Below are positions 1 to 64,000 of a stretch of 64,000 bases of DNA, piece by piece. The first letter of the stretch is position 1; each line of letters opens with the position of its first letter. The notes under the pieces are model-generated. The model did not search any database. It saw nothing but the letters and a program-made list of their open reading frames with translations, and was not told where the DNA came from. Made by a program: the position numbers and the translations under genes. Origin of the DNA: Nitrospirota bacterium (GTDB lineage: Bacteria > Nitrospirota > Nitrospiria > Nitrospirales > Nitrospiraceae); the NCBI GenBank assembly GCA_004296885.1, contig SCVN01000023.1, forward strand, positions 186,001-250,000, in the 5' to 3' direction.

Positions 1-597
1 GTTGATCGGATAGCGGGCGTTGACGCCGAACATCATGTAGGGGGTATTGTCCGCGATCCAGGACCGGGTGTAATTGAAGTTGTCCTTGGCATAGAGCGAT
101 TCGTAGCCGATCAAGCTGTTGAACAACCCCGCCGTAACCGTCAAGTCCTTGCCTCCGACAGGAGCCAGGTAGGACAGGTTGGCACGGGAAAAATGGCGGA
201 GCGTATCGGCCCCTCCGACTTTCGGCTCCCCTTGGAGGAACGCAAAGTCCTTGGTGTCGTAGCCGCCTTGCGCACCGAACTCCATGCCCCACCGGGATTC
301 GGCCGTCGCATCCTTGCGCATGTAGACCAGTCCCATGTTCGGGTCCAGCTCGTTTGTTCGTTGAGTTGTCGTTCGGCTTCGGAACAGATGATTCTTGGGA
401 AAGTTGAAATCGACGTCGTAGCTCAAGTCGACATAAGCGCCATAATGCCAGAGGGGAGGGGCGGCCTGCGCAGCATCTGGAGCCGGCGGTGGCTCAGCGG
501 CTGTCCCTCCAAGAGGCTCCTGTGCAGCGACGGACGTGACCAACAGCCACATCAACAGCGGCAACGTCCAGCTCAATCGGACCGTAAACCGTGCCAT
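1..597 (-). CDS. Outer-membrane beta-barrel protein (BBP2/OmpL-like porin), 3' part outside window
   Basis: The gene is cut by the left window edge; 199 N-terminal codons are visible. Residues about 5-26 are a hydrophobic signal peptide ending VAAQE, followed by a Pro/Ala-rich linker. Then come alternating aromatic/polar stretches typical of outer-membrane strands, with NELDPNMGLVYMRKD, GLFNSLIGYESLY and NYTRSWIAD, which resemble the BBP2 (putative beta-barrel porin-2, OmpL-like) family. The role is probably a porin for small solutes; the substrate cannot be read. The start is ATG at 597, with a purine-rich GGAAAGG about 12 nt upstream. It lies 77 nt downstream of a 28-codon membrane-peptide gene on the same strand and may be co-transcribed with it. 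Confidence 0.72.
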   Translation of the reverse strand, partial: MARFTVRLSWTLPLLMWLLVTSVAAQEPLGGTAAEPPPAPDAAQAAPPLWHYGAYVDLSYDVDFNFPKNHLFRSRTTTQRTNELDPNMGLVYMRKDATAESRWGMEFGAQGGYDTKDFAFLQGEPKVGGADTLRHFSRANLSYLAPVGGKDLTVTAGLFNSLIGYESLYAKDNFNYTRSWIADNTPYMMFGVNARYPIN

Positions 598-674
598 GAG
601 ATCTTTGCCTTTCCTTCCGGTAACATCGCTCTGATACCACATCTCGAATCAGGATGGCGAATGGGAGACTAAGT

Positions 675-761
675 TCAACGTCTGTTTTCCCGCTCCGCCG
701 TGTCCCTCATAATCCACAGACACAAGCCACCCAGGATCAACACCCACGCAATCAACACCAT
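675..761 (-). CDS. 28-residue single-span membrane microprotein, function unknown
   Basis: The reading frame encodes 28 residues, MVLIAWVLILGGLCLWIMRD followed by TAERENRR, and ends in TGA. Residues 2-18 form one uninterrupted hydrophobic helix and the tail is charged, so a small inner-membrane peptide is expected. The support for translation is a near-perfect Shine-Dalgarno, AAGGAGG, 6-7 nt before the ATG, among the strongest in the window. I do not recognise a family; its build resembles accessory subunits of membrane complexes such as KdpF or CydX, but there is no sequence match I can defend. It lies 77 nt upstream of the porin gene on the same strand. Confidence 0.6.
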   Translation of the reverse strand: MVLIAWVLILGGLCLWIMRDTAERENRR

Positions 762-923
762 GACACACCTCCTTCTGTATGCAGAATCGGCAGCGGTGAT
801 CGAACCATGCTCATGCATACATGTCGGTGCAGGTTACGCGACGGCGTATCAAAACAGGGGCAAAAGGGGCCGGGAACGTATTAAAACGGCGTAAAAGTCC
901 TGCGCTGGGGTAGGAGGAAAGAG

Positions 924-1436
924 ATGCGGAGCCGGGAAGCGTTCTTCAAGCCGGAAGAGATGGCCGGTCATTTGATTCTTGAGCGGAGCACTGTTAGGCT
1001 TGTGCGAAATGCGAGGGCAGACATGAGCACCAAGACCCCATCATTACAGCCGTACGGACATCCAGAATTCGTCAAGGCGCTGCAGCATGAAACCATCCCA
1101 TGTCCGACCGTGGGATGCGCCGGGCCGCTCGACGTGACCGACCTCTCCCAGTTGAAGGACCGGGTCAAGACGTTCAGTCTCCGCTGTCCGCACTGTGGGT
1201 GGGAAGGGCAACTGAGGGGGCAGGAGGCCCTGGCCCCCCCCTGGGACGACGCCTCGCTCCTGCTCATGGCGGATGAGCATCTGATGCATCAGCAACCGAT
1301 CTGCCCGTTCGACGATACCCCGGTGGTGTTCACGTCCTTGCCGAACCCACGTCGGCGGGCCCGGTATCGGCTGTCCTGTTTTTATTGCGGGCGACAGACG
1401 GAATTGGACTGGCCCCCGGCTGAGTCCAGGCGGTAG
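924..1436 (+). CDS. Zinc-ribbon-like cytosolic protein, 170 aa, unknown function
   Basis: I do not recognise the family. The protein carries paired cysteines arranged like zinc ribbons: CPTVGC near residue 60, RCPHCGW near 88, a lone C in QPICPFD near 126, and CFYCGR near 156. This suggests two metal-binding knuckles. There is no signal peptide or membrane span. The start at 924 is chosen because GGAGGAAAGAG lies just upstream; an internal ATG at 1023 (MSTKTPSLQP) is a weaker alternative. It is convergent with the diguanylate cyclase gene, which ends 28 nt further on. Confidence 0.6.
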   Translation: MRSREAFFKPEEMAGHLILERSTVRLVRNARADMSTKTPSLQPYGHPEFVKALQHETIPCPTVGCAGPLDVTDLSQLKDRVKTFSLRCPHCGWEGQLRGQEALAPPWDDASLLLMADEHLMHQQPICPFDDTPVVFTSLPNPRRRARYRLSCFYCGRQTELDWPPAESRR

Positions 1437-1463
1437 CAAGGGCGATGGGGAGGGAAGAGCCGG

Positions 1464-2546
1464 TCAGGTGCGCTGGACCGGAACCGATTCGGGAGACGGA
1501 GCTTTGGAGTCGAGCATCGGCAAGTGGGCGACGCGGTTCCGCCCCTCTCGTTTGGCCATATACAGGGCCAAATCCGCCACTTTTAAGATTTGCGCGGGAG
1601 TCGGGGTCTCGGTCTTGTCGGGGAGGTAGGTTGTGAGGCCGACGCTCGTCGTCAGCTTTAAGGTGCGGGTCTCATTGCCGAATTGATACTCTTCGACCGC
1701 CTCGCGCAGCCGCTCCGCGGCGGCGAGCGCCCCATCCTTTCCCACGCGGGGCAGGATCCAGATAAACTCGTCGCCGCCCATCCGGCCAGCCAGGTCGTAG
1801 CCACGGCTTTGAACCGCGAGGATGGAGGCATAATCCTTCAGCACCCGGTCGCCCATATCATGGCCATACGTGTCGTTCACAAATTTGAAATGGTCCACGT
1901 CGATGACCGCGCAGGACAGGGGGCAGTCAAACCGCCTCGATTCTTCCAACGCCCGGGACAGGCTCCCCAGCAAATGCCGACGGTTAGGCATCCCCGTCAG
2001 TTCGTCGTGCATGGCATCGTGGGCCAACTTTTCTCGATGCGCCCGCTCATGCTGGGCGAATTCAGCCAATGCTCCGTAAAAAAGCGTCATCACCAGCAAG
2101 AAGGGGAGCCGAATCAGGAGCGTGCCGACCGGCAGGGGTTTATGCTGCGTGATGAATAAAAAGGTGCTGTAACCAAGATAGGCGGCGCAGGTGATCGAGG
2201 CCAGGATCAAGGCCCGCTTCAGATTCCCGGCGGCGCCCGCGATCATGATGATTCCGAAATACACCACGAAAATGTCGGTGCTGCTCGTCCCCGTGACATA
2301 CAGCATGGCGGGCACGAGGAGGGTATCGACAATCACCAGGGTCGCCGGAATCGAACCGGGGGCAATCAGCTTCGGCAGGCCGTAGAGCAGAAGGGCGTTG
2401 CCGGCAAGCAACACCAGAATCAGAAAGATGGCATCGCTGGATTCGAGGGCGGATTCTGCGGTGACGACGTGAGCCGACAGTACCACCACCACAAGCCACT
2501 GCATGATGGGAATCGGCTTGACGAATTTCTCAAGGGCTTCGGCCAT
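1464..2546 (-). CDS. Membrane-anchored diguanylate cyclase (GGDEF)
   Basis: Makes the second messenger cyclic di-GMP from two GTP. The first 170 or so residues are mostly hydrophobic (about five to six membrane spans) and form an unrecognised sensor region. A GGDEF domain follows, starting at HDELTGMPNRRHL. The catalytic GGDEF is intact at residues 257-261, and an RxxD product-inhibition site (RGYD) sits five residues before it, so the enzyme is probably active and feedback-inhibited. The frame stays open up to 2681, but the ATG at 2546 is preferred because GGAAGGG precedes it and a promoter lies at 2581-2608. It is divergent from the SGNH hydrolase gene. Confidence 0.85.
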   Translation of the reverse strand: MAEALEKFVKPIPIMQWLVVVVLSAHVVTAESALESSDAIFLILVLLAGNALLLYGLPKLIAPGSIPATLVIVDTLLVPAMLYVTGTSSTDIFVVYFGIIMIAGAAGNLKRALILASITCAAYLGYSTFLFITQHKPLPVGTLLIRLPFLLVMTLFYGALAEFAQHERAHREKLAHDAMHDELTGMPNRRHLLGSLSRALEESRRFDCPLSCAVIDVDHFKFVNDTYGHDMGDRVLKDYASILAVQSRGYDLAGRMGGDEFIWILPRVGKDGALAAAERLREAVEEYQFGNETRTLKLTTSVGLTTYLPDKTETPTPAQILKVADLALYMAKREGRNRVAHLPMLDSKAPSPESVPVQRT

Positions 2547-2580
2547 CCCTTCCGCCGCCTCCCACGCACTTGCGCGGCAT

Positions 2581-2608
2581 TGTGTACTGGAGGCAAAAGA
2601 TTTGTCAA
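2581..2608 (-). promoter_or_regulatory. Predicted sigma70 promoter of the diguanylate cyclase gene
   Basis: On the minus strand TTGACA (2603-2608) is followed after 16 bp by TACACA (2581-2586). Transcription would start near 2574, leaving a leader of about 28 nt before the ATG at 2546. This placement argues against the longer reading frame beginning at 2681. Confidence 0.45.
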
Positions 2609-2643
2609 CGTATTTGCCGCCGGACACAACCGCACGAATACGG

Positions 2644-2667
2644 GCAAGTGTCTCATGAGACACTTGC
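2644..2667. promoter_or_regulatory. Perfect 24-bp palindrome, candidate operator
   Basis: The two 12-bp halves around the TCATGA centre are exact reverse complements, with no spacer. The core is AAGTGTCTCATGAGACACTT at 2646-2665, extended by GC on both sides. It lies 36 bp upstream of the predicted -35 of the diguanylate cyclase gene and 16 bp before the ATG of the SGNH hydrolase. A loop-free palindrome is more like a dimeric regulator site than a terminator. Confidence 0.5.
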
Positions 2668-2683
2668 GCATGAGTACGCATAG

Positions 2684-3367
2684 ATGAGCAACGCCGGCCT
2701 TCCCCTGATTATGTGTTTTGGCGACAGCCTGACGGCTGGCTATCAGTCGCCGACCATGGCTTGCCCGCAGCTATTGGAGACGCCCTACGGCCGCTTCCTT
2801 CAAGATCGATTGCGCGGAAGAGCCAAGGTTGTCGTGAGCGGCCTATGCGGAGAAACGACGGGCGACATGGTGACGCGTTTTCAGCGGGACGTACAACTGC
2901 ACCGGCCGGCCTGGGTTGTCATCTTGGGCGGCACCAACGACCTGGGGTGGAATGCCGCGCCGCTCGAAATCATGGACAATCTGGCTCATATGTACGGCCA
3001 CGCGCTGAACCGGGGCATCCGGCCGGTTGCCGTGACCGTCCCGTCCATTCGCGTGGGAGAGGAAGGCAAAAACGAAGACGCCTCTCCTGCCGCTACCGAC
3101 CCGGCCCTCCTCGGGGAGGCGCGACAATGGCTGGCGGATCATATCGACCGCCGCCGGATATTGAACCGACTCATCATGGACTATTGTTCCGGAAAGGGAA
3201 TGGCCTGTGTCGATCTGTTCACCGACACGGTGGTCCCGCTGACGGGGCAGCTTGCCGCCCGCTATTCCAACGATGGACTGCACCTGACGACCGAAGGGTA
3301 CGAACGGCTGGCGGTACTGTTATACGAACGGGTCTTTGCCGCAGCCTGCGCTGAGGGAAACCGATGA
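2684..3367 (+). CDS. SGNH/GDSL-family hydrolase (arylesterase/lysophospholipase-like)
   Basis: The SGNH blocks are all present: FGDSLTAGY with nucleophile Ser15 (block I), a Gly in block II (VSGLCGETTGD), GGTND with its Asn (block III), and DGLHLT with the Asp/His pair near the C-terminus (block V). This predicts an ester- or thioester-cleaving enzyme like TesA/arylesterase. No signal peptide is evident, so it is probably cytoplasmic. No clear ribosome-binding site precedes the ATG. The stop overlaps the start of the thioredoxin-like gene as ATGA, so the two are translationally coupled. Confidence 0.82.
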   Translation: MSNAGLPLIMCFGDSLTAGYQSPTMACPQLLETPYGRFLQDRLRGRAKVVVSGLCGETTGDMVTRFQRDVQLHRPAWVVILGGTNDLGWNAAPLEIMDNLAHMYGHALNRGIRPVAVTVPSIRVGEEGKNEDASPAATDPALLGEARQWLADHIDRRRILNRLIMDYCSGKGMACVDLFTDTVVPLTGQLAARYSNDGLHLTTEGYERLAVLLYERVFAAACAEGNR

Positions 3368-3690
3368 TTCGCGACGTCCGTGACGACGAATTCGACCGGA
3401 TTGTGGAAGGGGCAAGCCGGCCGGTTCTGGTGGAATTCTGGCAGCCAGGGTGCGGAGGCTGCCGGGCCTTACTGCGCGAGCTGGAAAAAGTTCAACTCGA
3501 TGCAGGGCATCGTCTTGTCATCCTCAAGATGAACGTGCAGGAAAACTATCAGATCCCGGCCGAACTGGAGATTTCGTCGCTGCCCGCCCTGGCCTTGTAC
3601 CGGCACGGGCAGTTTGAGCGGTTCATCGGGGGCTTGGGCACAAAAGACATGATCCTGCAACAGTTACAAGAAGCGCTGAATGATGCATGA
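3364..3690 (+). CDS. Thioredoxin-family protein, CGGC active site
   Basis: At 108 residues it is a single thioredoxin fold. The redox motif is PGCGGC (Cys30/Cys33) in place of the classic WCGPC, preceded by VLVEFWQ, and the cis-proline loop is SSLPALALY near residue 80. It probably acts as a cytosolic disulfide reductase. The CGGC centre differs from standard TrxA, so partner range and redox potential may differ. Its ATG overlaps the stop codon of the SGNH hydrolase. Confidence 0.8.
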   Translation: MIRDVRDDEFDRIVEGASRPVLVEFWQPGCGGCRALLRELEKVQLDAGHRLVILKMNVQENYQIPAELEISSLPALALYRHGQFERFIGGLGTKDMILQQLQEALNDA

Positions 3691-3735
3691 TGAACGAAAA
3701 CGATCAGCTCAGAAATTCATCATTCTGCATTCATC
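3681..3735. repeat. Inverted degenerate repeat between convergent genes, possible bidirectional terminator
   Basis: The left part (around TGATGCATGATGAA) is imperfectly complementary to TTCATCATTCTGCATTCATC on the right. The element fills the 56-bp gap between the thioredoxin-like and zwf genes, which converge. It resembles in style the other short-period inverted repeats in this window at 12.5, 17.85 and 21.5 kb, but there is no clean T-run. Confidence 0.3.
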
Positions 3736-3746
3736 GTTTATCACTG

Positions 3747-5288
3747 CTATAGAATGCGCCATGTCCGCCCATCGCTCTGGATCAAGCGATCGGCTTCGAC
3801 CGGCCCCCAGGTCCCGGCCGGATATTCCGGCAGCCACCGGACCCCTTGCGCCCGCCAACCTTCCAGAATTCCACTGACCCAGGCCCAGGACACTTCGACC
3901 GCATCGCGCCGCATGAAGCGTGATGCGTCGCCGGTCATGACGTCCAGCAGCAGCCGCTCGTAGGCCTCCGGAGAAGGGGTTCCGAACACTTCGCTGTATT
4001 TGAAGCTCATATCCACCGGGTGAGTCTCCGCTCTGGTTCCCGGTACGCGCGACATGAGACGCAGGGACAGCCCCTCTTCTGGCTGAATCCGAAGAGTCAG
4101 AAGGTTGGGCACCTGCGGCGTGGCGGGATCGACATTGAAAAGCACCCTCGGAATTTCCTTAAACTGCACCGCAATCTCGCTGGCCCGCTTGGGCAAGGCC
4201 TTGCCGGTTCTCAGATAAAAGGGGACGCCGGCCCAGCGCCAGTTCTCCACGAAGCACTTGACCGCCACATAGGTCTCGATCAGGGACTCGGGGGAGACGC
4301 CGGCTTCCCGGCGGTACCCGGGGACGTCTTTGCCATGAGCCTTGCCCTGGCTGTATTGAGCGCGCACGGTAAAGCGCTCCACGTCTTGGCCCAGGATTGG
4401 CCGCAGACAGTGCAACGCCTCGATCTTGGCGTCGCGGACCACGTCCGGGTCGAGCGAATGGGGCGGCTCCATGGCAACCAGGCAGAGCAACTGGAGCAGA
4501 TGGTTCTGCACCATGTCGCGTAATGCGCCCGATTCCTCGTAATAGGTCGCCCTGGTGCCGACGCCTTCCGCCTCGCTGACCGTGATCTGCACATGGTCGA
4601 TGTACTTGTGGTTCCAGATGGGCTCGAAGATGCTGTTCGCAAAGCGCAGGACCATGAGGTTCTGGACCGTTTCCTTGCCCAGATAATGGTCGATGCGGAA
4701 GGTCTGCGATTCGTCGAAGACCTTCCCGATCGTGTTGTTAATCGTCCGCGCCGACTCCAGGTCTCGACCGACCGGCTTTTCCACAATCACCCGGGAGTAG
4801 GGCTCGCCGTTTTGAATCGGGCGGACCAAGCCGGCTTGCTGTAGACCTTCACAGACCGGCGCGATCGAAGTGGGGGGGATGGCCAGGTAGAAGATCCGGT
4901 TGCCCGGCAACTTCAAATCGGCTTCGAGCTTCTCCGCAGCCGCTTTGATGTCGTGATAGGAGGCGTGGTCGTCGATCACCGAGGCCTGATAATGCAGATG
5001 CCGCTCAAAATCGGCCCACTTGGATTCCGTCAGCGCCTGGCGGGAAAAGGTCTGCACCCCCTCGCGCGCAATGGTTCGGAATTCCTGATCGCTCAGCGGT
5101 TTGCGGCCGAGTCCCAGCACGGTATAGCGTTCGGGGAGCAGGCCGTCCAGCAGCAGATTGTAAAGCGCGGGCACCAAACGACGCCGGGCCAGGTCGCCGG
5201 ACCCGCCGAAAATCACCACCGTGCAAGGCTCGGCAGCTCCGTTGCGTCCATGCTCATCGGCAAGCGGCTTCTGTCCTGGTTGCGTCAT
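3747..5288 (-). CDS. zwf: Glucose-6-phosphate 1-dehydrogenase
   Basis: Oxidises glucose 6-phosphate to 6-phosphogluconolactone with NADP+ (or NAD+), the first step of the oxidative pentose phosphate pathway. At 513 residues it has the usual length. The Rossmann nucleotide-binding loop is FGGSGDLARRR near residue 29, and the substrate-binding/catalytic motif RIDHYLGKE near 205 is complete. It lies 30 nt downstream of gnd on the same strand, so the first and third steps of the pathway are co-transcribed; no 6-phosphogluconolactonase gene is seen here. Confidence 0.95.
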   Translation of the reverse strand: MTQPGQKPLADEHGRNGAAEPCTVVIFGGSGDLARRRLVPALYNLLLDGLLPERYTVLGLGRKPLSDQEFRTIAREGVQTFSRQALTESKWADFERHLHYQASVIDDHASYHDIKAAAEKLEADLKLPGNRIFYLAIPPTSIAPVCEGLQQAGLVRPIQNGEPYSRVIVEKPVGRDLESARTINNTIGKVFDESQTFRIDHYLGKETVQNLMVLRFANSIFEPIWNHKYIDHVQITVSEAEGVGTRATYYEESGALRDMVQNHLLQLLCLVAMEPPHSLDPDVVRDAKIEALHCLRPILGQDVERFTVRAQYSQGKAHGKDVPGYRREAGVSPESLIETYVAVKCFVENWRWAGVPFYLRTGKALPKRASEIAVQFKEIPRVLFNVDPATPQVPNLLTLRIQPEEGLSLRLMSRVPGTRAETHPVDMSFKYSEVFGTPSPEAYERLLLDVMTGDASRFMRRDAVEVSWAWVSGILEGWRAQGVRWLPEYPAGTWGPVEADRLIQSDGRTWRIL

Positions 5289-5318
5289 GCGTCGGCTCCT
5301 CGTCCGCTCATCCCGGTG

Positions 5319-6212
5319 TTATCGGCGGACCGCATGGCCGCCGAACGCGTTCCGCAGGGCCGCCAGCATCTTCTCGGCAAAGGTATCCTGCTGGCGGGAT
5401 CGGAAGCGGGTGAAGAGCGCGGCGGTCAGCGTGGGAACGGCCACGTCCTTTTCAATCGCATCCAGCACCATCCAGCGGCCTTCCCCCGAGTCCTGCACAT
5501 AGCCTTTTAATTGATCCAGGCGCGGGTCCTGGGCCAGGGCATCGGCGGCCAGTTCCAGCAGCCAGGAACGTACGACGCTGCCGTGCATCCACAGGTCGGC
5601 GATCTTGGCCAAGTCCAGGTTGTAGGTGCTCTTGGCCATCAGCTCGAATCCCTCGGCATAGCCTTGCATCATGCTGTACTCGATGCCGTTATGCACCATC
5701 TTGACGTAATGGCCGGCCCCATGGCTCCCCATATGAGCCCAGCCGTTCTCCGGGGCTAGCGTCGTGAAGATGGGCTCCAGGCGCTTGACCGGCTCCTTGT
5801 CGCCGCCGACCATCAGGCAATAGCCGATCTTGAGCCCCCAGATGCCCCCGCTCGTGCCGGCGTCCACATAGTGGATGCCCTTGGCCTTCAGGTCCGCGGC
5901 CCGTCGCACATCGTCGTGGAACTTCGTATTGCCGCCGTCGATAATGGTGTCGCCGGGCTTGAGCAGCGCCGCCACCGCTTGCACGGTCTCTTCGGTGGGC
6001 TGCCCGGAGGGAACCATGATCCAGACCGCCTTGGGCGCGGCCAGCTTCGAGACGAGATCGGCCAACGAGGTTGCGCCGACGCACCCTACGCCTTCCGCCT
6101 GTTTAACCAAGTCCGCCGTCCGGTCATAGACCACGACCCGATGTTTGTCCCGTTGCAGGCGCGTGACCATATTCATGCCCATCTTGCCCAGTCCGACGAA
6201 TCCGAGCTCCAT
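5319..6212 (-). CDS. gnd: 6-phosphogluconate dehydrogenase (decarboxylating), short NAD-type
   Basis: Converts 6-phosphogluconate to ribulose 5-phosphate and CO2. At 297 residues it belongs to the short GndA/YqeC class rather than the 470-residue E. coli type. The Rossmann motif is GLGKMG (7-12), followed by VVVYDRT; Asp30 at the end of the second strand suggests a preference for NAD+ over NADP+. Catalytic segments GTSGGIWG and GHYVKMVHNGIEY (Lys/Asn/Glu) are intact. AGAAAGGATC precedes the ATG. It is the first gene of a gnd-zwf operon. Confidence 0.93.
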   Translation of the reverse strand: MELGFVGLGKMGMNMVTRLQRDKHRVVVYDRTADLVKQAEGVGCVGATSLADLVSKLAAPKAVWIMVPSGQPTEETVQAVAALLKPGDTIIDGGNTKFHDDVRRAADLKAKGIHYVDAGTSGGIWGLKIGYCLMVGGDKEPVKRLEPIFTTLAPENGWAHMGSHGAGHYVKMVHNGIEYSMMQGYAEGFELMAKSTYNLDLAKIADLWMHGSVVRSWLLELAADALAQDPRLDQLKGYVQDSGEGRWMVLDAIEKDVAVPTLTAALFTRFRSRQQDTFAEKMLAALRNAFGGHAVRR

Positions 6213-6298
6213 AACGATCCTTTCTCCGTCTGTGTTCGCCCGCCATGGCGGGGAGGGAACAGAAGACAGCTATCCCTATCCATCTTCTATCGGGCGCA

Positions 6299-6307
6299 AT
6301 TCTAGCA
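6299..6307 (-). promoter_or_regulatory. Extended -10 promoter upstream of gnd-zwf
   Basis: The minus strand reads TATGCTAGAAT, that is TGC directly before the -10 hexamer TAGAAT (6299-6304). No good -35 is visible 17-18 bp further up, as is usual for extended -10 promoters. The leader to the gnd ATG would be about 80 nt. Confidence 0.4.
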
Positions 6308-6416
6308 TACTTGAGAGGGGGAAACGGAAATGTTGAGGAGATCCAGGGGCCCTACAGGATGGTCAAAAAACCGTCAACGATGCGAGAACGAAGCGATAGG
6401 TTTTCCTGACATCCTG

Positions 6417-7235
6417 TTAATCGACGCGTTGGGGGTGGGGAATGTCATGAAACAGATGGAGCGCAAGATTCCGCCCGATGCCGAGCCGCTCGGGCATGGT
6501 CGGTGCAGCCAGGAATTGCTCGATGAGGTCCGCCAAAGCGGCGTCCCGCGAGGCGACAAACCGGAGCGTGTCGGCCGGTGCCGTCGGCCAAAACCCGCGG
6601 AGGCGGAAGAAGTCGTCCACGAGAGCTTCCAGGAACAGTCCCAGGAGATACTCAGCCGTGGCCGGTTGCTGGCTTAGATCCTCGACTTTGCCCAGTCGGT
6701 GGAAACACTCGGCCTTGAGGCGGATTTTCTCATGCATGCCGATCGGGGGAGGGCCGTTCCGGAACCGCTGGTTGGCTTTGTCGGTCAGCTTCGAGCCGGC
6801 CCCTTCGAGTTCGAACAGCACACGCGCCTTCCGGAGTAACGGTGGAAGACGGAGCACCAGCGCCAGATCCTGCTCGACCCCTTTATATTCCCGGTAGCGG
6901 ATCTCCACCTGCCGGTTGGCCACGCGCACGATTTCATCCCCCTCGCCCTTACCCTTCACGAGAGCGATCAAGTCCACATCGCTGTGCGCGGTCCACGCGC
7001 GCCTGGCGCCGGAGCCGACCAGGAGCACGGCCAGAAGGTCGGCGCCTCGCCGTCCGCGGACATAGCGCAAGGCGGCCTCCAGCACCTGCTCCACGCCGGG
7101 AGGATCGGGCACCGGGGGCGCGTCGGGCACATCCGGCACCTCCAGGAGTTCAGCCTGCAGTTCCTCGCGAGAAGGCCGCTGCGCGAGCGGATCGCTGGCC
7201 GATTGTTCCGACGGCGGGGTCGACACGTGGTCCAT
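6417..7235 (-). CDS. Nucleotidyltransferase-fold protein, 272 aa
   Basis: The central segment LLVGSGARRAWTAHSDVDLIALV has the minimal nucleotidyltransferase signature: a GSG loop followed by S-D-x-D-L, with two metal-binding aspartates. The N-terminal 45 residues are Pro/Glu-rich and probably disordered; the C-terminal half is helical (YLLGLFLEALVDDFFRLRGFW) and may bind substrate as in HEPN/MNT or DUF294-like proteins. The substrate is not predictable. It lies 37 nt downstream of the 74-aa gene and forms an operon with it. Confidence 0.65.
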   Translation of the reverse strand: MDHVSTPPSEQSASDPLAQRPSREELQAELLEVPDVPDAPPVPDPPGVEQVLEAALRYVRGRRGADLLAVLLVGSGARRAWTAHSDVDLIALVKGKGEGDEIVRVANRQVEIRYREYKGVEQDLALVLRLPPLLRKARVLFELEGAGSKLTDKANQRFRNGPPPIGMHEKIRLKAECFHRLGKVEDLSQQPATAEYLLGLFLEALVDDFFRLRGFWPTAPADTLRFVASRDAALADLIEQFLAAPTMPERLGIGRNLALHLFHDIPHPQRVD

Positions 7236-7272
7236 TATATGTCCAGGCCTTTCTGCCCTGAGCGTGCGTCGT

Positions 7273-7497
7273 TCACGAACCGGTCACCTTGCGGATCTCC
7301 GCCTCGAGGGAGGCCAGCCACTGTTCGAACGGGAGGGTCTCGTCCACCACGATCTCCAGTTTCCCGTTCGGCAGTTTATGCACCAGTCCGGGACTGGCAG
7401 GAGAGAGGGGAATTTCCACCCACTCGCGCGACAATCCCAGCCGGTCCGTCAACTCTAAGATGCGATTGATCTGTGGAAACGTGACCATGGATATCAT
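7273..7497 (-). CDS. Small conserved-looking protein, 74 aa, unknown
   Basis: I do not recognise a family. The protein is acidic and soluble, begins MISMVTFPQINRILEL and ends EIRKVTGS, without cysteines or membrane segments. A promoter ends only 5 nt before the first ATG and no Shine-Dalgarno is present, so translation is probably leaderless; the in-frame ATG at 7488 is an alternative start. It precedes the nucleotidyltransferase-fold gene and could be its partner, as small proteins often accompany minimal nucleotidyltransferases, but no known antitoxin motif is visible. Confidence 0.5.
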   Translation of the reverse strand: MISMVTFPQINRILELTDRLGLSREWVEIPLSPASPGLVHKLPNGKLEIVVDETLPFEQWLASLEAEIRKVTGS

Positions 7498-7502
7498 GGC
7501 GC

Positions 7503-7532
7503 ATTCTAGAGAGGGGGTGAGGAGCCTGTCAA
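7503..7532 (-). promoter_or_regulatory. Sigma70 promoter giving a leaderless or near-leaderless mRNA
   Basis: On the minus strand TTGACA (7527-7532), 18 bp, then TAGAAT (7503-7508). Only five bases separate the -10 from the ATG at 7497, so the expected transcription start falls on or next to the start codon. Confidence 0.6.
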
Positions 7533-7575
7533 ATCAACGACACGCCTTGGCTTCGCGCCTCACGCTTCACGAGTA

Positions 7576-8604
7576 CTAGCGGGTGAGCACGCGGGAGAAA
7601 ATTCGGCCCGCCTCCTCGATCGCCTGGGCGGACACATTCAGGTGGGTGACCGCGCGAAAACTCATCCCCCCGACGCTGTTGATCAGCAGGCCCGCCTGTT
7701 TCAAAGTCCCGAGGATTTCCGAGGAGGAGCGGGAAGGATCGGTGACCTCAAACACCACAATGTTGGTTTCGACGCCCTCTGCGTCGATGGACACGGAGGG
7801 AATCTTCCGGAGCTGCCCGGCCAAGGCCTGGGCATGTGCATGATCGTCTTTCAGCCGGGCGATGTTGTGCTCCAGCGCGTAGAGGCCGGCTGCGGCCAGA
7901 ATGCCGGCCTGCCGCATGCCGCCTCCATACATGCGCCGGAGCGGTCGGAGCTTCGCGACCGTATCGGCATCGGAGACGATGATCGAACCGACCGGCGCTC
8001 CAAGACCCTTGGACAGGCAGAACGAGACGGTCTCGAAATGCCGGGCATAGTCGGCCGCCGGCACGCCGGAAGCCACCACGGCATTGAACAGCCGGGCTCC
8101 ATCCAGATGCATGGGGATGCCGCGCGCAACGGCTATGTCTCTGATCCGCTGGATGGTCGGCAGGGGATAGACTGAACCACCGCCGCTATTGTGGGTGTTT
8201 TCCAGGCAAATAAGTCTGGTCTGGGGATTGTACGGGTCGTTGGGACGGATGGCCGTCAGGACTTGCTCCGGCTCCAGAATGCCGCGCTGTCCGCTCACCC
8301 AATGGAGCTGCACGCCAGCCAGGGCCGCGGCGGCGCCATGTTCGTATTTCACGATATGGGCGCGGCTGTCCACGATCACTTCATCGCCCGGCTGGGTATG
8401 GACCCTGAGGGACAGCTGATTGGCCATGATGCCGGTCGGCACAAAGAGCGCCGCCGCTTTCCCAAGCAAGGCGGCCGCCATCTCCTGCAAACGGTTGACG
8501 GTCGGATCTTCGCCGTAGACGTCGTCGCCGACGGGCGCCGTCGCCATCGCGTCCCGCATGGCTTGGGAGGGCTGCGTCACCGTGTCGCTGCGGAGATCGA
8601 TCAT
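7576..8604 (-). CDS. ltaE: Low-specificity L-threonine aldolase
   Basis: A PLP enzyme that cleaves L-threonine or L-allo-threonine to glycine and acetaldehyde. It has the family opening [12 protein letters not shown] and [14 protein letters not shown], the His-containing ENTHNSGGG, and the PLP-lysine region [14 protein letters not shown] near residue 200. At 342 residues it is full length. Its ATG overlaps the stop of the upstream 414-aa gene (ATGA at 8601-8604), so it is translated by coupling with that gene. Confidence 0.92.
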
Positions 8605-9845
8605 GGGGTCTGACCCAGATGGCGCCGGTCTTCAAACTTGTACTGTTGCCGGCTCAGGACTGGGAGGACGGAGAAGATCGGCGTGTTGCAGGGGACCACC
8701 GCACTGTCCGTTCCGGGCAGCAATTGCAGGTGCATGTTCACGAAGTTGAAACTGAGCCCCTCCGTCCAGGCCTGAGTGACCGCCTCGGCATAGGCTTGGA
8801 CCTTTTCGGTGGCATAGGTGCGCGTCAGTAGTCCCGCGCCCCCTTGCAAGCCATACTCGTGCAAGTCCGGCGCGCCCTGGACGAGGAGCGAGACCGATGC
8901 CGCGTCGAACCAGACCTTGAAGTTGCAGACCACCTGGATGTACGGCCCCAAGGCGTTCGTGGCATCCAGGAATGCGCGGGGGAGGCCGATCTCCATGGGC
9001 ACATCCGACGGCAGCGGACGCTCGATCGATCCCAATTCCGTTTCCTTCACCGGAGAAGCGGAGACGAACAACAAGTTCGGATCGTCCAGGGCAATGTCCA
9101 GCACCTGATCGTCGTAGTAGCTGCAAAGCTTCCCCATCCCATAGCGGAGTGGAAAGGAATAACCCATCGTCGCGTACCAGATGCGGAGCGCGGCGTCCAG
9201 CGGTTCGTCCGGCTTGCGGCTGATCTTCAGATCGAAGGGGAGCATCAGATGCAATGCGCTGGTCCGCACGGCCATGAAGGGAGCGCAGGCGCCGGCAAAC
9301 TCCTTGTGGACGGCGGGATTCTCCGGCTCGAACTTGCGGGCTGGGCCGGTGAAGTGCTGAGCGGTCTTGGACTCTTTGGTCAGCTTGTACTTGTTCTGAT
9401 AGTAGGCCGACGCACGCTTTTGGGCTGTGTCCAGAAAGTAATCCGGCAGGTCGGTTTCGACGATGATGCGTTGCTTGTCGAGCGCCGTCGGGGCCTGCGG
9501 CCGATTCGACCGCATCGCTTCGTTGTAGAGGTCCAGCTCGGCAGTCGCCTTCTGGATCTCCTGGGTCAGGTGCTGTGCTAATCCCGGATCGGGGCAGGAG
9601 GTCTGCCGGAGCAGATGCAGGGCCCGTTGAAGGTAGTCGAGCTTGTGGCTGTAACGCTTCGGCTCGGCCGCGAAGGCCTCGGCGGTGGCCATGTAGAGGT
9701 TGAACTGCTCCTCTGGCAGGAGGCCGAGCTGGTCCAGGTCATGGTCCTTGATAAAGGCCATGGCCAGGGGCCCGAACGACTCCTCTTTCCTGATGCAGAG
9801 GGTCATCAGATAGTTGTATCGGGCGCGGGCTTCTTGTGATGTCAT
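8601..9845 (-). CDS. Unknown protein, 414 aa, translationally coupled to threonine aldolase
   Basis: I recognise no family. It has no signal peptide or clear membrane span. The first 130 residues are helical and charged ([34 protein letters not shown]). The remainder looks alpha/beta, with the segments [33 protein letters not shown] and [15 protein letters not shown]. The promoter at 9852-9881 puts the -10 six nt before the ATG with no Shine-Dalgarno, suggesting leaderless translation. Overlap with ltaE implies a shared transcript; a functional link to threonine/glycine metabolism is only inferred. Confidence 0.6.
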
Positions 9846-9851
9846 GTCGGC

Positions 9852-9881
9852 ATTCTAAGGGAATCAGGAGCAGGGGAACAA
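9852..9881 (-). promoter_or_regulatory. Sigma70-like promoter immediately before a start codon
   Basis: On the minus strand TTGTTC (9876-9881), 18 bp, then TAGAAT (9852-9857), followed by six bases and the ATG at 9845. The -35 is weaker than consensus. No ribosome-binding site fits in the gap. Confidence 0.45.
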
Positions 9882-9890
9882 GTGACCGAG

Positions 9891-10087
9891 GCCGGGCGGG
9901 AGGTTTTGTCGTCGTAGACGCCTCCGGGTGCACCCAACTACGCCTTGCGCGCTGGAATCCTGCAAACTCGGCCGGAACGGCCTCAGACAGTGCAGGCTTC
10001 TCCCTTGCCTGCAAAGAGCAAGGACGCGCGCAACGGCTAGTTGTGTCCCGCCCCCTCCGGCGATAGGCGACAAACCTCCCGCCCGGC
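9891..10087. repeat. 197-bp long imperfect palindrome (MITE-like or structured element)
   Basis: The outer arms at 9891-9911 and 10068-10087 are reverse complements with one bulged T (core GGGCGGGAGGTTT). Inside, further matched blocks continue the pairing: CAACTA with TAGTTG and TTGCGCGC with GCGCGCAA. The centre holds two short hairpins (GGCCG-GAA-CGGCC, and TGCAGGC/GCCTGCA). The element occupies most of the 357-bp gene-free stretch between the 414-aa gene and the HsdR-N-like nuclease. A foldback mobile element, an unusual attC-like site or a folded RNA are all possible. Small open frames inside it look fortuitous. Confidence 0.6.
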
Positions 10088-10113
10088 TCACGGAAGCATC
10101 CAAGTTAGGATTA

Positions 10114-10142
10114 TTGACAGTATTAGGAGAGAGGACTATAAG
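10114..10142 (+). promoter_or_regulatory. Sigma70 promoter of the HsdR-N-like gene
   Basis: TTGACA (10114-10119), 17 bp, TATAAG (10137-10142). The predicted start near 10149 gives a leader of about 53 nt containing GGAGG before the ATG. The promoter begins 27 bp after the end of the palindromic element. Confidence 0.6.
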
Positions 10143-10202
10143 CAGGTAACCTGAGTCGAGGGCTGACCTGCACTGGATCTTAACTAAAAGTGGAGGCGGG
10201 TG

Positions 10203-11039
10203 ATGGACAAGGGAGTGAAGAGATCTCTTCAACAGTATGCCCAGGTCTTTCAGGACGGCCGCCAGCGAGGCATCAATGAAGCAGATACGGTCATGTACCT
10301 CACTAAATTTTTCACTGATGTGTTGGGATATGATCTGTTTTCAGAGATTACAAAAGAATTCCAAGTACGAGATCGCTATTGTGATATCGCCGTAAAGATC
10401 GGAGGGCAGGTTAGATTCCTTGTGGAAGCAAAAGCCATGCCCTTACCGCTGGCAGACAGGCATATTGAGCAAGCAGGAAATTATGCGTCACGGTCTGGGA
10501 TTCCATGGGTAGTCCTGACCAATGGCATCTCCTGGAGACTGTACCATTTAACCTTCGATGCGGGTGGAATTGAACATGACCTTGCTTTTGAAGTTGATCT
10601 CGCTCCCGAATCCGACCTTGAAGAGGCGTGGAGATGCTTGCACCTTCTCTCTCGTGAGAGCTTAGTCAGTGAAGGACTGGAAGACTTCTGGGCTCACAAG
10701 AAAACATTAAGCCCCGCGTCACTCGTTAAGGCTCTTTTTACTGAAGAAGTCTTGAATGCTCTCCGGAGAGATTTGCACCGTAAATCAGAGGTGCGCTTGG
10801 AGTTAACCGATGTTGCTGCTTCACTTCGGCGCCTACTTAACCCTGAGGTCCTGACTGAGGATATTAAAATACGCAAGGCCAGAAAAAAGAAAAAGAAAAG
10901 CGCTAAGACAGAGGGTCAAGGAGATGCAGACGGCAATGATCTTCAAGACCCTGAAGAAGAGCTAGCCGATGCAACAGATGAAGGCATGGCTGGCCCTGCA
11001 TCAAATCAGGACGGCCCGCCAGCAGGGAACATTGACTAG
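10203..11039 (+). CDS. Orphan HsdR N-terminal-like (PD-(D/E)XK) nuclease-domain protein
   Basis: 278 residues. The N-terminal half resembles the HSDR_N domain of type I restriction R subunits: FTDVLGYDLFSEITKEF, then RYCDIAVKI and RFLVEAKA, giving the D...ExK residues of a PD-(D/E)XK nuclease, followed by SGIPWVVLTNGISWRLYHL. No helicase motor, HsdM or HsdS lies nearby. The last 60 residues are low complexity: a lysine-rich run (KARKKKKKSAK) and then an acidic Asp/Glu tail. ATG at 10203 is preferred over GTG at 10200 because GGAGG sits 6 nt upstream. The gene is visibly AT-richer than its neighbours, suggesting horizontal transfer. Confidence 0.75.
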   Translation: MDKGVKRSLQQYAQVFQDGRQRGINEADTVMYLTKFFTDVLGYDLFSEITKEFQVRDRYCDIAVKIGGQVRFLVEAKAMPLPLADRHIEQAGNYASRSGIPWVVLTNGISWRLYHLTFDAGGIEHDLAFEVDLAPESDLEEAWRCLHLLSRESLVSEGLEDFWAHKKTLSPASLVKALFTEEVLNALRRDLHRKSEVRLELTDVAASLRRLLNPEVLTEDIKIRKARKKKKKSAKTEGQGDADGNDLQDPEEELADATDEGMAGPASNQDGPPAGNID

Positions 11040-11083
11040 GCGCCTCGCCCTCCCTTCCTTCTCAGCCGAGACATCCCACTCTT

Positions 11084-11113
11084 TTGACTGGCCTGAAAAC
11101 TGCGTGCTATAGT
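11084..11113 (+). promoter_or_regulatory. Sigma70 promoter with extended -10, upstream of the ProA-like gene
   Basis: TTGACT (11084-11089), 18 bp, TATAGT (11108-11113), with TGC directly before the -10. The leader of about 33 nt contains CACGAGG before the ATG at 11153, supporting that start over the longer open frame. Confidence 0.6.
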
Positions 11114-11152
11114 CCCGCCACGGTCAGGCACTTCACGTTTCACGAGGACACC

Positions 11153-12520
11153 ATGGTTGAAGTTCCGGTCAAGATGTATGTGGCGGCCCTCGCCAAAAAA
11201 GCGAAAGAGGCGGCGCGGGCGATGGCGCTCGTATCCGGTTCCGTCAAGACCAAGGCCTTGTTAGCCATGGCCGACCGCTTGGAGGCGGAAGAAGAAGCTA
11301 TTTTTGAAGACAACCGGCTGGATGCGGAAGCGGTGGGCAAGAGCCTGACCGGTGACACCAACCGGGACACGGTGAAAGAAGCCGTGGATCGGGTCCGCTT
11401 TGCGGAGGATGCCGTCAAGGAGATGGCCAAGACCTTGCGCCAGGTCGCGGATATGCCTGACCCGGTCGGAGAGATGACCAAGCTTTGGCGCCAACCCAAC
11501 GGAATGCAGGTCAGCCGCATGCGCGTGCCGTTGGGCGTCATCGGGATCATTTCCGACGGAGGGCCGCCGGTCACGACCGAGTGCATCGCGCTCTGCTTGA
11601 AGGCGGGCAACGTCAGCCTGGTGCGCGGAGGCCCGGAATGGGCCAAGTCCGGCGCCCGGGTGGCGACCATCCTGCGCGAGGCGGCGGAGGCGGCCGGTGT
11701 GTCGGCCGGGGGCATCACCTTCGTGGAACGCAACGAAAAAGACGCGGCGCTGGAGCTGCTCCGGCTCAACAAGCATCTGGACGCGATCCTCCCTCGGGGC
11801 GGGGCCGGCTTGCGCAGGACGGTCATCGAGCAGACCCGTCTACCGGTGCTGGGTCAGGACGTGGGCGTAAGCCATGTCTATATCGACGGGGATGCGGACC
11901 TGCCGCTAGCCCAGAACATCGTGGTGAACTCCAAGGCGCAGCAGCCGACCGCACCCAACGCCGTGGACTGCGTGCTGGTCCACCAAGCCGTGGCTCGGTC
12001 GCTCTTGTCCGCCCTGATTCGGCGCTTGCTGGACGAGTTTCGAGTGGAAGTGCGGGGCTGCCCTAAGACGATCGCCATGACCGGGTCTTTCGCCTTGCCC
12101 GGTTATATGAATCTCATCGCCGCCACGGACGACGACTGGGGAAAACAATTTCTGTCCAAGACGTTGGCGCTCAAGGTCGTGACGGATATGGACGATGCCT
12201 TGGCCCACATCGCGCAATATGGTCCCGGCCATACGGATACGATCGTGACCCGCGACTATACCTCGGCGATGCGCTTTATCCGCGAGGTGGATGCGAGCGC
12301 GGTCCTGGTGAACGCCTCCACGCGACTGCACGACGGGCAGGAGTTCGGATTGGGCGGGGGGCTGGGCGTCAATACCACCAAGCTGCCGGCGCGCGGGCCC
12401 GTGTCGTTGGACGAACTCACGTGCCAGAAATATGTGGTCATGGGCACAGGCCAACTCCGTCACCCCCATCCGGTGCCGGTGACCTATGAAGACGCGATCA
12501 TGTTGAAACGGCCCTCGTAA
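11153..12520 (+). CDS. proA: ProA-family (gamma-glutamyl phosphate reductase) homologue lacking the catalytic cysteine
   Basis: Canonical ProA makes glutamate 5-semialdehyde for proline synthesis. This 455-residue protein aligns with ProA along its length: MRVPLGVIGI, LPRGGAGLRR, HVYIDGDADL, LVNASTRLHDGQEFGLG and ARGPVSLDELT. However, the nucleophile motif QRPS(V/T)CN of the family reads QQPTAPN here, with Pro268 where the catalytic Cys should be; the nearest cysteine is Cys273. The YESRPNVT segment is also changed to SDGGPPVT. The protein is about 35 residues longer than usual. No proB is adjacent. It may be inactive as a reductase or have another role; a second, canonical ProA would be expected elsewhere in the genome. 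Confidence 0.8.
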   Translation: MVEVPVKMYVAALAKKAKEAARAMALVSGSVKTKALLAMADRLEAEEEAIFEDNRLDAEAVGKSLTGDTNRDTVKEAVDRVRFAEDAVKEMAKTLRQVADMPDPVGEMTKLWRQPNGMQVSRMRVPLGVIGIISDGGPPVTTECIALCLKAGNVSLVRGGPEWAKSGARVATILREAAEAAGVSAGGITFVERNEKDAALELLRLNKHLDAILPRGGAGLRRTVIEQTRLPVLGQDVGVSHVYIDGDADLPLAQNIVVNSKAQQPTAPNAVDCVLVHQAVARSLLSALIRRLLDEFRVEVRGCPKTIAMTGSFALPGYMNLIAATDDDWGKQFLSKTLALKVVTDMDDALAHIAQYGPGHTDTIVTRDYTSAMRFIREVDASAVLVNASTRLHDGQEFGLGGGLGVNTTKLPARGPVSLDELTCQKYVVMGTGQLRHPHPVPVTYEDAIMLKRPS

Positions 12521-12522
12521 GA

Positions 12523-12606
12523 AGCTGTCAGCGATCAGCAGTCAGCTTTTTCGAAATGAGCCCCGACAAACGCCTCATCATAAGCTGATAGCTGAAGGCT
12601 GATTGC
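12523..12606. repeat. Inverted short-period (about 7 bp) degenerate repeat
   Basis: The left arm (12523-12548, CTGTCAGCGATCAGCAGTCA) and right arm (12581-12606, AAGCTGATAGCTGAAGGCTG) are built from GCTGAnn-like units and are roughly complementary, so the stretch can fold into a hairpin. It follows the ProA-like gene and may end its transcript. Related units recur at 21460-21526. Confidence 0.45.
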
Positions 12607-12618
12607 TCTCCCGTCACC

Positions 12619-13884
12619 ATGACCGGCCCAGACCTCCACTCTCTGCAAACCGGACTCGCCGAGCACCTTGCCTGGTGGGGATTGCGGCATGTCGAGTCCG
12701 ACCGAGTCTACTTCGAGTGGCAGCAGGAGACTCTGTCGCCGGGCCAGCTGACATCGCTCCATCGGGCAGTGGAAGCCAAACAGGCCCAGCCCCAGCGAGC
12801 CGATCTGGAAACGGCGTTTTACGATCTGGCGGCCGATCCGTCTATCCTGCCGGTCCTGTACAGCCAACGCTATGAACTGTATCAAACCGTCGGCCCGCTG
12901 ATCGCCGCCCTGTTGTCCGCCGAAGGTCCGGCGCAGGGGACGGTCCTGGATTTCGGCTGCGGGGTCGGGGTGCTGACGACCTTCTACGCCAAGGTCTTTC
13001 CGAGCCTGATGATCGTGGGGCTCGATCGCTCCGTCGCCTCGGTCAAGGCCGCGCAAGAGCGGGCCCAGGCCTTGGGACTCACGAACGTCCGATTTGAATC
13101 CCTGGATATCGAACGGGCACCAGTTCCCGGCCCCTTCGATGTGATCCTTTCGGTTCATGCTCTCTTACAAGCCGAGGGGGAGCCGGGCCTGCCGAGCCGG
13201 GATTGGACGACATTCGAACGTCCGCCTGGGACAGGTCCCCAAGAGGCGTTTGAACAGCGCACCGGATTGGGGCTCAGGCTCGACCGGCTCTGTGCCGTCC
13301 TGGCTCAGGAGGGGCTGCTCATTGCTTTTGAGAAGACCCGCGAATTGGCGAGGCGGGTTCCCTTCCAGCGCGCCCTCGCCGCCCGCGGCCTGATCCTGGC
13401 CAAGCCTCCGCTGCCGCTGCGGTATCGGATCATCGAAGAGGTCTCGGACGACGGGCCCTTATATGTGACGGGCCGGGGAGGGGCATCGGGCGAGGGCCAT
13501 CCCGGAAACGAAGCCCAGCCCTGGGATGAAACCCCGGAAGAGCGGGGAGAAGCCATTGCGTCCGTTACAGAGTTGCTCGCGCAGGTGCGGGCCTCAGCCA
13601 CCAGGGCTCCAGCCACCTCCCAGGCCCCCCTCTATGAAAATCACGAGGCTTCGGCTGAGTCGGTCTGGCTGGGTCTGCCGGACCGCCTGATCCGCCGCGA
13701 ACAGACCTTTACGGCCCCCACCGGCGCTCAGGTTCACGTCGAACTCGGCGAGTCAGACGGACTCAGGTACCTCTACCAAGCCACGACCCTTGACCACCGC
13801 CAATTGGTCCTGGTCGAGCCGGCTCGGGCGGCCCTGCTGGAGGCCTACTATGCAGAACTGCTTCCCCAACAGCCAGACATGTAA
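12619..13884 (+). CDS. Class I SAM-dependent methyltransferase, 421 aa
   Basis: The SAM-binding motif I is VLDFGCGVGVLTTFYA near residue 112, followed by IVGLDRS (motif II acidic residue) and FDVILSVHALLQ (motif IV). The N-terminal 100 residues and the C-terminal 170 are not recognisable; the C-terminus may be a substrate domain. The substrate is unknown. It begins 98 nt after the ProA-like gene and precedes the B12 radical SAM pair by 108 nt, where a separate promoter exists. Confidence 0.75.
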   Translation: MTGPDLHSLQTGLAEHLAWWGLRHVESDRVYFEWQQETLSPGQLTSLHRAVEAKQAQPQRADLETAFYDLAADPSILPVLYSQRYELYQTVGPLIAALLSAEGPAQGTVLDFGCGVGVLTTFYAKVFPSLMIVGLDRSVASVKAAQERAQALGLTNVRFESLDIERAPVPGPFDVILSVHALLQAEGEPGLPSRDWTTFERPPGTGPQEAFEQRTGLGLRLDRLCAVLAQEGLLIAFEKTRELARRVPFQRALAARGLILAKPPLPLRYRIIEEVSDDGPLYVTGRGGASGEGHPGNEAQPWDETPEERGEAIASVTELLAQVRASATRAPATSQAPLYENHEASAESVWLGLPDRLIRREQTFTAPTGAQVHVELGESDGLRYLYQATTLDHRQLVLVEPARAALLEAYYAELLPQQPDM

Positions 13885-13930
13885 CCCTAGGAGCCGCCTT
13901 CTCAGTGCAAGTCCATGAAAATCAAAGGCC

Positions 13931-13960
13931 TTGACCAGGGGCGCGTGCACCGCCTAGAAT
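13931..13960 (+). promoter_or_regulatory. Sigma70-like promoter upstream of the tandem radical SAM genes
   Basis: TTGACC (13931-13936), 18 bp, TAGAAT (13955-13960). Transcription would begin near 13967, about 26 nt before the first radical SAM ATG. Confidence 0.5.
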
Positions 13961-13992
13961 GACCCAACATTCCGGGCTGGGGACTCTCTCCC

Positions 13993-15900
13993 ATGCGCGT
14001 GCAATACTCCAAGGGGACGCAAGCCTCCGAGGAATTGATACAACTTCATCGGCGAACCTCCGAGGAGGCAGCCGGCGGGCGAAAGGTCAAAGTACTGTTG
14101 ATCTTTCCGCCTGATTGGTATCCCTCCGAGCCCTACCTCAGCTTGCCCACGCTCACGTCCGTGCTCCGTGCCGCCGGCCATACCGTCGTCCAGAAAGACG
14201 TCAATCTGGAAATGTACGACTGGTACTTCAGCGAGGACTTCCTCAAGAAGGTGCTGCGGCGGGTGCCCCAGCAGTTGGACCGGCTGAGAAAGCTCGCCAA
14301 GAAGCGCGCCCTGGAAGAATGGGAACGGGACCTGCAACTGGCCCTCTGCGACCTCACGCGGGAACGGATCGCCGAGCTGGCCCGCAAGGCCGAAGAGGCC
14401 AAACGCATCGTCCGCAGCCAGGACTTCTACGACATCGACAAGCTCGAATGGGCCGTCAATACGTTTCGCGAGGTTACCGCGGCCATTTCGCTCGTCTATG
14501 CGCCGGCCCGCATCTGCATGCCGCCGATGGAGACCGATCTCTCTTATAAAGTCTACGTTTCGTCCGAGATCATGGACGCCGTGCAGGATCAGCAGGTCAA
14601 CGTCTATCGCGACGTATTCGAGCACCTGGTCAAACCGGCGATCGAGGCCGAACGGCCGGACGTGATCGGCATCTCGATCGTGCTCCAGCAGCAGCTCTTC
14701 TCCAGCATGACCTTCTGCGCCCTCATCAAGCAGCATTTCCCCGACATCCACGTCACGATCGGCGGCAACACGGTGACGCGCTTGCGCGACCTGCTGCCCC
14801 AGTCGCCGCTCTTCGCCTATTTCGACAGCGCGGTCTTTTATGAAGGGGAAACGGCGTTCCTGCAACTGGTCGAATCGGTGGGGGCGGGGCGCAGCCTGGA
14901 CGGCGTCCCCAATGTGCTCTACCGCGATGCATCCGGGGTGCACACCTCGACGCTGACCTACTCGGAAGACATGGAGGCATTGCCGCCGCCGGATTTCGAT
15001 GGCCTGCCGCTGGACAAGTACTTTCTGCCGGACAAGATTCTGCCCTATTTGGCGACGCGCGGCTGCTATTGGGGCCGCTGCGAGTTCTGCGACCACGGCG
15101 AGGGCTACACGGCCGGCTACCGGACGAAGAAGATTCAGCAGATTCTGGACGAGGTGCAGCAGTTACGCGACAAGCACCGGGTCCGGCATTTCCACTTTAC
15201 CGACGAATCCTATCCGCCGGCCCTGTTCCGCAAGCTCTGTCGCGGGCTGATCGAGCGCCGCATGGACATCGCTTGGACGACCCACATGCGCTACGAGAAA
15301 AGCCTGCTCGACGAACCGGTGTGGGAGGACGCCAAGCGGGCGGGACTCAAGTACCTGCACGTGGGCTACGAGTCGGGCAACGAGCGGGTGCTCAAGCTGA
15401 TGGACAAGGCGACGACGACGGACGTGATCACGCGCAGCCTCCAACTGTCGGCCAAGGCGGGCATCTGGAATCACGCGATGGGCTTTTTCGGATTTCCCGG
15501 TGAGACCCGCGAGGAAGCGCTGGACTCCATCCGGTTCCTGGCCAAGAACAAGGACATCGTCCATTCCGTCGGCTTCGGCACGTTCGATCTCAGCCGCCAC
15601 ACGCCGGTGGCCAAGAATCCCGAAAAGTGGGGCGTGACACCCTATGTCAACCCCGAGTGGGACCTGGCGCTGGACTACTATTACACGGTCAAGCAGGGGC
15701 TCAGCATCGAGGAAGCGGAGCAGGTCTTCGAGGAGTTCGAGCGGAACCATCCGTCCAACTGGGACCTGCGGATTTTCATTCGGGAGTATATTTTCCTCTA
15801 CGTCGCCCGGTTCGGCTTGAGCACATTGCCGGCGCTCCAATTCGACGCGGCGAAGGCCGGCTCCGGATCGCCCCCGTCGCTGGAAGCGAAAGTCTGTTGA
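13993..15900 (+). CDS. B12-binding-type radical SAM protein, copy 1
   Basis: 635 residues. The N-terminal region (about 35-270) resembles a cobalamin-binding Rossmann domain (VKVLLIFPPDWYPSEPYLSL; RPDVIGISIVLQQQ; HVTIGGNTVTRL) but lacks the DxHxxG motif, as in many B12 radical SAM enzymes. The radical SAM core carries Cys358, Cys363 and Cys366 in RGCYWGRCEFC, a CX4CX2C spacing. Later segments HVGYESGNERVL and GFFGFPGETREEAL are typical of this superfamily. The protein is cytosolic. The substrate is unknown; radical methylation or ring rearrangement are the usual activities. It is paralogous to the next gene and separated from it by two bases. Confidence 0.85.
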   Translation: MRVQYSKGTQASEELIQLHRRTSEEAAGGRKVKVLLIFPPDWYPSEPYLSLPTLTSVLRAAGHTVVQKDVNLEMYDWYFSEDFLKKVLRRVPQQLDRLRKLAKKRALEEWERDLQLALCDLTRERIAELARKAEEAKRIVRSQDFYDIDKLEWAVNTFREVTAAISLVYAPARICMPPMETDLSYKVYVSSEIMDAVQDQQVNVYRDVFEHLVKPAIEAERPDVIGISIVLQQQLFSSMTFCALIKQHFPDIHVTIGGNTVTRLRDLLPQSPLFAYFDSAVFYEGETAFLQLVESVGAGRSLDGVPNVLYRDASGVHTSTLTYSEDMEALPPPDFDGLPLDKYFLPDKILPYLATRGCYWGRCEFCDHGEGYTAGYRTKKIQQILDEVQQLRDKHRVRHFHFTDESYPPALFRKLCRGLIERRMDIAWTTHMRYEKSLLDEPVWEDAKRAGLKYLHVGYESGNERVLKLMDKATTTDVITRSLQLSAKAGIWNHAMGFFGFPGETREEALDSIRFLAKNKDIVHSVGFGTFDLSRHTPVAKNPEKWGVTPYVNPEWDLALDYYYTVKQGLSIEEAEQVFEEFERNHPSNWDLRIFIREYIFLYVARFGLSTLPALQFDAAKAGSGSPPSLEAKVC

Positions 15901-15902
15901 GC

Positions 15903-17843
15903 ATGAGCACGTTGCTGCACATTGACGGCACCATGCCCAGCGCGGCGCAGGCGCATACCGCTCCCGCCCGCAAGCTGAAGACCATGCTCCTGTTCCCCCC
16001 GGAATGGGTGCCGACGGCGCCCTACCTGGCCTTGCCCAGCCTCACCGCGGTGCTGCGTGAACAGGGGCATGAGGTCGTGCAGAAGGACATCAACATCGAG
16101 ATGTACGACCACTTCTTCAGCGACTCCTTCCTGATCTGGGTCAAGACCCGCATGGCTTCGCAGCTTCGCGCCCTGGAGGACAAGGCCAAACACGCCTGGC
16201 TGACGGAAGCGGAAACCCAGCACAAAGCTTGCCTGACCGCCAAGGTCGATCTGGACGTCTTCGAGCTCATCGAACAGGCCCAGCGGGCCAAATCCATTGT
16301 GCGCGGGGAGGCCTTCTACCAGGCGGACAAGCTGGAATGGGCCCTGAATACCTTCCGCCAGGTGATGCAGTACATCTCGGCCGCCTACTATCCGGCATCG
16401 ATCGTCTTCTATCCGATGGAGAGCAATCTCGGCTATCGGCCCGGCGTCTCGCGCGAAGTCCTCGCTTGCCTGGATGACGACCAGGTGAATGTGTATCGGG
16501 ATATCTGCCGGCAACTCGTGCTTCCGGCAGTGAGCAAGGAGGCGCCGGACGTGGTGGGGGTTTCGATCGGCACGCAGATGCAGCTCCTGGCCGGGCTGAC
16601 CTTCTGCAAGATGGTCAAAGAAGCCTTCCCAAACATTCATGTGACGGTCGGGGGCAACGTGATCACCCGCCTGCAGGAAGAGCTGCCCCGGCAGGAACGG
16701 TTTTTCACCGAGGTCTTCGATTCGGCCATCATGTACGAGGGCGAGCACGCACTGTTGTGGCTCCTGGAGGCCCTGTCCGGAGGACGGGCCATCGAGTCCG
16801 TGCCGAACCTCATGTATCGGGACGCAACCGGCATCCACGTCAACAAGGAAATCTATACGGAGAAGACCGCGGCCTTGCCGCTCCCGGACTTTGAAGGGCT
16901 GCCCCTCGACCATTATTTCTCGCCGGTCCGCATCCTGCCGTACCTCGCCACCAGAGGCTGCTACTGGGGCCGCTGCACGTTTTGCGATCACGGACAGGGC
17001 TATTTCGACCAGTACCGGGGGCTGCCGGCGCAGGACGTCGTCCGCCAAGTCAAGGCATTGAAGGAAAAATACCAGGCCGAGCATTTTCTCTTTGCCGACG
17101 AGTCCTATCCGCCGGCCCTGTTCAAGAAAGTCTCCCAACTGCTGGTCGAGCAGAACGTCGGGATCAAGTGGACCACGTTGATCCGCTTCGAAGAAACCCT
17201 GCAAGAACAGGACATGAAACTCGCGGCTCAGGCCGGCTGCTGCACCCTCTATTACGGCATGGAGTCGGCGAACGAGCGGGTGCTGGGCCTCATGGACAAG
17301 CACGTCAAGAAGTCTATCATCGCGCGCAACCTCAAGGACGCGGCCCAGGTCGGAATCTGGAACCACGTCATGGCGTTTTACGGATTCCCGGGGGAGACCC
17401 GCGACGAGGCGCTGGAGACCAGGCAGTTCGTCCTGGACAACCAGCCGCAGATCCATTCGGTGGAGCTGTTCTACTTCGTGGCCTATCGACACACGCCGAT
17501 GGTGCGCAAACCGGAACAATTCGGCATCACGATCCACAAGCAGGACGACTATGATCTGCCGCTGGATTATTATTACACGCTGAACGAACCGGTCGGGCTG
17601 ACCTGCCTGGACGCGATGCAGCTCTGCGAGGAGTTCTATCAGAACGACTTCGAGCCCTGGGCCGTGCGGGTGAATGCCCGCGAACACGTCTTCCTCTACA
17701 TTTCCAAGTACGGCACGAACTGCTTGCCGCAGATTTATGCGAAGACGAAGAGCGGCGATGAGGTTTCCGGTCTCGTCACCTGGCCGGTTGCGCGGGGGGA
17801 GGAAGGCGACATGGCCCGCGTGGTCAGCCACGCGGTTTCATAG
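15903..17843 (+). CDS. B12-binding-type radical SAM protein, copy 2
   Basis: 646 residues, the same architecture as copy 1 with strong similarity throughout (MLLFPPEWVPTAPYLALPSL; RGCYWGRCTFCDHGQGY with Cys353, Cys358, Cys361; YYGMESANERVLGLMD). The tandem arrangement with a 2-nt gap suggests an old duplication kept as a functional pair. The open frame runs upstream to 15627 inside copy 1, but the ATG at 15903 aligns with the paralogue's N-terminus and fits coupled translation. The C-terminal regions differ most, so the two may act on different substrates or form a heterodimer. Confidence 0.85.
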   Translation: MSTLLHIDGTMPSAAQAHTAPARKLKTMLLFPPEWVPTAPYLALPSLTAVLREQGHEVVQKDINIEMYDHFFSDSFLIWVKTRMASQLRALEDKAKHAWLTEAETQHKACLTAKVDLDVFELIEQAQRAKSIVRGEAFYQADKLEWALNTFRQVMQYISAAYYPASIVFYPMESNLGYRPGVSREVLACLDDDQVNVYRDICRQLVLPAVSKEAPDVVGVSIGTQMQLLAGLTFCKMVKEAFPNIHVTVGGNVITRLQEELPRQERFFTEVFDSAIMYEGEHALLWLLEALSGGRAIESVPNLMYRDATGIHVNKEIYTEKTAALPLPDFEGLPLDHYFSPVRILPYLATRGCYWGRCTFCDHGQGYFDQYRGLPAQDVVRQVKALKEKYQAEHFLFADESYPPALFKKVSQLLVEQNVGIKWTTLIRFEETLQEQDMKLAAQAGCCTLYYGMESANERVLGLMDKHVKKSIIARNLKDAAQVGIWNHVMAFYGFPGETRDEALETRQFVLDNQPQIHSVELFYFVAYRHTPMVRKPEQFGITIHKQDDYDLPLDYYYTLNEPVGLTCLDAMQLCEEFYQNDFEPWAVRVNAREHVFLYISKYGTNCLPQIYAKTKSGDEVSGLVTWPVARGEEGDMARVVSHAVS

Positions 17844-17846
17844 AGA

Positions 17847-17927
17847 AGAAAAGAGCCGATGGCTAATGGCATATAGCAGGAGCCGACTACCTTCCGGCCA
17901 TAAGCCATACGCCATATGCTCTTTTCT
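17847..17927. repeat. Inverted heptad repeat, probable bidirectional terminator
   Basis: AGAAAAGAGC (17847-17856) is the exact reverse complement of GCTCTTTTCT (17918-17927). The interior consists of 7-bp units of the form ATGGCnn on the left (ATGGCTA, ATGGCAT) and the inverse on the right, so the whole 81 bp can form a long hairpin. It lies between two convergent genes. Confidence 0.6.
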
Positions 17928-17940
17928 GTTACATCGGCCA

Positions 17941-18186
17941 TCAGCTCTTGGATGTTTCTTCAAGCCAGGCGGCCAGGACTTTATAGGCCGCCTGGATTTC
18001 TTTCGTCATGGCCTCGCCCTTCTTGTACATCTGCATGTACTTGCGCGGGTTGTTCGTGAGGTTGGCATAACGGTGCGGATGCCAGGTCGCCAGCAGTTCT
18101 TTCTTTCTCGCCTCCAGCTGTTCTCGTGTCGGTTTTTCCGTCAGCCCGAAGGTTTGCAACGCCCGGATAATGTCTTCTTGCGCCAC
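17941..18186 (-). CDS. J-domain-like small protein with HPH in place of HPD, 81 aa
   Basis: The protein has the helix pattern of a DnaJ J-domain: an amphipathic helix II (REQLEARKKELLATW), a loop beginning HPHRYANLTNNP, and helix III ending EIQAAYKVLAAWLEE (compare INEAYEVL). The invariant HPD tripeptide needed to stimulate DnaK ATPase is HPH here. It is therefore either a degenerate J protein that binds without activating, or an unrelated helical protein of similar shape. It sits alone on the minus strand between radical SAM genes. Confidence 0.6.
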   Translation of the reverse strand: MAQEDIIRALQTFGLTEKPTREQLEARKKELLATWHPHRYANLTNNPRKYMQMYKKGEAMTKEIQAAYKVLAAWLEETSKS

Positions 18187-18264
18187 GTTGGCTCCAGGTT
18201 ACGCCATATGTGAGCGGGGAGTCTGACAAACCTTTTCCACCTCTGTCAATGAGGGCCAGATTCG

Positions 18265-19503
18265 ATGAACCGCCCGCTCCCCATCCTCCAGCCGGCCAAA
18301 CTCCTTGCGGGGAAGGATTACCGCGAGGTGCTCAACCAGGAGATGGATGCGGGGAAGATCCCCATCAGCCTGGGGAAAAACTGTCCGGTCAAGTGCGAGT
18401 TCTGCTACGAGACGGACCATTCCTACCGTGAAACCCTGGAGCCGCCCAAGACCACCCAGGAAGACTGGGCCTACATCCTCGACTACCTCAACAAGAAGCC
18501 GACCGATCCCGCGCAATTTTGGTGTCTGGGCGGAAACGAGTACATGGAGTGGACCGACCTCTTTCTGCACCCCAAGGCCATGGAATGGGTCGAGGATTTT
18601 CTCAAGCACACGGACAAGAACCTGACCTTCTTCACCGTTGGCTTCGTCCACGTGCCCAAGATCCATCAATTGGCCGCCCAATATCCGGGGCGGATCAATT
18701 TCGAGCTGTCGGTGATCACGCTCGGAGACTATCGGCAACGGCTGATGCCCCATGCGCCGGCGGTCAAACACTTGCTCAAGGTCCTGGACGGCCCGGCCGT
18801 GTCGTCGGCCAACTTCTACAGCTTCGGCGACCAGACGATGTCGAGGGATGCGGCGATGATTTCGGAGGTCAATCAGAAGTGCGTCCTCTGGATGGGCTGC
18901 CTGACCCCGGTCCGCGGGATCAAACCGGAGACGGCGGACCTGATGCGGCAGGGCCGGAAAGCATTGCCTCAGGAAGCCCGGCGCATCTACGACTTGGGCC
19001 TGCCGAATATGACGACCATTCACACGGAGGCTTACATTACCGCCTTCCTGAACCGTCGCCGCATCGTCAATGAGTTCGACAAGCTGGAGTTGGAGAAGAA
19101 AGACACGGTCATCGTGGCCGGCAGCGTCTACAAGATTCTGAACCTGTACCGGAAGCGGCGGGCCCGGTACCTCTATGTGCCGAATACGACCTTGGGCGGG
19201 GATTCGGACTGCACGGTGCTCCTGACCTTCGACGATATCGCCAGGCGGATTACCAAGGAGAAGCTCGTCCACATCCCCAAGTGCGTCATGCAGTCGGGGC
19301 GCGGACCCTATCGGGACATCGCCGGCGTCTCGCTGGACGATTTCATAAAAAAAACCGGCGTCAAGGTGAGAGTCCTGCACAAAATCGACACCAACTTCGC
19401 CAACCGGCAACTGTACCGGAACGGATTTCTGAAGAACTACGTGGAAGACTACCTCCGCCACCCCTTGGCGCAATCGTACGAAGCCCTCTCCGTCCCGGCC
19501 TGA
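18265..19503 (+). CDS. Radical SAM protein with DUF512-like C-terminus, 412 aa
   Basis: The 4Fe-4S motif is NCPVKCEFCYE (Cys40, Cys44, Cys47; the classic CX3CX2C). A (beta/alpha) region follows, including FWCLGGNEYMEW, FTVGFVHVP and NFELSVITL. The C-terminal part (DTVIVAGSVYKILN, NTTLGGDSDCTVLLTFDDI) resembles the DUF512 domain found in some radical SAM proteins. It is not similar to the B12-type pair upstream. Substrate unknown. The gene is divergent from the J-like gene (78-bp gap). Confidence 0.78.
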   Translation: MNRPLPILQPAKLLAGKDYREVLNQEMDAGKIPISLGKNCPVKCEFCYETDHSYRETLEPPKTTQEDWAYILDYLNKKPTDPAQFWCLGGNEYMEWTDLFLHPKAMEWVEDFLKHTDKNLTFFTVGFVHVPKIHQLAAQYPGRINFELSVITLGDYRQRLMPHAPAVKHLLKVLDGPAVSSANFYSFGDQTMSRDAAMISEVNQKCVLWMGCLTPVRGIKPETADLMRQGRKALPQEARRIYDLGLPNMTTIHTEAYITAFLNRRRIVNEFDKLELEKKDTVIVAGSVYKILNLYRKRRARYLYVPNTTLGGDSDCTVLLTFDDIARRITKEKLVHIPKCVMQSGRGPYRDIAGVSLDDFIKKTGVKVRVLHKIDTNFANRQLYRNGFLKNYVEDYLRHPLAQSYEALSVPA

Positions 19504-19520
19504 CCCACGCCTTGGCGGCG

Positions 19521-19549
19521 TTGACAAGCGTGGCCGCCTGACCTAGAGT
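19521..19549 (+). promoter_or_regulatory. Sigma70 promoter of the PhzF-family gene
   Basis: TTGACA (19521-19526), 17 bp, TAGAGT (19544-19549). The ATG at 19562 is 12 nt past the -10, so the untranslated leader would be only about 6 nt, too short for a normal ribosome-binding site. Confidence 0.6.
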
Positions 19550-19561
19550 ACGACTCGACCT

Positions 19562-20494
19562 ATGAGTCCGGATCGCCGCAGCCTCCAGTTCTATCAAGCC
19601 GATGTCTTCACCGATTTGCCCTTCGGGGGCAATCCGGTGGCGGTCGTTCCGGACGGGAGCGACCTCAGCGACCATGAGCTCCAGCAAATCGCGCGGGAAA
19701 TGAACCTGTCCGAGACGGTCTTCGTCCTCCCGCCCACCGATCCTGCCGCCGCCATCAAGCTGCGCATTTTTACGCCCTCCCAGGAGATTCCCTTTGCCGG
19801 ACATCCGGTCTTGGGGACCTTCTTCGTGCTCGCCACCTTGGGGCGGCTGTCTCTCAAGGGCCCGGTGACGCGCCTGCTCTACGAATGCAACATCGGCCTC
19901 TTTCCCGTCGAGGTCCACGTCCGCGACGAGACCATACTCCGAGTCGTGATGTCCCAGCCGAAGCCGCAGTTTCTCGGGGCGATCGAGCCGGTCCAAGACT
20001 TGTTCGAAGTGGCTCAGGCGCTCGGCCTGACCAAGAGGCAGATCGACGGCACGAAGCTGCCGGTGGAGGTGGTGTCGACCGGCTTGCCGGTCATGATCGT
20101 GCCGGTCAGGACCCTCACGGCGGTCCGCTCGATCAAGCCCGATGCCAGCGCGATCACCGAACTCTGCGCACGATACGGCGCCAACGGCATGATGGTGTTC
20201 ACCACGATGACGGTGGAGGAGGTGTCCACGGTCCACACGCGCATGTTCGCGCCGCCGATCGGCATTCCCGAGGACCCGGCCACCGGCAGCGCCAGCGGGG
20301 CCCTGGGGGCCTATCTCGTGCAAAATGGAGTGGTGGATGTGGGCCCGACCAGCACGATCATTGCCGAACAGGGGTATGAACTGGACCGCCCCTCGCGCAT
20401 CATGATTCAGGTGGAATCGGACGACGATGCGATTCAGGAGGTGAAAGTCGGCGGGCAGGTGGTCATGGTCCTGCAAGGGACGCTGACGTTCTAA
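19562..20494 (+). CDS. PhzF-family isomerase/epimerase-like protein
   Basis: 310 residues with PhzF hallmarks: the opening [20 protein letters not shown], the catalytic Glu in NLSETVFVL near residue 52, [13 protein letters not shown], and the second-half [15 protein letters not shown]. PhzF proteins have a duplicated diaminopimelate-epimerase-like fold and catalyse proton shifts or isomerisations. No other phenazine genes are present, so phenazine synthesis is not implied; the substrate is unknown. It is convergent with moaB, which ends 6 nt away. Confidence 0.88.
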
Positions 20495-20499
20495 CCGGA

Positions 20500-21084
20500 C
20501 TACTTCGTGATTTCGCGGAGCATGTGCCCCAGCTCCGGCAGGACGAGCTTCTCCATGGCCAGGCGGACCGCCCCTTCGGAGCCGGGGGTGGAGATGACGA
20601 TCCGGTTCTTGTAGAGGCCGGCGGTCGCACGGCTCATGATGGCGGCCGAGCCGATGTCCTGATAGGTCAGGTAGCGGAAGATCTCGCCGAAGCCCACCAG
20701 GCGTTTTTCGAGCAGGGTATCCACCGCCTCAAAAGTCGAATCGCGCCGGGAGATGCCCGTCCCCCCGTTGATGAGCACCGCCTGGATGTGCTTGTTGCGC
20801 GCAGCCTGCTGAATGAGCGCGGTGATCAGCTTCGGCTCGTCTTTGACGAGATGGTAGGCCACTACCTCATGGCCGGCTCCCTCCAGCTCCTTCCGAATCA
20901 GCCATCCGCTGGTATCGGTCTCCGGCGTCCTCGTGTCGCTGCAGGTAATGACCATGCACCCGACACGGGTCGGAGCCTGCTCCTTATGTTCCTTATGGGA
21001 GGGAAGGGAGACCTGCGGCGACACAGAACGCCGAGGCCCGGAGGATTTCTTCGGCTTGGAAGCCTTGCGACTATGCTTGCCCAT
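20500..21084 (-). CDS. moaB: MoaB/MogA-family molybdopterin adenylyltransferase-type protein
   Basis: Acts in molybdenum cofactor synthesis, probably adenylating molybdopterin. The family motifs are ITCSDTRTPETDTSG, INGGTGISRRDSTFEAV (the GGTG molybdopterin-binding loop) and STPGSEGAVRLAMEKL. The first 45 residues are a Lys/Ser-rich extension (MGKHSRKASKPKKSSG) not found in E. coli MoaB and probably disordered. The start at 21084 is 25 nt after the upstream 2Fe-2S gene, so both lie in one transcript. Confidence 0.9.
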   Translation of the reverse strand: MGKHSRKASKPKKSSGPRRSVSPQVSLPSHKEHKEQAPTRVGCMVITCSDTRTPETDTSGWLIRKELEGAGHEVVAYHLVKDEPKLITALIQQAARNKHIQAVLINGGTGISRRDSTFEAVDTLLEKRLVGFGEIFRYLTYQDIGSAAIMSRATAGLYKNRIVISTPGSEGAVRLAMEKLVLPELGHMLREITK

Positions 21085-21109
21085 CGCCCGTGCAGCGCCG
21101 AACAGCTGG

Positions 21110-21436
21110 TCAGCCCCAGACCGAGTCCGGTTTGAGCTTGGCCACCGGCTGGCCCTTGCCGATATGTTCATCCAGAATGGCCGGCACGTCGGCCTCCTTG
21201 ACCTGCGAGTACCAGGTTCCGTCCGGATAGACCACAACGGTCGGGCCTTGCTCGCAAGGCCCCAGGCAGGCGGAACCGGTGACCAGCACCTGGCCAGGCT
21301 GAACGCCCCGCTCCATCAAGCCCATGTTGAACGCCATCAGCAACCCCGGCGAGCCAGCCGCGCCGCAGGAGGGCTTGGGATGGCCGGGAGGCCTGGTGTT
21401 CGTGCAGACGATAATGTGATATTTCGGCTTCGGCAT
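21110..21436 (-). CDS. Thioredoxin-like [2Fe-2S] ferredoxin-domain protein
   Basis: 108 residues with the thioredoxin-like ferredoxin pattern: Cys in HIIVCTNTRPPG, Cys in PKPSCGAAGS, and the pair in GSACLGPCEQGPTVVVYPDG, giving four cysteines for one 2Fe-2S cluster. Such proteins transfer electrons in the cytoplasm. Pairing with moaB hints at a molybdoenzyme partner, which is an inference. TAAGGAGACATAATG-like purine-rich sequence lies upstream of the ATG (GGAGACAT). Confidence 0.85.
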   Translation of the reverse strand: MPKPKYHIIVCTNTRPPGHPKPSCGAAGSPGLLMAFNMGLMERGVQPGQVLVTGSACLGPCEQGPTVVVYPDGTWYSQVKEADVPAILDEHIGKGQPVAKLKPDSVWG

Positions 21437-21459
21437 TATGTCTCCTTGGTTTGCAAGAA

Positions 21460-21526
21460 ACTGTCAGCCTTCAGCTCTCCGCATTCAGCTTGTTGAAGAA
21501 GAACTGACGGCTAATTGCTGATAGCT
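21460..21526. repeat. Inverted short-period degenerate repeat
   Basis: The left arm carries CTGTCAGCCTTCAGCTCT and ATTCAGCT; the right arm carries AACTGACGGCTAATTGCTG and ATAGCT. Both are made of the same GCTGAnn-like units as the element at 12523-12606, in opposite orientations. It fills the 100-bp gap between two genes on the minus strand and may terminate the upstream one. Confidence 0.4.
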
Positions 21527-21536
21527 GTGTGCCGTC

Positions 21537-21980
21537 TCATTTCGGCATGAACGAGCGCCACCGCTCGATACATTCTTCGGGCAACTTCCAGTACTTGGCT
21601 CCTTTGAGCACCCACTCCAGATAATGTTCCTTGGGCTTGAACTTGCCGATGGGGGCGGCCACATGGGTGTTCACCAGCATTTTCTCCCCTTGCTCGCCCA
21701 CCACCGTGACCTGCAGATGACGAAACGCCCCGTCGGGCACCTCGCCCTCGAACTCGTCCATCAGCTTGAGATCTTCTTCGGTCACCTCCAGCACCACGCC
21801 CCAGACCTGTTCGCCGGGGGAGGGAGCCACGCTGGCCAATCCGCATCGCCACTGGGACGACCAGCGGCAAAACTGAAGAGCATGGTCGGGCAGGTACGCC
21901 TTACAGACGAACTGGTGCTCGGGCGCCCGGCGCTTGAGTTGGGTCGGATTCAGATTGTCCGCATACACGAAAAATTTCAT
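21537..21980 (-). CDS. Gamma-glutamylcyclotransferase-fold protein
   Basis: 147 residues. The fold is indicated by the N-terminal FFVYADNLNPTQLKRR (the family's YGSNL/YGTLM substrate loop), GEQVWGVVLEVTEEDL and LMDEFEGEV with an acidic residue in the catalytic position. Family members cyclise gamma-glutamyl compounds such as glutathione derivatives or gamma-glutamylamines. The loop reads YADNL, not YGSNL, so substrate choice may differ. Confidence 0.75.
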   Translation of the reverse strand: MKFFVYADNLNPTQLKRRAPEHQFVCKAYLPDHALQFCRWSSQWRCGLASVAPSPGEQVWGVVLEVTEEDLKLMDEFEGEVPDGAFRHLQVTVVGEQGEKMLVNTHVAAPIGKFKPKEHYLEWVLKGAKYWKLPEECIERWRSFMPK

Positions 21981-22100
21981 GGTTGTGCCGTGAGTGGGCG
22001 CGCAGATGGGCTCTGTGCAAGCAGAAGCAGTTGTACCACAAGGCCTTCCGGCCTTGTCAAGGCCGGTATGGGCTGTGGCCTGATGTTGCCGCTGGATGCG

Positions 22101-22130
22101 TTGACATTTCTTCGAAGAGGCAGTTAAGCT
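22101..22130 (+). promoter_or_regulatory. Sigma70 promoter ending six bases before an ATG
   Basis: TTGACA (22101-22106), 18 bp, TAAGCT (22125-22130), then GATTCC and the ATG at 22137. The predicted transcription start coincides with the start codon. The same spacing and nearly the same six bases (GAATCC) occur at 58320-58325. Confidence 0.5.
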
Positions 22131-22136
22131 GATTCC

Positions 22137-22742
22137 ATGGGGATCCGCCGGGCCATGATGATCGGAGGTCTCCTGCCGGCCTCGCTCTTGATCTGGGCGG
22201 CGGTTACGCCGGCTTCCGGCTGGACTGCGGAATACTACAGCTGGATTGATTCATCCGGCACCTTGGTGTTGACGGATGATCTGAGCGGGCTCCCTCCCTC
22301 GATGCCATCCACGTCCGTCTGGACGTATAAATTCAGGGACCGGCCCTCGACCTCGACTTCCAACCACACTCAAGCCATGAACAGCAACGCAGCATCAAGT
22401 ATGCAGGAGTCGGCGCCGGCCAGCGAAATCGCGAGGCTGGCTCCGCCGACCGAATCACCCGGCGAGGCCCGGACAGACTTGCAGGGCCAGATGGAACAAG
22501 CAAACAATCAACTCGCCTTGGGCCAGGCCTTGACGCTGGGTGTTCCCTTGCTCGGCAGCTCACGACCCGGCCAGAGTTTTCCATTCGGCTCGATGGTGAT
22601 CCCTCCTGGCCCAGGCGGATTGCAGCAGCGTTTGCGGGAGCTGCAAGCGTTTCAAGCCCACTCCTTCTCCCATCTTCCAATGCCTCATGCCAAGCCGGGA
22701 TCTCGGCAGGTCGTAGCCGGACAAGGCCACGGCCATCGCTAG
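22137..22742 (+). CDS. Secreted DUF4124-like protein, 201 aa
   Basis: Residues 7-28 are a signal peptide (GGLLPASLLIWAAVTPASG). Directly after it comes AEYYSWIDSSGTLVLTDDLSGLP, which matches the short DUF4124 pattern (YxWxDxxGxxxxTDxP) found at the N-terminus of many envelope proteins. The rest is Ser/Pro/Gln-rich and low complexity, probably unstructured. It is probably periplasmic. It is followed after 7 nt by a small membrane-protein gene in the same operon. Confidence 0.6.
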   Translation: MGIRRAMMIGGLLPASLLIWAAVTPASGWTAEYYSWIDSSGTLVLTDDLSGLPPSMPSTSVWTYKFRDRPSTSTSNHTQAMNSNAASSMQESAPASEIARLAPPTESPGEARTDLQGQMEQANNQLALGQALTLGVPLLGSSRPGQSFPFGSMVIPPGPGGLQQRLRELQAFQAHSFSHLPMPHAKPGSRQVVAGQGHGHR

Positions 22743-22749
22743 CCCTACG

Positions 22750-23247
22750 ATGCAGCCGGAACACAGCGACGCGACTCAGGCGGCCGGTTCATTCTCCACC
22801 AGCAAGGTGCTCCATTATCTTGCCGTCGGTCTGCTGGTCCTCGGCGGCCTTGCCTACTGGGTGATGAAACCCCCAACGGCCAACCCAATGGCCGACCCGC
22901 GAGCCGCCGAGGCGATGGCGCTCGTACAAACCCATCGGGCCAAGCAAGCCCCCACGCTCCGTCAGGCGCTCACCGAGCGGGTGCAAGGGATGGCGGCCCG
23001 CGGGAAAGGGGTCCGCATGGGTGAGTGGACGGTTGAGAAGAAGCGCGACGACCTGTATGTGGTGAAAGTCTTTGTCCGCGAGGAGGGGAGCCAAGGCGGA
23101 GGGCTGCGCTGGTTCGAGCGGGACTATGAGTGGCAGGTGGACCTGACGAAACAGTCCGTCGTGCCCATGTCCATGCCCGCGGAAGACCTCATGCCCCCTG
23201 GGGCTGCCGGCCCTCTGCTCCGCGGAGGCGGACCGGCGGGCCTGTGA
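22750..23247 (+). CDS. Small single-span membrane protein, 165 aa, unknown
   Basis: One transmembrane helix (VLHYLAVGLLVLGGLAYWVM, residues 20-39) follows a short cytoplasmic N-terminus. The soluble part contains WTVEKKRDDLYVVKVFVRE and RWFERDYEWQVDLTKQSV, which read as a beta-rich domain. No family recognised. It follows the DUF4124-like gene by 7 nt and converges on the Rieske gene. Confidence 0.55.
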   Translation: MQPEHSDATQAAGSFSTSKVLHYLAVGLLVLGGLAYWVMKPPTANPMADPRAAEAMALVQTHRAKQAPTLRQALTERVQGMAARGKGVRMGEWTVEKKRDDLYVVKVFVREEGSQGGGLRWFERDYEWQVDLTKQSVVPMSMPAEDLMPPGAAGPLLRGGGPAGL

Positions 23248-23248
23248 G

Positions 23249-23581
23249 TTAAGGCCCGATGCCTTCCGTTTCCGGAGGGACTTGCACCACAATTTCTCCC
23301 TCCACAATCTGCACCACATACCGGCTGACCGTCAAAACAGGATTCTCCGGCCGTTCGCCCGTGCAGACGTTGAACCGCCAGCCATGCCAGGGACATGTCA
23401 CGATGTTGCCTTGCAACGTCCCTTCCCCCAGCGGGCCGCCAGCATGGGGACAGCAGTTATCCAACGCATAGATCGTTCCCTCGACATTGAAAAGCGCGAT
23501 GCCTCGCCCCTCGGCCTCAACCGAGAGACAAGCGCCAGGCGCCAACTCGTCCACCTTCGCCACCTTGACCCACTGAGCCAT
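23249..23581 (-). CDS. Rieske [2Fe-2S] ferredoxin
   Basis: 110 residues forming a stand-alone Rieske domain. The ligands are complete: CPHAGG (Cys44, His46) and CPWHGW (Cys63, His66), as in NirD and dioxygenase ferredoxins. It probably works as a cytosolic electron carrier. The frame is open upstream, but GAGGAGG just before the ATG at 23581 fixes the start. It is divergent from the HNH nuclease gene. Confidence 0.9.
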   Translation of the reverse strand: MAQWVKVAKVDELAPGACLSVEAEGRGIALFNVEGTIYALDNCCPHAGGPLGEGTLQGNIVTCPWHGWRFNVCTGERPENPVLTVSRYVVQIVEGEIVVQVPPETEGIGP

Positions 23582-23753
23582 CATCGCCTCCTCAATGGCC
23601 GCCCAGTCTAGCCAGTCGGAGCGGAGGCTGCAAGGTGCATAGCCGCCGTGGACGTGCCAAGGGATTGATTTTACAGCAGGACTATGGCATAGAGTAGAGC
23701 AGTGAAAGCCTTGGTTCGGCACTGTCGACTTGCGGGGTAACCCAGGAGGACAG

Positions 23754-24302
23754 ATGGAACTGACGCTGCTACTGAACTCGACCTACGAACCGCTTCGAGT
23801 CGTCACCTGGAAAAAAGCCATTACGCTCCTCTGGCAGGAGAAGGTGGAAGTCCTGGAAGTGTACGACCGGGACATCCAGGGGATTTCGATCTCCATCAAG
23901 CTTCCGGCCGTCATGCGGCTGCTCAAGCTGGTCAAGTTGAAGGACAGTCACCGGGCGGTCAAATTTTCCCGTATTAATATTTTTACGCGCGACGGCTATA
24001 CCTGCCAGTACTGCAGCCAGAAATTCCGGACCGAGGACCTGACCTTCGACCACGTCGTCCCCATCGCCAAGGGGGGCAAGAAGACCTGGGAAAACATCGT
24101 CACGGCCTGCTGGCGCTGCAACAACCGCAAGAGCGGACGGACGCCGGACGAAGCCAGCATGCGGCTAATCCGGAGGCCGGTCAAGCCGCGCTGGAATCCC
24201 GTGATCACGATCACGATCGGCATCAGGAACGCACCGGAAAGCTGGCGGGACTATCTGTACTGGAACCTGGAACTGGAGGCGGACGCACCGGAGGCAGGCT
24301 AG
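23754..24302 (+). CDS. HNH endonuclease-family protein
   Basis: 182 residues. The HNH/zinc-knuckle module runs FTRDGYTCQYCSQKF, LTFDHVVPIAKGGKKTWENIVTACWRCNNRKSG: two CxxC pairs for zinc and a DH...N...H-type catalytic core. The first 80 residues (LLLNSTYEPLRVVTWKKAITLLWQ) match the common chromosomal HNH family whose role is unknown. AGGAGG 4 nt before the ATG at 23754 defines the start. Confidence 0.88.
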   Translation: MELTLLLNSTYEPLRVVTWKKAITLLWQEKVEVLEVYDRDIQGISISIKLPAVMRLLKLVKLKDSHRAVKFSRINIFTRDGYTCQYCSQKFRTEDLTFDHVVPIAKGGKKTWENIVTACWRCNNRKSGRTPDEASMRLIRRPVKPRWNPVITITIGIRNAPESWRDYLYWNLELEADAPEAG

Positions 24303-24309
24303 TATTCCT

Positions 24310-24762
24310 TTAGTACTCCTTGTCGATCACGATCGCCACTTCCCGCGATCCCACCAAGGTTGGATTCTTCGCAAACTTCCCTTCCAAATCTCCCGGCTGC
24401 GGCGGCCCGGCCTGGCCGTCCCGGTCGATGCGAGCCAGCACATCCACCATCCCGCGTAATTCCGACCCGCTTGCCATCACGTCCTGATTGGTAATTTCGA
24501 ACGAGACCGGAAACGTCGGGTTGTCGATACGCTTCGCCGCCAGGGGACGGGGCGCTCCCTGCGGCCTGCGAACGATGACGAACAGCACGTCCGTCGGGCG
24601 GACTTTTGACGCCAAGGCCGGATCGATTGTGACCTGTCCGGCAATCACGCCGCTGCCCGACGGTTTTTCGCACCCGTGCGCCAGCCCCATCCAAGCGGCC
24701 AAACCTGCCAGGGCAATCACGCCGCCGGCCATCCCGATCACCCGCATTGTGCCTTCTGCCAC
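24310..24762 (-). CDS. CcmI C-terminal-domain-like periplasmic protein
   Basis: 150 residues. A hydrophobic anchor or signal (MAGGVIALAGLAAWMGLAHG) is followed by VIAGQVTIDPALASKVRPTDVLFVIVR and ending PQPGDLEGKF...GSREVAIVIDKEY, the pattern of the C-terminal domain of the cytochrome c biogenesis factor CcmI/CycH, which binds apocytochrome. Here it stands alone without TPR repeats. A start codon GTG at 24762 is chosen because AAGGAGG sits 6 nt upstream. The cysteine after the hydrophobic segment lacks a standard lipobox. Confidence 0.65.
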   Translation of the reverse strand: MAEGTMRVIGMAGGVIALAGLAAWMGLAHGCEKPSGSGVIAGQVTIDPALASKVRPTDVLFVIVRRPQGAPRPLAAKRIDNPTFPVSFEITNQDVMASGSELRGMVDVLARIDRDGQAGPPQPGDLEGKFAKNPTLVGSREVAIVIDKEY

Positions 24763-24935
24763 CTGCGTCCTCCTTCACGTCAGACCCAACCAGAACAGCC
24801 AACGCGGCGCATTATACAAGCCGGATCGGGGAATAGAAAGGGAGCTTCCTCCAGGCAGGGAGGCTGTTGTATGATACGCGCCGGCAAGCACCAACGAGGG
24901 CATACAGGTCTTGAGATGATGGGTAGGGAGGAGCA

Positions 24936-25571
24936 ATGGCAGCCAATCCAGGGTTTCAAGTCTCACTCGATGTAAAAGGACGGTCCTGCGTGGTCTTGGG
25001 AGGCGATGACGAAGCCTCCGACAAGGTGGACCGCCTCTTGGACAGCGGCGCCAAGGTCACGGTGATCAGCCCCACCTTGAACGACCACCTTCGGAAACTC
25101 ACGGCGACCGCCAAGATCCTGCACCGGGTCCGGCTGTTTCGTTCAACCGACGCGCAGGGCTGCTTCCTCGTCGTCAACACCCTAAGGCACGATCAGGACT
25201 TTTCCCGTTCCCTCTACGAACTGGCCCAGAAGGAGCGGTTTCTGCTCCTCGCGTCAGACCAGCCTGAACACTCGACGGTGATGCTTCCCGCCGTGGCCAA
25301 GCGGGGTCATTTGCGCCTGGCCATCAGCACCAGCGGCGTGGCGCCGGTCCTGGCCGGCAAAATCAGACAGGATTGCGAGCAGCTCTTCGATGAGGAGTTC
25401 GAGCGATTCCTGGAATGGTTGGCCGTCATCCGGGATGAAACCAAGGCTGCCGAGCCGGACGCGGAGCAACGTCGCGCCAAGTTGCGCGAGGCCGTCGAAG
25501 GCTTCAAGCTCAGCGGCACCATTCAATACCCGAAAGCCTGGCTCAATGCGCGCCGGCAACAACAAGCCTGA
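24936..25571 (+). CDS. Precorrin-2 dehydrogenase/sirohydrochlorin ferrochelatase-like protein (CysG N-terminal/Met8 family)
   Basis: 211 residues. Family members oxidise precorrin-2 to sirohydrochlorin and may insert iron, giving sirohaem. The layout matches: an N-terminal Rossmann strand CVVLGGDDEASDKVDRLL, AKVTVISP, then STVMLPAVAKRGHLRLAISTSGVAPVLAGKIR. Two features are divergent: the usual GGGxVA loop reads GGDDEA, and the TDD segment is TLRHDQDF. GGGAGGAGC precedes the ATG. It is followed by an MTH1187-family gene after 16 nt. Its substrate could come from the CobA-HemD fusion at 45.3 kb. Confidence 0.72.
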   Translation: MAANPGFQVSLDVKGRSCVVLGGDDEASDKVDRLLDSGAKVTVISPTLNDHLRKLTATAKILHRVRLFRSTDAQGCFLVVNTLRHDQDFSRSLYELAQKERFLLLASDQPEHSTVMLPAVAKRGHLRLAISTSGVAPVLAGKIRQDCEQLFDEEFERFLEWLAVIRDETKAAEPDAEQRRAKLREAVEGFKLSGTIQYPKAWLNARRQQQA

Positions 25572-25587
25572 TTGGAAGGAGCGATAC

Positions 25588-25896
25588 ATGGTCCTCTTGG
25601 AATTCAGCATGTCCCCGCTGGGCAAAGGGGAGAGCGTCGGCAAGTACGTGTCGCGATCCCTGGACATCATCGACAAGAGCGGGGTGGACTACCGGCTCAA
25701 CCCGATGGGCACGGTCCTGGAAGGGGAGTGGGACGAGGTGTTCGGGGTGGTGCGCAAGTGTTACGAACGGATGAAGAAAGACTGTGGCCGCATCTCCTGC
25801 ACGATCAAGGTGGATTACCGCAAAGGACACAAGGGACGCCTCGCCGGCAAAGTCGCCAGTGTGGAGAAAAAGCTCAAGCGAAAGCTCAAGACCTAG
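25588..25896 (+). CDS. MTH1187/YkoF-family thiamine-binding-type protein
   Basis: 102 residues. The sequence begins MVLLEFSMSPLGKGESVGKYV and continues LNPMGTVLEGEWDEVFGVV, the conserved pattern of the MTH1187 (DUF77) family, small tetrameric ferredoxin-like-fold proteins some of which bind thiamine. GGAAGGAG lies 6 nt before the ATG at 25588; the open frame extends upstream inside the previous gene but that part is out of phase with known family length. The role here is uncertain. Confidence 0.82.
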   Translation: MVLLEFSMSPLGKGESVGKYVSRSLDIIDKSGVDYRLNPMGTVLEGEWDEVFGVVRKCYERMKKDCGRISCTIKVDYRKGHKGRLAGKVASVEKKLKRKLKT

Positions 25897-26040
25897 CAGA
25901 TCGCAACGGCTGGCGACGGGAGGACAGTCGGCATCCCTTCACTACAAGCCATGGGGCACAGAGACGGGTGACAAAGGGCGGGCAACTCAGGCGTCGGCCT
26001 GATGCGATGATCTCCTCAAGCTAGCCGCACCATACCGTTG

Positions 26041-26080
26041 GCAGGTCGCCTCAACGGACGACCGGAGCCCGGCGACCTGC
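26041..26080. repeat. 40-bp hairpin repeat, outer copy 1
   Basis: A 10-bp perfect stem (GCAGGTCGCC / GGCGACCTGC) encloses a 20-base loop region. A second copy lies inverted at 26671-26710 and is identical at 34 of 40 positions. This is typical of REP-like extragenic palindromes. It lies in a 973-bp stretch without intact genes. Confidence 0.65.
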
Positions 26081-26168
26081 ACCCTCTTGGCTATTAAACT
26101 TGCTTTGCCCGCCAGACCGAACGCCTTCGTGCCCATCCCTTCCACCCGCGTCGAGAATAAAAAAGAAC

Positions 26169-26205
26169 GAGCAGGGACAGGCCGCTTGTAGGCCTGTCCC
26201 TGTTC
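26169..26205. repeat. Hairpin repeat, inner copy 1 (loop GCTTGTA)
   Basis: CAGGGACAGGCC, a 7-base loop GCTTGTA, and GGCCTGTCCCTG form a perfect 12-bp stem, extended to 15 with one G-T pair. The same structure is found inverted at 26553-26589. It could act as a terminator but has no T-run; the duplication suggests a mobile or REP-like unit. Confidence 0.65.
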
Positions 26206-26337
26206 CTAATCCCATCAAGATTAGATTCTTCCCCAACAGGAATCGTTATTGTGCTCGGCTGGCTGGTTTGGGAGGCCAGCCTTTTCCCCTTTGGTCATCA
26301 GGTAACTTCTCGATTGGACCCGAGCTAGTTATCGTCC

Positions 26338-26532
26338 TCACAACCGCTGGGTAGCCAAGCACATAGCCATCTCGCACATAGTTATCGAACAAGTCTTGCC
26401 CCCGAAGTGCCGGCCGATCTCCGGGAACGAGGAGTCCGTCATCTCACGACAGAGACACACGGCGATCTGCCGCAGATAGGCCAGCGCCTTGCTCCACCAC
26501 CGGCTCTTCAACTCGGCGATCTTCACATGCAA
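26338..26532 (-). pseudogene. Decayed fragment of a DnaA domain IV (DNA-binding) coding sequence
   Basis: The minus strand encodes LRQIAVCLCREMTDSSFPEI followed by GRHFGGK, closely matching the conserved DnaA C-terminal helix-turn-helix (PRQIAMYLCRELTDxSFPEIG and FGGKDHTT). Upstream, VKIAELKSR resembles the DnaA lead-in. The DnaA-box recognition loop DHTTV is degraded to TCSITM and the frame ends soon after at a stop. Nothing upstream encodes the AAA+ part: the inner hairpin begins about 20 bp away. It is therefore a remnant, either of a dnaA copy or of a transposase with a DnaA-like C-terminus. Confidence 0.55.
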
Positions 26533-26552
26533 GAGGGATTTATAGAAAACAG

Positions 26553-26589
26553 AACGGGGGATAGGTCTACAAGCGACCTGTCCCCCGTT
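26553..26589. repeat. Hairpin repeat, inner copy 2 (loop TACAAGC)
   Basis: AACGGGGGATAGGTC, loop TACAAGC, GACCTGTCCCCCGTT: 14 Watson-Crick pairs and one G-T pair. Read on the minus strand it aligns with inner copy 1, including the identical loop, and a C-G pair there is replaced by T-A here, so pairing is conserved while sequence changes. Confidence 0.65.
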
Positions 26590-26670
26590 TACTTTCTCTC
26601 CCCTCAGCTGGAACGGCTAGGCAGGGAGGTGGCGGCACGGCGGGGATGGAGCATCAAGAGCAGGAGGAGT

Positions 26671-26710
26671 GCCGGTCGCCAGGCTCCGCTCATCCGTTGA
26701 GGCGACCGAC
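26671..26710. repeat. 40-bp hairpin repeat, outer copy 2 (inverted)
   Basis: Inverted copy of the element at 26041-26080. Its stem (GCCGGTCGCC / GGCGACCGAC) keeps 9 Watson-Crick pairs plus one wobble. The outer and inner pairs together enclose the DnaA-like remnant symmetrically. Confidence 0.62.
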
Positions 26711-26869
26711 CAACAGTAAGGGCGAGGGTGCAGTTTGAGATCAACGCATCGTGCCGCCGCCGAGGCTGTCAGCCGTTCGTCAGCCGAGCTATCTAAATTC
26801 TGCGAATGTTTTAGACGCAAGCGGCAAGAGGACTGGCAAGAAGTTGCTGCGATTCTTTCGAGATGCCAG

Positions 26870-27847
26870 TTAAAACACTGAAAACTTGAAGTATTTAGTG
26901 GGGTTCTTTTTGACGTCTTCGATCAGGCTCTCCACTTCGGTCAGTAGCTTATCCGCCCGCTGGTAGAGTTCATCCTGATTGATCAGCTTGCCCGCCGTGC
27001 CCTGGCTTCCTTCTACTTTCGCCAGCAATTGCTCGCCCCTGCTGGTCAAATTGTCCAGTCGCTTGTAGAGGGTCGGGTCGGCCAACCTGGCCAGGGTCCC
27101 GTTCTGATCGTTGAGCTTGCCGGCCAGGGCGTTCAGTTCCTTGACCGCCTGGTTGGCCCGCACATAGAGCTCCTTGTCCGTCATCAACTGCCCGATCGTG
27201 CCCTGGCCCTTCTCCACTTTTTCCAGCAAGGCCACGCCCTTTTCGGAGGCGATCTCGATGTTTTGCACCGCCTTCTTGGACTGTTCATAGAGAGCCGGAT
27301 CGGACAGCAGTTTGCTGGCCGTGCCCTGGCCTTCGTTCAGCCGCACGAGAACCTTCTGCATTTCACGCAATGCCGCATTGACGTTATCCAGCGTAGCGCT
27401 CGCACCGGAAGCAAGGTTCGTCAGGTCCGACTCGGCCTCGCCGACCAGGACGCTGCCAGGCGCCAAGGCCGGCTCGGTCTGGCTGCCGGGCATGATCTCC
27501 AGAAACTTGTCCCCCAGCAGGCCCATCGGTCTGATGCTGATCTTGGCATCCCGATGAATGTGCGGCGCCACGGCCTTCTGCACCGTGAAGAGAATGTCCA
27601 CGTTGGGAGAATCCTGCGCGATGGCGATGCGGTGCACATTGCCGATATCTACCCCGTTCATGCGCACGGGGCCTCCGACCTTGAGCCCCTGCGTGTGAAC
27701 CACAGTGGCCCGAAACTTGACCTGCCTGGCGAAGAGACCCATCCCTTCCTCCAGGTTCATGATCACCCCGATCAGGATCGCCAGGGCCACCAGCACAAGC
27801 ATGCCCACCTTCACTTGGGCCCAATGGAGCTGCGACTGCCTGTTCAT
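26870..27847 (-). CDS. mlaD: MlaD-type MCE-domain protein of a lipid ABC transporter
   Basis: Periplasmic substrate-binding component of the Mla retrograde phospholipid transport system. One N-terminal membrane anchor (VGMLVLVALAILIGVIMNL, residues 13-31) is followed by an MCE domain (VHTQGLKVGGPVRMNGVDIG; ISIRPMGLLGDKFLEIMPG). A long helical C-terminal region contains repeated EGQGTxxxLxxDxxLYxxA units. The unit recurs about four times (GQGTASKLLSD, GQGTIGQLMTD, GTLARL, GTAGKLINQ), as in longer MCE proteins. Its ATG overlaps the mlaF stop. Confidence 0.92.
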   Translation of the reverse strand: MNRQSQLHWAQVKVGMLVLVALAILIGVIMNLEEGMGLFARQVKFRATVVHTQGLKVGGPVRMNGVDIGNVHRIAIAQDSPNVDILFTVQKAVAPHIHRDAKISIRPMGLLGDKFLEIMPGSQTEPALAPGSVLVGEAESDLTNLASGASATLDNVNAALREMQKVLVRLNEGQGTASKLLSDPALYEQSKKAVQNIEIASEKGVALLEKVEKGQGTIGQLMTDKELYVRANQAVKELNALAGKLNDQNGTLARLADPTLYKRLDNLTSRGEQLLAKVEGSQGTAGKLINQDELYQRADKLLTEVESLIEDVKKNPTKYFKFSVF

Positions 27848-28656
27848 GACACACTCCTTGGTGTGGCAATCGGCCGCACGAGCGACTCATCGGACATGCC
27901 ATTCGAGTTGGGCGAGGGCGTCCATTCCGACGGCATGCTGCTCGGGTCGAGGAATTGTCTCACCTCCGGCCGTTCGCAACGCCGGAGTTCATCCGGAGTG
28001 CCGTCGAAAGCCAGCCGTCCTTTGACGATCAAGATCATCCGGTCCGCGACCCGGTAGGCGGTATCCAAATCGTGCGTGACGACGACCTGGGTGACGCCCA
28101 TGGTCTTGAGCCGGAGAATCAGCCGGCCGATCACGCAGGTATTGATCGGGTCCAGGCCGGCGGTCGGCTCGTCGTAGAGGAGAGTCTTGGCCCCGCTGGC
28201 CAGGGCCCTGGCGATGCCGACCCGCTTCCGCATGCCGCCGCTCAGTTCCGCCGGCATCTTGTCGAGTATGTCGTCCAGCCCGACGAAGCACAGGCTTTCC
28301 AGCGCCTTCTGCTCGATCTCTTCGTCGGAAAGCAGGCCCTGTTCCCACAAGCGGTAGCCGACATTCTCACGGACGGAGAGGGAATCGAACAGGGCCGCAT
28401 CCTGAAACACCATGGCCATCTGTTGCCTGACTTGAAACAGGTCACGCTCCGGCAGGCCGGTAATGTCCTGCCCGGCTACCTTGATCCCGCCCTTGTCCGG
28501 GCGGTAGAGGCCCAGCGCCAGCCGGAGCAGGGTGGTCTTGCCCGACCCGCTGCCTCCCAGGATCACCCTGGTCTCTCCCGGCTGCACCACGAACGAGACG
28601 TCCTTGAGGATCAGCCGATCCCCCAGCGTCAGCCAGACATTCGCATACTCGATCAT
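27844..28656 (-). CDS. mlaF: MlaF-type ABC transporter ATP-binding protein
   Basis: ATPase of the Mla lipid transporter. Walker A GGSGSGKTTLL near residue 35, Q-loop MAMVFQDAALFDSL, signature LSGGMRKRVGIARAL, Walker B LLYDEPTAGLDP and switch His (VVTHDLDT) are all present. At 270 residues it is full length. It lies between mlaE (20-nt gap) and mlaD (4-nt overlap), the standard order. Confidence 0.94.
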   Translation of the reverse strand: MIEYANVWLTLGDRLILKDVSFVVQPGETRVILGGSGSGKTTLLRLALGLYRPDKGGIKVAGQDITGLPERDLFQVRQQMAMVFQDAALFDSLSVRENVGYRLWEQGLLSDEEIEQKALESLCFVGLDDILDKMPAELSGGMRKRVGIARALASGAKTLLYDEPTAGLDPINTCVIGRLILRLKTMGVTQVVVTHDLDTAYRVADRMILIVKGRLAFDGTPDELRRCERPEVRQFLDPSSMPSEWTPSPNSNGMSDESLVRPIATPRSVS

Positions 28657-28676
28657 CGTCGCCCCGCGCCTCTAGC

Positions 28677-29474
28677 TTAGGCAAAGGCCATGAAGAACTT
28701 CGTAATAAAAAAATCGCTGGCCAGGATCAAAATGGACGAATAGACCATGGACTGGGTGGTGGAGACACCCACGCCGGCCGTGCCGCCCTTCGTCGAAAAT
28801 CCGGCATAGCAACTCACCATCGCAATGATGAATCCGAAGACCAGGGGTTTGACCAGCCCTTGCACGATGTCGTCGAGTTGAATCGCTTCGAACGCCCAGG
28901 TCCAGTAGAAATAAGAGTCGATGGCCAGGTACAGCCTTGCGACCAGCCACCCGCCCAGAATCGCGATGCAGTTCGTGATGATCGTCAGCAGGGGGATCAT
29001 GATGAGACAGGCGGCCAGCCTGGTCGTGGCCAGCTTTTTGATTGGATCGGTGCCTTCCGCGCGGAGGGCGTCGATCTGTTCCGTCACTTGCATCGACGCG
29101 ATCTCTGAGGCGATGCCGGTTCCCACACGTCCCGCGATCATCAGGGCGGCCAGGACCGGGCCCAGCTCCCGGACGACGCTTTCGCTGATCAGGCGGGACA
29201 CGTACATCGTCGCGCCGTAGGGCTCCAGCTGCACCGCGCCTTGCAGCGCCAGCACCATGCCCGTGAACAAACCGGTCAACATCACGATGAACAGGGACCC
29301 GACGCCGATCCGGTCCAGTTGCAGCATGATTTCTCGAAGATACCAGGGAGGCCGGACCAGCCCGGCGACCGTCTGGGCGCAAAGGATCGTAAACTCCTGC
29401 ACGATCAGGAGCAGATCGAAGAGCCTGGCCGCAAGATTGAACGAGGTCGGCATCACCGCACCGTCTTTCTGCAT
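28677..29474 (-). CDS. mlaE: MlaE-type ABC transporter permease
   Basis: Inner-membrane permease with about five spans. Diagnostic segments are VARELGPVLAALMIAGRVGTGIASEI-like VVRELGPVLAALMIAGRVG and ASMQVTEQIDALRAEGTDP, the conserved MlaE/YrbE signature. ATG at 29474 follows AGGGGG by 5 nt; GTG at 29477 is an alternative. It is first in an mlaEFD operon with its own promoter; mlaC and mlaB are not adjacent. Confidence 0.93.
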   Translation of the reverse strand: MQKDGAVMPTSFNLAARLFDLLLIVQEFTILCAQTVAGLVRPPWYLREIMLQLDRIGVGSLFIVMLTGLFTGMVLALQGAVQLEPYGATMYVSRLISESVVRELGPVLAALMIAGRVGTGIASEIASMQVTEQIDALRAEGTDPIKKLATTRLAACLIMIPLLTIITNCIAILGGWLVARLYLAIDSYFYWTWAFEAIQLDDIVQGLVKPLVFGFIIAMVSCYAGFSTKGGTAGVGVSTTQSMVYSSILILASDFFITKFFMAFA

Positions 29475-29495
29475 CACCGCCCCCTGTCACGCGCC

Positions 29496-29524
29496 ATTAT
29501 AGGGCAACCGCCCGGCGCGAACAA
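29496..29524 (-). promoter_or_regulatory. Sigma70 promoter of mlaEFD
   Basis: On the minus strand TTGTTC (29519-29524), 17 bp, TATAAT (29496-29501), a consensus -10. The leader to the ATG at 29474 is about 15 nt and holds the AGGGGG ribosome-binding site. Confidence 0.6.
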
Positions 29525-29570
29525 CGAACACCACCGGAGGATATCGCCCGGGCTGGGAGCAAGGCGATGT

Positions 29571-30698
29571 TCAGGAATAGACCCGCAGTACCCGCGGCCC
29601 GATCCCGCAGAGGACTTCGTAGGGAATCGTCCCGCTCCAGGCTGCCAGGTCGGTCGCCAGGATTGCGTCGGTCCCTTGGCGGCCGATCACGACCACCTCG
29701 TCGCCGGGGCGGACGTCCGGCAGGTCCGTCACATCCACCAACGTCATGTCCATGCAGACCCGTCCCACGACCGGACACCTCCGGCCCTGCACCAGTAGAT
29801 GCCCGCGGTTGGAGAGGGCCCGGCTATAGCCATCCGCATAGCCGATCGGCAGGACGGCAATCTTGGAAGGCCTGCTTGCGACGAAGGATCGGTTGTAGCC
29901 CACACTGTCGCCCTGCGCCAGACTCCTGACTTGCGCAACCTGGCTGCGCAGGGAGAGGACCGGTTTCAGCGTCTCCGCCTGGCCGCTTTGCGGAGCGGTG
30001 GAGTACCCATAGAGCATGATGCCGGGCCGCACCAAGTTGAAGTGCGCGGCCGGATGCCCAAGGATGGCCGCGCTGTTGGCTGCATGGATCAGCGGAACCG
30101 GGAGGCCGGCCTTACGCAGCCCGGCCAGGACCGTTTGGAACCGCTCGATCTGGATCTGGGTATAGGCAGGATCGGCATTATCGGCATCGGCCAGATGCGT
30201 CATGAGCCCTTCCAACCGCAACGGACCTTGGAAGACAGGGGATTGGAGCAGGGGCAATACTTGTTCCGACAGGAGACCGAGCCGTCCCATCCCCGTATCA
30301 ACCTTGAGATGGACCGGGTAGGGATTCGACCTGCGGCCGAGCCTGGCCGCCAGCTCTGCCGCAATGCTCGACTCGTAAATGACCGGCGTCAGGGCATAGC
30401 CCAGCAGATCGGCGAGCTGGGCCGGAGGCAAAGCTCCCATGACCAAAATCTGCGCCTGGATACCGGCGTCACGAAGTTGGGCCCCTTCCTGGATCGTGGC
30501 GACCGCGAACCGCGTTACTCCTTGCTGTGCCAAAGCCTTGGTGATGGCGACGGCGCCGTGCCCATAGGCATCGGCCTTGACGACGGCCAGGATGTCGCAA
30601 CCGTGGGACAAGAGTTGCCGCGCCTGCCGCAGATTGGACGTCAGGGCAGAGAAATCGACAGAAGCGATGGTCGGGGGTGCGGTCGTGAGGGGAGACAC
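29571..30698 (-). CDS. alr: Alanine racemase
   Basis: PLP enzyme interconverting L- and D-alanine for peptidoglycan. The PLP-lysine motif AVVKADAYGHGAV is at residues 38-50; KVDTGMGRLGL and the catalytic Tyr segment (GYNRSFVA), plus RVCMDMTLVDVT, are conserved. Full length at 375. It follows frr by 36 nt at the end of the rpsB-tsf-pyrH-frr cluster. Confidence 0.94.
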   Translation of the reverse strand: MSPLTTAPPTIASVDFSALTSNLRQARQLLSHGCDILAVVKADAYGHGAVAITKALAQQGVTRFAVATIQEGAQLRDAGIQAQILVMGALPPAQLADLLGYALTPVIYESSIAAELAARLGRRSNPYPVHLKVDTGMGRLGLLSEQVLPLLQSPVFQGPLRLEGLMTHLADADNADPAYTQIQIERFQTVLAGLRKAGLPVPLIHAANSAAILGHPAAHFNLVRPGIMLYGYSTAPQSGQAETLKPVLSLRSQVAQVRSLAQGDSVGYNRSFVASRPSKIAVLPIGYADGYSRALSNRGHLLVQGRRCPVVGRVCMDMTLVDVTDLPDVRPGDEVVVIGRQGTDAILATDLAAWSGTIPYEVLCGIGPRVLRVYS

Positions 30699-30734
30699 GC
30701 TGGTTACTGAGATCGAAGCGGACCGCGAGCCCGC

Positions 30735-31292
30735 TCAGATTTCGAGGATCTCCTCCTCCTTTTTCTTGAGGGTCTGGTCGACTTTCTGGACGTATTGATC
30801 GGTCACCTTCTGGATCTCGGCTTCCGCCTTGCGGACGTCGTCTTCAGACAACTTGCCGTCCTTGTGCAGGCCCTTGAGTTCCTCGTTGCCCTCGCGGCGG
30901 ATGTTCCGAAGCTGGACCTTGCTCTCCTCCCCATGCTTCTTGCACAACTTGATCAGGTCCTTGCGCCGCTCCTCCGTCAGGGATGGGACCGGGATGCGAA
31001 TCAACTTGCCGTCGTTGGAGGGGGTGAGCCCGAGCCCGGAGGCCTGGATGGCCTTCTCGATTTCCTTGATGAGGGCCGGCTCCCAAGGCTGTACGGTGAT
31101 CAAGCGGCTCTCGGGCACGCCCAAATTGGCCACCTGCTTGAGGGGCGTCAACGTCCCGTAGTAGTCCACTTTCACCCCGTCCAGCAGAGCCAGGGAGGCA
31201 CGGCCGGTCCTGAGGGTGGCCAGATCCCGTTTCAGATGTTCCAGCGCCCCTTCCATCCGTTCCTGGACTTGTTTGTGCGTGGCGCCCGACAT
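30735..31292 (-). CDS. frr: Ribosome recycling factor
   Basis: Splits post-termination ribosomes together with EF-G. 185 residues, with the family's MEGALEHLKRDLATLRTGRAS start, VDYYGTLTPLKQVANLGVPE and PVPSLTEERRKDLIKLCKK. It lies 17 nt downstream of pyrH, the conserved bacterial order. Confidence 0.96.
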   Translation of the reverse strand: MSGATHKQVQERMEGALEHLKRDLATLRTGRASLALLDGVKVDYYGTLTPLKQVANLGVPESRLITVQPWEPALIKEIEKAIQASGLGLTPSNDGKLIRIPVPSLTEERRKDLIKLCKKHGEESKVQLRNIRREGNEELKGLHKDGKLSEDDVRKAEAEIQKVTDQYVQKVDQTLKKKEEEILEI

Positions 31293-31309
31293 AAGCCTCT
31301 TCCTCCGCC

Positions 31310-32035
31310 TCAGCGGCTGCCGGCGGTCACGAGCGTCCCGATCTTTTCCCCGCGCACGACCTTGGCCAGGTTGCCGCGTTCCTTCAGATTGAAGACGATC
31401 AGGGGCAGGTTGTTGTCCATGCAGAGCGTGACGGCCGTCGAATCCATGACTTTCAGGTTTTTATTGATGATGGACAGAAACGGCACCTCGGTGAACATCT
31501 TGGCGGTCGGGTTCGTGACCGGGTCCGCTTCGAAGACCCCGTTCACTTTGGTGCCTTTCATGATCACCTCGGCCCCGATCTCCATGGCGCGAAGGGCGGC
31601 GGCCGTATCGGTCGAAAAGTAGGGGTTGCCGGTTCCGCCGGCGAAGATGACGACGCGCTTCTTTTCCAGATGCCGGATCGCCCGGCGGCGGATGTATCCT
31701 TCAGCCAACTGCCGCATCTCGATGGCCGACTGGACGCGGGTCGTGACCCCTTTGCGTTCCAGCGCATTCTGCAGCGCCAGCGCGTTGAGCACGGTGGCAA
31801 GCATCCCCATATAATCCGCGGAGGCCCGTTCCATCCCGCTGGCACTGGCCGCGATGCCCCGGAAGATATTGCCGCCCCCGATGACCAGCGCTACTTCTAC
31901 ATTCAGCGCCACGACGGAGGCCACTTCCTCGGCCAGGCCTTCCAGCACGGACGGCTGAATACCGTAACCCTGGTCGCCGGCCAGAATCTCGCCGCTGATC
32001 TTGAGCAGGATCCGCCGGTATTTGGCGGCACTCAT
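31310..32035 (-). CDS. pyrH: UMP kinase
   Basis: Phosphorylates UMP to UDP with ATP. 241 residues: [13 protein letters not shown] at the N-terminus, [40 protein letters not shown] and [10 protein letters not shown] are typical of bacterial UMPK of the amino-acid-kinase fold. The ATG at 32035 overlaps the tsf stop (ATGA), so the longer open frame upstream belongs to antisense of tsf and is rejected. Confidence 0.95.
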
Positions 32036-32628
32036 TCGTGCCCCAGTTGATAACGCGTAAACCGCCGGATAGCCATGTTCTCGCCGATCTTGGCGATTTT
32101 CTGCGCCAGCAGGTCCTTGATCGTGACCGTGGGATCCTTGATAAAGGCCTGCTCCAACAAGCAGCTCTCCTGGTAGAACTTTTCGAGCTTGCCGTCGACG
32201 ATCTTGGCCCAGGCCGGTTCCGGCTTGCCCATTTCCTTGGCCTGCGCCAGGTATATCTGCTTCTCTTTCTCGACGACGGACGCCGGAATATCCTCGCGCT
32301 TCACGAAGGAGGGATTGGATGCGGCGATCTGCAACGCCAGATCCCGGACGAAGGACTGAAACTCGTCGTTCCGCGCCACGAAGTCCGTTTCGCAATTGAC
32401 TTCGACCAAGACCCCGATCCGGCTGCCCGGATGGATGTACGAGGAAATGATGCCCTCGTTCGTCTCCCGCCCGGCCTTCTTCTGGGCCGCGGCCAGGCCC
32501 TTCTGCCGAAGGTGCTCAATGGCTTTTTCGATGTCGTCGCCGGATTCGACCAACGCCTTCTGGCAATCCAGGATGCCGGCGCCGGTTTTCTCCCGCAGCT
32601 CTTTCACTAACGTCGCATTGCCTGCCAT
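32032..32628 (-). CDS. tsf: Elongation factor Ts
   Basis: Nucleotide-exchange factor for EF-Tu. 198 residues, the short form lacking a coiled-coil insertion. Family motifs are [40 protein letters not shown] and the C-terminal [23 protein letters not shown] at 32628 gives the usual [18 protein letters not shown] start; GGGGAG is 11 nt upstream. Confidence 0.95.
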
Positions 32629-32688
32629 GCCGTTCGCGCTCCCCTTGGTAATCGTCACACAGTGACAGTCGGCCCGACGCCGGACCCG

Positions 32689-33462
32689 TTACGAAGCCGG
32701 AACGGCTTCCATCACCATCCCGGTCGCCTTGCGCACCTCTCCCTGGGCCTCGGGCTTCTCGCCCTCCTCGCGCTGCGCACGCAGGTGCGCGCCCTCGACA
32801 CAGGCGTCTGCAATGCGCGACACGACCAGCTTGATGGAACGGAGGGCGTCGTCGTTCCCCGGGATCGGATAATCGATGCCGTCGGGATCGCAGTTGGTGT
32901 CCACGATCGCGATGACCGGAATCCCGAGCCGGTTCGCCTCCATGATCGTGATGTGCTCGATCCGCGTGTCCAGCACGAACACGCAGCCGGGCAGGCTGTT
33001 CATGCTCTTGATCCCGCTGAGATACTTTTCCAGCTTGACCCGCTCTTTTTCCATCTGACCGACTTCTTTCTTGGTCAGCCGCTGATGGGTGCCGTCGGTC
33101 AGAGCCGATTCGAATTTCTTCAGCTTCTCGATGCTCTTGCGGATCGTCTGGAAATTCGTCAACATCCCGCCCAGCCACCGCTTGTTGACGAAGAACATGC
33201 GGGCCCGCTTGGCTTCTTCCTCGAGAATGTCCACGGCCTGGCGCTTGGTGCCGACGAAGAGCACGGACTCGCCGGCCGAGACCGTATCACGGACAAAGGC
33301 GTAGGCGGCTTCGAACCGCTGCACCGTCTGCTGCAGATCGATGATGTAAATCCCGTTGCGCTCGCCGAAGATGAACCGTTTCATCTTCGGATTCCAGCGA
33401 TTGGTCTGGTGGCCAAAATGGACACCGGCTTCCAGCAATTCCTTGATCGCGATCATCCCCAT
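32689..33462 (-). CDS. rpsB: 30S ribosomal protein S2
   Basis: 257 residues: [78 protein letters not shown] and [24 protein letters not shown] are all S2 signatures. The strong AAGGAGGTG 6 nt before ATG 33462 sets the start. It heads the rpsB-tsf-pyrH-frr-alr cluster. Confidence 0.96.
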
Positions 33463-33634
33463 CCGTTCACCTCCTTCCTCTGCTTGCGGAGCGTCCGACG
33501 ACATCGGACGAGAGGTCTTTCTCCCCTTATTCCCAAGCCGAGTGGCGTGCAACACGCCAATTCGAATTTGAGTAATGAGCCTTGCGGCTTTCCCCTGAGT
33601 ACCGAAGTCTGCGTTTGTCGAAATCGTACAAGGG
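33463..33634 (-). promoter_or_regulatory. Long structured leader of rpsB
   Basis: From the predicted transcription start to the rpsB ATG is about 170 nt. Within it, minus-strand hairpins GGCGTG-TTG-CACGCC (33544-33558) and GTCCGA-TGTCG-TCGGAC (around 33493-33509) are visible, the latter shortly upstream of the ribosome-binding site. Such leaders in other bacteria allow S2 to repress its own translation; whether this one does is inferred. Confidence 0.35.
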
Positions 33635-33640
33635 CTTGAA

Positions 33641-33670
33641 AACGTAGCATGATCGGGACCGGATTTGCAA
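33641..33670 (-). promoter_or_regulatory. Predicted promoter of the rpsB-tsf operon
   Basis: On the minus strand TTGCAA (33665-33670), 18 bp, TACGTT (33641-33646), with TGC directly before the -10 (extended -10). Confidence 0.4.
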
Positions 33671-33687
33671 GCCGGCGGCGTTCGTTC

Positions 33688-34914
33688 CTACGATCGATAG
33701 GACGCGTTGATCCGCACATACTCGTAGGAGAGGTCGGTCGTCCAGATGGCGCCCTGCGCAGAGCCGAGTCCCAAGTCGATCACGATTCGAAACTCCCGCC
33801 GGCGGAACAGCTTTGCAATGGCTCGCTCCGCGGCGTGCCCAAGACTGACGCCGCCTTTGACGATCGGCGCCCCTTCGATGGTCAACCCGATCCGCTCGGG
33901 TCTGATGCGCACGCCGACGCGCCCGACGGCCGCCATGATCCGGCCCCAGTTCGCGTCTTCCCCGAAGAAGGCGGTCTTGACCAGGCAGGAGGTGCCGACG
34001 GTGTTAGCCACGGCCTTCGCGTCAGCCGTTGACTTCGCCCCCGTGACCAGAACCTGCACGATCTTCGTCACCCCTTCACCGTCGCGGCAGATATGCATGG
34101 CCAGCGAACGGCAGGCTTCGCTGAGCAAGGCCTGGAATGAAGCCAACTCCTTCGTGCCGTCGCGCAACGGAGCATTACCCGCCAGGCCGTTTGCTAGACA
34201 GAGGACGGTGTCGTTGGTGCTGGTGTCCCCATCCACCGAAATGCAGTTGAACGACGTCTCGGCCGCCACCCGCAGCGCTCGCTGCAATACCGGCGGTGTG
34301 ATCGCCGCATCCGTGGTCAGATAGGCCAGCATGGTGGCCATGTTCGGATGAATCATTCCGGACCCCTTGGCCATTCCGCCGACCGTCACCACATGCCCGG
34401 CGATCCGCGCCCGCAGGGCCACTTCCTTGGCCTTCAGATCCGTCGTCAGAATTGCCTTGGCCGCCTCCCGTCCTCCGGTCCGGCGCAGCCGCTGGACCAA
34501 TCGCGGGACTCCCTGCCTGATCGCGGTCATCGGCAAGAACTGGCCGATGACCCCGGTGGAGCTGACAAAGATCGAACGAACGGGCACGCCAAGGCACTGA
34601 GCCGCCAACGTGGCCATTGCCTTCGCGTCGGCCAACCCCTGGGCGCCGGTACAGGCGTTGGCATTGCCGCTGTTGACGATGAAGGCGCGCCCCATCCCTT
34701 GCCCTTGCTTGAGATGGAGTCGATCCAGGACCACGGGGGCGGCGGCAACTTGGTTGGTGGTAAACAGCCCGGCAACAGGCCCCGGCTGTTCGGAGGCCAC
34801 AAGCGCCAGATCCAGGATCGAGGGTTTTTTGATGCCGGCATGGAGACCGGCAGCGAGAAAGCCGCGCGGGGCCGTGATCCCGCCGGGGATCTTGTGAATG
34901 GTCGTCGGCTTCAT
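33688..34914 (-). CDS. argJ: Bifunctional glutamate N-acetyltransferase/ornithine acetyltransferase
   Basis: Transfers acetyl from N-acetylornithine to glutamate (arginine cycle); the bifunctional type also uses acetyl-CoA. 408 residues. The autocleavage site is KGSGMIHPNMATMLAYL, where cleavage occurs before the Thr of the ATML segment. Other conserved parts are FIVNSGNANACTGAQG and FNCISVDGDTSTNDT. It follows argC on the same strand, 39 nt apart. Confidence 0.95.
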   Translation of the reverse strand: MKPTTIHKIPGGITAPRGFLAAGLHAGIKKPSILDLALVASEQPGPVAGLFTTNQVAAAPVVLDRLHLKQGQGMGRAFIVNSGNANACTGAQGLADAKAMATLAAQCLGVPVRSIFVSSTGVIGQFLPMTAIRQGVPRLVQRLRRTGGREAAKAILTTDLKAKEVALRARIAGHVVTVGGMAKGSGMIHPNMATMLAYLTTDAAITPPVLQRALRVAAETSFNCISVDGDTSTNDTVLCLANGLAGNAPLRDGTKELASFQALLSEACRSLAMHICRDGEGVTKIVQVLVTGAKSTADAKAVANTVGTSCLVKTAFFGEDANWGRIMAAVGRVGVRIRPERIGLTIEGAPIVKGGVSLGHAAERAIAKLFRRREFRIVIDLGLGSAQGAIWTTDLSYEYVRINASYRS

Positions 34915-34953
34915 GTTATCGAGAGACCAAGCAGGGGCGGGCGGTAAGTCTGC

Positions 34954-36027
34954 TCACGGGAAGACTCCCGGCGAGCGGAGGCCCATGTCTTCCGGAAACC
35001 CCAACATCAAATTCATGGCCTGAATCGCCTGGCCCGCAGCTCCCTTCACCAGGTTGTCCAACGCCGCGACGGTGACCACCCAACCGGATCGCGCGTCCGA
35101 AAAGGCGGACAGGTCGCAGAAGTTTGATCCGCGGACGTGGCGCGGATTGGCGGAGGCGTTCCCGCTCTGGAGCCGGATGAAGGGCTCCCCCTTATAGAAG
35201 TCCGCGTACAGGGCTCTCACCTCATCCTGTCCCAGCGGCTCGCGCAGCCGGCAATAGGCGGTGCTGAGGATGCCGCGATTCATCGGCACCAAGTGGGGAG
35301 TAAAGGCCACTCGCAAGGCGGCCGTCTTCGCTGCCGAACGCCGGCTGAGCAGACCCAACTCCTGCTCGATCTCGGGAATATGACGATGCTGGCCGACCTT
35401 GTAGGCCTCAATGGACTCATGGGCTTCGGGAAAATGATAGGGGAGCGCCGGGCTCCGCCCCGCGCCGGAGACCCCGGACTTGGCATCGATCACCAGCGTA
35501 TCCGGCGTTACCAGTCCCTTGGCGACCAATGGCGCCATCTGCAAGATGGCTGCGGTTGGGTAACAACCAGGAGAGGCCACTAGGCGCGCCGACTTAATCG
35601 CATCCCGGTGCAGCTCCGGCAATCCATAGACTGCCTCGCGCAATAAGTTCGGATGGAGATGCGGCGTCTGGTACCAGGTTTCATAGAGCACCGGATCTTT
35701 CAGCCGGTAGTCGGCGCTTAAATCAATCACGTGCTTGCCAGCGGCCAGGCAGGCCGCAACCGGCGCCAGCGATTTGGTGTGGGGGAGGGCCAAAAAGATC
35801 ACGTCGGCGCGCTTCGAGATCTCCTCCGGAGCCAGGGCTTCAAAGGACAGGGAAAGCACCGACGCCAGGTGGGGGAACGAGGCGGCCACGGGACTCCCGG
35901 CTGACTTTTCCGAGGTGACCGCCGTGATCTTCACGCGCGGATGCCCGAGCAACAGGCGCAGCAACTCACCGCCTGTGTAGCCGCTGGCCCCCGCCACCGC
36001 CACGGTGATGATTTTAGTCGTACTCAC
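34954..36027 (-). CDS. argC: N-acetyl-gamma-glutamyl-phosphate reductase
   Basis: NADPH-dependent third step of arginine synthesis. 357 residues. It has the dinucleotide motif VAGASGYTGGELLRLL (residues 12-27), the catalytic Cys in VASPGCYPTAAIL near 155, and PVVVH-type segment HLVPMNRGILST. It forms an operon with argJ. Confidence 0.95.
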   Translation of the reverse strand: MSTTKIITVAVAGASGYTGGELLRLLLGHPRVKITAVTSEKSAGSPVAASFPHLASVLSLSFEALAPEEISKRADVIFLALPHTKSLAPVAACLAAGKHVIDLSADYRLKDPVLYETWYQTPHLHPNLLREAVYGLPELHRDAIKSARLVASPGCYPTAAILQMAPLVAKGLVTPDTLVIDAKSGVSGAGRSPALPYHFPEAHESIEAYKVGQHRHIPEIEQELGLLSRRSAAKTAALRVAFTPHLVPMNRGILSTAYCRLREPLGQDEVRALYADFYKGEPFIRLQSGNASANPRHVRGSNFCDLSAFSDARSGWVVTVAALDNLVKGAAGQAIQAMNLMLGFPEDMGLRSPGVFP

Positions 36028-36054
36028 GCCGCTGATTCCTTCGACAACAGACAG

Positions 36055-36086
36055 AAAAAAGGGAAGGCCGCGAGGCCTTCCCTTTT
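36055..36086 (-). terminator. Rho-independent terminator after rplM-rpsI
   Basis: GGGAAGGCC-GCGA-GGCCTTCCC (36061-36082) is a perfect 9-bp stem. On the minus strand it is followed by six T residues (36055-36060), so it ends the rpsI transcript 21 bp after the stop codon. The four T residues on the other side give weak activity in the plus direction. Confidence 0.85.
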
Positions 36087-36106
36087 GACAGACAACTCGC
36101 GATGCC

Positions 36107-36496
36107 TTAACGCTTGGAGAACTGGAACCGCTTCCTGGCTCCCTTCTGCCCGTATTTTTTCCGCTCCTTGACGCGCGAATCGCGGGTCAGCAGGCCTTCC
36201 TTCTTGAGGGGCTCCCGCAAGGCCGGATTCATGGTCACCAACGCTTTGGCGATGGCATGGCGTAGCGCGCCGGCCTGGCCGGTGGTGCCGCCGCCGCAGA
36301 GCGTCGCCTTGACGTCACACTTGCCAGCGAGGCCGGTCACTTCGAGCGGGAATTGAATCAAGCTCTGCAAGGACGGCCGGGGAAAATACTGGTCCAGCGG
36401 CCTGGTGTTGACGACGATGCTGCCGTTGCCGGCGGACACCCACGCCCTCGCGATCGCATACTTGCGTTTGCCGGTTGCATACTGTGTTGCGGCCAT
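36107..36496 (-). CDS. rpsI: 30S ribosomal protein S9
   Basis: 129 residues. YATGKRKYAIARAWV at the N-terminus, VTGLAGKCDVKATLCGGGTTGQAGALRHAIAKAL in the middle and the basic tail KKYGQKGARKRFQFSKR reaching the P-site tRNA are characteristic. It lies 36 nt downstream of rplM, the universal pairing. Confidence 0.96.
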   Translation of the reverse strand: MAATQYATGKRKYAIARAWVSAGNGSIVVNTRPLDQYFPRPSLQSLIQFPLEVTGLAGKCDVKATLCGGGTTGQAGALRHAIAKALVTMNPALREPLKKEGLLTRDSRVKERKKYGQKGARKRFQFSKR

Positions 36497-36532
36497 CGAC
36501 GATGCCTCCTTCAGTCCCGTAGAGAGATCAGG

Positions 36533-36961
36533 TTAGAGCGCGAGCACTTCCGGGCGTTGCGCATGGTGCGGATGCTCGGCCCCCGGATAGACTTTCAACT
36601 TTCTCGCCATCTGCTTTCCCAGCGTGTTTTTCGGGAGCATGCCCTTGATGGCCCGAGCCAGCAACTCCGTGGGGTTCTTCGCGTGCAGATGTTCGGCGGA
36701 GGTGGTTTTGAGCCCGCCGGGATAACCGGTGTGATGGATGTACAACTTGGTGCGCATCTTGTCGCCGGTCAGATGCACCTTGCCCGCATTGATCACCACC
36801 ACATGGTCCCCCGTGTCCACATGGGGCGTGAACGTAGGCTTGTGTTTGCCGCGCAATAAGATGGCGACCCGTGCCGCCAAACGACCGAGCGTCTTGCCGT
36901 TGGCATCCACCAGATACCACTTGCGCACGACGTCCGCCGGTTTCTCAAGATAGGTTCCCAT
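36533..36961 (-). CDS. rplM: 50S ribosomal protein L13
   Basis: 142 residues: [51 protein letters not shown] and [28 protein letters not shown] are L13 signatures. GGAAGAGGATC before ATG 36961 marks the start; the longer upstream frame overlaps the previous gene and is rejected. Confidence 0.96.
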
Positions 36962-37008
36962 GATCCTCTTCCATCCTTCCTGTGTCCGATGCCCGTTCCT
37001 AAGCCGAG

Positions 37009-37482
37009 TTACTTCCCGAGATTCTTTGTCCCGAACCGCTCCAGCCATGCGTCCAGATTCGTGCCGCCCCGCTGCTTCAGAACCTCCTGCGTCACAAAAA
37101 TCGGACAGTTGGTGCGAAGCGCCAAGGCGATCGCATCGCTCGGACGCGAGTCCACCGTTTGTTCGCCATCCGCGGTGAGCAGGTGAATCCTGGCATAATA
37201 GGTGTTGCTCTTGACCTCCGTGATCACCGCCTGCGTCACCTTGACGTTCAAGTGCTCCGCGAAGCTTCGAATCAGATCGTGGCTCATGGGGCGTGGCGAA
37301 ACCATTCCCTCCAACGCCATTCTGATCGCGTTACCTTCCGCCGCGCCGACCCAGATCGGCAACACCTCGGCATGCTGTTCATCCCGAAGGATAACGATGT
37401 GGGTGTCGGTGTTCTGGTCGGGCAGGACTCCATGCACCGACAAGCGGATCAGTTCACCGGCGTCTACGTCATCGGCTGCCAT
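37009..37482 (-). CDS. Bifunctional nuclease-family protein (DUF151), copy 1
   Basis: 157 residues of the DUF151/BFN family, proteins with reported DNase and RNase activity in plants and an open role in bacteria. Conserved segments are [43 protein letters not shown] and [19 protein letters not shown]. It precedes rplM by 47 nt and follows its paralogue by 81 nt, so all four genes may be one operon. Confidence 0.85.
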
Positions 37483-37563
37483 CGTCGTCCATGGTCGATT
37501 GTTTGCGCGGTCTGCCGAAAAGCCGAACGGTTGGTCGTTCCGGCCTTACCGAAGGCCCGTCGG

Positions 37564-38019
37564 TCAGGATTCGTACTTCCCAAAATCTTCCGGCTTGAGG
37601 TTCTCCAGCCACTGCCCCAGCTCTTCGGACGCCTGCTGCCGAATCACGTCTTCTTTTGCAAAGATCGGCGCATCGGCTCGCAGGGCCAACGCGATGGCGT
37701 CGCTGGGCCTGGCGTCGATGGAATATTCCGAATCTTCGCTCATCAGGTGGACTCTGGCGTAGTAGGTGTTGTCCTTCAAATCCGTGACGACCACGCTGAT
37801 CACCTTGGCTCCGGCCGCATCCAACACGGCCTTCATCAGATCATGCGTCATAGGTCGCGGCGCCGCCACGCCCTCCAACGCAAAACTGATCGCGCTGGCT
37901 TCTGATTTTCCAACCCAAATGGGTAACATATCCACGTTATGCTCATCCCGCAAAATGACCACAAAGGTATTGCTATAGGGATCAAACGTCAGCCCGCGGA
38001 CTTTCATCTGTGTAATCAT
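37564..38019 (-). CDS. Bifunctional nuclease-family protein (DUF151), copy 2
   Basis: 151 residues, clearly paralogous to copy 1: FVVILRDEHNVDMLPIWVGKSEASAI, RPMTHDLM, NTYYARVHL and [19 protein letters not shown]. The C-terminus ends in an acidic GQWLENLKPEDFG. ATG at 38019 or the in-frame ATG at 38007 (MKVRGLTFD) may be the start; the upstream sequence has no clear ribosome-binding site. It is the first gene of the DUF151-DUF151-rplM-rpsI run. Confidence 0.85.
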   Translation of the reverse strand: MITQMKVRGLTFDPYSNTFVVILRDEHNVDMLPIWVGKSEASAISFALEGVAAPRPMTHDLMKAVLDAAGAKVISVVVTDLKDNTYYARVHLMSEDSEYSIDARPSDAIALALRADAPIFAKEDVIRQQASEELGQWLENLKPEDFGKYES

Positions 38020-38048
38020 AGGGTCGGGCTCTTTAGCATAACCGAGCT

Positions 38049-38078
38049 TCTATACCATCCGCCGATGGTAATTGTCAA
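38049..38078 (-). promoter_or_regulatory. Sigma70 promoter with palindrome in the spacer
   Basis: On the minus strand TTGACA (38073-38078), 18 bp, TATAGA (38049-38054). The spacer contains an inverted repeat, ACCATC-GGCG-GATGGT (38054-38069), a place where a repressor would block RNA polymerase. It drives the DUF151 and probably the rplM-rpsI genes. Confidence 0.55.
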
Positions 38079-38109
38079 TGAAACCCCTCGCCAGCCTTGC
38101 CGGAAAACC

Positions 38110-38913
38110 TCATGACCGATCGGAAAAATCGAAGGCTTTCCCTGACATGGCCGGAGTCGCCGAGGCCACAAGGCGGAGCAGGACCTGGGCCGCCTCGGAT
38201 GGGGTATGCAGGCGCCGTCGATCTTCACGCGGATAGGCCCGGGCTCTCATGTCGGTCTTCGTTCCCCCCGGATTGAAGGTGAACGCGATGACGCCGCGGG
38301 TCCGAAGCTCATCGGCGAGTATCTGGCTCATGCCCTCTCCTCCGAACTTCGAGACGGCATAGCCGCCCCAATTCGCACGTCCTGCCCGGCCCACTGAGGA
38401 CGAGATGGTGACGATGCACCCTCTACCCTGAGCCGCCATCAGCCTGGCCGCCTGCTGGGTGACGATAAAGGTCCCGGTCAGGTTCACCCGCAGCACCTTA
38501 CTCCACTCGCGCAGGGGATACGCGACGAGGGGCGCCAGCGGCCCCAGAATCCCGGCATTGTTAATGAGAATGTCGAGCCGACCGTAGCGCCGCTTGGCCA
38601 GACCCGCCAAGGCTCGCCCCTGCCTGGCCAATCCGATGTCCGCCACCCGCGCCACCGCTTCTCCACCGCCGGCGACGATGGACTTGAGCGTCGCATCGAG
38701 CTGTCTCTTGGTTCTTGCGCACAAGACAAGCCGCGCGCCGGCCTGTGCGAAGAGTTCAGCCGTAGCCCGACCGATGCCGCGGCCGGCCCCGGTAATGAGC
38801 GCCACTTGACCGGCAAGCGGTCGGGACTCGGACCGGATACCGGCGCCCCTTGTCATCCGTGATGGGCGAGGGGCGGGGGGGCGCGGTTTTCTGTAGGTTG
38901 GCCTATCCGTCAA
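38110..38913 (-). CDS. Short-chain dehydrogenase/reductase (SDR)
   Basis: 267 residues of a classical SDR. The cofactor motif is LITGAGRGIGRATAEL near residue 39, with NNAGILGPLAP, the catalytic Ser in TISSSVGRAG and Tyr/Lys in YAVSK. Arg in LVLCARTKRQ after the second strand suggests NADP(H). The first 35 residues are basic and Pro-rich and may not all be translated. The substrate is unknown. YggX-like gene lies 36 nt upstream on the same strand. Confidence 0.88.
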   Translation of the reverse strand: MTDRPTYRKPRPPAPRPSRMTRGAGIRSESRPLAGQVALITGAGRGIGRATAELFAQAGARLVLCARTKRQLDATLKSIVAGGGEAVARVADIGLARQGRALAGLAKRRYGRLDILINNAGILGPLAPLVAYPLREWSKVLRVNLTGTFIVTQQAARLMAAQGRGCIVTISSSVGRAGRANWGGYAVSKFGGEGMSQILADELRTRGVIAFTFNPGGTKTDMRARAYPREDRRRLHTPSEAAQVLLRLVASATPAMSGKAFDFSDRS

Positions 38914-38949
38914 GGCGAGACATGAACCATCATCGAGCCGATCGGAGCG

Positions 38950-39228
38950 CTATGCCTGGGGCTTGAAATTCTGCTGCAGCTTGCTGGTATCCACCGCCTC
39001 GCCGAGGTTGAGAAAGGCCCGCATCTGTTTCTTGACGAGTTCTCGCCCACTCTCCTCGCCGAGATTGACCTGATACTCGTTGATGACCATGACCCGCATG
39101 CCCTCCCACTGCTTCCAGCAGTCCTTGCACACCTTGGCCTTGATCTCGGATTCAAGTTTTCCCATAAAGAGCGTATCGGTAATCGCCTCGCCCTCTTTGG
39201 CGCATTTGACACATTGCACAGCAGCCAT
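38950..39228 (-). CDS. YggX-like Fe(II)-trafficking protein with added cysteine pairs
   Basis: 92 residues. WKQWEGMRVMVINEYQVNLGEESGRE and VKKQMRAFLN match the oxidative-damage/iron-trafficking protein YggX (WxQWxxxQTMLINExxLN). Unlike enteric YggX, which has one conserved N-terminal Cys, this form has QCVKCAKEGE near residue 6 and VCKDCWKQW near 34, four cysteines that could hold zinc or iron. AAGGAGG lies 8 nt before the ATG. It may protect iron-sulfur proteins from oxidation. Confidence 0.72.
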   Translation of the reverse strand: MAAVQCVKCAKEGEAITDTLFMGKLESEIKAKVCKDCWKQWEGMRVMVINEYQVNLGEESGRELVKKQMRAFLNLGEAVDTSKLQQNFKPQA

Positions 39229-39273
39229 CAGAACATCCTCCTTACCCCTCGCGCGCAGACATCATGCAGGGGC

Positions 39274-39282
39274 ATTCTAGCA
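39274..39282 (-). promoter_or_regulatory. Extended -10 promoter upstream of the YggX-like gene
   Basis: The minus strand reads TGC followed by TAGAAT (-10 at 39274-39279). No convincing -35. The leader would be about 40 nt and contains AAGGAGG. Confidence 0.4.
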
Positions 39283-39316
39283 TTCATGCCGAGAGAAAGA
39301 AAAGAGGCGCGCCCGG

Positions 39317-39346
39317 TTGACGGCCTGCCGACATCAATGTTAAAGA
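39317..39346 (+). promoter_or_regulatory. Promoter of tRNA-Leu
   Basis: TTGACG (39317-39322), 17-18 bp, TTAAAG/TAAAGA (39340-39346). The expected start near 39352 is about 13 nt before the mature tRNA. Confidence 0.5.
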
Positions 39347-39364
39347 AACGCCATTAACCTATCG

Positions 39365-39451
39365 GCCCGGATGGCGGAACTGGCAGACGCGCGAGACTCA
39401 AAATCTCGTTCTCGCAAGAGAGTGGGAGTTCGATCCTCCCTCCGGGCACCA
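39365..39451 (+). tRNA. tRNA-Leu, anticodon CAA
   Basis: 87 nt with all arms: acceptor GCCCGGA/TCCGGGC, anticodon stem CGAGA/TCTCG with loop CTCAAAA (anticodon CAA at 39399-39401, reading UUG), a long variable arm (CTCGCAAGAG) as expected of class II tRNAs, and T arm GGGAG-TTCGATC-CTCCC. The CCA end is encoded. No integrase or repeated 3' end is nearby. Confidence 0.97.
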
Positions 39452-39568
39452 TCCTCCCGCCTCACGAATACATTTTGATACGAAAGCTGGAGGCACCCTC
39501 CAAGAACTGAATACCACCCCAGGTAGTGGCATGGGCGACCTTTCGACACAATCAACGGAATTTCCCTC

Positions 39569-39597
39569 TTGACAGACAGGGGTGAATATCCTAATAT
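39569..39597 (+). promoter_or_regulatory. Strong sigma70 promoter of the secreted-protein gene
   Basis: TTGACA (39569-39574), exactly 17 bp, TAATAT (39592-39597). GACAGG (39575-39580) and CCTGTC (39603-39608) flank the -10 as a possible operator. The leader is about 90 nt and ends with AAGGAGG before ATG 39694. Confidence 0.7.
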
Positions 39598-39693
39598 CCG
39601 CGCCTGTCTCTCTATACATGCGCCAATGAATCGGGTACGTTACATCGGTTTTGTCGTTCATCATTCATAGTCTAACTCACAAGGAGGCAGCAC

Positions 39694-40443
39694 ATGCGTA
39701 AGGCATTTTTGTTCGGAGCAATGATCCTGCTCGCCGGCTCCGTGGGGGTGGCAACGGCCCAAGAGCGGCTACCGCAGTCATCCTCCGGGTCCGGCTTCGG
39801 AGTCGGAGCGGGCGTCGGCGACGTGTCCGGCAACTCGACCCGCACCAGCTCCTTTGACAAGAGCGCGTTCCTGGAGCGGCTCTCGCAGAACGAAACGGTC
39901 TTCGGTCGCGTGCTGGCCATCGATATTCCTGGCCGGCGGCTACACCTCGAGACGGGTGGCAGCTCACACGACGAAGGCCGGGCAGGGACCGGTGCCATGT
40001 CCTCCCTGACCCTCTATCTGGATAGCGATACCAATATGGAGTTGATCAAGCAGGTCAACAGCGGTGATGACGTGACCGTTCAGGTCCGTGAAGAAATTTC
40101 TGCGAATCAGCCCTTTGGAACAGGCCGAAAGTTGGTCCGTGACGTTTCCGTCCTCCGCGGTAACGAGAAACTGGCCGGCTTCGGCGGCCTCGGCCAGCGG
40201 CCCAACCCCGGAACCGAGCGGGGCATTGAGACCAACTCCGGCTCAGGAACAGGCGGCCCGGTTGGACAGATTCTTCCTGGCGAAGTGACCGGCGCCAAGG
40301 GCTTCAATAGCTCGATCGGCGAAGTCACCGGTGCCGCTCCCTGCTGGAACTGCGATCCGCAGCCGGGCTGGGGCTATGGCAACAGCACCAAGAGCGACTA
40401 CGGAAGCTCCGACAAGCCTTCCTATACGAAGGGTCTGCAGTAA
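39694..40443 (+). CDS. Secreted protein of unknown function, 249 aa
   Basis: Residues 1-23 are a clear signal peptide (RKAFLFGAMILLAGSVGVATAQ). A Gly/Ser-rich stretch follows, then a central segment (TVFGRVLAIDIPGRRLHLET; LTLYLDSDTNMELIKQVNSGDDVTV) that reads as a small beta-barrel of the kind found in DUF5666-like periplasmic proteins. The C-terminal 90 residues are low complexity and include CWNC. The strong promoter, strong ribosome-binding site (AAGGAGG, 6-7 nt spacing) and terminator imply high expression from a single-gene transcript. Confidence 0.65.
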   Translation: MRKAFLFGAMILLAGSVGVATAQERLPQSSSGSGFGVGAGVGDVSGNSTRTSSFDKSAFLERLSQNETVFGRVLAIDIPGRRLHLETGGSSHDEGRAGTGAMSSLTLYLDSDTNMELIKQVNSGDDVTVQVREEISANQPFGTGRKLVRDVSVLRGNEKLAGFGGLGQRPNPGTERGIETNSGSGTGGPVGQILPGEVTGAKGFNSSIGEVTGAAPCWNCDPQPGWGYGNSTKSDYGSSDKPSYTKGLQ

Positions 40444-40480
40444 ACCGCGACCCGGTTGTCGGATCAGTCAGAGCGTGAAG

Positions 40481-40515
40481 GCGGTGGCGGCGATAAGCCG
40501 CCACCGCTGTTTTTA
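40481..40515 (+). terminator. Rho-independent terminator
   Basis: GCGGTGGCGGC-GATAA-GCCGCCACCGC (40481-40507) is a perfect 11-bp stem followed by TGTTTTT. It closes the secreted-protein transcript 37 bp after its stop codon. Confidence 0.92.
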
Positions 40516-40538
40516 GCCCCTTGCAATCTGGCGGTAAG

Positions 40539-40808
40539 ATGAACGAGCCGGCACAGGCAGCTTTGGACAACTTGCATGCCGATGCGGAACTGGATTTGCG
40601 GGGCGTGATCTGCCCCTACAACTTCGTCAAGACCAAACTGAAACTGGAAACCATGCAGGCGGGACAGATCCTGGCGGTTATTCTCGACGAGGGGGACCCG
40701 ATCCGCAACGTGCCGCGAAGCGTGTCCGACGACGGGCATACCGTGCTTGCACAGGAATTGTTGACAGGCGCCTATCGCGTCACGATCCGGAAACGCGCTG
40801 CCTCTTAA
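40539..40808 (+). CDS. TusA-family sulfurtransferase-like protein
   Basis: 89 residues. DAELDLRGVICPYNFVKTKLKLETMQAGQILAV-type layout matches TusA/SirA: the persulfide Cys lies in the GVICPYNFVKTK segment near residue 25, although Pro is followed by Y-N rather than the common P-x-P. The C-terminal half (GDPIRNVPRSVSDDGH) is typical. It may carry sulfur for tRNA thiolation or cofactor synthesis. It starts after the terminator at 40481-40515 and its 3' end overlaps rsmI on the opposite strand by 29 bp. Confidence 0.82.
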   Translation: MNEPAQAALDNLHADAELDLRGVICPYNFVKTKLKLETMQAGQILAVILDEGDPIRNVPRSVSDDGHTVLAQELLTGAYRVTIRKRAAS

Positions 40809-41532
40809 GCCGCGTTTTTTTCTTCCGATTTTGTCCGGCCTTTCCCTCGCCTCCTTCAATCACCAGTGTCACCGCTCCGCTGATGGGGATCTCAAGAAGC
40901 TGCCTCATGACAGCGTCGGCTTGGCCGCGGACGACCGTCTCCCCGGACATCGTCAGATCCTCGGCCACTACAACATTTCGGTCGCCCAGCACTTCCTTGA
41001 CGGCTTGGAGGATCTTGCGAAGCCTGCCCGCAGTCGCCAGGAGGATCAGCGTGCCTGGCTCCTTCCGCAAGGTTCCTAACAAGCGATGCAGGGCCGCAAA
41101 TGTATTGGGAATGGCCCCCAGGAAAAGAAACCGGTCCCCCGAGAAGCCGGAAACAGAGAGGGCCGCCAATCCGGCGGATGGGCCCGGCACCGGAGCAATC
41201 GGGATGCCCGCACGGATGGCTTCTTGAATCAGAAACTTTCCGGGGTCGGCAATCACCGGAGTCCCCTCGTCTGCGACCAGCGCCACACTGGCCCCCTCGC
41301 GAAGACGCGACAGCAGCACCGCGGTTTTTTCTTCTTTGTTCTCATTGTGGTAACTGGTAAGCGGCGCGCAGAAATCATGCCGCTCGCAGAGCGCCCGGGT
41401 CTGTTGCGGATCTTCCGCGGCGATGACCGCCACCTCCCGGAGAACACGAAGCGCCCGAAAGGTTACGTCTTCGATGTTGCCGATCGGGGAGCTGACGACA
41501 TATAACGTTCCCGGGCTGACGCTGTTTTTCAT
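40780..41532 (-). CDS. rsmI: 16S rRNA (cytidine-1402-2'-O)-methyltransferase
   Basis: 250 residues of the tetrapyrrole-methylase fold. GTLYVVSSPIGNIEDVTFRAL, VIAAEDPQQTRAL, VALVADEGTPVIADPGKFLI and PGPSAGLAALSVSGFSGDRFLFLG are RsmI motifs. The C-terminus is a basic tail (GQNRKKKTRLKRQRVSGS). Start ATG 41532 is preferred; the frame is open to 41556. Confidence 0.92.
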   Translation of the reverse strand: MKNSVSPGTLYVVSSPIGNIEDVTFRALRVLREVAVIAAEDPQQTRALCERHDFCAPLTSYHNENKEEKTAVLLSRLREGASVALVADEGTPVIADPGKFLIQEAIRAGIPIAPVPGPSAGLAALSVSGFSGDRFLFLGAIPNTFAALHRLLGTLRKEPGTLILLATAGRLRKILQAVKEVLGDRNVVVAEDLTMSGETVVRGQADAVMRQLLEIPISGAVTLVIEGGEGKAGQNRKKKTRLKRQRVSGS

Positions 41533-41654
41533 CACACCACCCTTCGGATCAGGCACAAGATGTATCGGTTATCCTACTTGTCCTCTCAGCGGAATGTCTA
41601 GAAGTGCGCGCGGACGAGCCGGCCGCAATGATCCTCCGATGAATCAGTCCCTTC

Positions 41655-41684
41655 CTTGACCCTCTCGCACGCTTGACGTTATAA
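41655..41684 (+). promoter_or_regulatory. Sigma70 promoter of the haem-biosynthesis block
   Basis: TTGACC (41655-41660), 18 bp, TATAAT (41679-41684), a consensus -10. It lies 52 bp before the CcsA/HemX-like ATG and is the only strong promoter seen before hemA. Confidence 0.65.
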
Positions 41685-41736
41685 TAACGGGTTTTAAGGT
41701 AGGAATTTTCTCAGTGAAGTTGCGAGGATAGGGCTG

Positions 41737-42540
41737 ATGCCGGTCACGTTTTTTATCGCGACGATCGTCCTCTATTTTGCAGGCACAGGTTTTTTCCTGG
41801 CCTACCTGCTCCGACGATCGGAGGCCCTATCACGGGTCTCCCTGGGCGTCACGGCGGTCGGATTCCTGACCCATACCCTGGCTCTATTGACACGCATGCT
41901 GGAGGCGGGACAGGTGACGCTGGCCAGCTTCCACGAAGCCATGTCGTTTTTTTCCTGGGCACTCGTGCTGGTGTTTCTGTTTGTGGAGATCCGTCAGCGT
42001 ATCCATGTCCTCGGCTCGTTTATTCTTCCCCTGGCCTTGATTTCCCTCCTGTCCGCCGCGGCTCTGCCCAAAGAGGTCCCGACGCTGGAGCCGGTGCTCA
42101 AGACCGTCTGGGTCCACGTGACGCTCAGTATGTTGGGCACGGTCGGATTCGCCGTGGCGTTCGTGGCCGGAATCATGTACCTGATCCAGGATGGCCTGCT
42201 CAAATCCAAGCGATTCAATGTCCTCTACAGCAAGTTGCCGCCGCTGGACTTTCTGGACCGACTGAACCAGCAGTCCATCGTGATGGGATTTCCGCTCCTG
42301 ACCATGGGCATTATCGCGGGCGCCTTTTCCGCCGAGTTCGCGCAAGGTTCATACCTTAGTTGGAATCCCGAACAACTCTGGGCGCTGGTCACTTGGCTGT
42401 TTTATTTCGTGGTGCTGATGGGACGTCTGACCGTCGGCTGGCGGGCCAAGCGTGCCGCCTATCTGACGATCATCGGGTTTGCCGGAGTGGTCTTGACCTT
42501 CATCGGCGTGGTGCTGAAAGCCCATGGAGCCGTCGCATGA
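41737..42540 (+). CDS. CcsA/HemX-like cytochrome c assembly-family membrane protein
   Basis: 267 residues with about eight hydrophobic spans. The sequence around SYLSWNPEQLWALVTWLFY is the degraded equivalent of the tryptophan-rich WWD haem-handling segment, as in HemX/YpjD-type members that lie next to hemA. Likely role: haem export or regulation of glutamyl-tRNA reductase at the membrane; a true cytochrome c synthase role is less likely at this size. hemA begins 22 nt after its stop. Confidence 0.78.
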   Translation: MPVTFFIATIVLYFAGTGFFLAYLLRRSEALSRVSLGVTAVGFLTHTLALLTRMLEAGQVTLASFHEAMSFFSWALVLVFLFVEIRQRIHVLGSFILPLALISLLSAAALPKEVPTLEPVLKTVWVHVTLSMLGTVGFAVAFVAGIMYLIQDGLLKSKRFNVLYSKLPPLDFLDRLNQQSIVMGFPLLTMGIIAGAFSAEFAQGSYLSWNPEQLWALVTWLFYFVVLMGRLTVGWRAKRAAYLTIIGFAGVVLTFIGVVLKAHGAVA

Positions 42541-42562
42541 GGGCTTCCGTGAGGTCCAGAGC

Positions 42563-43966
42563 ATGAACATCATCGCGGTCGGCTTGAGCCATAAGACGGC
42601 TCCCGTGGAGGTGCGCGAGCGGCTGGCCGTCCCGGAGAGCCGATTGGGCGAAGCGCTGCACCGGTTGTGCGGCTACCAGGGGATCAAAGAAGGCGTGCTC
42701 CTCTCCACGTGCAACCGCGTCGAGGTCTATGCCGTCGTGGACGATGTCGATGCCGGCTTTGCGCGGGTGCAGGAGTTTCTGGCCGATACGCATCTCTCTC
42801 TGTCTTCCGAGCAACTCACGCCGCACCTCTATTGGCATACCGACGGCCGCGCGATCAGTCACCTGTTTCGGGTCGCGGCCAGCCTGGATTCCATGGTCAT
42901 CGGAGAACCGCAAATCCTGGGCCAACTCAAGGACGCGTTCGAGGCCTCCTTGACGCATAAAGCCAGCGGGGTGGTGCTCAACAAGCTGTTGCAGAAAGCG
43001 ATTTCGACAGCCAAGCGGGTCCGGACGGAAACCAAGATCGCCGAAACCGCGGTGTCGGTTAGTTACGCCGCCGTCGAACTTGCCAAGAAGATCTTCTCGA
43101 ACCTCAGCGAGAAGACGGTCCTGCTGGTCGGAGCGGGGGAGATGGCCAAACTGGCCGCCAAACACCTGATCAACAACGGCGTGCAGCGGGTCATGATCAC
43201 CACCCGGAATCCCCAAGGCGCGATCGAACTGGCGCAACGATTCAACGGCACCTCGATTCCCTTCGATGAATTCCGCCGGGCCATGGCGGAGGCCGATATC
43301 GTCCTCTGCTCGACCGGCGCCGCGCACTACCTGATCCGGGCCGCCGACGTGGAAGAAGCCGTCCGGCGGCGCATGAACCGCCCCATTTTCCTGATCGACA
43401 TCTCTGTGCCGCGCAATATCGAACCGGCCGTCAAGGACATCGACAACGCGTTTCTATTCGACATTGACGATCTGGAAATGCGGGTCGAGCAGAACCGGGA
43501 AGAACGCCGGCGCGAGGCGGTCAAGGCGGAAGGCATGATCGAGGAAGAGGTGGTCACCAGCCTCCAGTGGCTTAAGTCCTTGGACGTCACCCCGACGATC
43601 GTCGCCCTGCGCAAACGGGCCGAAGACATCAAGCAAACGGAGATCGACAAGGTCATGGCCCGGCTCGGACACCTGTCGGCGCAAGAACGAGGCGCTATCG
43701 AGGGATTGGCCTCCGCCATTGTCAACAAGCTGCTGCACGGTCCCTTGGTGACGCTGAAAGCGGAAGCCCATTCCGCCGGCAGCTCCATGTACGTCGAAGC
43801 CGCCAAGCGATTTTTCAGCCTGGATGCAGACCAGTTGCCGCCCGCCATCCCCGCGGAGCCCACCCTGGCCAGGAGCGAGAGCAGGGGGGCGGCACAGGTT
43901 CCGGCACCGGCGGCAGCCTTGAAACAAAGCGCGCCAGGCGGAGAACCGGAGCAGAAGCGGGCGTAA
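42563..43966 (+). CDS. hemA: Glutamyl-tRNA reductase
   Basis: First committed step of tetrapyrrole synthesis: glutamyl-tRNA to glutamate 1-semialdehyde, NADPH-dependent. 467 residues. MNIIAVGLSHKTAPVEVRE start, catalytic Cys in LLSTCNRVEVY near residue 50, ASLDSMVIGEPQILGQ, and LLVGAGEMAKLAAKHL nucleotide motif. The C-terminal 60 residues after the dimerisation helix are Pro/Ala-rich and longer than usual. GAGG precedes the ATG at 42563. Confidence 0.96.
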   Translation: MNIIAVGLSHKTAPVEVRERLAVPESRLGEALHRLCGYQGIKEGVLLSTCNRVEVYAVVDDVDAGFARVQEFLADTHLSLSSEQLTPHLYWHTDGRAISHLFRVAASLDSMVIGEPQILGQLKDAFEASLTHKASGVVLNKLLQKAISTAKRVRTETKIAETAVSVSYAAVELAKKIFSNLSEKTVLLVGAGEMAKLAAKHLINNGVQRVMITTRNPQGAIELAQRFNGTSIPFDEFRRAMAEADIVLCSTGAAHYLIRAADVEEAVRRRMNRPIFLIDISVPRNIEPAVKDIDNAFLFDIDDLEMRVEQNREERRREAVKAEGMIEEEVVTSLQWLKSLDVTPTIVALRKRAEDIKQTEIDKVMARLGHLSAQERGAIEGLASAIVNKLLHGPLVTLKAEAHSAGSSMYVEAAKRFFSLDADQLPPAIPAEPTLARSESRGAAQVPAPAAALKQSAPGGEPEQKRA

Positions 43967-43984
43967 CGGTTCACAGGCAAGGCG

Positions 43985-44311
43985 ATGGCACAGGGCCCTC
44001 AATTATTTACTTGCCCCAAGTGCCGGAGTACGTATCTGGGTCATGAACCGCTTCCCGACTGTCCCCGGTGCGGATATGACTACCGGGAGCAAGAAGGGTT
44101 TCGTTGGGACGTGTTGATGTATCTGTTGGCCATCATGGGACTGCTGAGCTTTCTGCTCGTGGCCTCGTATTACCGAGGCAACTTGGGCGTCACACCACGC
44201 CTGTCGGCAGCATCCCCGAGCGAGGGACGTGAAAAGCCGCCGGGAGACCGCTCTCCGGCAGACTCGCCCGCGGCTCCATTCCCAAGTCCTGATCGCGAAC
44301 CAGGCCGGTAA
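43985..44311 (+). CDS. Zinc-ribbon, single-span membrane protein between hemA and hemC
   Basis: 108 residues. The N-terminal zinc ribbon is FTCPKCRSTY and PDCPRCGYDY (two CxxC), followed by one membrane helix (VLMYLLAIMGLLSFLLVASYY, about residues 43-63) and a Pro/Ser-rich tail. No family recognised. Its place inside the haem operon (19 nt after hemA) suggests a link to tetrapyrrole synthesis or its membrane location, which is inference. Confidence 0.6.
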   Translation: MAQGPQLFTCPKCRSTYLGHEPLPDCPRCGYDYREQEGFRWDVLMYLLAIMGLLSFLLVASYYRGNLGVTPRLSAASPSEGREKPPGDRSPADSPAAPFPSPDREPGR

Positions 44312-44343
44312 GTGGGCTCGGCCAGACAAACTCACATGCGAAT

Positions 44344-45294
44344 ATGATGGCATACTCCACCACACGACGCTCATCGCTGATTATTGGCACGCGGGGAAGC
44401 AAGCTGGCCCTCTGGCAGGCCGAATGGGTCCAGGCCAGCCTGCATGCCATCGTCCCGGACCTCTCGGTCACCCTCAGGACCATCAAAACCTCCGGGGATA
44501 AGATTCTGGATGTGCCCTTGGCTGCCATCGGCGGCAAAGGTCTCTTCGTGAAAGAAATTGAAGAGGCCCTGCTGCGGGAAGAAATCGACCTGGCCGTGCA
44601 CAGCATGAAAGATGTCCCGACTCAGCTTCCCGAACAGCTCGCGATCCTGTGCATCCCCAAACGGGAAAACCCGCACGATGCGCTCATCAGTCGGAACTCG
44701 TGTAAGTTGGCGGACCTGCCGGCTGGAGCCCGCATCGGCACCAGCAGCCTACGCCGGCAAGCCCAGCTCCTCCATCACCGACCGGATCTGCGCATTCAGA
44801 TGCTGCGCGGCAACCTGGACACCCGTCTGCGCAAAGTTCGGGATGGAGACTACGAGGCCATTGTTCTGGCGGCGGCCGGCCTGACTCGCTTAGGATGGCT
44901 GGATGAGGTAACGGAATATTTGCCTTTCACGATCAGTCTTCCGGCTATCGGGCAGGGGGCCATCGGGATTGAGGGGCGTCGTGATGATGCGTTTGTGGGC
45001 ACGCTCCTCCAGAAATTGGACCACCTGGAAACCCGTATAGCCGTATCGGCGGAGCGGGCCCTGCTGGAACGGCTGGAAGGAGGCTGCCAGGTTCCTATCG
45101 CCGCCCATGCAACAGTCCAGGGCAAAACTCTCTTGATGGAAGGGCTGGTTGCCAGCGTGGATGGCCGGCAAGTCTTGCGCGAGACGATCGAAGGACTGGC
45201 CCCCGAAGCCGAACATGTGGGACGCCAACTGGCTGAACGGCTGCTGGCTCGCGGAGGGCAGGCCATTCTGAGCCAGATTTACGGGAAAGGCTGA
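44344..45294 (+). CDS. hemC: Porphobilinogen deaminase (hydroxymethylbilane synthase)
   Basis: Joins four porphobilinogens into hydroxymethylbilane. 316 residues: IIGTRGSKLALWQAEWV, VHSMKDVPTQLP with the catalytic Asp, GTSSLRRQAQLLHHRPDL, RGNLDTRLRKV and the dipyrromethane cofactor Cys in LEGGCQVPIAAHA. ATG at 44344 or the adjacent ATG at 44347. It is followed two nt later by the cobA-hemD fusion. Confidence 0.96.
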   Translation: MMAYSTTRRSSLIIGTRGSKLALWQAEWVQASLHAIVPDLSVTLRTIKTSGDKILDVPLAAIGGKGLFVKEIEEALLREEIDLAVHSMKDVPTQLPEQLAILCIPKRENPHDALISRNSCKLADLPAGARIGTSSLRRQAQLLHHRPDLRIQMLRGNLDTRLRKVRDGDYEAIVLAAAGLTRLGWLDEVTEYLPFTISLPAIGQGAIGIEGRRDDAFVGTLLQKLDHLETRIAVSAERALLERLEGGCQVPIAAHATVQGKTLLMEGLVASVDGRQVLRETIEGLAPEAEHVGRQLAERLLARGGQAILSQIYGKG

Positions 45295-45296
45295 CC

Positions 45297-46844
45297 GTGA
45301 TTAAAAAGAGCGGCACAGTCTATTTGGTCGGCGCAGGGCCCGGCGATCCCAAGCTCCTGACGTTGCGCGGAAAGGAATGCCTCCAACAGGCCGATGTCAT
45401 CCTCTACGACTATCTGGCCAACCCGCTGCTCCTCCATCATGTCTCGGCCCACGCTGAGCGCATCTATGTAGGGCGCCGGGGCCGAGGACGGTACCAGGAC
45501 CAGGAGGCCATCATCCGCCTCATGATCGAAAAGGCTCGCGCAGGGAAGGTCGTGGTCAGGCTGAAAGGGGGAGACCCCTTTGTGTTCGGCAGGGGCGGAG
45601 AGGAAGCGGAAGCCGTGGCGGCGGCCGGGCTGCCGTTCGAGGTCGTGCCCGGGGTCACCTCCGCGGTCGCCGCTCCGGCGTACGCCGGCATTCCGGTGAC
45701 CCATCGCACACTGGCCTCGACCGTGACTTTCGTGACCGGCCACGAGGACCCGGCAAAAGGAGCCGCGACTCTGGAATGGCCGCGCCTGGCCGCAAGCCAC
45801 GGGACTCTGGTCTTTCTCATGGGGATGAAGAACCTGCCGACCATCGTCGAGCGCCTGCTGGCGGAAGGGAAAGCGGGCGAGACGCCGGTGGCCTTGATCC
45901 GCTGGGGAACCAGGCCCGATCAGTGGACCCTGGTAGGCACGCTGACAACAATCGTCGCCAAAGCCCAAGCGGCAGCGCTGGAGCCCCCCACCGTCATTGT
46001 GGTCGGCGAGGTGGTGCGACTCCGGGACCAGTTGAATTGGTTTGAAACCAAGCCCCTGTTCGGCAAACGCATTCTCGTGACCAGAGCCAAGGAACAAGCA
46101 AGGGAGCTGACTCAGCTTCTCGGAGCCTACGGGGCCGACCCAGTCGAATGTCCGACCATTCAGATCGTCCCGCCTGAGTCCTGGGAAGAACTCGACGGCG
46201 CGGTAACCCGTCTCTCCCTCTATCAATGGCTGGTGTTTACCAGCGTTAACGGCATCCGGCCCTTTATGGAGCGGCTGCGCCAGCATAATCTGGATAGCCG
46301 CGCCCTGGCCGCTTTGCGAATTGCTTGTATCGGGCCTCGGACCGCCCAGGAATTGGCCGCCTATGGCCTGCGTGCGGATCTGCTCCCCGCTGAATTCCAG
46401 GCCGAAGGGCTGGTGGAGGCGATGAAAGCCGCAGGGGTCGCGGGACAACATGTGCTGATCCCCCGCGCGGCGGTGGCACGCGAGCTGCTTCCGGAACAGT
46501 TGCGCACGCTCGGCGCGGAGGTGTCGGTGGTCACCGCCTACCGGACGGTCTGCCCGCCAGCGGACCGAGCCTGGCTGAAAGATCTCCTTCGACAGGGCGC
46601 GATCCACCTGATCACATTTGCCAGCTCCTCGACGGTCCGGAACTTTGCCCAGCTCTTCGACGGTCAGCATGAGATGAAGACATTGACCGCCGGGACCGCC
46701 ATCGCCTGCATCGGCCCCATCACGGCCCAAACGGCGGCGGACGTCGGACTACCGGCGACGATCACGGCAACCCAAAATACCATCCCGGCCCTGGTGGAGG
46801 CGATTCTCAGGCATTCGGCAAGTCCGGCCATGGCCGCCCATTGA
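45297..46844 (+). CDS. cobA/hemD: Fused uroporphyrinogen-III C-methyltransferase / uroporphyrinogen-III synthase
   Basis: 515 residues, two enzymes in one chain. Residues 1-250 are the SUMT methylase: VYLVGAGPGDPKLLTLRG, VRLKGGDPFVFGRGGEEAEAV, GVTSAVAAPAYAGIPVTHR. Residues about 260-510 are HemD: RILVTRAKEQARELTQLL, WLVFTSVNGIRPF, ITFASSSTVRNFAQLF and IACIGPITAQTA. The chain makes uroporphyrinogen III and methylates it to precorrin-2 for sirohaem/B12/haem d1. Start codon is GTG at 45297, two bases after hemC. Confidence 0.95.
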   Translation: MIKKSGTVYLVGAGPGDPKLLTLRGKECLQQADVILYDYLANPLLLHHVSAHAERIYVGRRGRGRYQDQEAIIRLMIEKARAGKVVVRLKGGDPFVFGRGGEEAEAVAAAGLPFEVVPGVTSAVAAPAYAGIPVTHRTLASTVTFVTGHEDPAKGAATLEWPRLAASHGTLVFLMGMKNLPTIVERLLAEGKAGETPVALIRWGTRPDQWTLVGTLTTIVAKAQAAALEPPTVIVVGEVVRLRDQLNWFETKPLFGKRILVTRAKEQARELTQLLGAYGADPVECPTIQIVPPESWEELDGAVTRLSLYQWLVFTSVNGIRPFMERLRQHNLDSRALAALRIACIGPRTAQELAAYGLRADLLPAEFQAEGLVEAMKAAGVAGQHVLIPRAAVARELLPEQLRTLGAEVSVVTAYRTVCPPADRAWLKDLLRQGAIHLITFASSSTVRNFAQLFDGQHEMKTLTAGTAIACIGPITAQTAADVGLPATITATQNTIPALVEAILRHSASPAMAAH

Positions 46845-46921
46845 ACGTGGCGACCGCACAGTGCAACATTGTCAACGCGCCCTTACTTAACCGCAGTCAT
46901 CACTAGCGAACGGAGGACAGT

Positions 46922-47314
46922 ATGGTTCCTGTGAAGTCGTTTATGGTGCCCAAGGAAAAGTTCATTACGGTGGATCGGGACACGGATGTGCGGAAGGCGG
47001 CCCAGGTCATGCGCGACCGCAACATCGGCAGCGTCTTCATTACGAGAGATCAGGAAATCATCGGTATCCTGACCGATACCGATCTAGTGCGGCGCGTCGT
47101 CGCCGTGGGCGCCGATGCCGCCAAGACCCCCGTCGAGCAGATCATGTCGGCGCCGATCCTGACCATCGAGGAAAACAAGACCATTCTCGACGCCAACGAT
47201 ATGATGGCCGTCCATCATTTGCGGCATCTCGGGGTGACCAGGGACGGTGCGCTCGTGGGCATGATCTCGGTACGCGACCTGGTGGTGTTCCTGACCAACC
47301 TGCCGAGAAAATAG
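46922..47314 (+). CDS. CBS-domain-pair protein
   Basis: 130 residues made of two CBS domains: MVPKEKFITVDRDTDVRKAAQVM with IGSVFITRDQEIIGILTDTDLVRR, and QIMSAPILTIEENKTILDANDMM with HLGVTRDGALVGMISVRDLV. CBS pairs bind adenosyl ligands and sense energy state. It stands between the cobA-hemD fusion (77-nt gap) and hemB (9-nt gap), so haem synthesis could be tied to adenylate level, which is inference. GGAGGACAG precedes the ATG. Confidence 0.88.
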   Translation: MVPVKSFMVPKEKFITVDRDTDVRKAAQVMRDRNIGSVFITRDQEIIGILTDTDLVRRVVAVGADAAKTPVEQIMSAPILTIEENKTILDANDMMAVHHLRHLGVTRDGALVGMISVRDLVVFLTNLPRK

Positions 47315-47323
47315 GAGCGAGGC

Positions 47324-48298
47324 ATGGCATTTCCCGATCAACGAATGAGGCGCTTGCGGCAGAGCGAACCCCTGCGCCGGATGGTCAGAGAGACGAGCCT
47401 CAGGGCCGCCGACCTGATCTACCCCCTGTTCGTGGTGAACGGCCGCGACCAGCGGCAACCGATCACGTCCATGCCGGGCCAGTTCCGCCTGTCGGTGGAT
47501 CTGCTGGTGAAGGAAGCCGACGAAGCCAGGCAGCTCGGCATTCCGGCCGTGATTCTCTTCGGCATTCCCGACAAGAAGGACGAGCGGGGATCAGGGGCGT
47601 ACGATCCGGACGGCATCGTGCAGCGGGCCGTCAAAACGTTGAAGGAGCAGGTACCGGAGCTCGTCGTCATCACGGACGTCTGCATCGACGAGTACACATC
47701 CCACGGCCACTGTGGCATCGTGCAAGACGGGCGCATCCTGAACGATGCGACCTTGGACTGTCTTCGGGCCATGGCCCTGACCCATGCCAAGGCCGGGGCG
47801 GACATGCTGGCGCCTTCCGACATGATGGACGGGCGAGTCGGCGCCATCCGTAAAGAACTGGACCGCGGAGGATTCAGCGAACTGCCCATTATGGCGTACA
47901 GCGCCAAATTCGCCTCCTGCTTCTATGCGCCCTTCCGTGAGGCGGCCGATTCCAGCCCCAAGTTTGGGGACCGCCAGTCCTACCAGATGGACCCGGCCAA
48001 CGCGCGCGAAGCGCTGCGGGAAATCGACTTGGATATCGAGGAGGGGGCGGACATTGTCATGGTCAAGCCGGCCTTGCCCTTCTTGGACATCATTGCCACC
48101 GCGAGGACCAGGATCAACCACCCCATCGCCGCCTACCAAGTCAGCGGGGAATACAGCATGATCAAGGCAGCGGCTCAAGCCGGATGGGTGGACGAGACCC
48201 GTGCCATGCTGGAGTCGCTCCTCTCGATCAAACGGGCGGGCGCCGATCTGATTCTGACCTATTTCGCGAAAGACGCAGCCCGGCTGCTTCACGGCTGA
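47324..48298 (+). CDS. hemB: Delta-aminolevulinic acid dehydratase (porphobilinogen synthase)
   Basis: Condenses two aminolevulinates to porphobilinogen. 324 residues. Schiff-base lysines lie in [15 protein letters not shown] and [10 protein letters not shown]. The metal-binding segment is [14 protein letters not shown]: Cys120 and Cys130 of the zinc type are present, but the middle ligand is Asp122 in place of Cys, a hybrid of the zinc (DxCxC...C) and magnesium (DxALD...D) motifs. Confidence 0.95.
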
Positions 48299-48302
48299 CG
48301 TG

Positions 48303-49250
48303 ATGAAGATCACCAGAGGCTTGGACGAACACAAGCGGTCCCCCTATCCCGTCCTGACAATCGGGAATTTCGACGGCCAGCATCGGGGCCATCAGGCCTT
48401 GCTTCAGACGGTCGTGCGGACCGCCGCCGAGACCGGCGGCACTCCGATGGTGCTGACGTTCGATCCCCATCCAATTACGGTCCTGAGGCCAGGCATTGAC
48501 CTGTTGCTCCTGACCCCCCTTGAGGAAAAGCTCGCACGCTTCCAAGACGCCGGTATCGAGGAAGTCCTCTTTCTCACATTCAATGCCGCTTTGGCGGCGT
48601 TGACACCGGAGGAGTTCGTGGACCAGGTGCTCGGAGAGGGGATCGGGGTCAAGGAACTCTTTGTCGGCCAGCATTTTGCCTTCGGAAAAGGCCGAGCGGG
48701 ACGCATGGACGATCTGCTTCGCCTCAGTGCCAAGACCGGCTTTCGCGTCCATGCGGTCGCCCCTGTGCTGGTGGACGGGGAGGTGGTCAGTTCCACCAGG
48801 GTCCGGCAACTGGTGCAAGCCGGGGAACTGCGCGCAGCCGCTCGCTGCCTGGGCCGTCCTTATGGATTCAGCGGCACCGTCGTCGCGGGCGCACAACGAG
48901 GCCAGACTCTCGGTTGGCCGACCGCCAACCTCCCGCTGCCACGAGGGCTTGCGCTCCCGCCGGATGGAGTGTACGCCACGATGGCGCACTGGAGAGGGAA
49001 CCGCCTCGCCTCGGCCTCCTACATCGGAACGCGCCCGACGTTTGACGCCGGGGCACGGCTCTTGGAGGTGCATCTTCTGGATCAGGCGGTTCAGTTGTAC
49101 GGCCAGGAGATCCGGGTCGAGTTCATCGAACGTATCAGGGGCGATCTGCGCTTTGACTCGGCGGAGGCCCTGTCCGCCCGCATTGAGCTGGACGTGCGGC
49201 TGGTCCGGGAAGCATTAGCCAACCAGCCGCAGACCTTGGCCGAAGCCTAG
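48303..49250 (+). CDS. ribF: Bifunctional riboflavin kinase/FAD synthetase
   Basis: Makes FMN then FAD. 315 residues. FAD-synthetase domain: VLTIGNFDGQHRGHQALL, LTFDPHP, GQHFAFGKGRAGRMDDL, SSTRVRQLVQAGELRAA. Kinase domain: GAQRGQTLGWPTANL, PPDGVYATMAHWRG, FIERIRGDLRFDSAEAL. ATG at 48303, four nt after the hemB stop. Confidence 0.95.
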   Translation: MKITRGLDEHKRSPYPVLTIGNFDGQHRGHQALLQTVVRTAAETGGTPMVLTFDPHPITVLRPGIDLLLLTPLEEKLARFQDAGIEEVLFLTFNAALAALTPEEFVDQVLGEGIGVKELFVGQHFAFGKGRAGRMDDLLRLSAKTGFRVHAVAPVLVDGEVVSSTRVRQLVQAGELRAAARCLGRPYGFSGTVVAGAQRGQTLGWPTANLPLPRGLALPPDGVYATMAHWRGNRLASASYIGTRPTFDAGARLLEVHLLDQAVQLYGQEIRVEFIERIRGDLRFDSAEALSARIELDVRLVREALANQPQTLAEA

Positions 49251-49267
49251 GAAGAGACCAACACCTC

Positions 49268-50746
49268 GTGCATCGCACAGCCCAGACACAGAGAAAATCC
49301 ACGCAACTGCTTCAGCTTGTCGCCAGGCACGCCAAGGCCGCAGGCCTCATTGAGCCAGGGCAGAGGCTCCTGGTTGCGGTCTCAGGAGGGCCGGATTCCG
49401 TGGCGCTCCTCTCGGTCCTGAAGGAACTGGCGCCGGCTTGGCGGTTGACACTCTATGCCGCCCACATTAACTATGGACTGCGCGGGGAGGAATCGGAGGA
49501 AGACGCCCGGTTCGTGGCCCGGCTCTGCGACCGCTTCGGGATTACTCTGCACTGCGAACGAGTCACCGTGGCGCGAAAGGGGAGCGTCCGCGATCGCTCG
49601 TCGCTGCAAGAACGCGCGCGGGAAGCTCGGTATCGGATTCTGACAGAATTGGGCCGAACATTGACAGCGGACAGGATCGTCCTGGGCCACCAAGCAGACG
49701 ACCAAGCCGAAACCGTGCTCATGTGGATGCTGCGTGGGGCCGGCATCGCCGGACTGGCCGGCATCCCGCCGATCCGTGAATCCCTCTTTATCCGCCCGCT
49801 ACTCGGCATTTCCCGCGAAGCGGTCATGGAATATTTGTGGAGCCGCGAGTTGCCGTTCCGGCTCGACTCGAGCAATGCCAAACCTCTTTACTTGCGCAAC
49901 CGAATCCGTCACGAATTATTGCCCGTCATGAAGCGGCTCAACCCGTCGATTGTCGAGGGCTTGGCGCGCCAGGCCGATATTCTCCGCGAAGACGATGTCT
50001 ACTTGCACCGGTTGGCGTACGACGCAATGGCCCCGTTGGTACATACAAGCGATCAAGGGGTCATGGTCGACAGGACCGGATTTTTGGCCCTTCCCCTGAC
50101 GCTCCAACGACGGATTCTTCGTATCCTTCTCCAAGACCTGCATCCGCGCCGCAAAGGACCTGGATACAGGACTATCGCCTCGCTCCTGGAAACGGTGTTT
50201 GAGGGAAGGACCGGATCGAGCACCACCATCCAAGGCGTGCTGGTCACCCACGAATATGGAACCGTCCGACTCCAAGCAGATCCGTCCGCACGTGTGACTG
50301 CAAACGCAGCCGATGATGCGACGGTCCCTGCTCCCAACGGTCTGACCCTGCCGGTTCCGTCATTACTCCGTTGGCCCCTCACAGGCCAGCTGATTCGAGT
50401 CAGCCTGGGGCCCCGATTCCTTCCTTCAAGCAGGGCCATTCCCCGCAACCAAGCTTGCCTTGATCTCGATCTGGTATCCATGCCGCTGAAGGTTCGATCA
50501 TGGCAACCAGGCGATGTTTTTCAGCCGGCGGGGATGGGGGGGCGGACAAAAAAGTTGCAGGATTATTTTTCGGACATCAAGCTGCCACGCCACGCGCGTG
50601 CGCTCGTCCCCATCATCCTGGCCCCGGATGGCATCCTCTGGGTGGCAGGCCATCGGATCGATCACCGGTTTTGCGCTCGGCTTGGCACACAGCGGACCCT
50701 GCTGCTGGAACTGCTGGAGTCCACGTCAGAAGGAGGAACAGACTGA
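49268..50746 (+). CDS. tilS: tRNA(Ile)-lysidine synthetase
   Basis: Modifies C34 of tRNA-Ile(CAU) to lysidine, essential for AUA decoding. 492 residues. PP-loop ATPase motif LLVAVSGGPDSVALLSVL near residue 37, HINYGLRGEESEEDARFV, LGHQADDQAETVLMWMLRGAG and RPLLGISREAVMEYL; the C-terminal domain contains KVRSWQPGDVFQPAGMGG. GTG at 49268 is the start. The stop is directly followed by the hpt ATG. Confidence 0.94.
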   Translation: MHRTAQTQRKSTQLLQLVARHAKAAGLIEPGQRLLVAVSGGPDSVALLSVLKELAPAWRLTLYAAHINYGLRGEESEEDARFVARLCDRFGITLHCERVTVARKGSVRDRSSLQERAREARYRILTELGRTLTADRIVLGHQADDQAETVLMWMLRGAGIAGLAGIPPIRESLFIRPLLGISREAVMEYLWSRELPFRLDSSNAKPLYLRNRIRHELLPVMKRLNPSIVEGLARQADILREDDVYLHRLAYDAMAPLVHTSDQGVMVDRTGFLALPLTLQRRILRILLQDLHPRRKGPGYRTIASLLETVFEGRTGSSTTIQGVLVTHEYGTVRLQADPSARVTANAADDATVPAPNGLTLPVPSLLRWPLTGQLIRVSLGPRFLPSSRAIPRNQACLDLDLVSMPLKVRSWQPGDVFQPAGMGGRTKKLQDYFSDIKLPRHARALVPIILAPDGILWVAGHRIDHRFCARLGTQRTLLLELLESTSEGGTD

Positions 50747-51295
50747 ATGGAACGTATCTTCGGGCGTCCGATCGTCACACAAGAGCAGATGCGCACGCGC
50801 ATCAAGGATCTCGGCCGGCAGATTGCGTCGGACTATGCCGACAAGGACCTCATTCTGGTCGGTATCCTCAAGGGCGCCTTTGCATTTTACGCGGACTTGG
50901 CCCGCGCCATCCGCATTCCGTTGCGGGTGGATTTCCTGGTAGTTTCCAGCTACGGTTCCCGCTCCAAGACATCGGGAAAGGTTAAGATGGTGACGGATTT
51001 AACGGAGAACATTGCCGGGCGGGACGTGCTGCTGGTGGAGGATATCGTCGACTCGGGTCTGACCTTGCAGCACCTGACCAAGACCCTTGCCAAACGAAGG
51101 CCCAAATCAATCAAGGTCTGCGCCTTGCTGGACAAGCCCGACCGCCGCCAGGTTGCGGTGCATGTGGATTATGTGGGATTTGAGATTCCCAATAAATATG
51201 TAGTCGGCTACGGCTTGGACTATCAACAGAAATATCGCAATCTTCCCTATTTGGCCATCCTGGATCAGGTCGACGAAGAAGGCGAGGCGACCTAG
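50747..51295 (+). CDS. hpt: Hypoxanthine phosphoribosyltransferase
   Basis: Salvages hypoxanthine/guanine with PRPP. 182 residues: LILVGILKGAFAFYADLAR, DFLVVSSYGSRSKTSGKV and the PRPP loop DVLLVEDIVDSGLTLQHL, then VGFEIPNKYVVGYGLDY. It follows tilS with no gap and its ribosome-binding site AAGGAGG lies inside tilS. The tilS-hpt-ftsH order is widely conserved. Confidence 0.95.
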   Translation: MERIFGRPIVTQEQMRTRIKDLGRQIASDYADKDLILVGILKGAFAFYADLARAIRIPLRVDFLVVSSYGSRSKTSGKVKMVTDLTENIAGRDVLLVEDIVDSGLTLQHLTKTLAKRRPKSIKVCALLDKPDRRQVAVHVDYVGFEIPNKYVVGYGLDYQQKYRNLPYLAILDQVDEEGEAT

Positions 51296-51302
51296 CAATC
51301 GG

Positions 51303-51332
51303 TTGTCAGCATTCGAATAACTATGTTAGAAT
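51303..51332 (+). promoter_or_regulatory. Sigma70 promoter of ftsH
   Basis: TTGTCA (51303-51308), 18 bp, TAGAAT (51327-51332) with TGT directly before it (extended -10). The leader to the ATG at 51386 is about 47 nt and contains GAGGAGG. Confidence 0.55.
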
Positions 51333-51385
51333 TCGCAGTCGGTTTGATTCCTTGCCCCGGCTGGTGTGCAGGCTGAGGAGGAGTA

Positions 51386-53200
51386 ATGAATTCTCGGGTG
51401 AAAAATTTACTGTTCTGGGTCGTGGTGGGTCTGTTCATGATCCTGCTGTTCAACTTGTTCAGCGTGCCCACCCATGCGCCGGAAGAGGATGTCATCTTCA
51501 GCGATTTCATGGCCCAACTCGATAAAGGCGAGATCACAAAGGTGATCATCAAGGCGAACCATATCAGCGCCATTCTCAAGGACGGTACGCGGATTCGCAC
51601 CTATTCGGCCGACTACCCGGACATGGTGAAGGTTCTACGGGAACGGAACGTGCAAATCGAGGTTAAGCCGCCGGACGAAAACCCCTGGTACATCACGTTT
51701 CTCGTCACCTGGGGCCCATTCATCCTGTTTCTGGGGCTTTGGTTCTTCCTTATGCGGCAGATGCAGATCGGGGGCAACAAGGCCCTATCATTCGGCAAGA
51801 GTCGGGCCAGGATGCTGACTGAAGAACGTAAGAAGATTACCTTCTCGGACGTAGCCGGTATTGACGAAGCCAAGGAGGAAGTGGCCGAGATTATTGAATT
51901 CCTCAAGGATCCGCGCAAGTTTCAGAAACTGGGGGGACGCATCCCCAAAGGTGTCTTGATCGTCGGCCCTCCCGGTACGGGCAAGACCCTCCTGGCCAAG
52001 GCCATCGCCGGAGAAGCCGGGGTGCCCTTCTTCAGCATCAGCGGGTCCGACTTCGTGGAGATGTTCGTCGGCGTCGGCGCATCGCGGGTTCGCGACCTCT
52101 TCGAACAGGGGAAGAAGCATGCGCCTTGCATCATCTTCATCGACGAAATCGATGCCGTGGGCCGGCTCCGGGGAGCGGGCCTGGGTGGAGGCCACGATGA
52201 GCGAGAGCAGACTCTGAACCAGCTGCTCGTGGAAATGGACGGATTCGACACCACCGAAGGGGTGATCCTGATTGCCGCCACGAACAGACCGGACGTGTTG
52301 GATCCGGCTCTGTTGCGTCCCGGACGCTTCGACCGTCAGATCGTAGTCAATCGCCCGGATTTGCGCGGGCGGACCGAAATTCTCAAGGTCCACACCAAGA
52401 AGGTGCCGGTGGCCCCGGATGTGGAACTGGAGAAGATTGCGCGCGGCACCCCCGGCTTCTCAGGAGCGGACCTCGAAAATCTCGTCAACGAAGCCGCCTT
52501 GTGGGCAGCACGCCAGAACAAAAAAGTCGTGGAATTGGTGGACTTTGAGACGGCCAAAGACAAGGTATTGATGGGCGCCGAACGCAAGAGCATGGTCTTG
52601 AGCGACGAAGAGAAACGCGTCACCGCTTACCACGAGGCCGGCCATGCGCTCATGGCCAAGCTTCTTCCGGGTACGGACCCCGTGCACAAGGTCACCATCA
52701 TTCCGCGCGGACGGGCCCTCGGCATGACCATGCAGTTACCGACCGACGACCGGCACAACTACTCCAAGGAATTCCTCTACAACAACCTCGCCATTTTGCT
52801 GGGAGGACGGGTGGCGGAGGAACTGGTCTTACACCATATCACGACAGGGGCTGGGAACGACATCGAACGAGCTACAGACTTGGCGCGCAAGATGGTGTGC
52901 GAGTGGGGCATGAGCGAGAAGTTGGGCCCGCTGACCTTCGGCAAGAAAGAAGAGGAAATTTTCCTGGGTCGCGAAATCGCCACCCGCCGCGACTTCAGCG
53001 AACAGGTCGCACTCGAGATCGACCACGAAGTCAAACGCCTGGTCACCGAAAATTACGAGCGGACCAAACGGATGTTGACTGAGCACATGGGAACCCTCAA
53101 AGCCCTCGCCGAAGCACTCCTCGAAAAGGAAGTGCTCGACGCGCCGGAAATCGACCAGATCATTCAACAGGGCTCGCTACCCCAGACCATGCCAGCCTGA
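51386..53200 (+). CDS. ftsH: ATP-dependent zinc metalloprotease FtsH
   Basis: Membrane-anchored AAA+ protease for quality control of membrane and regulatory proteins. 604 residues: two membrane spans (about 5-24 and 108-126) flanking a periplasmic region, an AAA+ module with Walker A GPPGTGKT, Walker [13 protein letters not shown] and second region of homology [18 protein letters not shown], and zinc protease site HEAGH (416-420). GAGGAGG precedes the ATG. Confidence 0.97.
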
Positions 53201-53322
53201 ACTCAAATGAGGTCCCCATGGTCTATGTTGTCCTGGGATCATGAACTACGGCAGCTCCTGCCTTGTCCCGTCCGCCTCGCAGGAACGATTCTGACTTAGG
53301 TCCTCCTCAGAGGATACGGCCC

Positions 53323-54222
53323 ATGCCCCTTCCGATCGTCGCCAAGCCACCTTCCCAGCCAGGCCACTTGAAGGCTCGTGAATATTTCCTTCCCCTTCAG
53401 CGCCGGGTCCATTTGATGGGAATCTTGAACGTCACCCCTGATTCCTTCTCGGACGGAGGCCGATTCCTCGCCCCTGATGCGGCCGTTGCCCACGTTCTCG
53501 ACATGGTCGAGGCGGGAGCGGACATGATCGACATCGGCGCCGAATCCACGAGGCCCGGGGCAGAACCGGTGGACGAGCCGGAGGAAATCCGTCGGCTCAT
53601 CCCTGTCGTGAGAGAGGTCTGCCGCCGAATCACCGTGCCGGTTTCCGTCGATACATCGAAAGCATCGGTCGCCAGGCTGGCCCTGGAAGCGGGGGCCGCC
53701 ATCATCAATGACATCAGCGCATTGCGAAACGACTCCCGCATGGGCACAGTCGTCGCCGAATCCGGCGCCGGTCTTGTGCTCATGCACAGACAGGGCACCC
53801 CGCTGACCATGCAACAGGCTCCGGCCTACCATGACGTGGTGGCGGAAGTCCGCCAGTTTTTGGCGGACCGAGTCCGGACGGCGCTGGAATGCGGTATCAG
53901 CCCCGCTCAGATCATGCTTGACCCGGGCATCGGATTTGGCAAGAATTTGCAGCACAATCTCACATTGTTAGCTCGGATGTCAGAATTGGTCTCCTTGGGT
54001 TACCCCGTCCTGGTGGGGGTATCGCGAAAGGCCTTCATCGGACAACTCCTGGGACGTCCGATCGAACAACGAGTGATGGGGACGGCAGCCGCGTCGACGA
54101 TGGCGATCTTGGGCGGCGCACGAGTAGTCCGGGTCCATGATGTCGGCGAAATCCGAGACGTCGTCACGATGGTGGACGCGATCCGTGGCATGCAGCCGCA
54201 GACACTGTCAGCGTACCGATAA
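53323..54222 (+). CDS. folP: Dihydropteroate synthase
   Basis: Joins p-aminobenzoate and the pterin pyrophosphate in folate synthesis. 299 residues. [68 protein letters not shown] and [14 protein letters not shown] are the DHPS signatures. ATG 53323 with AGAGGA upstream is preferred to a TTG at 53263. Confidence 0.96.
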
Positions 54223-54265
54223 TCATCCCGGCCGGCAAGACGCGCAAAGCGAGAGGACAGGCCTC

Positions 54266-55615
54266 ATGAGAACGTTGTTCGGCACAGACGGGATACGCGG
54301 GGTGGCGAACCTCGAACCAATGACAAGCGAGACGGCGATGAAGCTCGGACGAGCCGCCGCCTATCTCTTCAAGCGCCGCTCCGGCCGGCATCAGATCGTG
54401 ATCGGCAAAGATACCCGGCTCTCCGGCTACATGCTCGAATCAGCCCTGACGTCGGGGATCTGTTCCATGGGCGTAGACGTGCTGCTGGTCGGGCCGATGC
54501 CGACCCCAGCGATCGCCTTTCTGACCAGAAGCCTGAGGGCGGACGCCGGCGTCGTGATCTCCGCATCCCACAATCCGTATCAGGACAATGGGATCAAATT
54601 CTTTTCCAGCGACGGGTTCAAGCTACCCGATGAGCTGGAGACGAGGATGGAGGCCCTGATCACCTCCGACGAAATCCAGCACCTGCGTCCCACGGCCGAT
54701 GAAGTCGGGAAAGCCTACCGGATCGACGACGCTGAAGGACGGTATATCGAGTTCGTCAAGCGCTCCTTGCCGCGGGACGTCGATTTCCAAGGGCTGCGGA
54801 TCGTCGTAGACTGCGCCCATGGCGCCGCCTACAAGGTTTCTCCCAAGGTTCTGCGGGAATTGGGCGCCACCGTGTGGGTCATCGGAGACGAACCGGACGG
54901 GACCAATATCAACGACGGGTGCGGCGCTGTCCATCCCGAGCGGCTCCAGCAAGCGGTGCGCGAACACCACGCACAAATCGGCATCGCCCATGACGGAGAC
55001 GCCGACCGGGCCATTTTCGTATGCGAACAGGGACGCATTATCGACGGCGATCACGTCATGGCCATGATTGCGATGGATCTGCAAGAACGGGGGCTGTTGA
55101 AGCGACAGACCGTCGTCGGAACGGTCATGAGTAATTTCGGTTTGGAGTTAGCGTTGGCCAAAGCCGGGATCGCCTTGGTAAGAACCGCCGTCGGCGACCG
55201 TTATCTCCTCGAGCGCATGGTCACGGATGGTTACAATTTCGGCGGCGAGCAATCGGGCCATTTCATCTTTCTGGACCATAACACCACGGGCGACGGCCTG
55301 ATTTCTGCTTTGCAGGTCGTGGCCCTGATGAAGCGGACGGGGCGCTCCTTGTCGGATCTGGCCCGATGCATGACGGCTGTGCCGCAGATTTTATTGAACA
55401 TCCGCGTCAACGGGAAACCGGACCTTAACCGGGTCCCAGAGTTGACGCAGGCGATCCGGACGGGAGAAGCCACGTTGAACGGGACCGGACGCGTCCTTGT
55501 CCGTTACTCCGGCACGGAACCGGTGCTCCGTATCATGGTCGAGGGAGAGGAGGCTTCGCTCATCCGCCTCGTCGCCGACGACCTCTCTGCAGTCGTCCAA
55601 CGTCACCTCGGATAG
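54266..55615 (+). CDS. glmM: Phosphoglucosamine mutase
   Basis: Converts glucosamine 6-phosphate to the 1-phosphate for UDP-GlcNAc. 449 residues: [12 protein letters not shown] start, phosphoserine loop [16 protein letters not shown] near residue 100, metal-binding [13 protein letters not shown] and the sugar loop [30 protein letters not shown] precedes ATG 54266. The ftsH-folP-glmM order is conserved in many bacteria. Confidence 0.96.
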
Positions 55616-55692
55616 CGTTTCCGGCTCAGTCGGTCGCGCCCAGGACTGGCGCCACTCGACTCAGCCTGCCGGCAACATTGTGTGACGCTGCC

Positions 55693-58236
55693 ATGCTTGC
55701 CCAGATCACGATCGCCTTCCTGGTCGGTCTGCTCGTCGGTTCTGGTTTTCCTTTCACCCCGTTCCTCTGTATCGGCTTCCTCTTGCTCACAGCCATTGTG
55801 CTGGTGGGGCTTGAACGGTCCGGTTGGCTCCATTCGCGCCATAGCTCCATGCTCTACGCCGGCCTGCTGGTCGGACTCTTGTATTGGACTGTCTTTGCCT
55901 GGCTCAGCACCCCCGTATCCCTGCACCGCCTGGCAGGCAATGCCCCGCTGCCTATCACAGGGCGGATTACGGAACCTGTGCACTACGCACCGGGGCGTGC
56001 CTCGTTTCATCTGACCGTCAGCCAACTGGGTAACGCACCGGCTGATCGCCACAGAGACGGAACCCTTCGCATCACCTGGCGAGAGCCTGGTCGCGACCTA
56101 AAGCAAGGCGACCTGGTGACACTCACCGCCAGGATCCATCCGCCCTCCGGACAAGTCAACCCGGGCGGATTCGACTATGCCACTTACCTGATCAGGCATG
56201 GAGTGGATGCCACAGCTTCCGTTTCCGGTCCCGACGCAGTCAGATGGCTGGGCTCAACGAACGGCCTGACGCGATGGGCCCTGTGGCGCACAGTCGACGA
56301 ATGGCGGGATCGCATCCGGAACGCGGCGGTGGCGTCCTTACGCGACCCGGCGCGCGGAATCTACTTGGGTATCATCGTCGGCCAGCCGGGCTATCTCACC
56401 GCTGAGGTCCGGGATGCCTTCATGGCCACCGGCACCGTGCACATTCTGTCGATCTCCGGTTCCCATCTCGGTCTGGTCGGGCTCCTGTCCTTCTTCCTGA
56501 TCAGGCACACCTGCCGCCGCCTGCCCGCACAGTGGCTGTTGGGCCTCTCCCGCCACATCACATCGACACGAATCGCGGCCTTAGGTACGGTCATTCCCGT
56601 CACAATCTATGCGCTGTTGGCCGGCGCGGAAGTGGCGACCGTTCGCTCCTGGATCATGATCGTGGTATTCCTGCTGTCCGTTTGGCTGGGTCGGCAGGAA
56701 CACCTCCTGCTGTCCCTTGCCTGTGCCGCCTTCTTGATCGCCCTCCACGACCCCCGGGCTCTCTATGACATCTCGTTTCAACTGTCGTATTGCTCCGTGC
56801 TGGCCATCGCATTGGTAATCCGCAGGCCGTCGGACGAAAGCGGGGAGCACCTCCCGCCATCGCGCTCTATTCGGAAGCGGCTCGAAGATTGGCTCACGAC
56901 CTATGCCTGGATCACCGGCGGGATCACGCTCGCGACGCTGCCTCTGGTCGCCTACCATTTCAATCAAGTGGCCTGGCTGGGCCTCGTCGCAAACCTTGTC
57001 GTGGTGCCTCTGGCCGGACTGCTGCTCGTACCTCTGGGCCTTGGATCAGCCTTGTGGGTCGCGGCAACCGGGAATGCGACGCTTCCAGGAACATTTCTCA
57101 ATCAAGCCGGCATGGATTTTTTATCCGATCTCGTTCACATGCTGGCCCGCCTCCCAGGGGCCGAATGGCACGTTGCGTCGCCGACGCTGATCTCAATTGT
57201 TCTCTTCTACGGGCTGCTCATCATGGCGATCAGCTTGCCGGCACATCACCGGGTCCGGCTCATCTGTTTTACAGGCGCAATCATTCTGGTTGCATGGTGG
57301 GTCTGGTCTCCACGCATGTGGGGGCAGGATGGATCCTTGCGCGTGACGTTTCTCGATGTGGGCCAGGGAGACGCCACGGTCATCGAACTTCCAGACGGCG
57401 AAACCGTTCTCATCGACGCCGGGACCCGGCATGAGACATGGGATATGGGGCGATCCGTCGTCGCCCCGTACCTCTGGGACCGGAGCATCTTTCGCCTCGA
57501 CCACGTGATCGCCACACACCCCCAACTCGACCATATCGGCGGCCTCGCATCCGTCCTTCGACACTTTCCCGTCGGCCACTACTGGAGCAACGGGCTGACC
57601 AGGCAAGAACTGTTCTATCAAGAACTGCAACGCGCCTTACGGCATCAAGGACTATCCGAGTCCATTGCGGTCGAGGGAGAGGAAATTCTCGCCACCGGGA
57701 CATGTCGTCTGTCGGTGCTCAACCCGGCGGTGGGCGAACAACCGCAACTATCGGCACCGACAAATATCGGCACCCTGCTGAATAATCAATCAGTCGTCAC
57801 GAAGCTGCTTTGTGGTCCCCACTCATTCCTCTTCGCCGCCGATGCGGAAGCGCAGACTTTGTCGCGCATGGCCAAGACTGACGTCTCGGCCAGCGCACGC
57901 ATCGTGAAAGTTCCACACCATGGAGCCAACAGCTCCCTGGACGAGCAATGGATACGGCACGTGGCTCCGGAGATCGCAGTGATTTCAGTCGGAGACCGCA
58001 ACCCCTATGGCCATCCGACACAAGCAGTACTCCGGGCGTATGAGCAGCAGGGGAGCCGGATTTTCAGAACCGACCGGGATGGAGCCGTCTCGATCGCGGC
58101 CCGCCTGTCTTCACCCTTGTTTGAACTCTCTCGAGCTCGTGCGACCGAATTCAGACCTATCCGGTTTGGCGCCTCGATGTTCCACGACGAGTGGTTGAAC
58201 TGGGGACGTTTGCGGTGTCAGATGGGCCGCGCTTAA
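55693..58236 (+). CDS. comEC: ComEC/Rec2 DNA-uptake channel protein
   Basis: Inner-membrane channel through which single-stranded DNA enters during transformation. 847 residues. N-terminal DUF4131 region with spans and a soluble OB-like part (PITGRITEPVHYAPGRASFHL), central Competence domain (GIYLGIIVGQPGYLTAEVRDAF; VHILSISGSHLGLVGLLSFF) with many spans, and C-terminal metallo-beta-lactamase domain (VTFLDVGQGDATVIELPDG; ATHPQLDHIGGL; KVPHHGANSS). The lactamase metal motifs look complete. ATG 55693 is preferred to TTG 55678. No other competence genes are nearby. Confidence 0.93.
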   Translation: MLAQITIAFLVGLLVGSGFPFTPFLCIGFLLLTAIVLVGLERSGWLHSRHSSMLYAGLLVGLLYWTVFAWLSTPVSLHRLAGNAPLPITGRITEPVHYAPGRASFHLTVSQLGNAPADRHRDGTLRITWREPGRDLKQGDLVTLTARIHPPSGQVNPGGFDYATYLIRHGVDATASVSGPDAVRWLGSTNGLTRWALWRTVDEWRDRIRNAAVASLRDPARGIYLGIIVGQPGYLTAEVRDAFMATGTVHILSISGSHLGLVGLLSFFLIRHTCRRLPAQWLLGLSRHITSTRIAALGTVIPVTIYALLAGAEVATVRSWIMIVVFLLSVWLGRQEHLLLSLACAAFLIALHDPRALYDISFQLSYCSVLAIALVIRRPSDESGEHLPPSRSIRKRLEDWLTTYAWITGGITLATLPLVAYHFNQVAWLGLVANLVVVPLAGLLLVPLGLGSALWVAATGNATLPGTFLNQAGMDFLSDLVHMLARLPGAEWHVASPTLISIVLFYGLLIMAISLPAHHRVRLICFTGAIILVAWWVWSPRMWGQDGSLRVTFLDVGQGDATVIELPDGETVLIDAGTRHETWDMGRSVVAPYLWDRSIFRLDHVIATHPQLDHIGGLASVLRHFPVGHYWSNGLTRQELFYQELQRALRHQGLSESIAVEGEEILATGTCRLSVLNPAVGEQPQLSAPTNIGTLLNNQSVVTKLLCGPHSFLFAADAEAQTLSRMAKTDVSASARIVKVPHHGANSSLDEQWIRHVAPEIAVISVGDRNPYGHPTQAVLRAYEQQGSRIFRTDRDGAVSIAARLSSPLFELSRARATEFRPIRFGASMFHDEWLNWGRLRCQMGRA

Positions 58237-58290
58237 AGCACCAGGTGCATACGTTGGGGCTCCCGCAAGACTCGCCCCTCCGCCTTCACA

Positions 58291-58319
58291 TTGACAAATC
58301 CGCAGGGCTGACCTATAAA
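58291..58319 (+). promoter_or_regulatory. Consensus sigma70 promoter, leaderless gene
   Basis: TTGACA (58291-58296), exactly 17 bp, TATAAA (58314-58319), then GAATCC and the ATG at 58326. With the usual 7-nt distance, transcription starts at the A of the ATG. No ribosome-binding site is present. Confidence 0.75.
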
Positions 58320-58325
58320 GAATCC

Positions 58326-58682
58326 ATGCCGGTACCTGTGATACGAACCCGCCGCCGCACCCTGCGGGAGCAAATCAGGCAAAACTGGAAGTTTGCGGCT
58401 GGCTTGGTGGGCCTCTGTGCAGTGGTCGCCCTGGGAACAGCCATCGCAACTCAGGGGCTTGAAACGATCATGTCCCGCGCTTCCTTGGCGATGAAAGCGG
58501 TGGAGGACCCGAGCAAACTGTCCTCGGATGAAAAAGAGCAGATCAAAAAAATGGTTAAAACTAAGGGGGCCAAGGGAACGTTGGAAGCTCTCAGCCCGGA
58601 ACAGAGAGAACAGGCCAAGCAAGCGTTCGGCGGGATGAGTGAAGATCAAAAGAAGAAGTACCGTGAGATGTACGGCAAGTGA
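58326..58682 (+). CDS. Small single-span membrane protein, 118 aa, probably leaderless mRNA
   Basis: No family recognised. A basic N-terminus (RTRRRTLREQIRQNWK) precedes one membrane helix (FAAGLVGLCAVVALGTAIAT, about residues 22-41), giving an N-in orientation. The rest is a charged helical segment, SSDEKEQIKKMVKTKG and SPEQREQAKQAFGGMSEDQ, probably a coiled coil or helical hairpin outside the membrane. The start is fixed by the promoter rather than a ribosome-binding site; the frame is open upstream inside the comEC 3' end. Confidence 0.6.
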   Translation: MPVPVIRTRRRTLREQIRQNWKFAAGLVGLCAVVALGTAIATQGLETIMSRASLAMKAVEDPSKLSSDEKEQIKKMVKTKGAKGTLEALSPEQREQAKQAFGGMSEDQKKKYREMYGK

Positions 58683-58839
58683 ACCCTCCGTTTCTACCCC
58701 TTCCGTAGCCTCTCATTCATTTCCGTTCCTCGATCGATAGAACCAAGTGGAACAACTCGGTCCATTTCAACCCAGTCCCTCACGATCGGAAGCAGATATT
58801 TTAGGCAGAACGGGGGCCGGTTTGCACGTCGCGATGGTT

Positions 58840-58869
58840 TTGACAATTTTATCGGGTCTATGCTAAAGT
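58840..58869 (+). promoter_or_regulatory. Sigma70 promoter with extended -10, upstream of the FprA-like gene
   Basis: TTGACA (58840-58845), 18 bp, TAAAGT (58864-58869) preceded by TGC. The leader to the ATG at 58937 is about 60 nt. Confidence 0.6.
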
Positions 58870-58936
58870 CCGCGAAAATTTATGGACTTCTGGCCAAAGA
58901 CAGATGGCCGACAGGAGCATGATACGGAGTAATATG

Positions 58937-60328
58937 ATGGGGTCGACGGGATCATCACCAGCACATCTCATTATCATCATCGGCGCGGGTCCGGCAGGCA
59001 TGTCGGTCGCGAATTTGATGTCCAAGGCCGGACATGAAGTGGTTATCCTCAACCGCGACGTCAAGTTCGGCGGCTTGGCCGAATATGGCATTTTCCCGAA
59101 CAAGTTGAAGCTGCGGGGCGGGCTGCGGAAAACCTACTGGGAGATTCTTGGGCGGCCCAACATCCATTACTTCGGCAATGTGACCGTGGGGCTCGGCAAA
59201 GACCTGACAGTTGAGGACCTCAAAAGCTTCGGCGCAAGCGCCTTGATCTTTGCCAGCGGCGCTCAGGGTACCAAGACCATCGGAGTCGAGGGCGATTCGG
59301 CCCTCGGCGTACACCATGCCAAGGATATCGTCTTTCATTTCAACCGGCTGCCTGGGTTTGGCGACAAACCGTTCGAGATGGGCCGCCGGGTCGCGGTAAT
59401 CGGCGTAGGCGACGTCATGGTCGACATCGCTCATTGGCTCGTACGGTACAAGCAGGTCGAGCACGTGACGGCGATCGCCCGCCGAGGCCCGGCGGAGCGC
59501 AAGTACAATCCCAAAGAAATTCGTGCCGTCTGCGCCAATATCGACCAGACGGCCCTGGCTCAAGAGTTCGAACGGATCACGCCCAGACTGCAGGCAGCCG
59601 GTCAGAATCCCGGCGAACTCCTCAATGGCATGACCGCCGAATTCACCAAATGTGAGCCGCTCAAGAGCAACACCAGGATAAACTTCCGCTTTCTGGCTTC
59701 ACCCCGTCGAGTCCTGACGGATGCGCAGAATCGGGTGCGCGGCCTCGAAATCGAGGAAACGAAGCTCGAACCGAAGGGAACTGACTTCTCCGCCGTCGGC
59801 CTGAAGCAGTACTACGAGTTTCCCTGTGACAGTGTCGTGTTCGCCGTCGGAGACCGGGTGGACGATACGGTTGGCCTCCCATACAAGAACGGATTGTTTC
59901 TCACCAACCCGGCCTCAACCGCAAACGAACCGGACGATGCCCTCTTTCAGGCTTACAATGAAGCTACCGGAAAGGTTCTTGATGGAGTGTTCCTGACCGG
60001 CTGGGCCCGCAAGGCAAGCGAGGGGCTGGTGGGGGTGGCGAAGCGGGACGGGGAGTGGTGCGCCGAGGTGGTCACCCGGTACTTGGCCGAGCGGACGCCG
60101 CAAGCACGACCCGCGGTCAACAAGGCCCTCGACCGTATCAAGACGACGCTCAAGGATCGGAAGGTGGAGGCGATCGACTTGGCCGGCCTCCGCGCCCTGG
60201 AAGCAGCCGAGCAGGAACACGGTTCCTCCAACGACTGCATCGGCGAGTTTAAGTTTGGATCCAACCAGGAGATGCTGGCGCAGATACAGCGCCGGCTCGA
60301 GCGGACCGGATCTTCCGCCAGATCCTAA
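58937..60328 (+). CDS. FAD-dependent ferredoxin-NADP+ reductase of the adrenodoxin reductase/FprA type
   Basis: 463 residues. FAD-binding GAGPAGMSVANLM near residue 16, VVILNRDVKFGGLAEYGI, second dinucleotide loop AVIGVGDVMVDIAHWL, then ARRGPAERKYNPKEIRAV, which resembles the FprA segment after the NADP loop, and the late VFLTGWARKASEGLVG (W-x-R-G/K type). It probably moves electrons between NADP(H) and ferredoxin. The C-terminal 80 residues are an extra helical region. Start chosen by GGAG 7 nt upstream of the second ATG; ATG 58904 and 58919 are alternatives. GltD-like function is an alternative. Confidence 0.8.
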   Translation: MGSTGSSPAHLIIIIGAGPAGMSVANLMSKAGHEVVILNRDVKFGGLAEYGIFPNKLKLRGGLRKTYWEILGRPNIHYFGNVTVGLGKDLTVEDLKSFGASALIFASGAQGTKTIGVEGDSALGVHHAKDIVFHFNRLPGFGDKPFEMGRRVAVIGVGDVMVDIAHWLVRYKQVEHVTAIARRGPAERKYNPKEIRAVCANIDQTALAQEFERITPRLQAAGQNPGELLNGMTAEFTKCEPLKSNTRINFRFLASPRRVLTDAQNRVRGLEIEETKLEPKGTDFSAVGLKQYYEFPCDSVVFAVGDRVDDTVGLPYKNGLFLTNPASTANEPDDALFQAYNEATGKVLDGVFLTGWARKASEGLVGVAKRDGEWCAEVVTRYLAERTPQARPAVNKALDRIKTTLKDRKVEAIDLAGLRALEAAEQEHGSSNDCIGEFKFGSNQEMLAQIQRRLERTGSSARS

Positions 60329-61179
60329 CCATCCCCCCACTTCAGCTTTCTTCGCAGGACATCGTAATAGGTCCGGTCCGAAAACCGGATGAGGCGCGTG
60401 GCGTGCTTCGAAGCGCCGACGGCAACCGTGTCCCCCTGCGTGATGGCCACCCCGACTTGTCCATCGAAAGTGGTCATGGCTCCTTCATCCTTGCTGGTGA
60501 GCGTCACTTCCAGCACCGCATTACTGGGGATCAAAAGCGGGCGATGGGTCAAGGTGTGGGGACAGATGGGGGTCAGGATCAGAGCTTGGACCGAGGGGGC
60601 AATAATAGGCCCTCCGGCGGACAGCGAGTAGGCGGTGGACCCCGTCGGCGTCGAGACGATCACGCCATCCCCCCGCAAGCTGGTCACAAACCGACCGTCG
60701 ATGGCGATTTGCACCTCGATCATGCGGGCCAAAGTCCCCTTGCTCACCACCACATCGTTAAGCACCGTGGCCTGCGCCACGTGCTCTCCATGGCGATGGA
60801 TCTCGGCCCGCAGCATGAGCCGATCTTCCAGCGTGAACTCGCCGGCAAACACGCGCTCGATCGTCGGGAATAGCTGATCGAGCGTCACTTCGGTCAGAAA
60901 GCCAAGCCCGCCCATATTGACGCCGAGGATCGGCACGCCCGTTTCCTCGACTAAACGGGCAGCGTTCAGCATCGTCCCGTCGCCCCCCAACACCAACACC
61001 ATATCGGCCCTGGCGGCAATCTGGGTTTTCTTGGCGGTGCTGTGCTCGCCGATCAAGGACGCAGTCTTGCCGTCAAGCACAACGTCCTTGTCCCGTTCTC
61101 TCAGCCAGGCCACCAGATCCTTGAGAATGTGCCTGACATCGGGAAACTTCGGTTTGGTGAGAATGCCGATCGTTTTCAT
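60325..61179 (-). CDS. nadK: NAD kinase
   Basis: Phosphorylates NAD+ to NADP+. 284 residues: TIGILTKPKFPDVRHIL start, the catalytic VLGGDGTMLNAARL, GVNMGGLGFLTEV, DGVIVSTPTGSTAYSLSAGGPI and LTPICPHTLTHRPL. ATG 61179 (GGAG upstream) fits the family N-terminus; ATG 61203 is possible. It is convergent with the FprA-like gene, overlapping by four bases. Confidence 0.95.
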   Translation of the reverse strand: MKTIGILTKPKFPDVRHILKDLVAWLRERDKDVVLDGKTASLIGEHSTAKKTQIAARADMVLVLGGDGTMLNAARLVEETGVPILGVNMGGLGFLTEVTLDQLFPTIERVFAGEFTLEDRLMLRAEIHRHGEHVAQATVLNDVVVSKGTLARMIEVQIAIDGRFVTSLRGDGVIVSTPTGSTAYSLSAGGPIIAPSVQALILTPICPHTLTHRPLLIPSNAVLEVTLTSKDEGAMTTFDGQVGVAITQGDTVAVGASKHATRLIRFSDRTYYDVLRRKLKWGDG

Positions 61180-61253
61180 GGATCTCCGGGCGCTATGGGC
61201 CATGCACCCTTCTTCAGCAGCGGCAGGTGAGCATATATCGAGGAGCGGCCAGG

Positions 61254-61282
61254 ATTGTATCGGGAGCCCTAACGGTTGTCAA
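61254..61282 (-). promoter_or_regulatory. Sigma70 promoter of nadK
   Basis: On the minus strand TTGACA (61277-61282), 17 bp, TACAAT (61254-61259). It lies in the 324-bp divergent gap between nadK and clpC; apart from the two promoters I see no other feature in that gap. Confidence 0.65.
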
Positions 61283-61392
61283 CGCACCTCAACGGCCCAC
61301 AAAAAAGGCCGGGGAAGACTCTCCACTCCGAAATCGCACCGCCAATTCGCACCGACTCCTCTCACAATCGCATCTGGTTCTCGCGTCAGGGC

Positions 61393-61421
61393 TTGACAGG
61401 ACAGCCACCTGCTTATAGAAT
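61393..61421 (+). promoter_or_regulatory. Sigma70 promoter of clpC
   Basis: TTGACA (61393-61398), 17 bp, TAGAAT (61416-61421). The leader is about 76 nt and ends in AGAAGGAGGAAGG before the ATG. No CIRCE or CtsR-type repeat was seen near it. Confidence 0.65.
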
Positions 61422-61503
61422 TACAGCAAGTTTCTAAAGGGTTCCCGCGTTTCACCGCCCGCTCCGGATCGACAACCTCTGTCGACAACCAGAAGGAGGA
61501 AGG

Positions 61504-63930
61504 ATGTTCGAACGATTCACGGACAAGGGTCGCAAGATCATCATCCTGGCCAGGGAAGAAGCTGAGCGCCACCAGAACGACTATCTCGGCACCGAGCACC
61601 TGGTCTTGGCCATCCTCCGTGAGTCCGATGGGATCGCCCTCATGATCATCAAGAAGATGGGGCTATCCACGGAACAAATCCGCCTTGAGATCGAGCGGAA
61701 TCTGCCCGGAGGCGGCACGACCATGACCTTCGGAGAAATTCCGTTCAGCCCGCGCGTCAAGAAAGTCATCGAGTACGGAGTCGAAGAGGCCCGCCTGCTC
61801 GGGCATAACCACATCGGCAGCGAACATCTCCTGCTCGGCCTGCTCCGTGAAGAGGAGGGGATCGGCGGCAAGATCCTTCGGAGTCTGGGCGCAAATCTCC
61901 TGACAGCCCGGCAACTGACGGTCACTTTCCTTCGAAAGTCCGCTCCGCGCGAACGGGATCGCAAGAGCAACACGCCGGCGCTGGACGAGTTCGGCCGGGA
62001 CCTCACCCAGTTGGCCCAGGACGGCCAACTCGATCCTGTGATCGGCCGCGCCGACGAGATCGAACGCGTCCTCCAGATTTTGAGCCGCCGCACCAAGAAC
62101 AATCCGGTCCTGATCGGGGAGTCGGGCGTGGGCAAGACCGCCATCGTGGAAGGTCTCGCCCAACGGATCGTGATGTCGGAGGTGCCGGACAATTTGTTGT
62201 CGCGGCGCGTCATCGCCTTGGACCTTGGGTCCCTAGTCGCCGGCACCAAGTACCGCGGCCAGTTCGAAGAGCGATTGAAGGTGGTCATGAAGGAGATCGT
62301 CCAGGCCGGCAACATCATCATCTTCATCGATGAGTTGCACACCCTGGTCGGAGCGGGCGCCGCAGAAGGCTCAATCGATGCCTCCAACATGCTGAAGCCG
62401 GCCCTCTCACGCGGGGAAATTCAGTGCATCGGCGCCACCACGCTGGACGAATACCGCAAGCATATTGAAAAAGACGGCGCCCTCAAGCGGCGTTTTCAGC
62501 CGATCTATGTGCAGCCCCCTTCGATCGACGAAACCATCCGCATCATTCAGGGGCTGCGCGACCGTTATGAAGAACACCATGGCGTGGAGATCACCGAAGA
62601 GGCCATCACCGAGGCGGTCAAACTGTCCGACCGATACATCACGGACCGTTTCCTGCCGGACAAGGCGATCGACCTGATCGACGAGACCGGCTCGCGCGCG
62701 AAGCTTCAAACCTACGCTCTGCCCGGAGAACTCAAAGCCTTGGAGCAAGAGCTGAAAAAGGTTTCGCGCGAGAAAGAGCTGGCGATTTCGCTCCAGAACT
62801 TCGAAGAGGCCGTCAAGTTCCGGGAGGAAGAAGAGCGGCTCCGCAAGCTGCTGGACGAATCCAAGCGCGAGTGGAAGAAAAACCAGGAGAAGAACAAGCC
62901 TGTCATCACCAAAGACGACGTCGCCTACGTCGTATCGAAGATGACCGGCATCCCTCTGTTCAAGTTGGAAGAGGAAGAATCCAGCAAACTGCTCCACATG
63001 GAGGACTACCTCCACAAACGCATTGTGGGACAGGAAGAAGCCATTTCAGCCGTATGCCGCGCCATCCGTCGGTCGCGGGCCGGCCTGAAGGAAACCAAGA
63101 AGCCCATCGGCTCGTTCATCTTCCTGGGTCCCACCGGCGTCGGCAAGACGGAACTCGCACGGGCTCTGGCTGAATTTCTGTTCAATTCCGAAGACGCCCT
63201 GGTTCGTATCGACATGTCGGAATACCAGGAGAAGTTCACCAGCTCACGGCTCTTCGGCGCCCCTCCGGGCTATGTCGGTTATGAAGAAGGGGGCCAGTTG
63301 ACCGAGCGTGTGCGCCGACGGCCCTATTCAGTCGTGCTATTCGACGAGATCGAAAAAGCGCATCCCGATATCTTCAACCTGCTATTGCAGGTCCTCGACG
63401 ATGGCGTTCTGACCGACAGTTTGGGCCGCAAAGTGGATTTCAAGAATACAGTCGTGATCATGACGTCGAACCTCGGGACTAAGCTGATCCAAAAAGGGGT
63501 GGCGCTCGGATTCCAACGAGCCGAAGCGGAGCAGAATCGGCGCATCAAAGACGAGGTTCTGGCCGAGTTGCGCCGCTCATTCAGTCCGGAGTTCTTGAAC
63601 CGCATCGACGAAGTTGTCGTCTTCCACCAGCTCGAGAAGGAACATTTGGTCACCATCGTGGATATCCTGATCAAGGAGCTCAACGGCCGTCTCCTGGAAC
63701 GCGGCGTCCAATTGGAGGTCGGCGACGACGTCAAGCATTGGCTTATCCAGGAAGGGTACCAGCCCCTGTACGGAGCCAGACCGATGCGGCGCGCGATCCA
63801 GAAGAATATCGGCGATCCGCTGTCGGAGGAACTGATCAAGGGGCGCTTCAAAGATGTCCGGAAGATCAAGGTTCTTCTTCGGGACGGCCTGCCCATCTTC
63901 ACGGAGGAAGAAGCGATGGCGGAGGTGTGA
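61504..63930 (+). CDS. clpC: ATP-dependent Clp protease ATP-binding subunit ClpC
   Basis: AAA+ unfoldase that feeds ClpP. 808 residues: N-terminal double Clp_N repeat ([40 protein letters not shown]), first AAA+ with [14 protein letters not shown], middle UVR-like coiled coil ([21 protein letters not shown]), second AAA+ with [14 protein letters not shown], and the C-terminal ClpB-D2-small domain. The UVR-like middle and short length mark ClpC rather than ClpB. No mcsAB or ctsR is adjacent. AAGGAGG precedes the ATG. The remaining 70 bp to the window end show no supported gene. Confidence 0.95.
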
Positions 63931-64000
63931 TTCCATCCACCTCTGCGCATTCCTCGTCGCGTGACACAAGCATTTTCTTCAGCCATGGACAAAAGACTGT

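What the first reader, a model, noticed from the sequence alone, without database searches (positions are those of the whole stretch)
11940..11975. ProA homologue with the catalytic cysteine replaced by proline
The family motif around the nucleophile (Q-R-P-S-V/T-C-N) reads Q-Q-P-T-A-P-N, so Cys is Pro268. A second conserved segment, YESRPNVT, is SDGGPPVT. The rest of the protein is well preserved, which argues for selection on a new function rather than decay. Cys273, five residues on, might substitute.
Basis: partly seen in the sequence, partly recalled or inferred. Interest (0 to 1): 0.62.

Follow-up and report, generated by a model that had tools for sequence, protein, structure and literature searches.

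The report
Dead proline-enzyme copy paired with methyltransferase
Nearly all sampled bacteria of two families, Nitrospira and its relatives, carry, beside a normal copy of the proline-making enzyme ProA, a second copy that has lost its catalytic residue; in all 140 cases checked it sits directly in front of the same unstudied methyltransferase gene, so it probably gained a new, non-catalytic job.

Summary
The ORF at 11153-12520 (+, 455 aa) is a ProA homologue (TIGR00407 342 bits, cutoff 317; fold match to 1o20, Z 48) with Pro268 (CCC, 11954-11956) in place of the nucleophilic Cys and SDGGPPVT in place of YESRPNVT. It is neither a sequencing error nor decay. In 53 aligned orthologues position 268 is S/A/P/T, never Cys. 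They form one clade (support 100), sister to the canonical ProA of the same two families (one duplication). dN/dS among close pairs is mostly about 0.05, as low as for canonical ProA. The genome also has a canonical Cys-containing ProA, ProB and ProC. Cys273 is not a substitute: it occurs only in the three nearest sequences. New to this analysis: in 140 of 140 genes checked the Cys-less copy is followed on the same strand by one orthologous SAM methyltransferase with a conserved extra C-terminal domain; in a 198-genome phylum survey that methyltransferase occurs only in those two families. The clade also has an invariant C-terminal tail. Most likely it is a pseudoenzyme working as the non-catalytic partner of this methyltransferase; the physical complex and its substrate are inferred. 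Pseudoenzymes of this superfamily are known; this lineage and pairing were not found in the literature searched.

The parts
11153..12520 (+). Cys-less ProA paralogue (pseudo-ProA), 455 aa
   Evidence: TIGR00407 342 bits, PRK00197 448 bits; fold match to ProA 1o20 Z 48; one clade of 53 Cys-less sequences
11954..11956 (+). Pro268 codon CCC at the position of the catalytic Cys
   Evidence: S/A/P/T in the clade, Cys in 48/48 canonical sequences
11552..11575 (+). SDGGPPVT in place of YESRPNVT
   Evidence: Arg137 and Asn139 lost across the clade
12083..12109 (+). clade-specific insertion, residues 311-319 (consensus GQMAMTGH in most members)
   Evidence: gap in canonical ProA
12464..12511 (+). clade-specific C-terminal tail, residues 438-453 (PHPVPVTYEDAIMLKR)
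   Evidence: PHP, Y, D, A and M invariant in the clade, absent from nearly all canonical ProA
12619..13884 (+). partner gene: class I SAM-dependent methyltransferase, 421 aa
   Evidence: Pfam Methyltransf_31 62 bits; same-strand downstream neighbour in 140/140; found only in the families with pseudo-ProA; model pLDDT 94
12943..12969 (+). SAM-binding motif I of the partner (VLDFGCGVG)
   Evidence: D111, C114, G115, G117 invariant in 48 sequences
13627..13863 (+). C-terminal beta-rich domain of the partner (residues 337-415), no Pfam match
   Evidence: no family up to E 10 for the last 94 aa; strands and helix predicted at high confidence; H342, H373, E375, Y384, Y386, D392, R394 and Q395 invariant
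11084..11113 (+). promoter-like site upstream of the pseudo-ProA start
   Evidence: consensus scan only

Best explanation
The protein is a pseudoenzyme. A copy of proA, duplicated in the common ancestor of the Nitrospira family and a sister family, lost the Cys nucleophile, the conserved Arg137/Asn139 of the YESRPNVT loop and usually the substrate-binding Asp394, but kept the fold, most of the nucleotide-binding core and the C-terminal strand that forms the ProA dimer. It gained an invariant C-terminal tail and an internal insertion. It most likely acts as a non-catalytic subunit (scaffold, ligand sensor or substrate-positioning partner) of the SAM methyltransferase encoded directly downstream; the tail and insertion are candidate docking surfaces. 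Shown by sequence: residue losses, single origin, purifying selection, obligate gene pairing, co-occurrence. Inferred: lack of reductase activity, a physical complex, NADPH or ligand binding. Unknown: the methyl acceptor. My confidence is about 0.9 that it is not a ProA-type reductase and about 0.85 that it works together with the methyltransferase in some way; the figure below is for the full mechanism.
For: Cys lost in 53/53 and replaced by four chemically unlike residues. Single clade, SH-aLRT 100, sister to canonical ProA of the same two families. dN/dS 0.05-0.16 against 0.055-0.086 for canonical ProA. Canonical proA (490 bits), proB and proC elsewhere in the genome. Pseudo-ProA followed by the methyltransferase in 140/140 cases, same strand, in both families. 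Methyltransferase detected in 56 of 198 phylum genomes, all in the two families that carry pseudo-ProA. Invariant clade-specific tail and insertion. Precedents: catalytically dead ALDH16A1 acts through protein interactions (PMC10650815), and GRM1 microcompartment AldDH copies have Cys to Ser/Pro (PMC4207490).
Against: No direct evidence of a complex. Distance-matrix co-evolution over 12 genomes is stronger with canonical ProA (partial r 0.76) than with the methyltransferase (0.24), though this may only reflect the species tree. Several residues of the old active site stay highly conserved (R391, N269, K261, D272), so a ligand or altered chemistry is possible.
Confidence: 0.45

Rival explanations
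1. Prozyme: the dead copy pairs with canonical ProA (or ProB) and regulates proline synthesis; the methyltransferase is a co-expressed modifier or bystander.
For: The ProA dimer strand (LTxxKYVxxGxGQ) is kept. Both paralogues are retained together in nearly all complete genomes. Distance correlation with canonical ProA given the methyltransferase is 0.76. Known precedent in trypanosomes (PMC5201418, PMC3663545).
Against: Gene order ties it to the methyltransferase, not to proA or proB, which lie elsewhere. Does not explain the obligate methyltransferase. The correlation may be species-tree signal (n = 12).
Confidence: 0.2
2. A neofunctionalised enzyme that uses the old pocket and perhaps NADPH for chemistry that needs no Cys, acting on a metabolite that the methyltransferase also handles.
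For: R391, D272, K261 and N269 near-invariant and much of the nucleotide site kept. The conserved Glu of canonical ProA is a conserved Asp272 throughout the clade.
Against: Active-site loops lost conserved residues more often than the rest of the protein (22/34 vs 26/64, p = 0.03, loops chosen by hand). No new invariant nucleophile was identified.
Confidence: 0.2
3. A still-active ProA that uses another Cys (Cys273).
For: Overall ProA scores above curated cutoffs.
Against: Cys273 in 3 of 52 orthologues; Cys303 and Cys148 are already conserved in canonical ProA; the loop Asn is lost; canonical ProA is present.
Confidence: 0.02
4. Decaying pseudogene or assembly error.
For: Loss of catalytic residues.
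Against: dN/dS mostly about 0.05, open frames without inner stops in the listed matches, same loss throughout two families.
Confidence: 0.01

Closest known systems
ProA, gamma-glutamyl phosphate reductase (TIGR00407; PDB 1o20, 4ghk, 8zok)
   Same: Fold over nearly the whole length (Z 48 to 1o20), 37% identity in that alignment, scores above the curated family cutoff
   Different: No catalytic Cys, no RPN motif, extra insertion and C-terminal tail, not with proB, paired with a methyltransferase
ALDH16A1, pseudoenzyme of the aldehyde dehydrogenase superfamily (PMC10650815)
   Same: Aldehyde dehydrogenase fold without catalytic residues, retained by evolution
   Different: Human/eukaryotic, other subfamily; reported partners are maspardin and perhaps HPRT1
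Cys-less AldDH copies of GRM1 microcompartment loci (PMC4207490)
   Same: One of two aldehyde dehydrogenase paralogues has the Cys changed to Ser or Pro
   Different: Microcompartment AldDH, not ProA; no dedicated methyltransferase described in the passage read
Trypanosome prozymes of AdoMetDC and deoxyhypusine synthase (PMC5201418, PMC3663545)
   Same: Catalytically dead paralogue kept next to an active one
   Different: Partner is the active paralogue; here the gene neighbour is a different enzyme class

Membership tests
ProA / gamma-glutamyl phosphate reductase | Score above curated family cutoff | tested here: met
   342 vs 317 and 448 vs 289 bits
ProA / gamma-glutamyl phosphate reductase | Catalytic Cys nucleophile | tested here: not met
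   Pro268; S/A/P/T in 53 of 53 orthologues
ProA / gamma-glutamyl phosphate reductase | YESRPNVT loop (Arg and Asn) | tested here: not met
   SDGGPPVT; Arg137 lost and Asn139 kept in 2 of 52
ProA / gamma-glutamyl phosphate reductase | Substrate-binding Arg/Asp (R712/D715 in Drosophila P5CS, PMC11061531) | tested here: inconclusive
   R391 kept in 52/52; D394 present in this protein but in only 10/52 of the clade; P5CS numbering mapped by motif
ProA / gamma-glutamyl phosphate reductase | ProA fold | tested here: met
   AlphaFold2 model pLDDT 86; 1o20 Z 48.0, rmsd 2.1, 414 aligned
ProA / gamma-glutamyl phosphate reductase | Reductase activity | not testable with these tools
   needs assay
Pseudoenzyme | Loss of catalytic residues with fold kept under purifying selection | tested here: met
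Pseudoenzyme | Measured absence of catalysis | not testable with these tools
   needs assay
Class I SAM methyltransferase (partner) | Rossmann domain with SAM motif I | tested here: met
   Methyltransf_31 62 bits vs cutoff 27; motif invariant; ChlM 4qdj Z 18.3, but many methyltransferases tie and no subfamily is assigned

The most novel reading that the evidence does not exclude
A ProA-derived pseudoenzyme is the regulatory or substrate-binding subunit of a new two-component methyltransferase system, near-universal in Nitrospira and a sister family, that senses NADPH or a glutamate-derived ligand through the old pocket to control a methylation specific to these lineages.
Probability: 0.25. Interest if true: 0.75.

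Novelty: new variant of a known kind. Interest (0 to 1): 0.52.

Why it matters
A core gene pair of Nitrospira-type bacteria appears to be undescribed and would be named ProA automatically because it scores above the equivalog cutoffs. It is a well-sampled case of an enzyme losing its nucleophile once and then being kept under strong selection with a dedicated partner, so how pseudoenzymes acquire new roles becomes testable with two proteins of modest size.

Tried and rejected
Substitute Cys273: not conserved. Decay or sequencing error: excluded by conservation and dN/dS. Co-evolution test with the methyltransferase: did not favour it over canonical ProA; inconclusive. Homology of the methyltransferase to the 597-aa protein behind canonical proA: only hhalign Prob 17.7, E 0.0014; reciprocal HMM searches found nothing. 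Assigning the methyltransferase to a subfamily: no NCBIfam cutoff approached, structural top hits tie. Plasmid search for the methyltransferase: only the generic SAM domain. Literature on Nitrospira ProA paralogues: no hits. A heteromer was not modelled, since only single chains can be predicted here.

Full report
Observation. The ORF starts at ATG 11153 and ends at 12520 (455 aa). It scores above the curated ProA cutoffs and aligns over its length with solved ProA structures, where Pro268 (CCC, 11954-11956) stands on the catalytic Cys and SDGGPPVT on YESRPNVT. The model has pLDDT 86 and matches 1o20 with Z 48, rmsd 2.1 over 414 residues.

A second proA. The same genome holds a canonical ProA with the Cys (490 bits, contig C23:338232-339416), one ProB on another contig and two ProC.

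Orthologues. 146 of 147 genomes of the family have a ProA match, most of them two. In the phylum survey the second copy occurs in the own family and in one sister family of the order (f2). The sampled genomes of two further families of the order (f3, f40) and of other classes have only canonical ProA, apart from a single phylum genome with two matches that was not examined. In a tree of 101 ProA proteins the 53 Cys-less sequences form one clade (SH-aLRT 100), sister to the canonical ProA of the same two families (support 99 for the joint group). This fits one duplication before the two families split. Position 268 is Ser 24, Ala 13, Pro 8 and Thr 8. Such chemical freedom argues against any catalytic role of this residue. 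Cys273 is Thr in 48 of 52. That the own family is Nitrospira is read from the 96% identical locus L006, titled Nitrospira sp..

Selection. Pairwise dN/dS is 0.05-0.16, mostly 0.05-0.07, within the clade, and 0.055-0.086 for the two canonical pairs tested. Positions invariant in canonical ProA are lost more often in four hand-chosen active-site loops (22 of 34) than elsewhere (26 of 64; p = 0.03). This is modest support and depends on the choice of loops. Retained: R391, K261, N269 and most glycines of the nucleotide site. New: D272 for Glu in all members, W163 in nearly all first-family members, an 8-9 residue insertion at 311-319 and a tail with invariant PHP, Y, D, A and M that directly follows the conserved strand LTxxKYVxxGxGQ. 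In P5CS the reductase dimer is formed through pairing of such strands (PMC8963878); assigning this strand to that role is my inference.

The partner. In all 140 genes for which both matches were listed, a class I SAM methyltransferase gene follows on the same strand, with a median of about 130 bases between the pseudo-ProA match and the start of the methyltransferase match. This holds in both families. In a 198-genome phylum search the methyltransferase was found in 56 genomes, all in these two families. Its SAM motif is invariant, so it is probably active. It has an N-terminal helical extension and a beta-rich C-terminal domain without a Pfam match. Its closest structures are a broad range of class I methyltransferases, with ChlM first by a small margin. 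Other neighbours vary: two B12-radical SAM genes follow only in some genera.

Mechanism. Shown: residue losses, ancient single origin, strong purifying selection, obligate gene pairing and co-occurrence. Inferred: no reductase activity; a non-catalytic subunit role for the methyltransferase. Not known: the methyl acceptor, ligand binding, and whether it also pairs with canonical ProA. A small distance-correlation test was inconclusive and leaned towards canonical ProA, so the prozyme rival stays open.

Comparison. Cys-less members of the aldehyde dehydrogenase superfamily are known: ALDH16A1 (PMC10650815) and GRM1 microcompartment AldDH copies with Cys to Ser or Pro (PMC4207490). Dead paralogues as activators are known in trypanosomes (PMC5201418, PMC3663545). 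I found no report of such a ProA or of this pair (the library holds open papers only). The protein should not be filed as a functional ProA, because a defining feature was tested and not met.

Noticed in passing
L004:6457-8250 (G000 contig C23, behind canonical proA): A 597-aa protein with no Pfam or NCBIfam match follows canonical proA, also only in the same two families among loci checked. Its C-terminal half has a very weak profile resemblance to the methyltransferase partner, so both proA copies might carry related downstream partners.
   Followed up: partly
G000 C23:325495-326280 and C8:188557-189351: Two proC genes of nearly equal score (298 and 295 bits) in one genome.
   Followed up: no
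window 13993-17843 and 18265-19503: Two adjacent B12-binding radical SAM proteins resembling PhpK/RiPP methylases, then a protein with a CPVKCEFC motif suggesting a third radical SAM enzyme, follow the pair in about ten loci only.
   Followed up: partly
window 12521-12618: Imperfect palindromic repeat (AGCTGATAGCTGAAGGCTGA-like) between the two genes.
   Followed up: no
L114, L115, L111, L119, L124 methyltransferase ORFs: The methyltransferase of the sister family is longer and seems to carry a second, degenerate copy of the C-terminal domain.
   Followed up: partly
window 10200-11039: HSDR_N-like (type I restriction R subunit N-terminal) small protein directly upstream, not conserved next to the pair elsewhere.
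   Followed up: no
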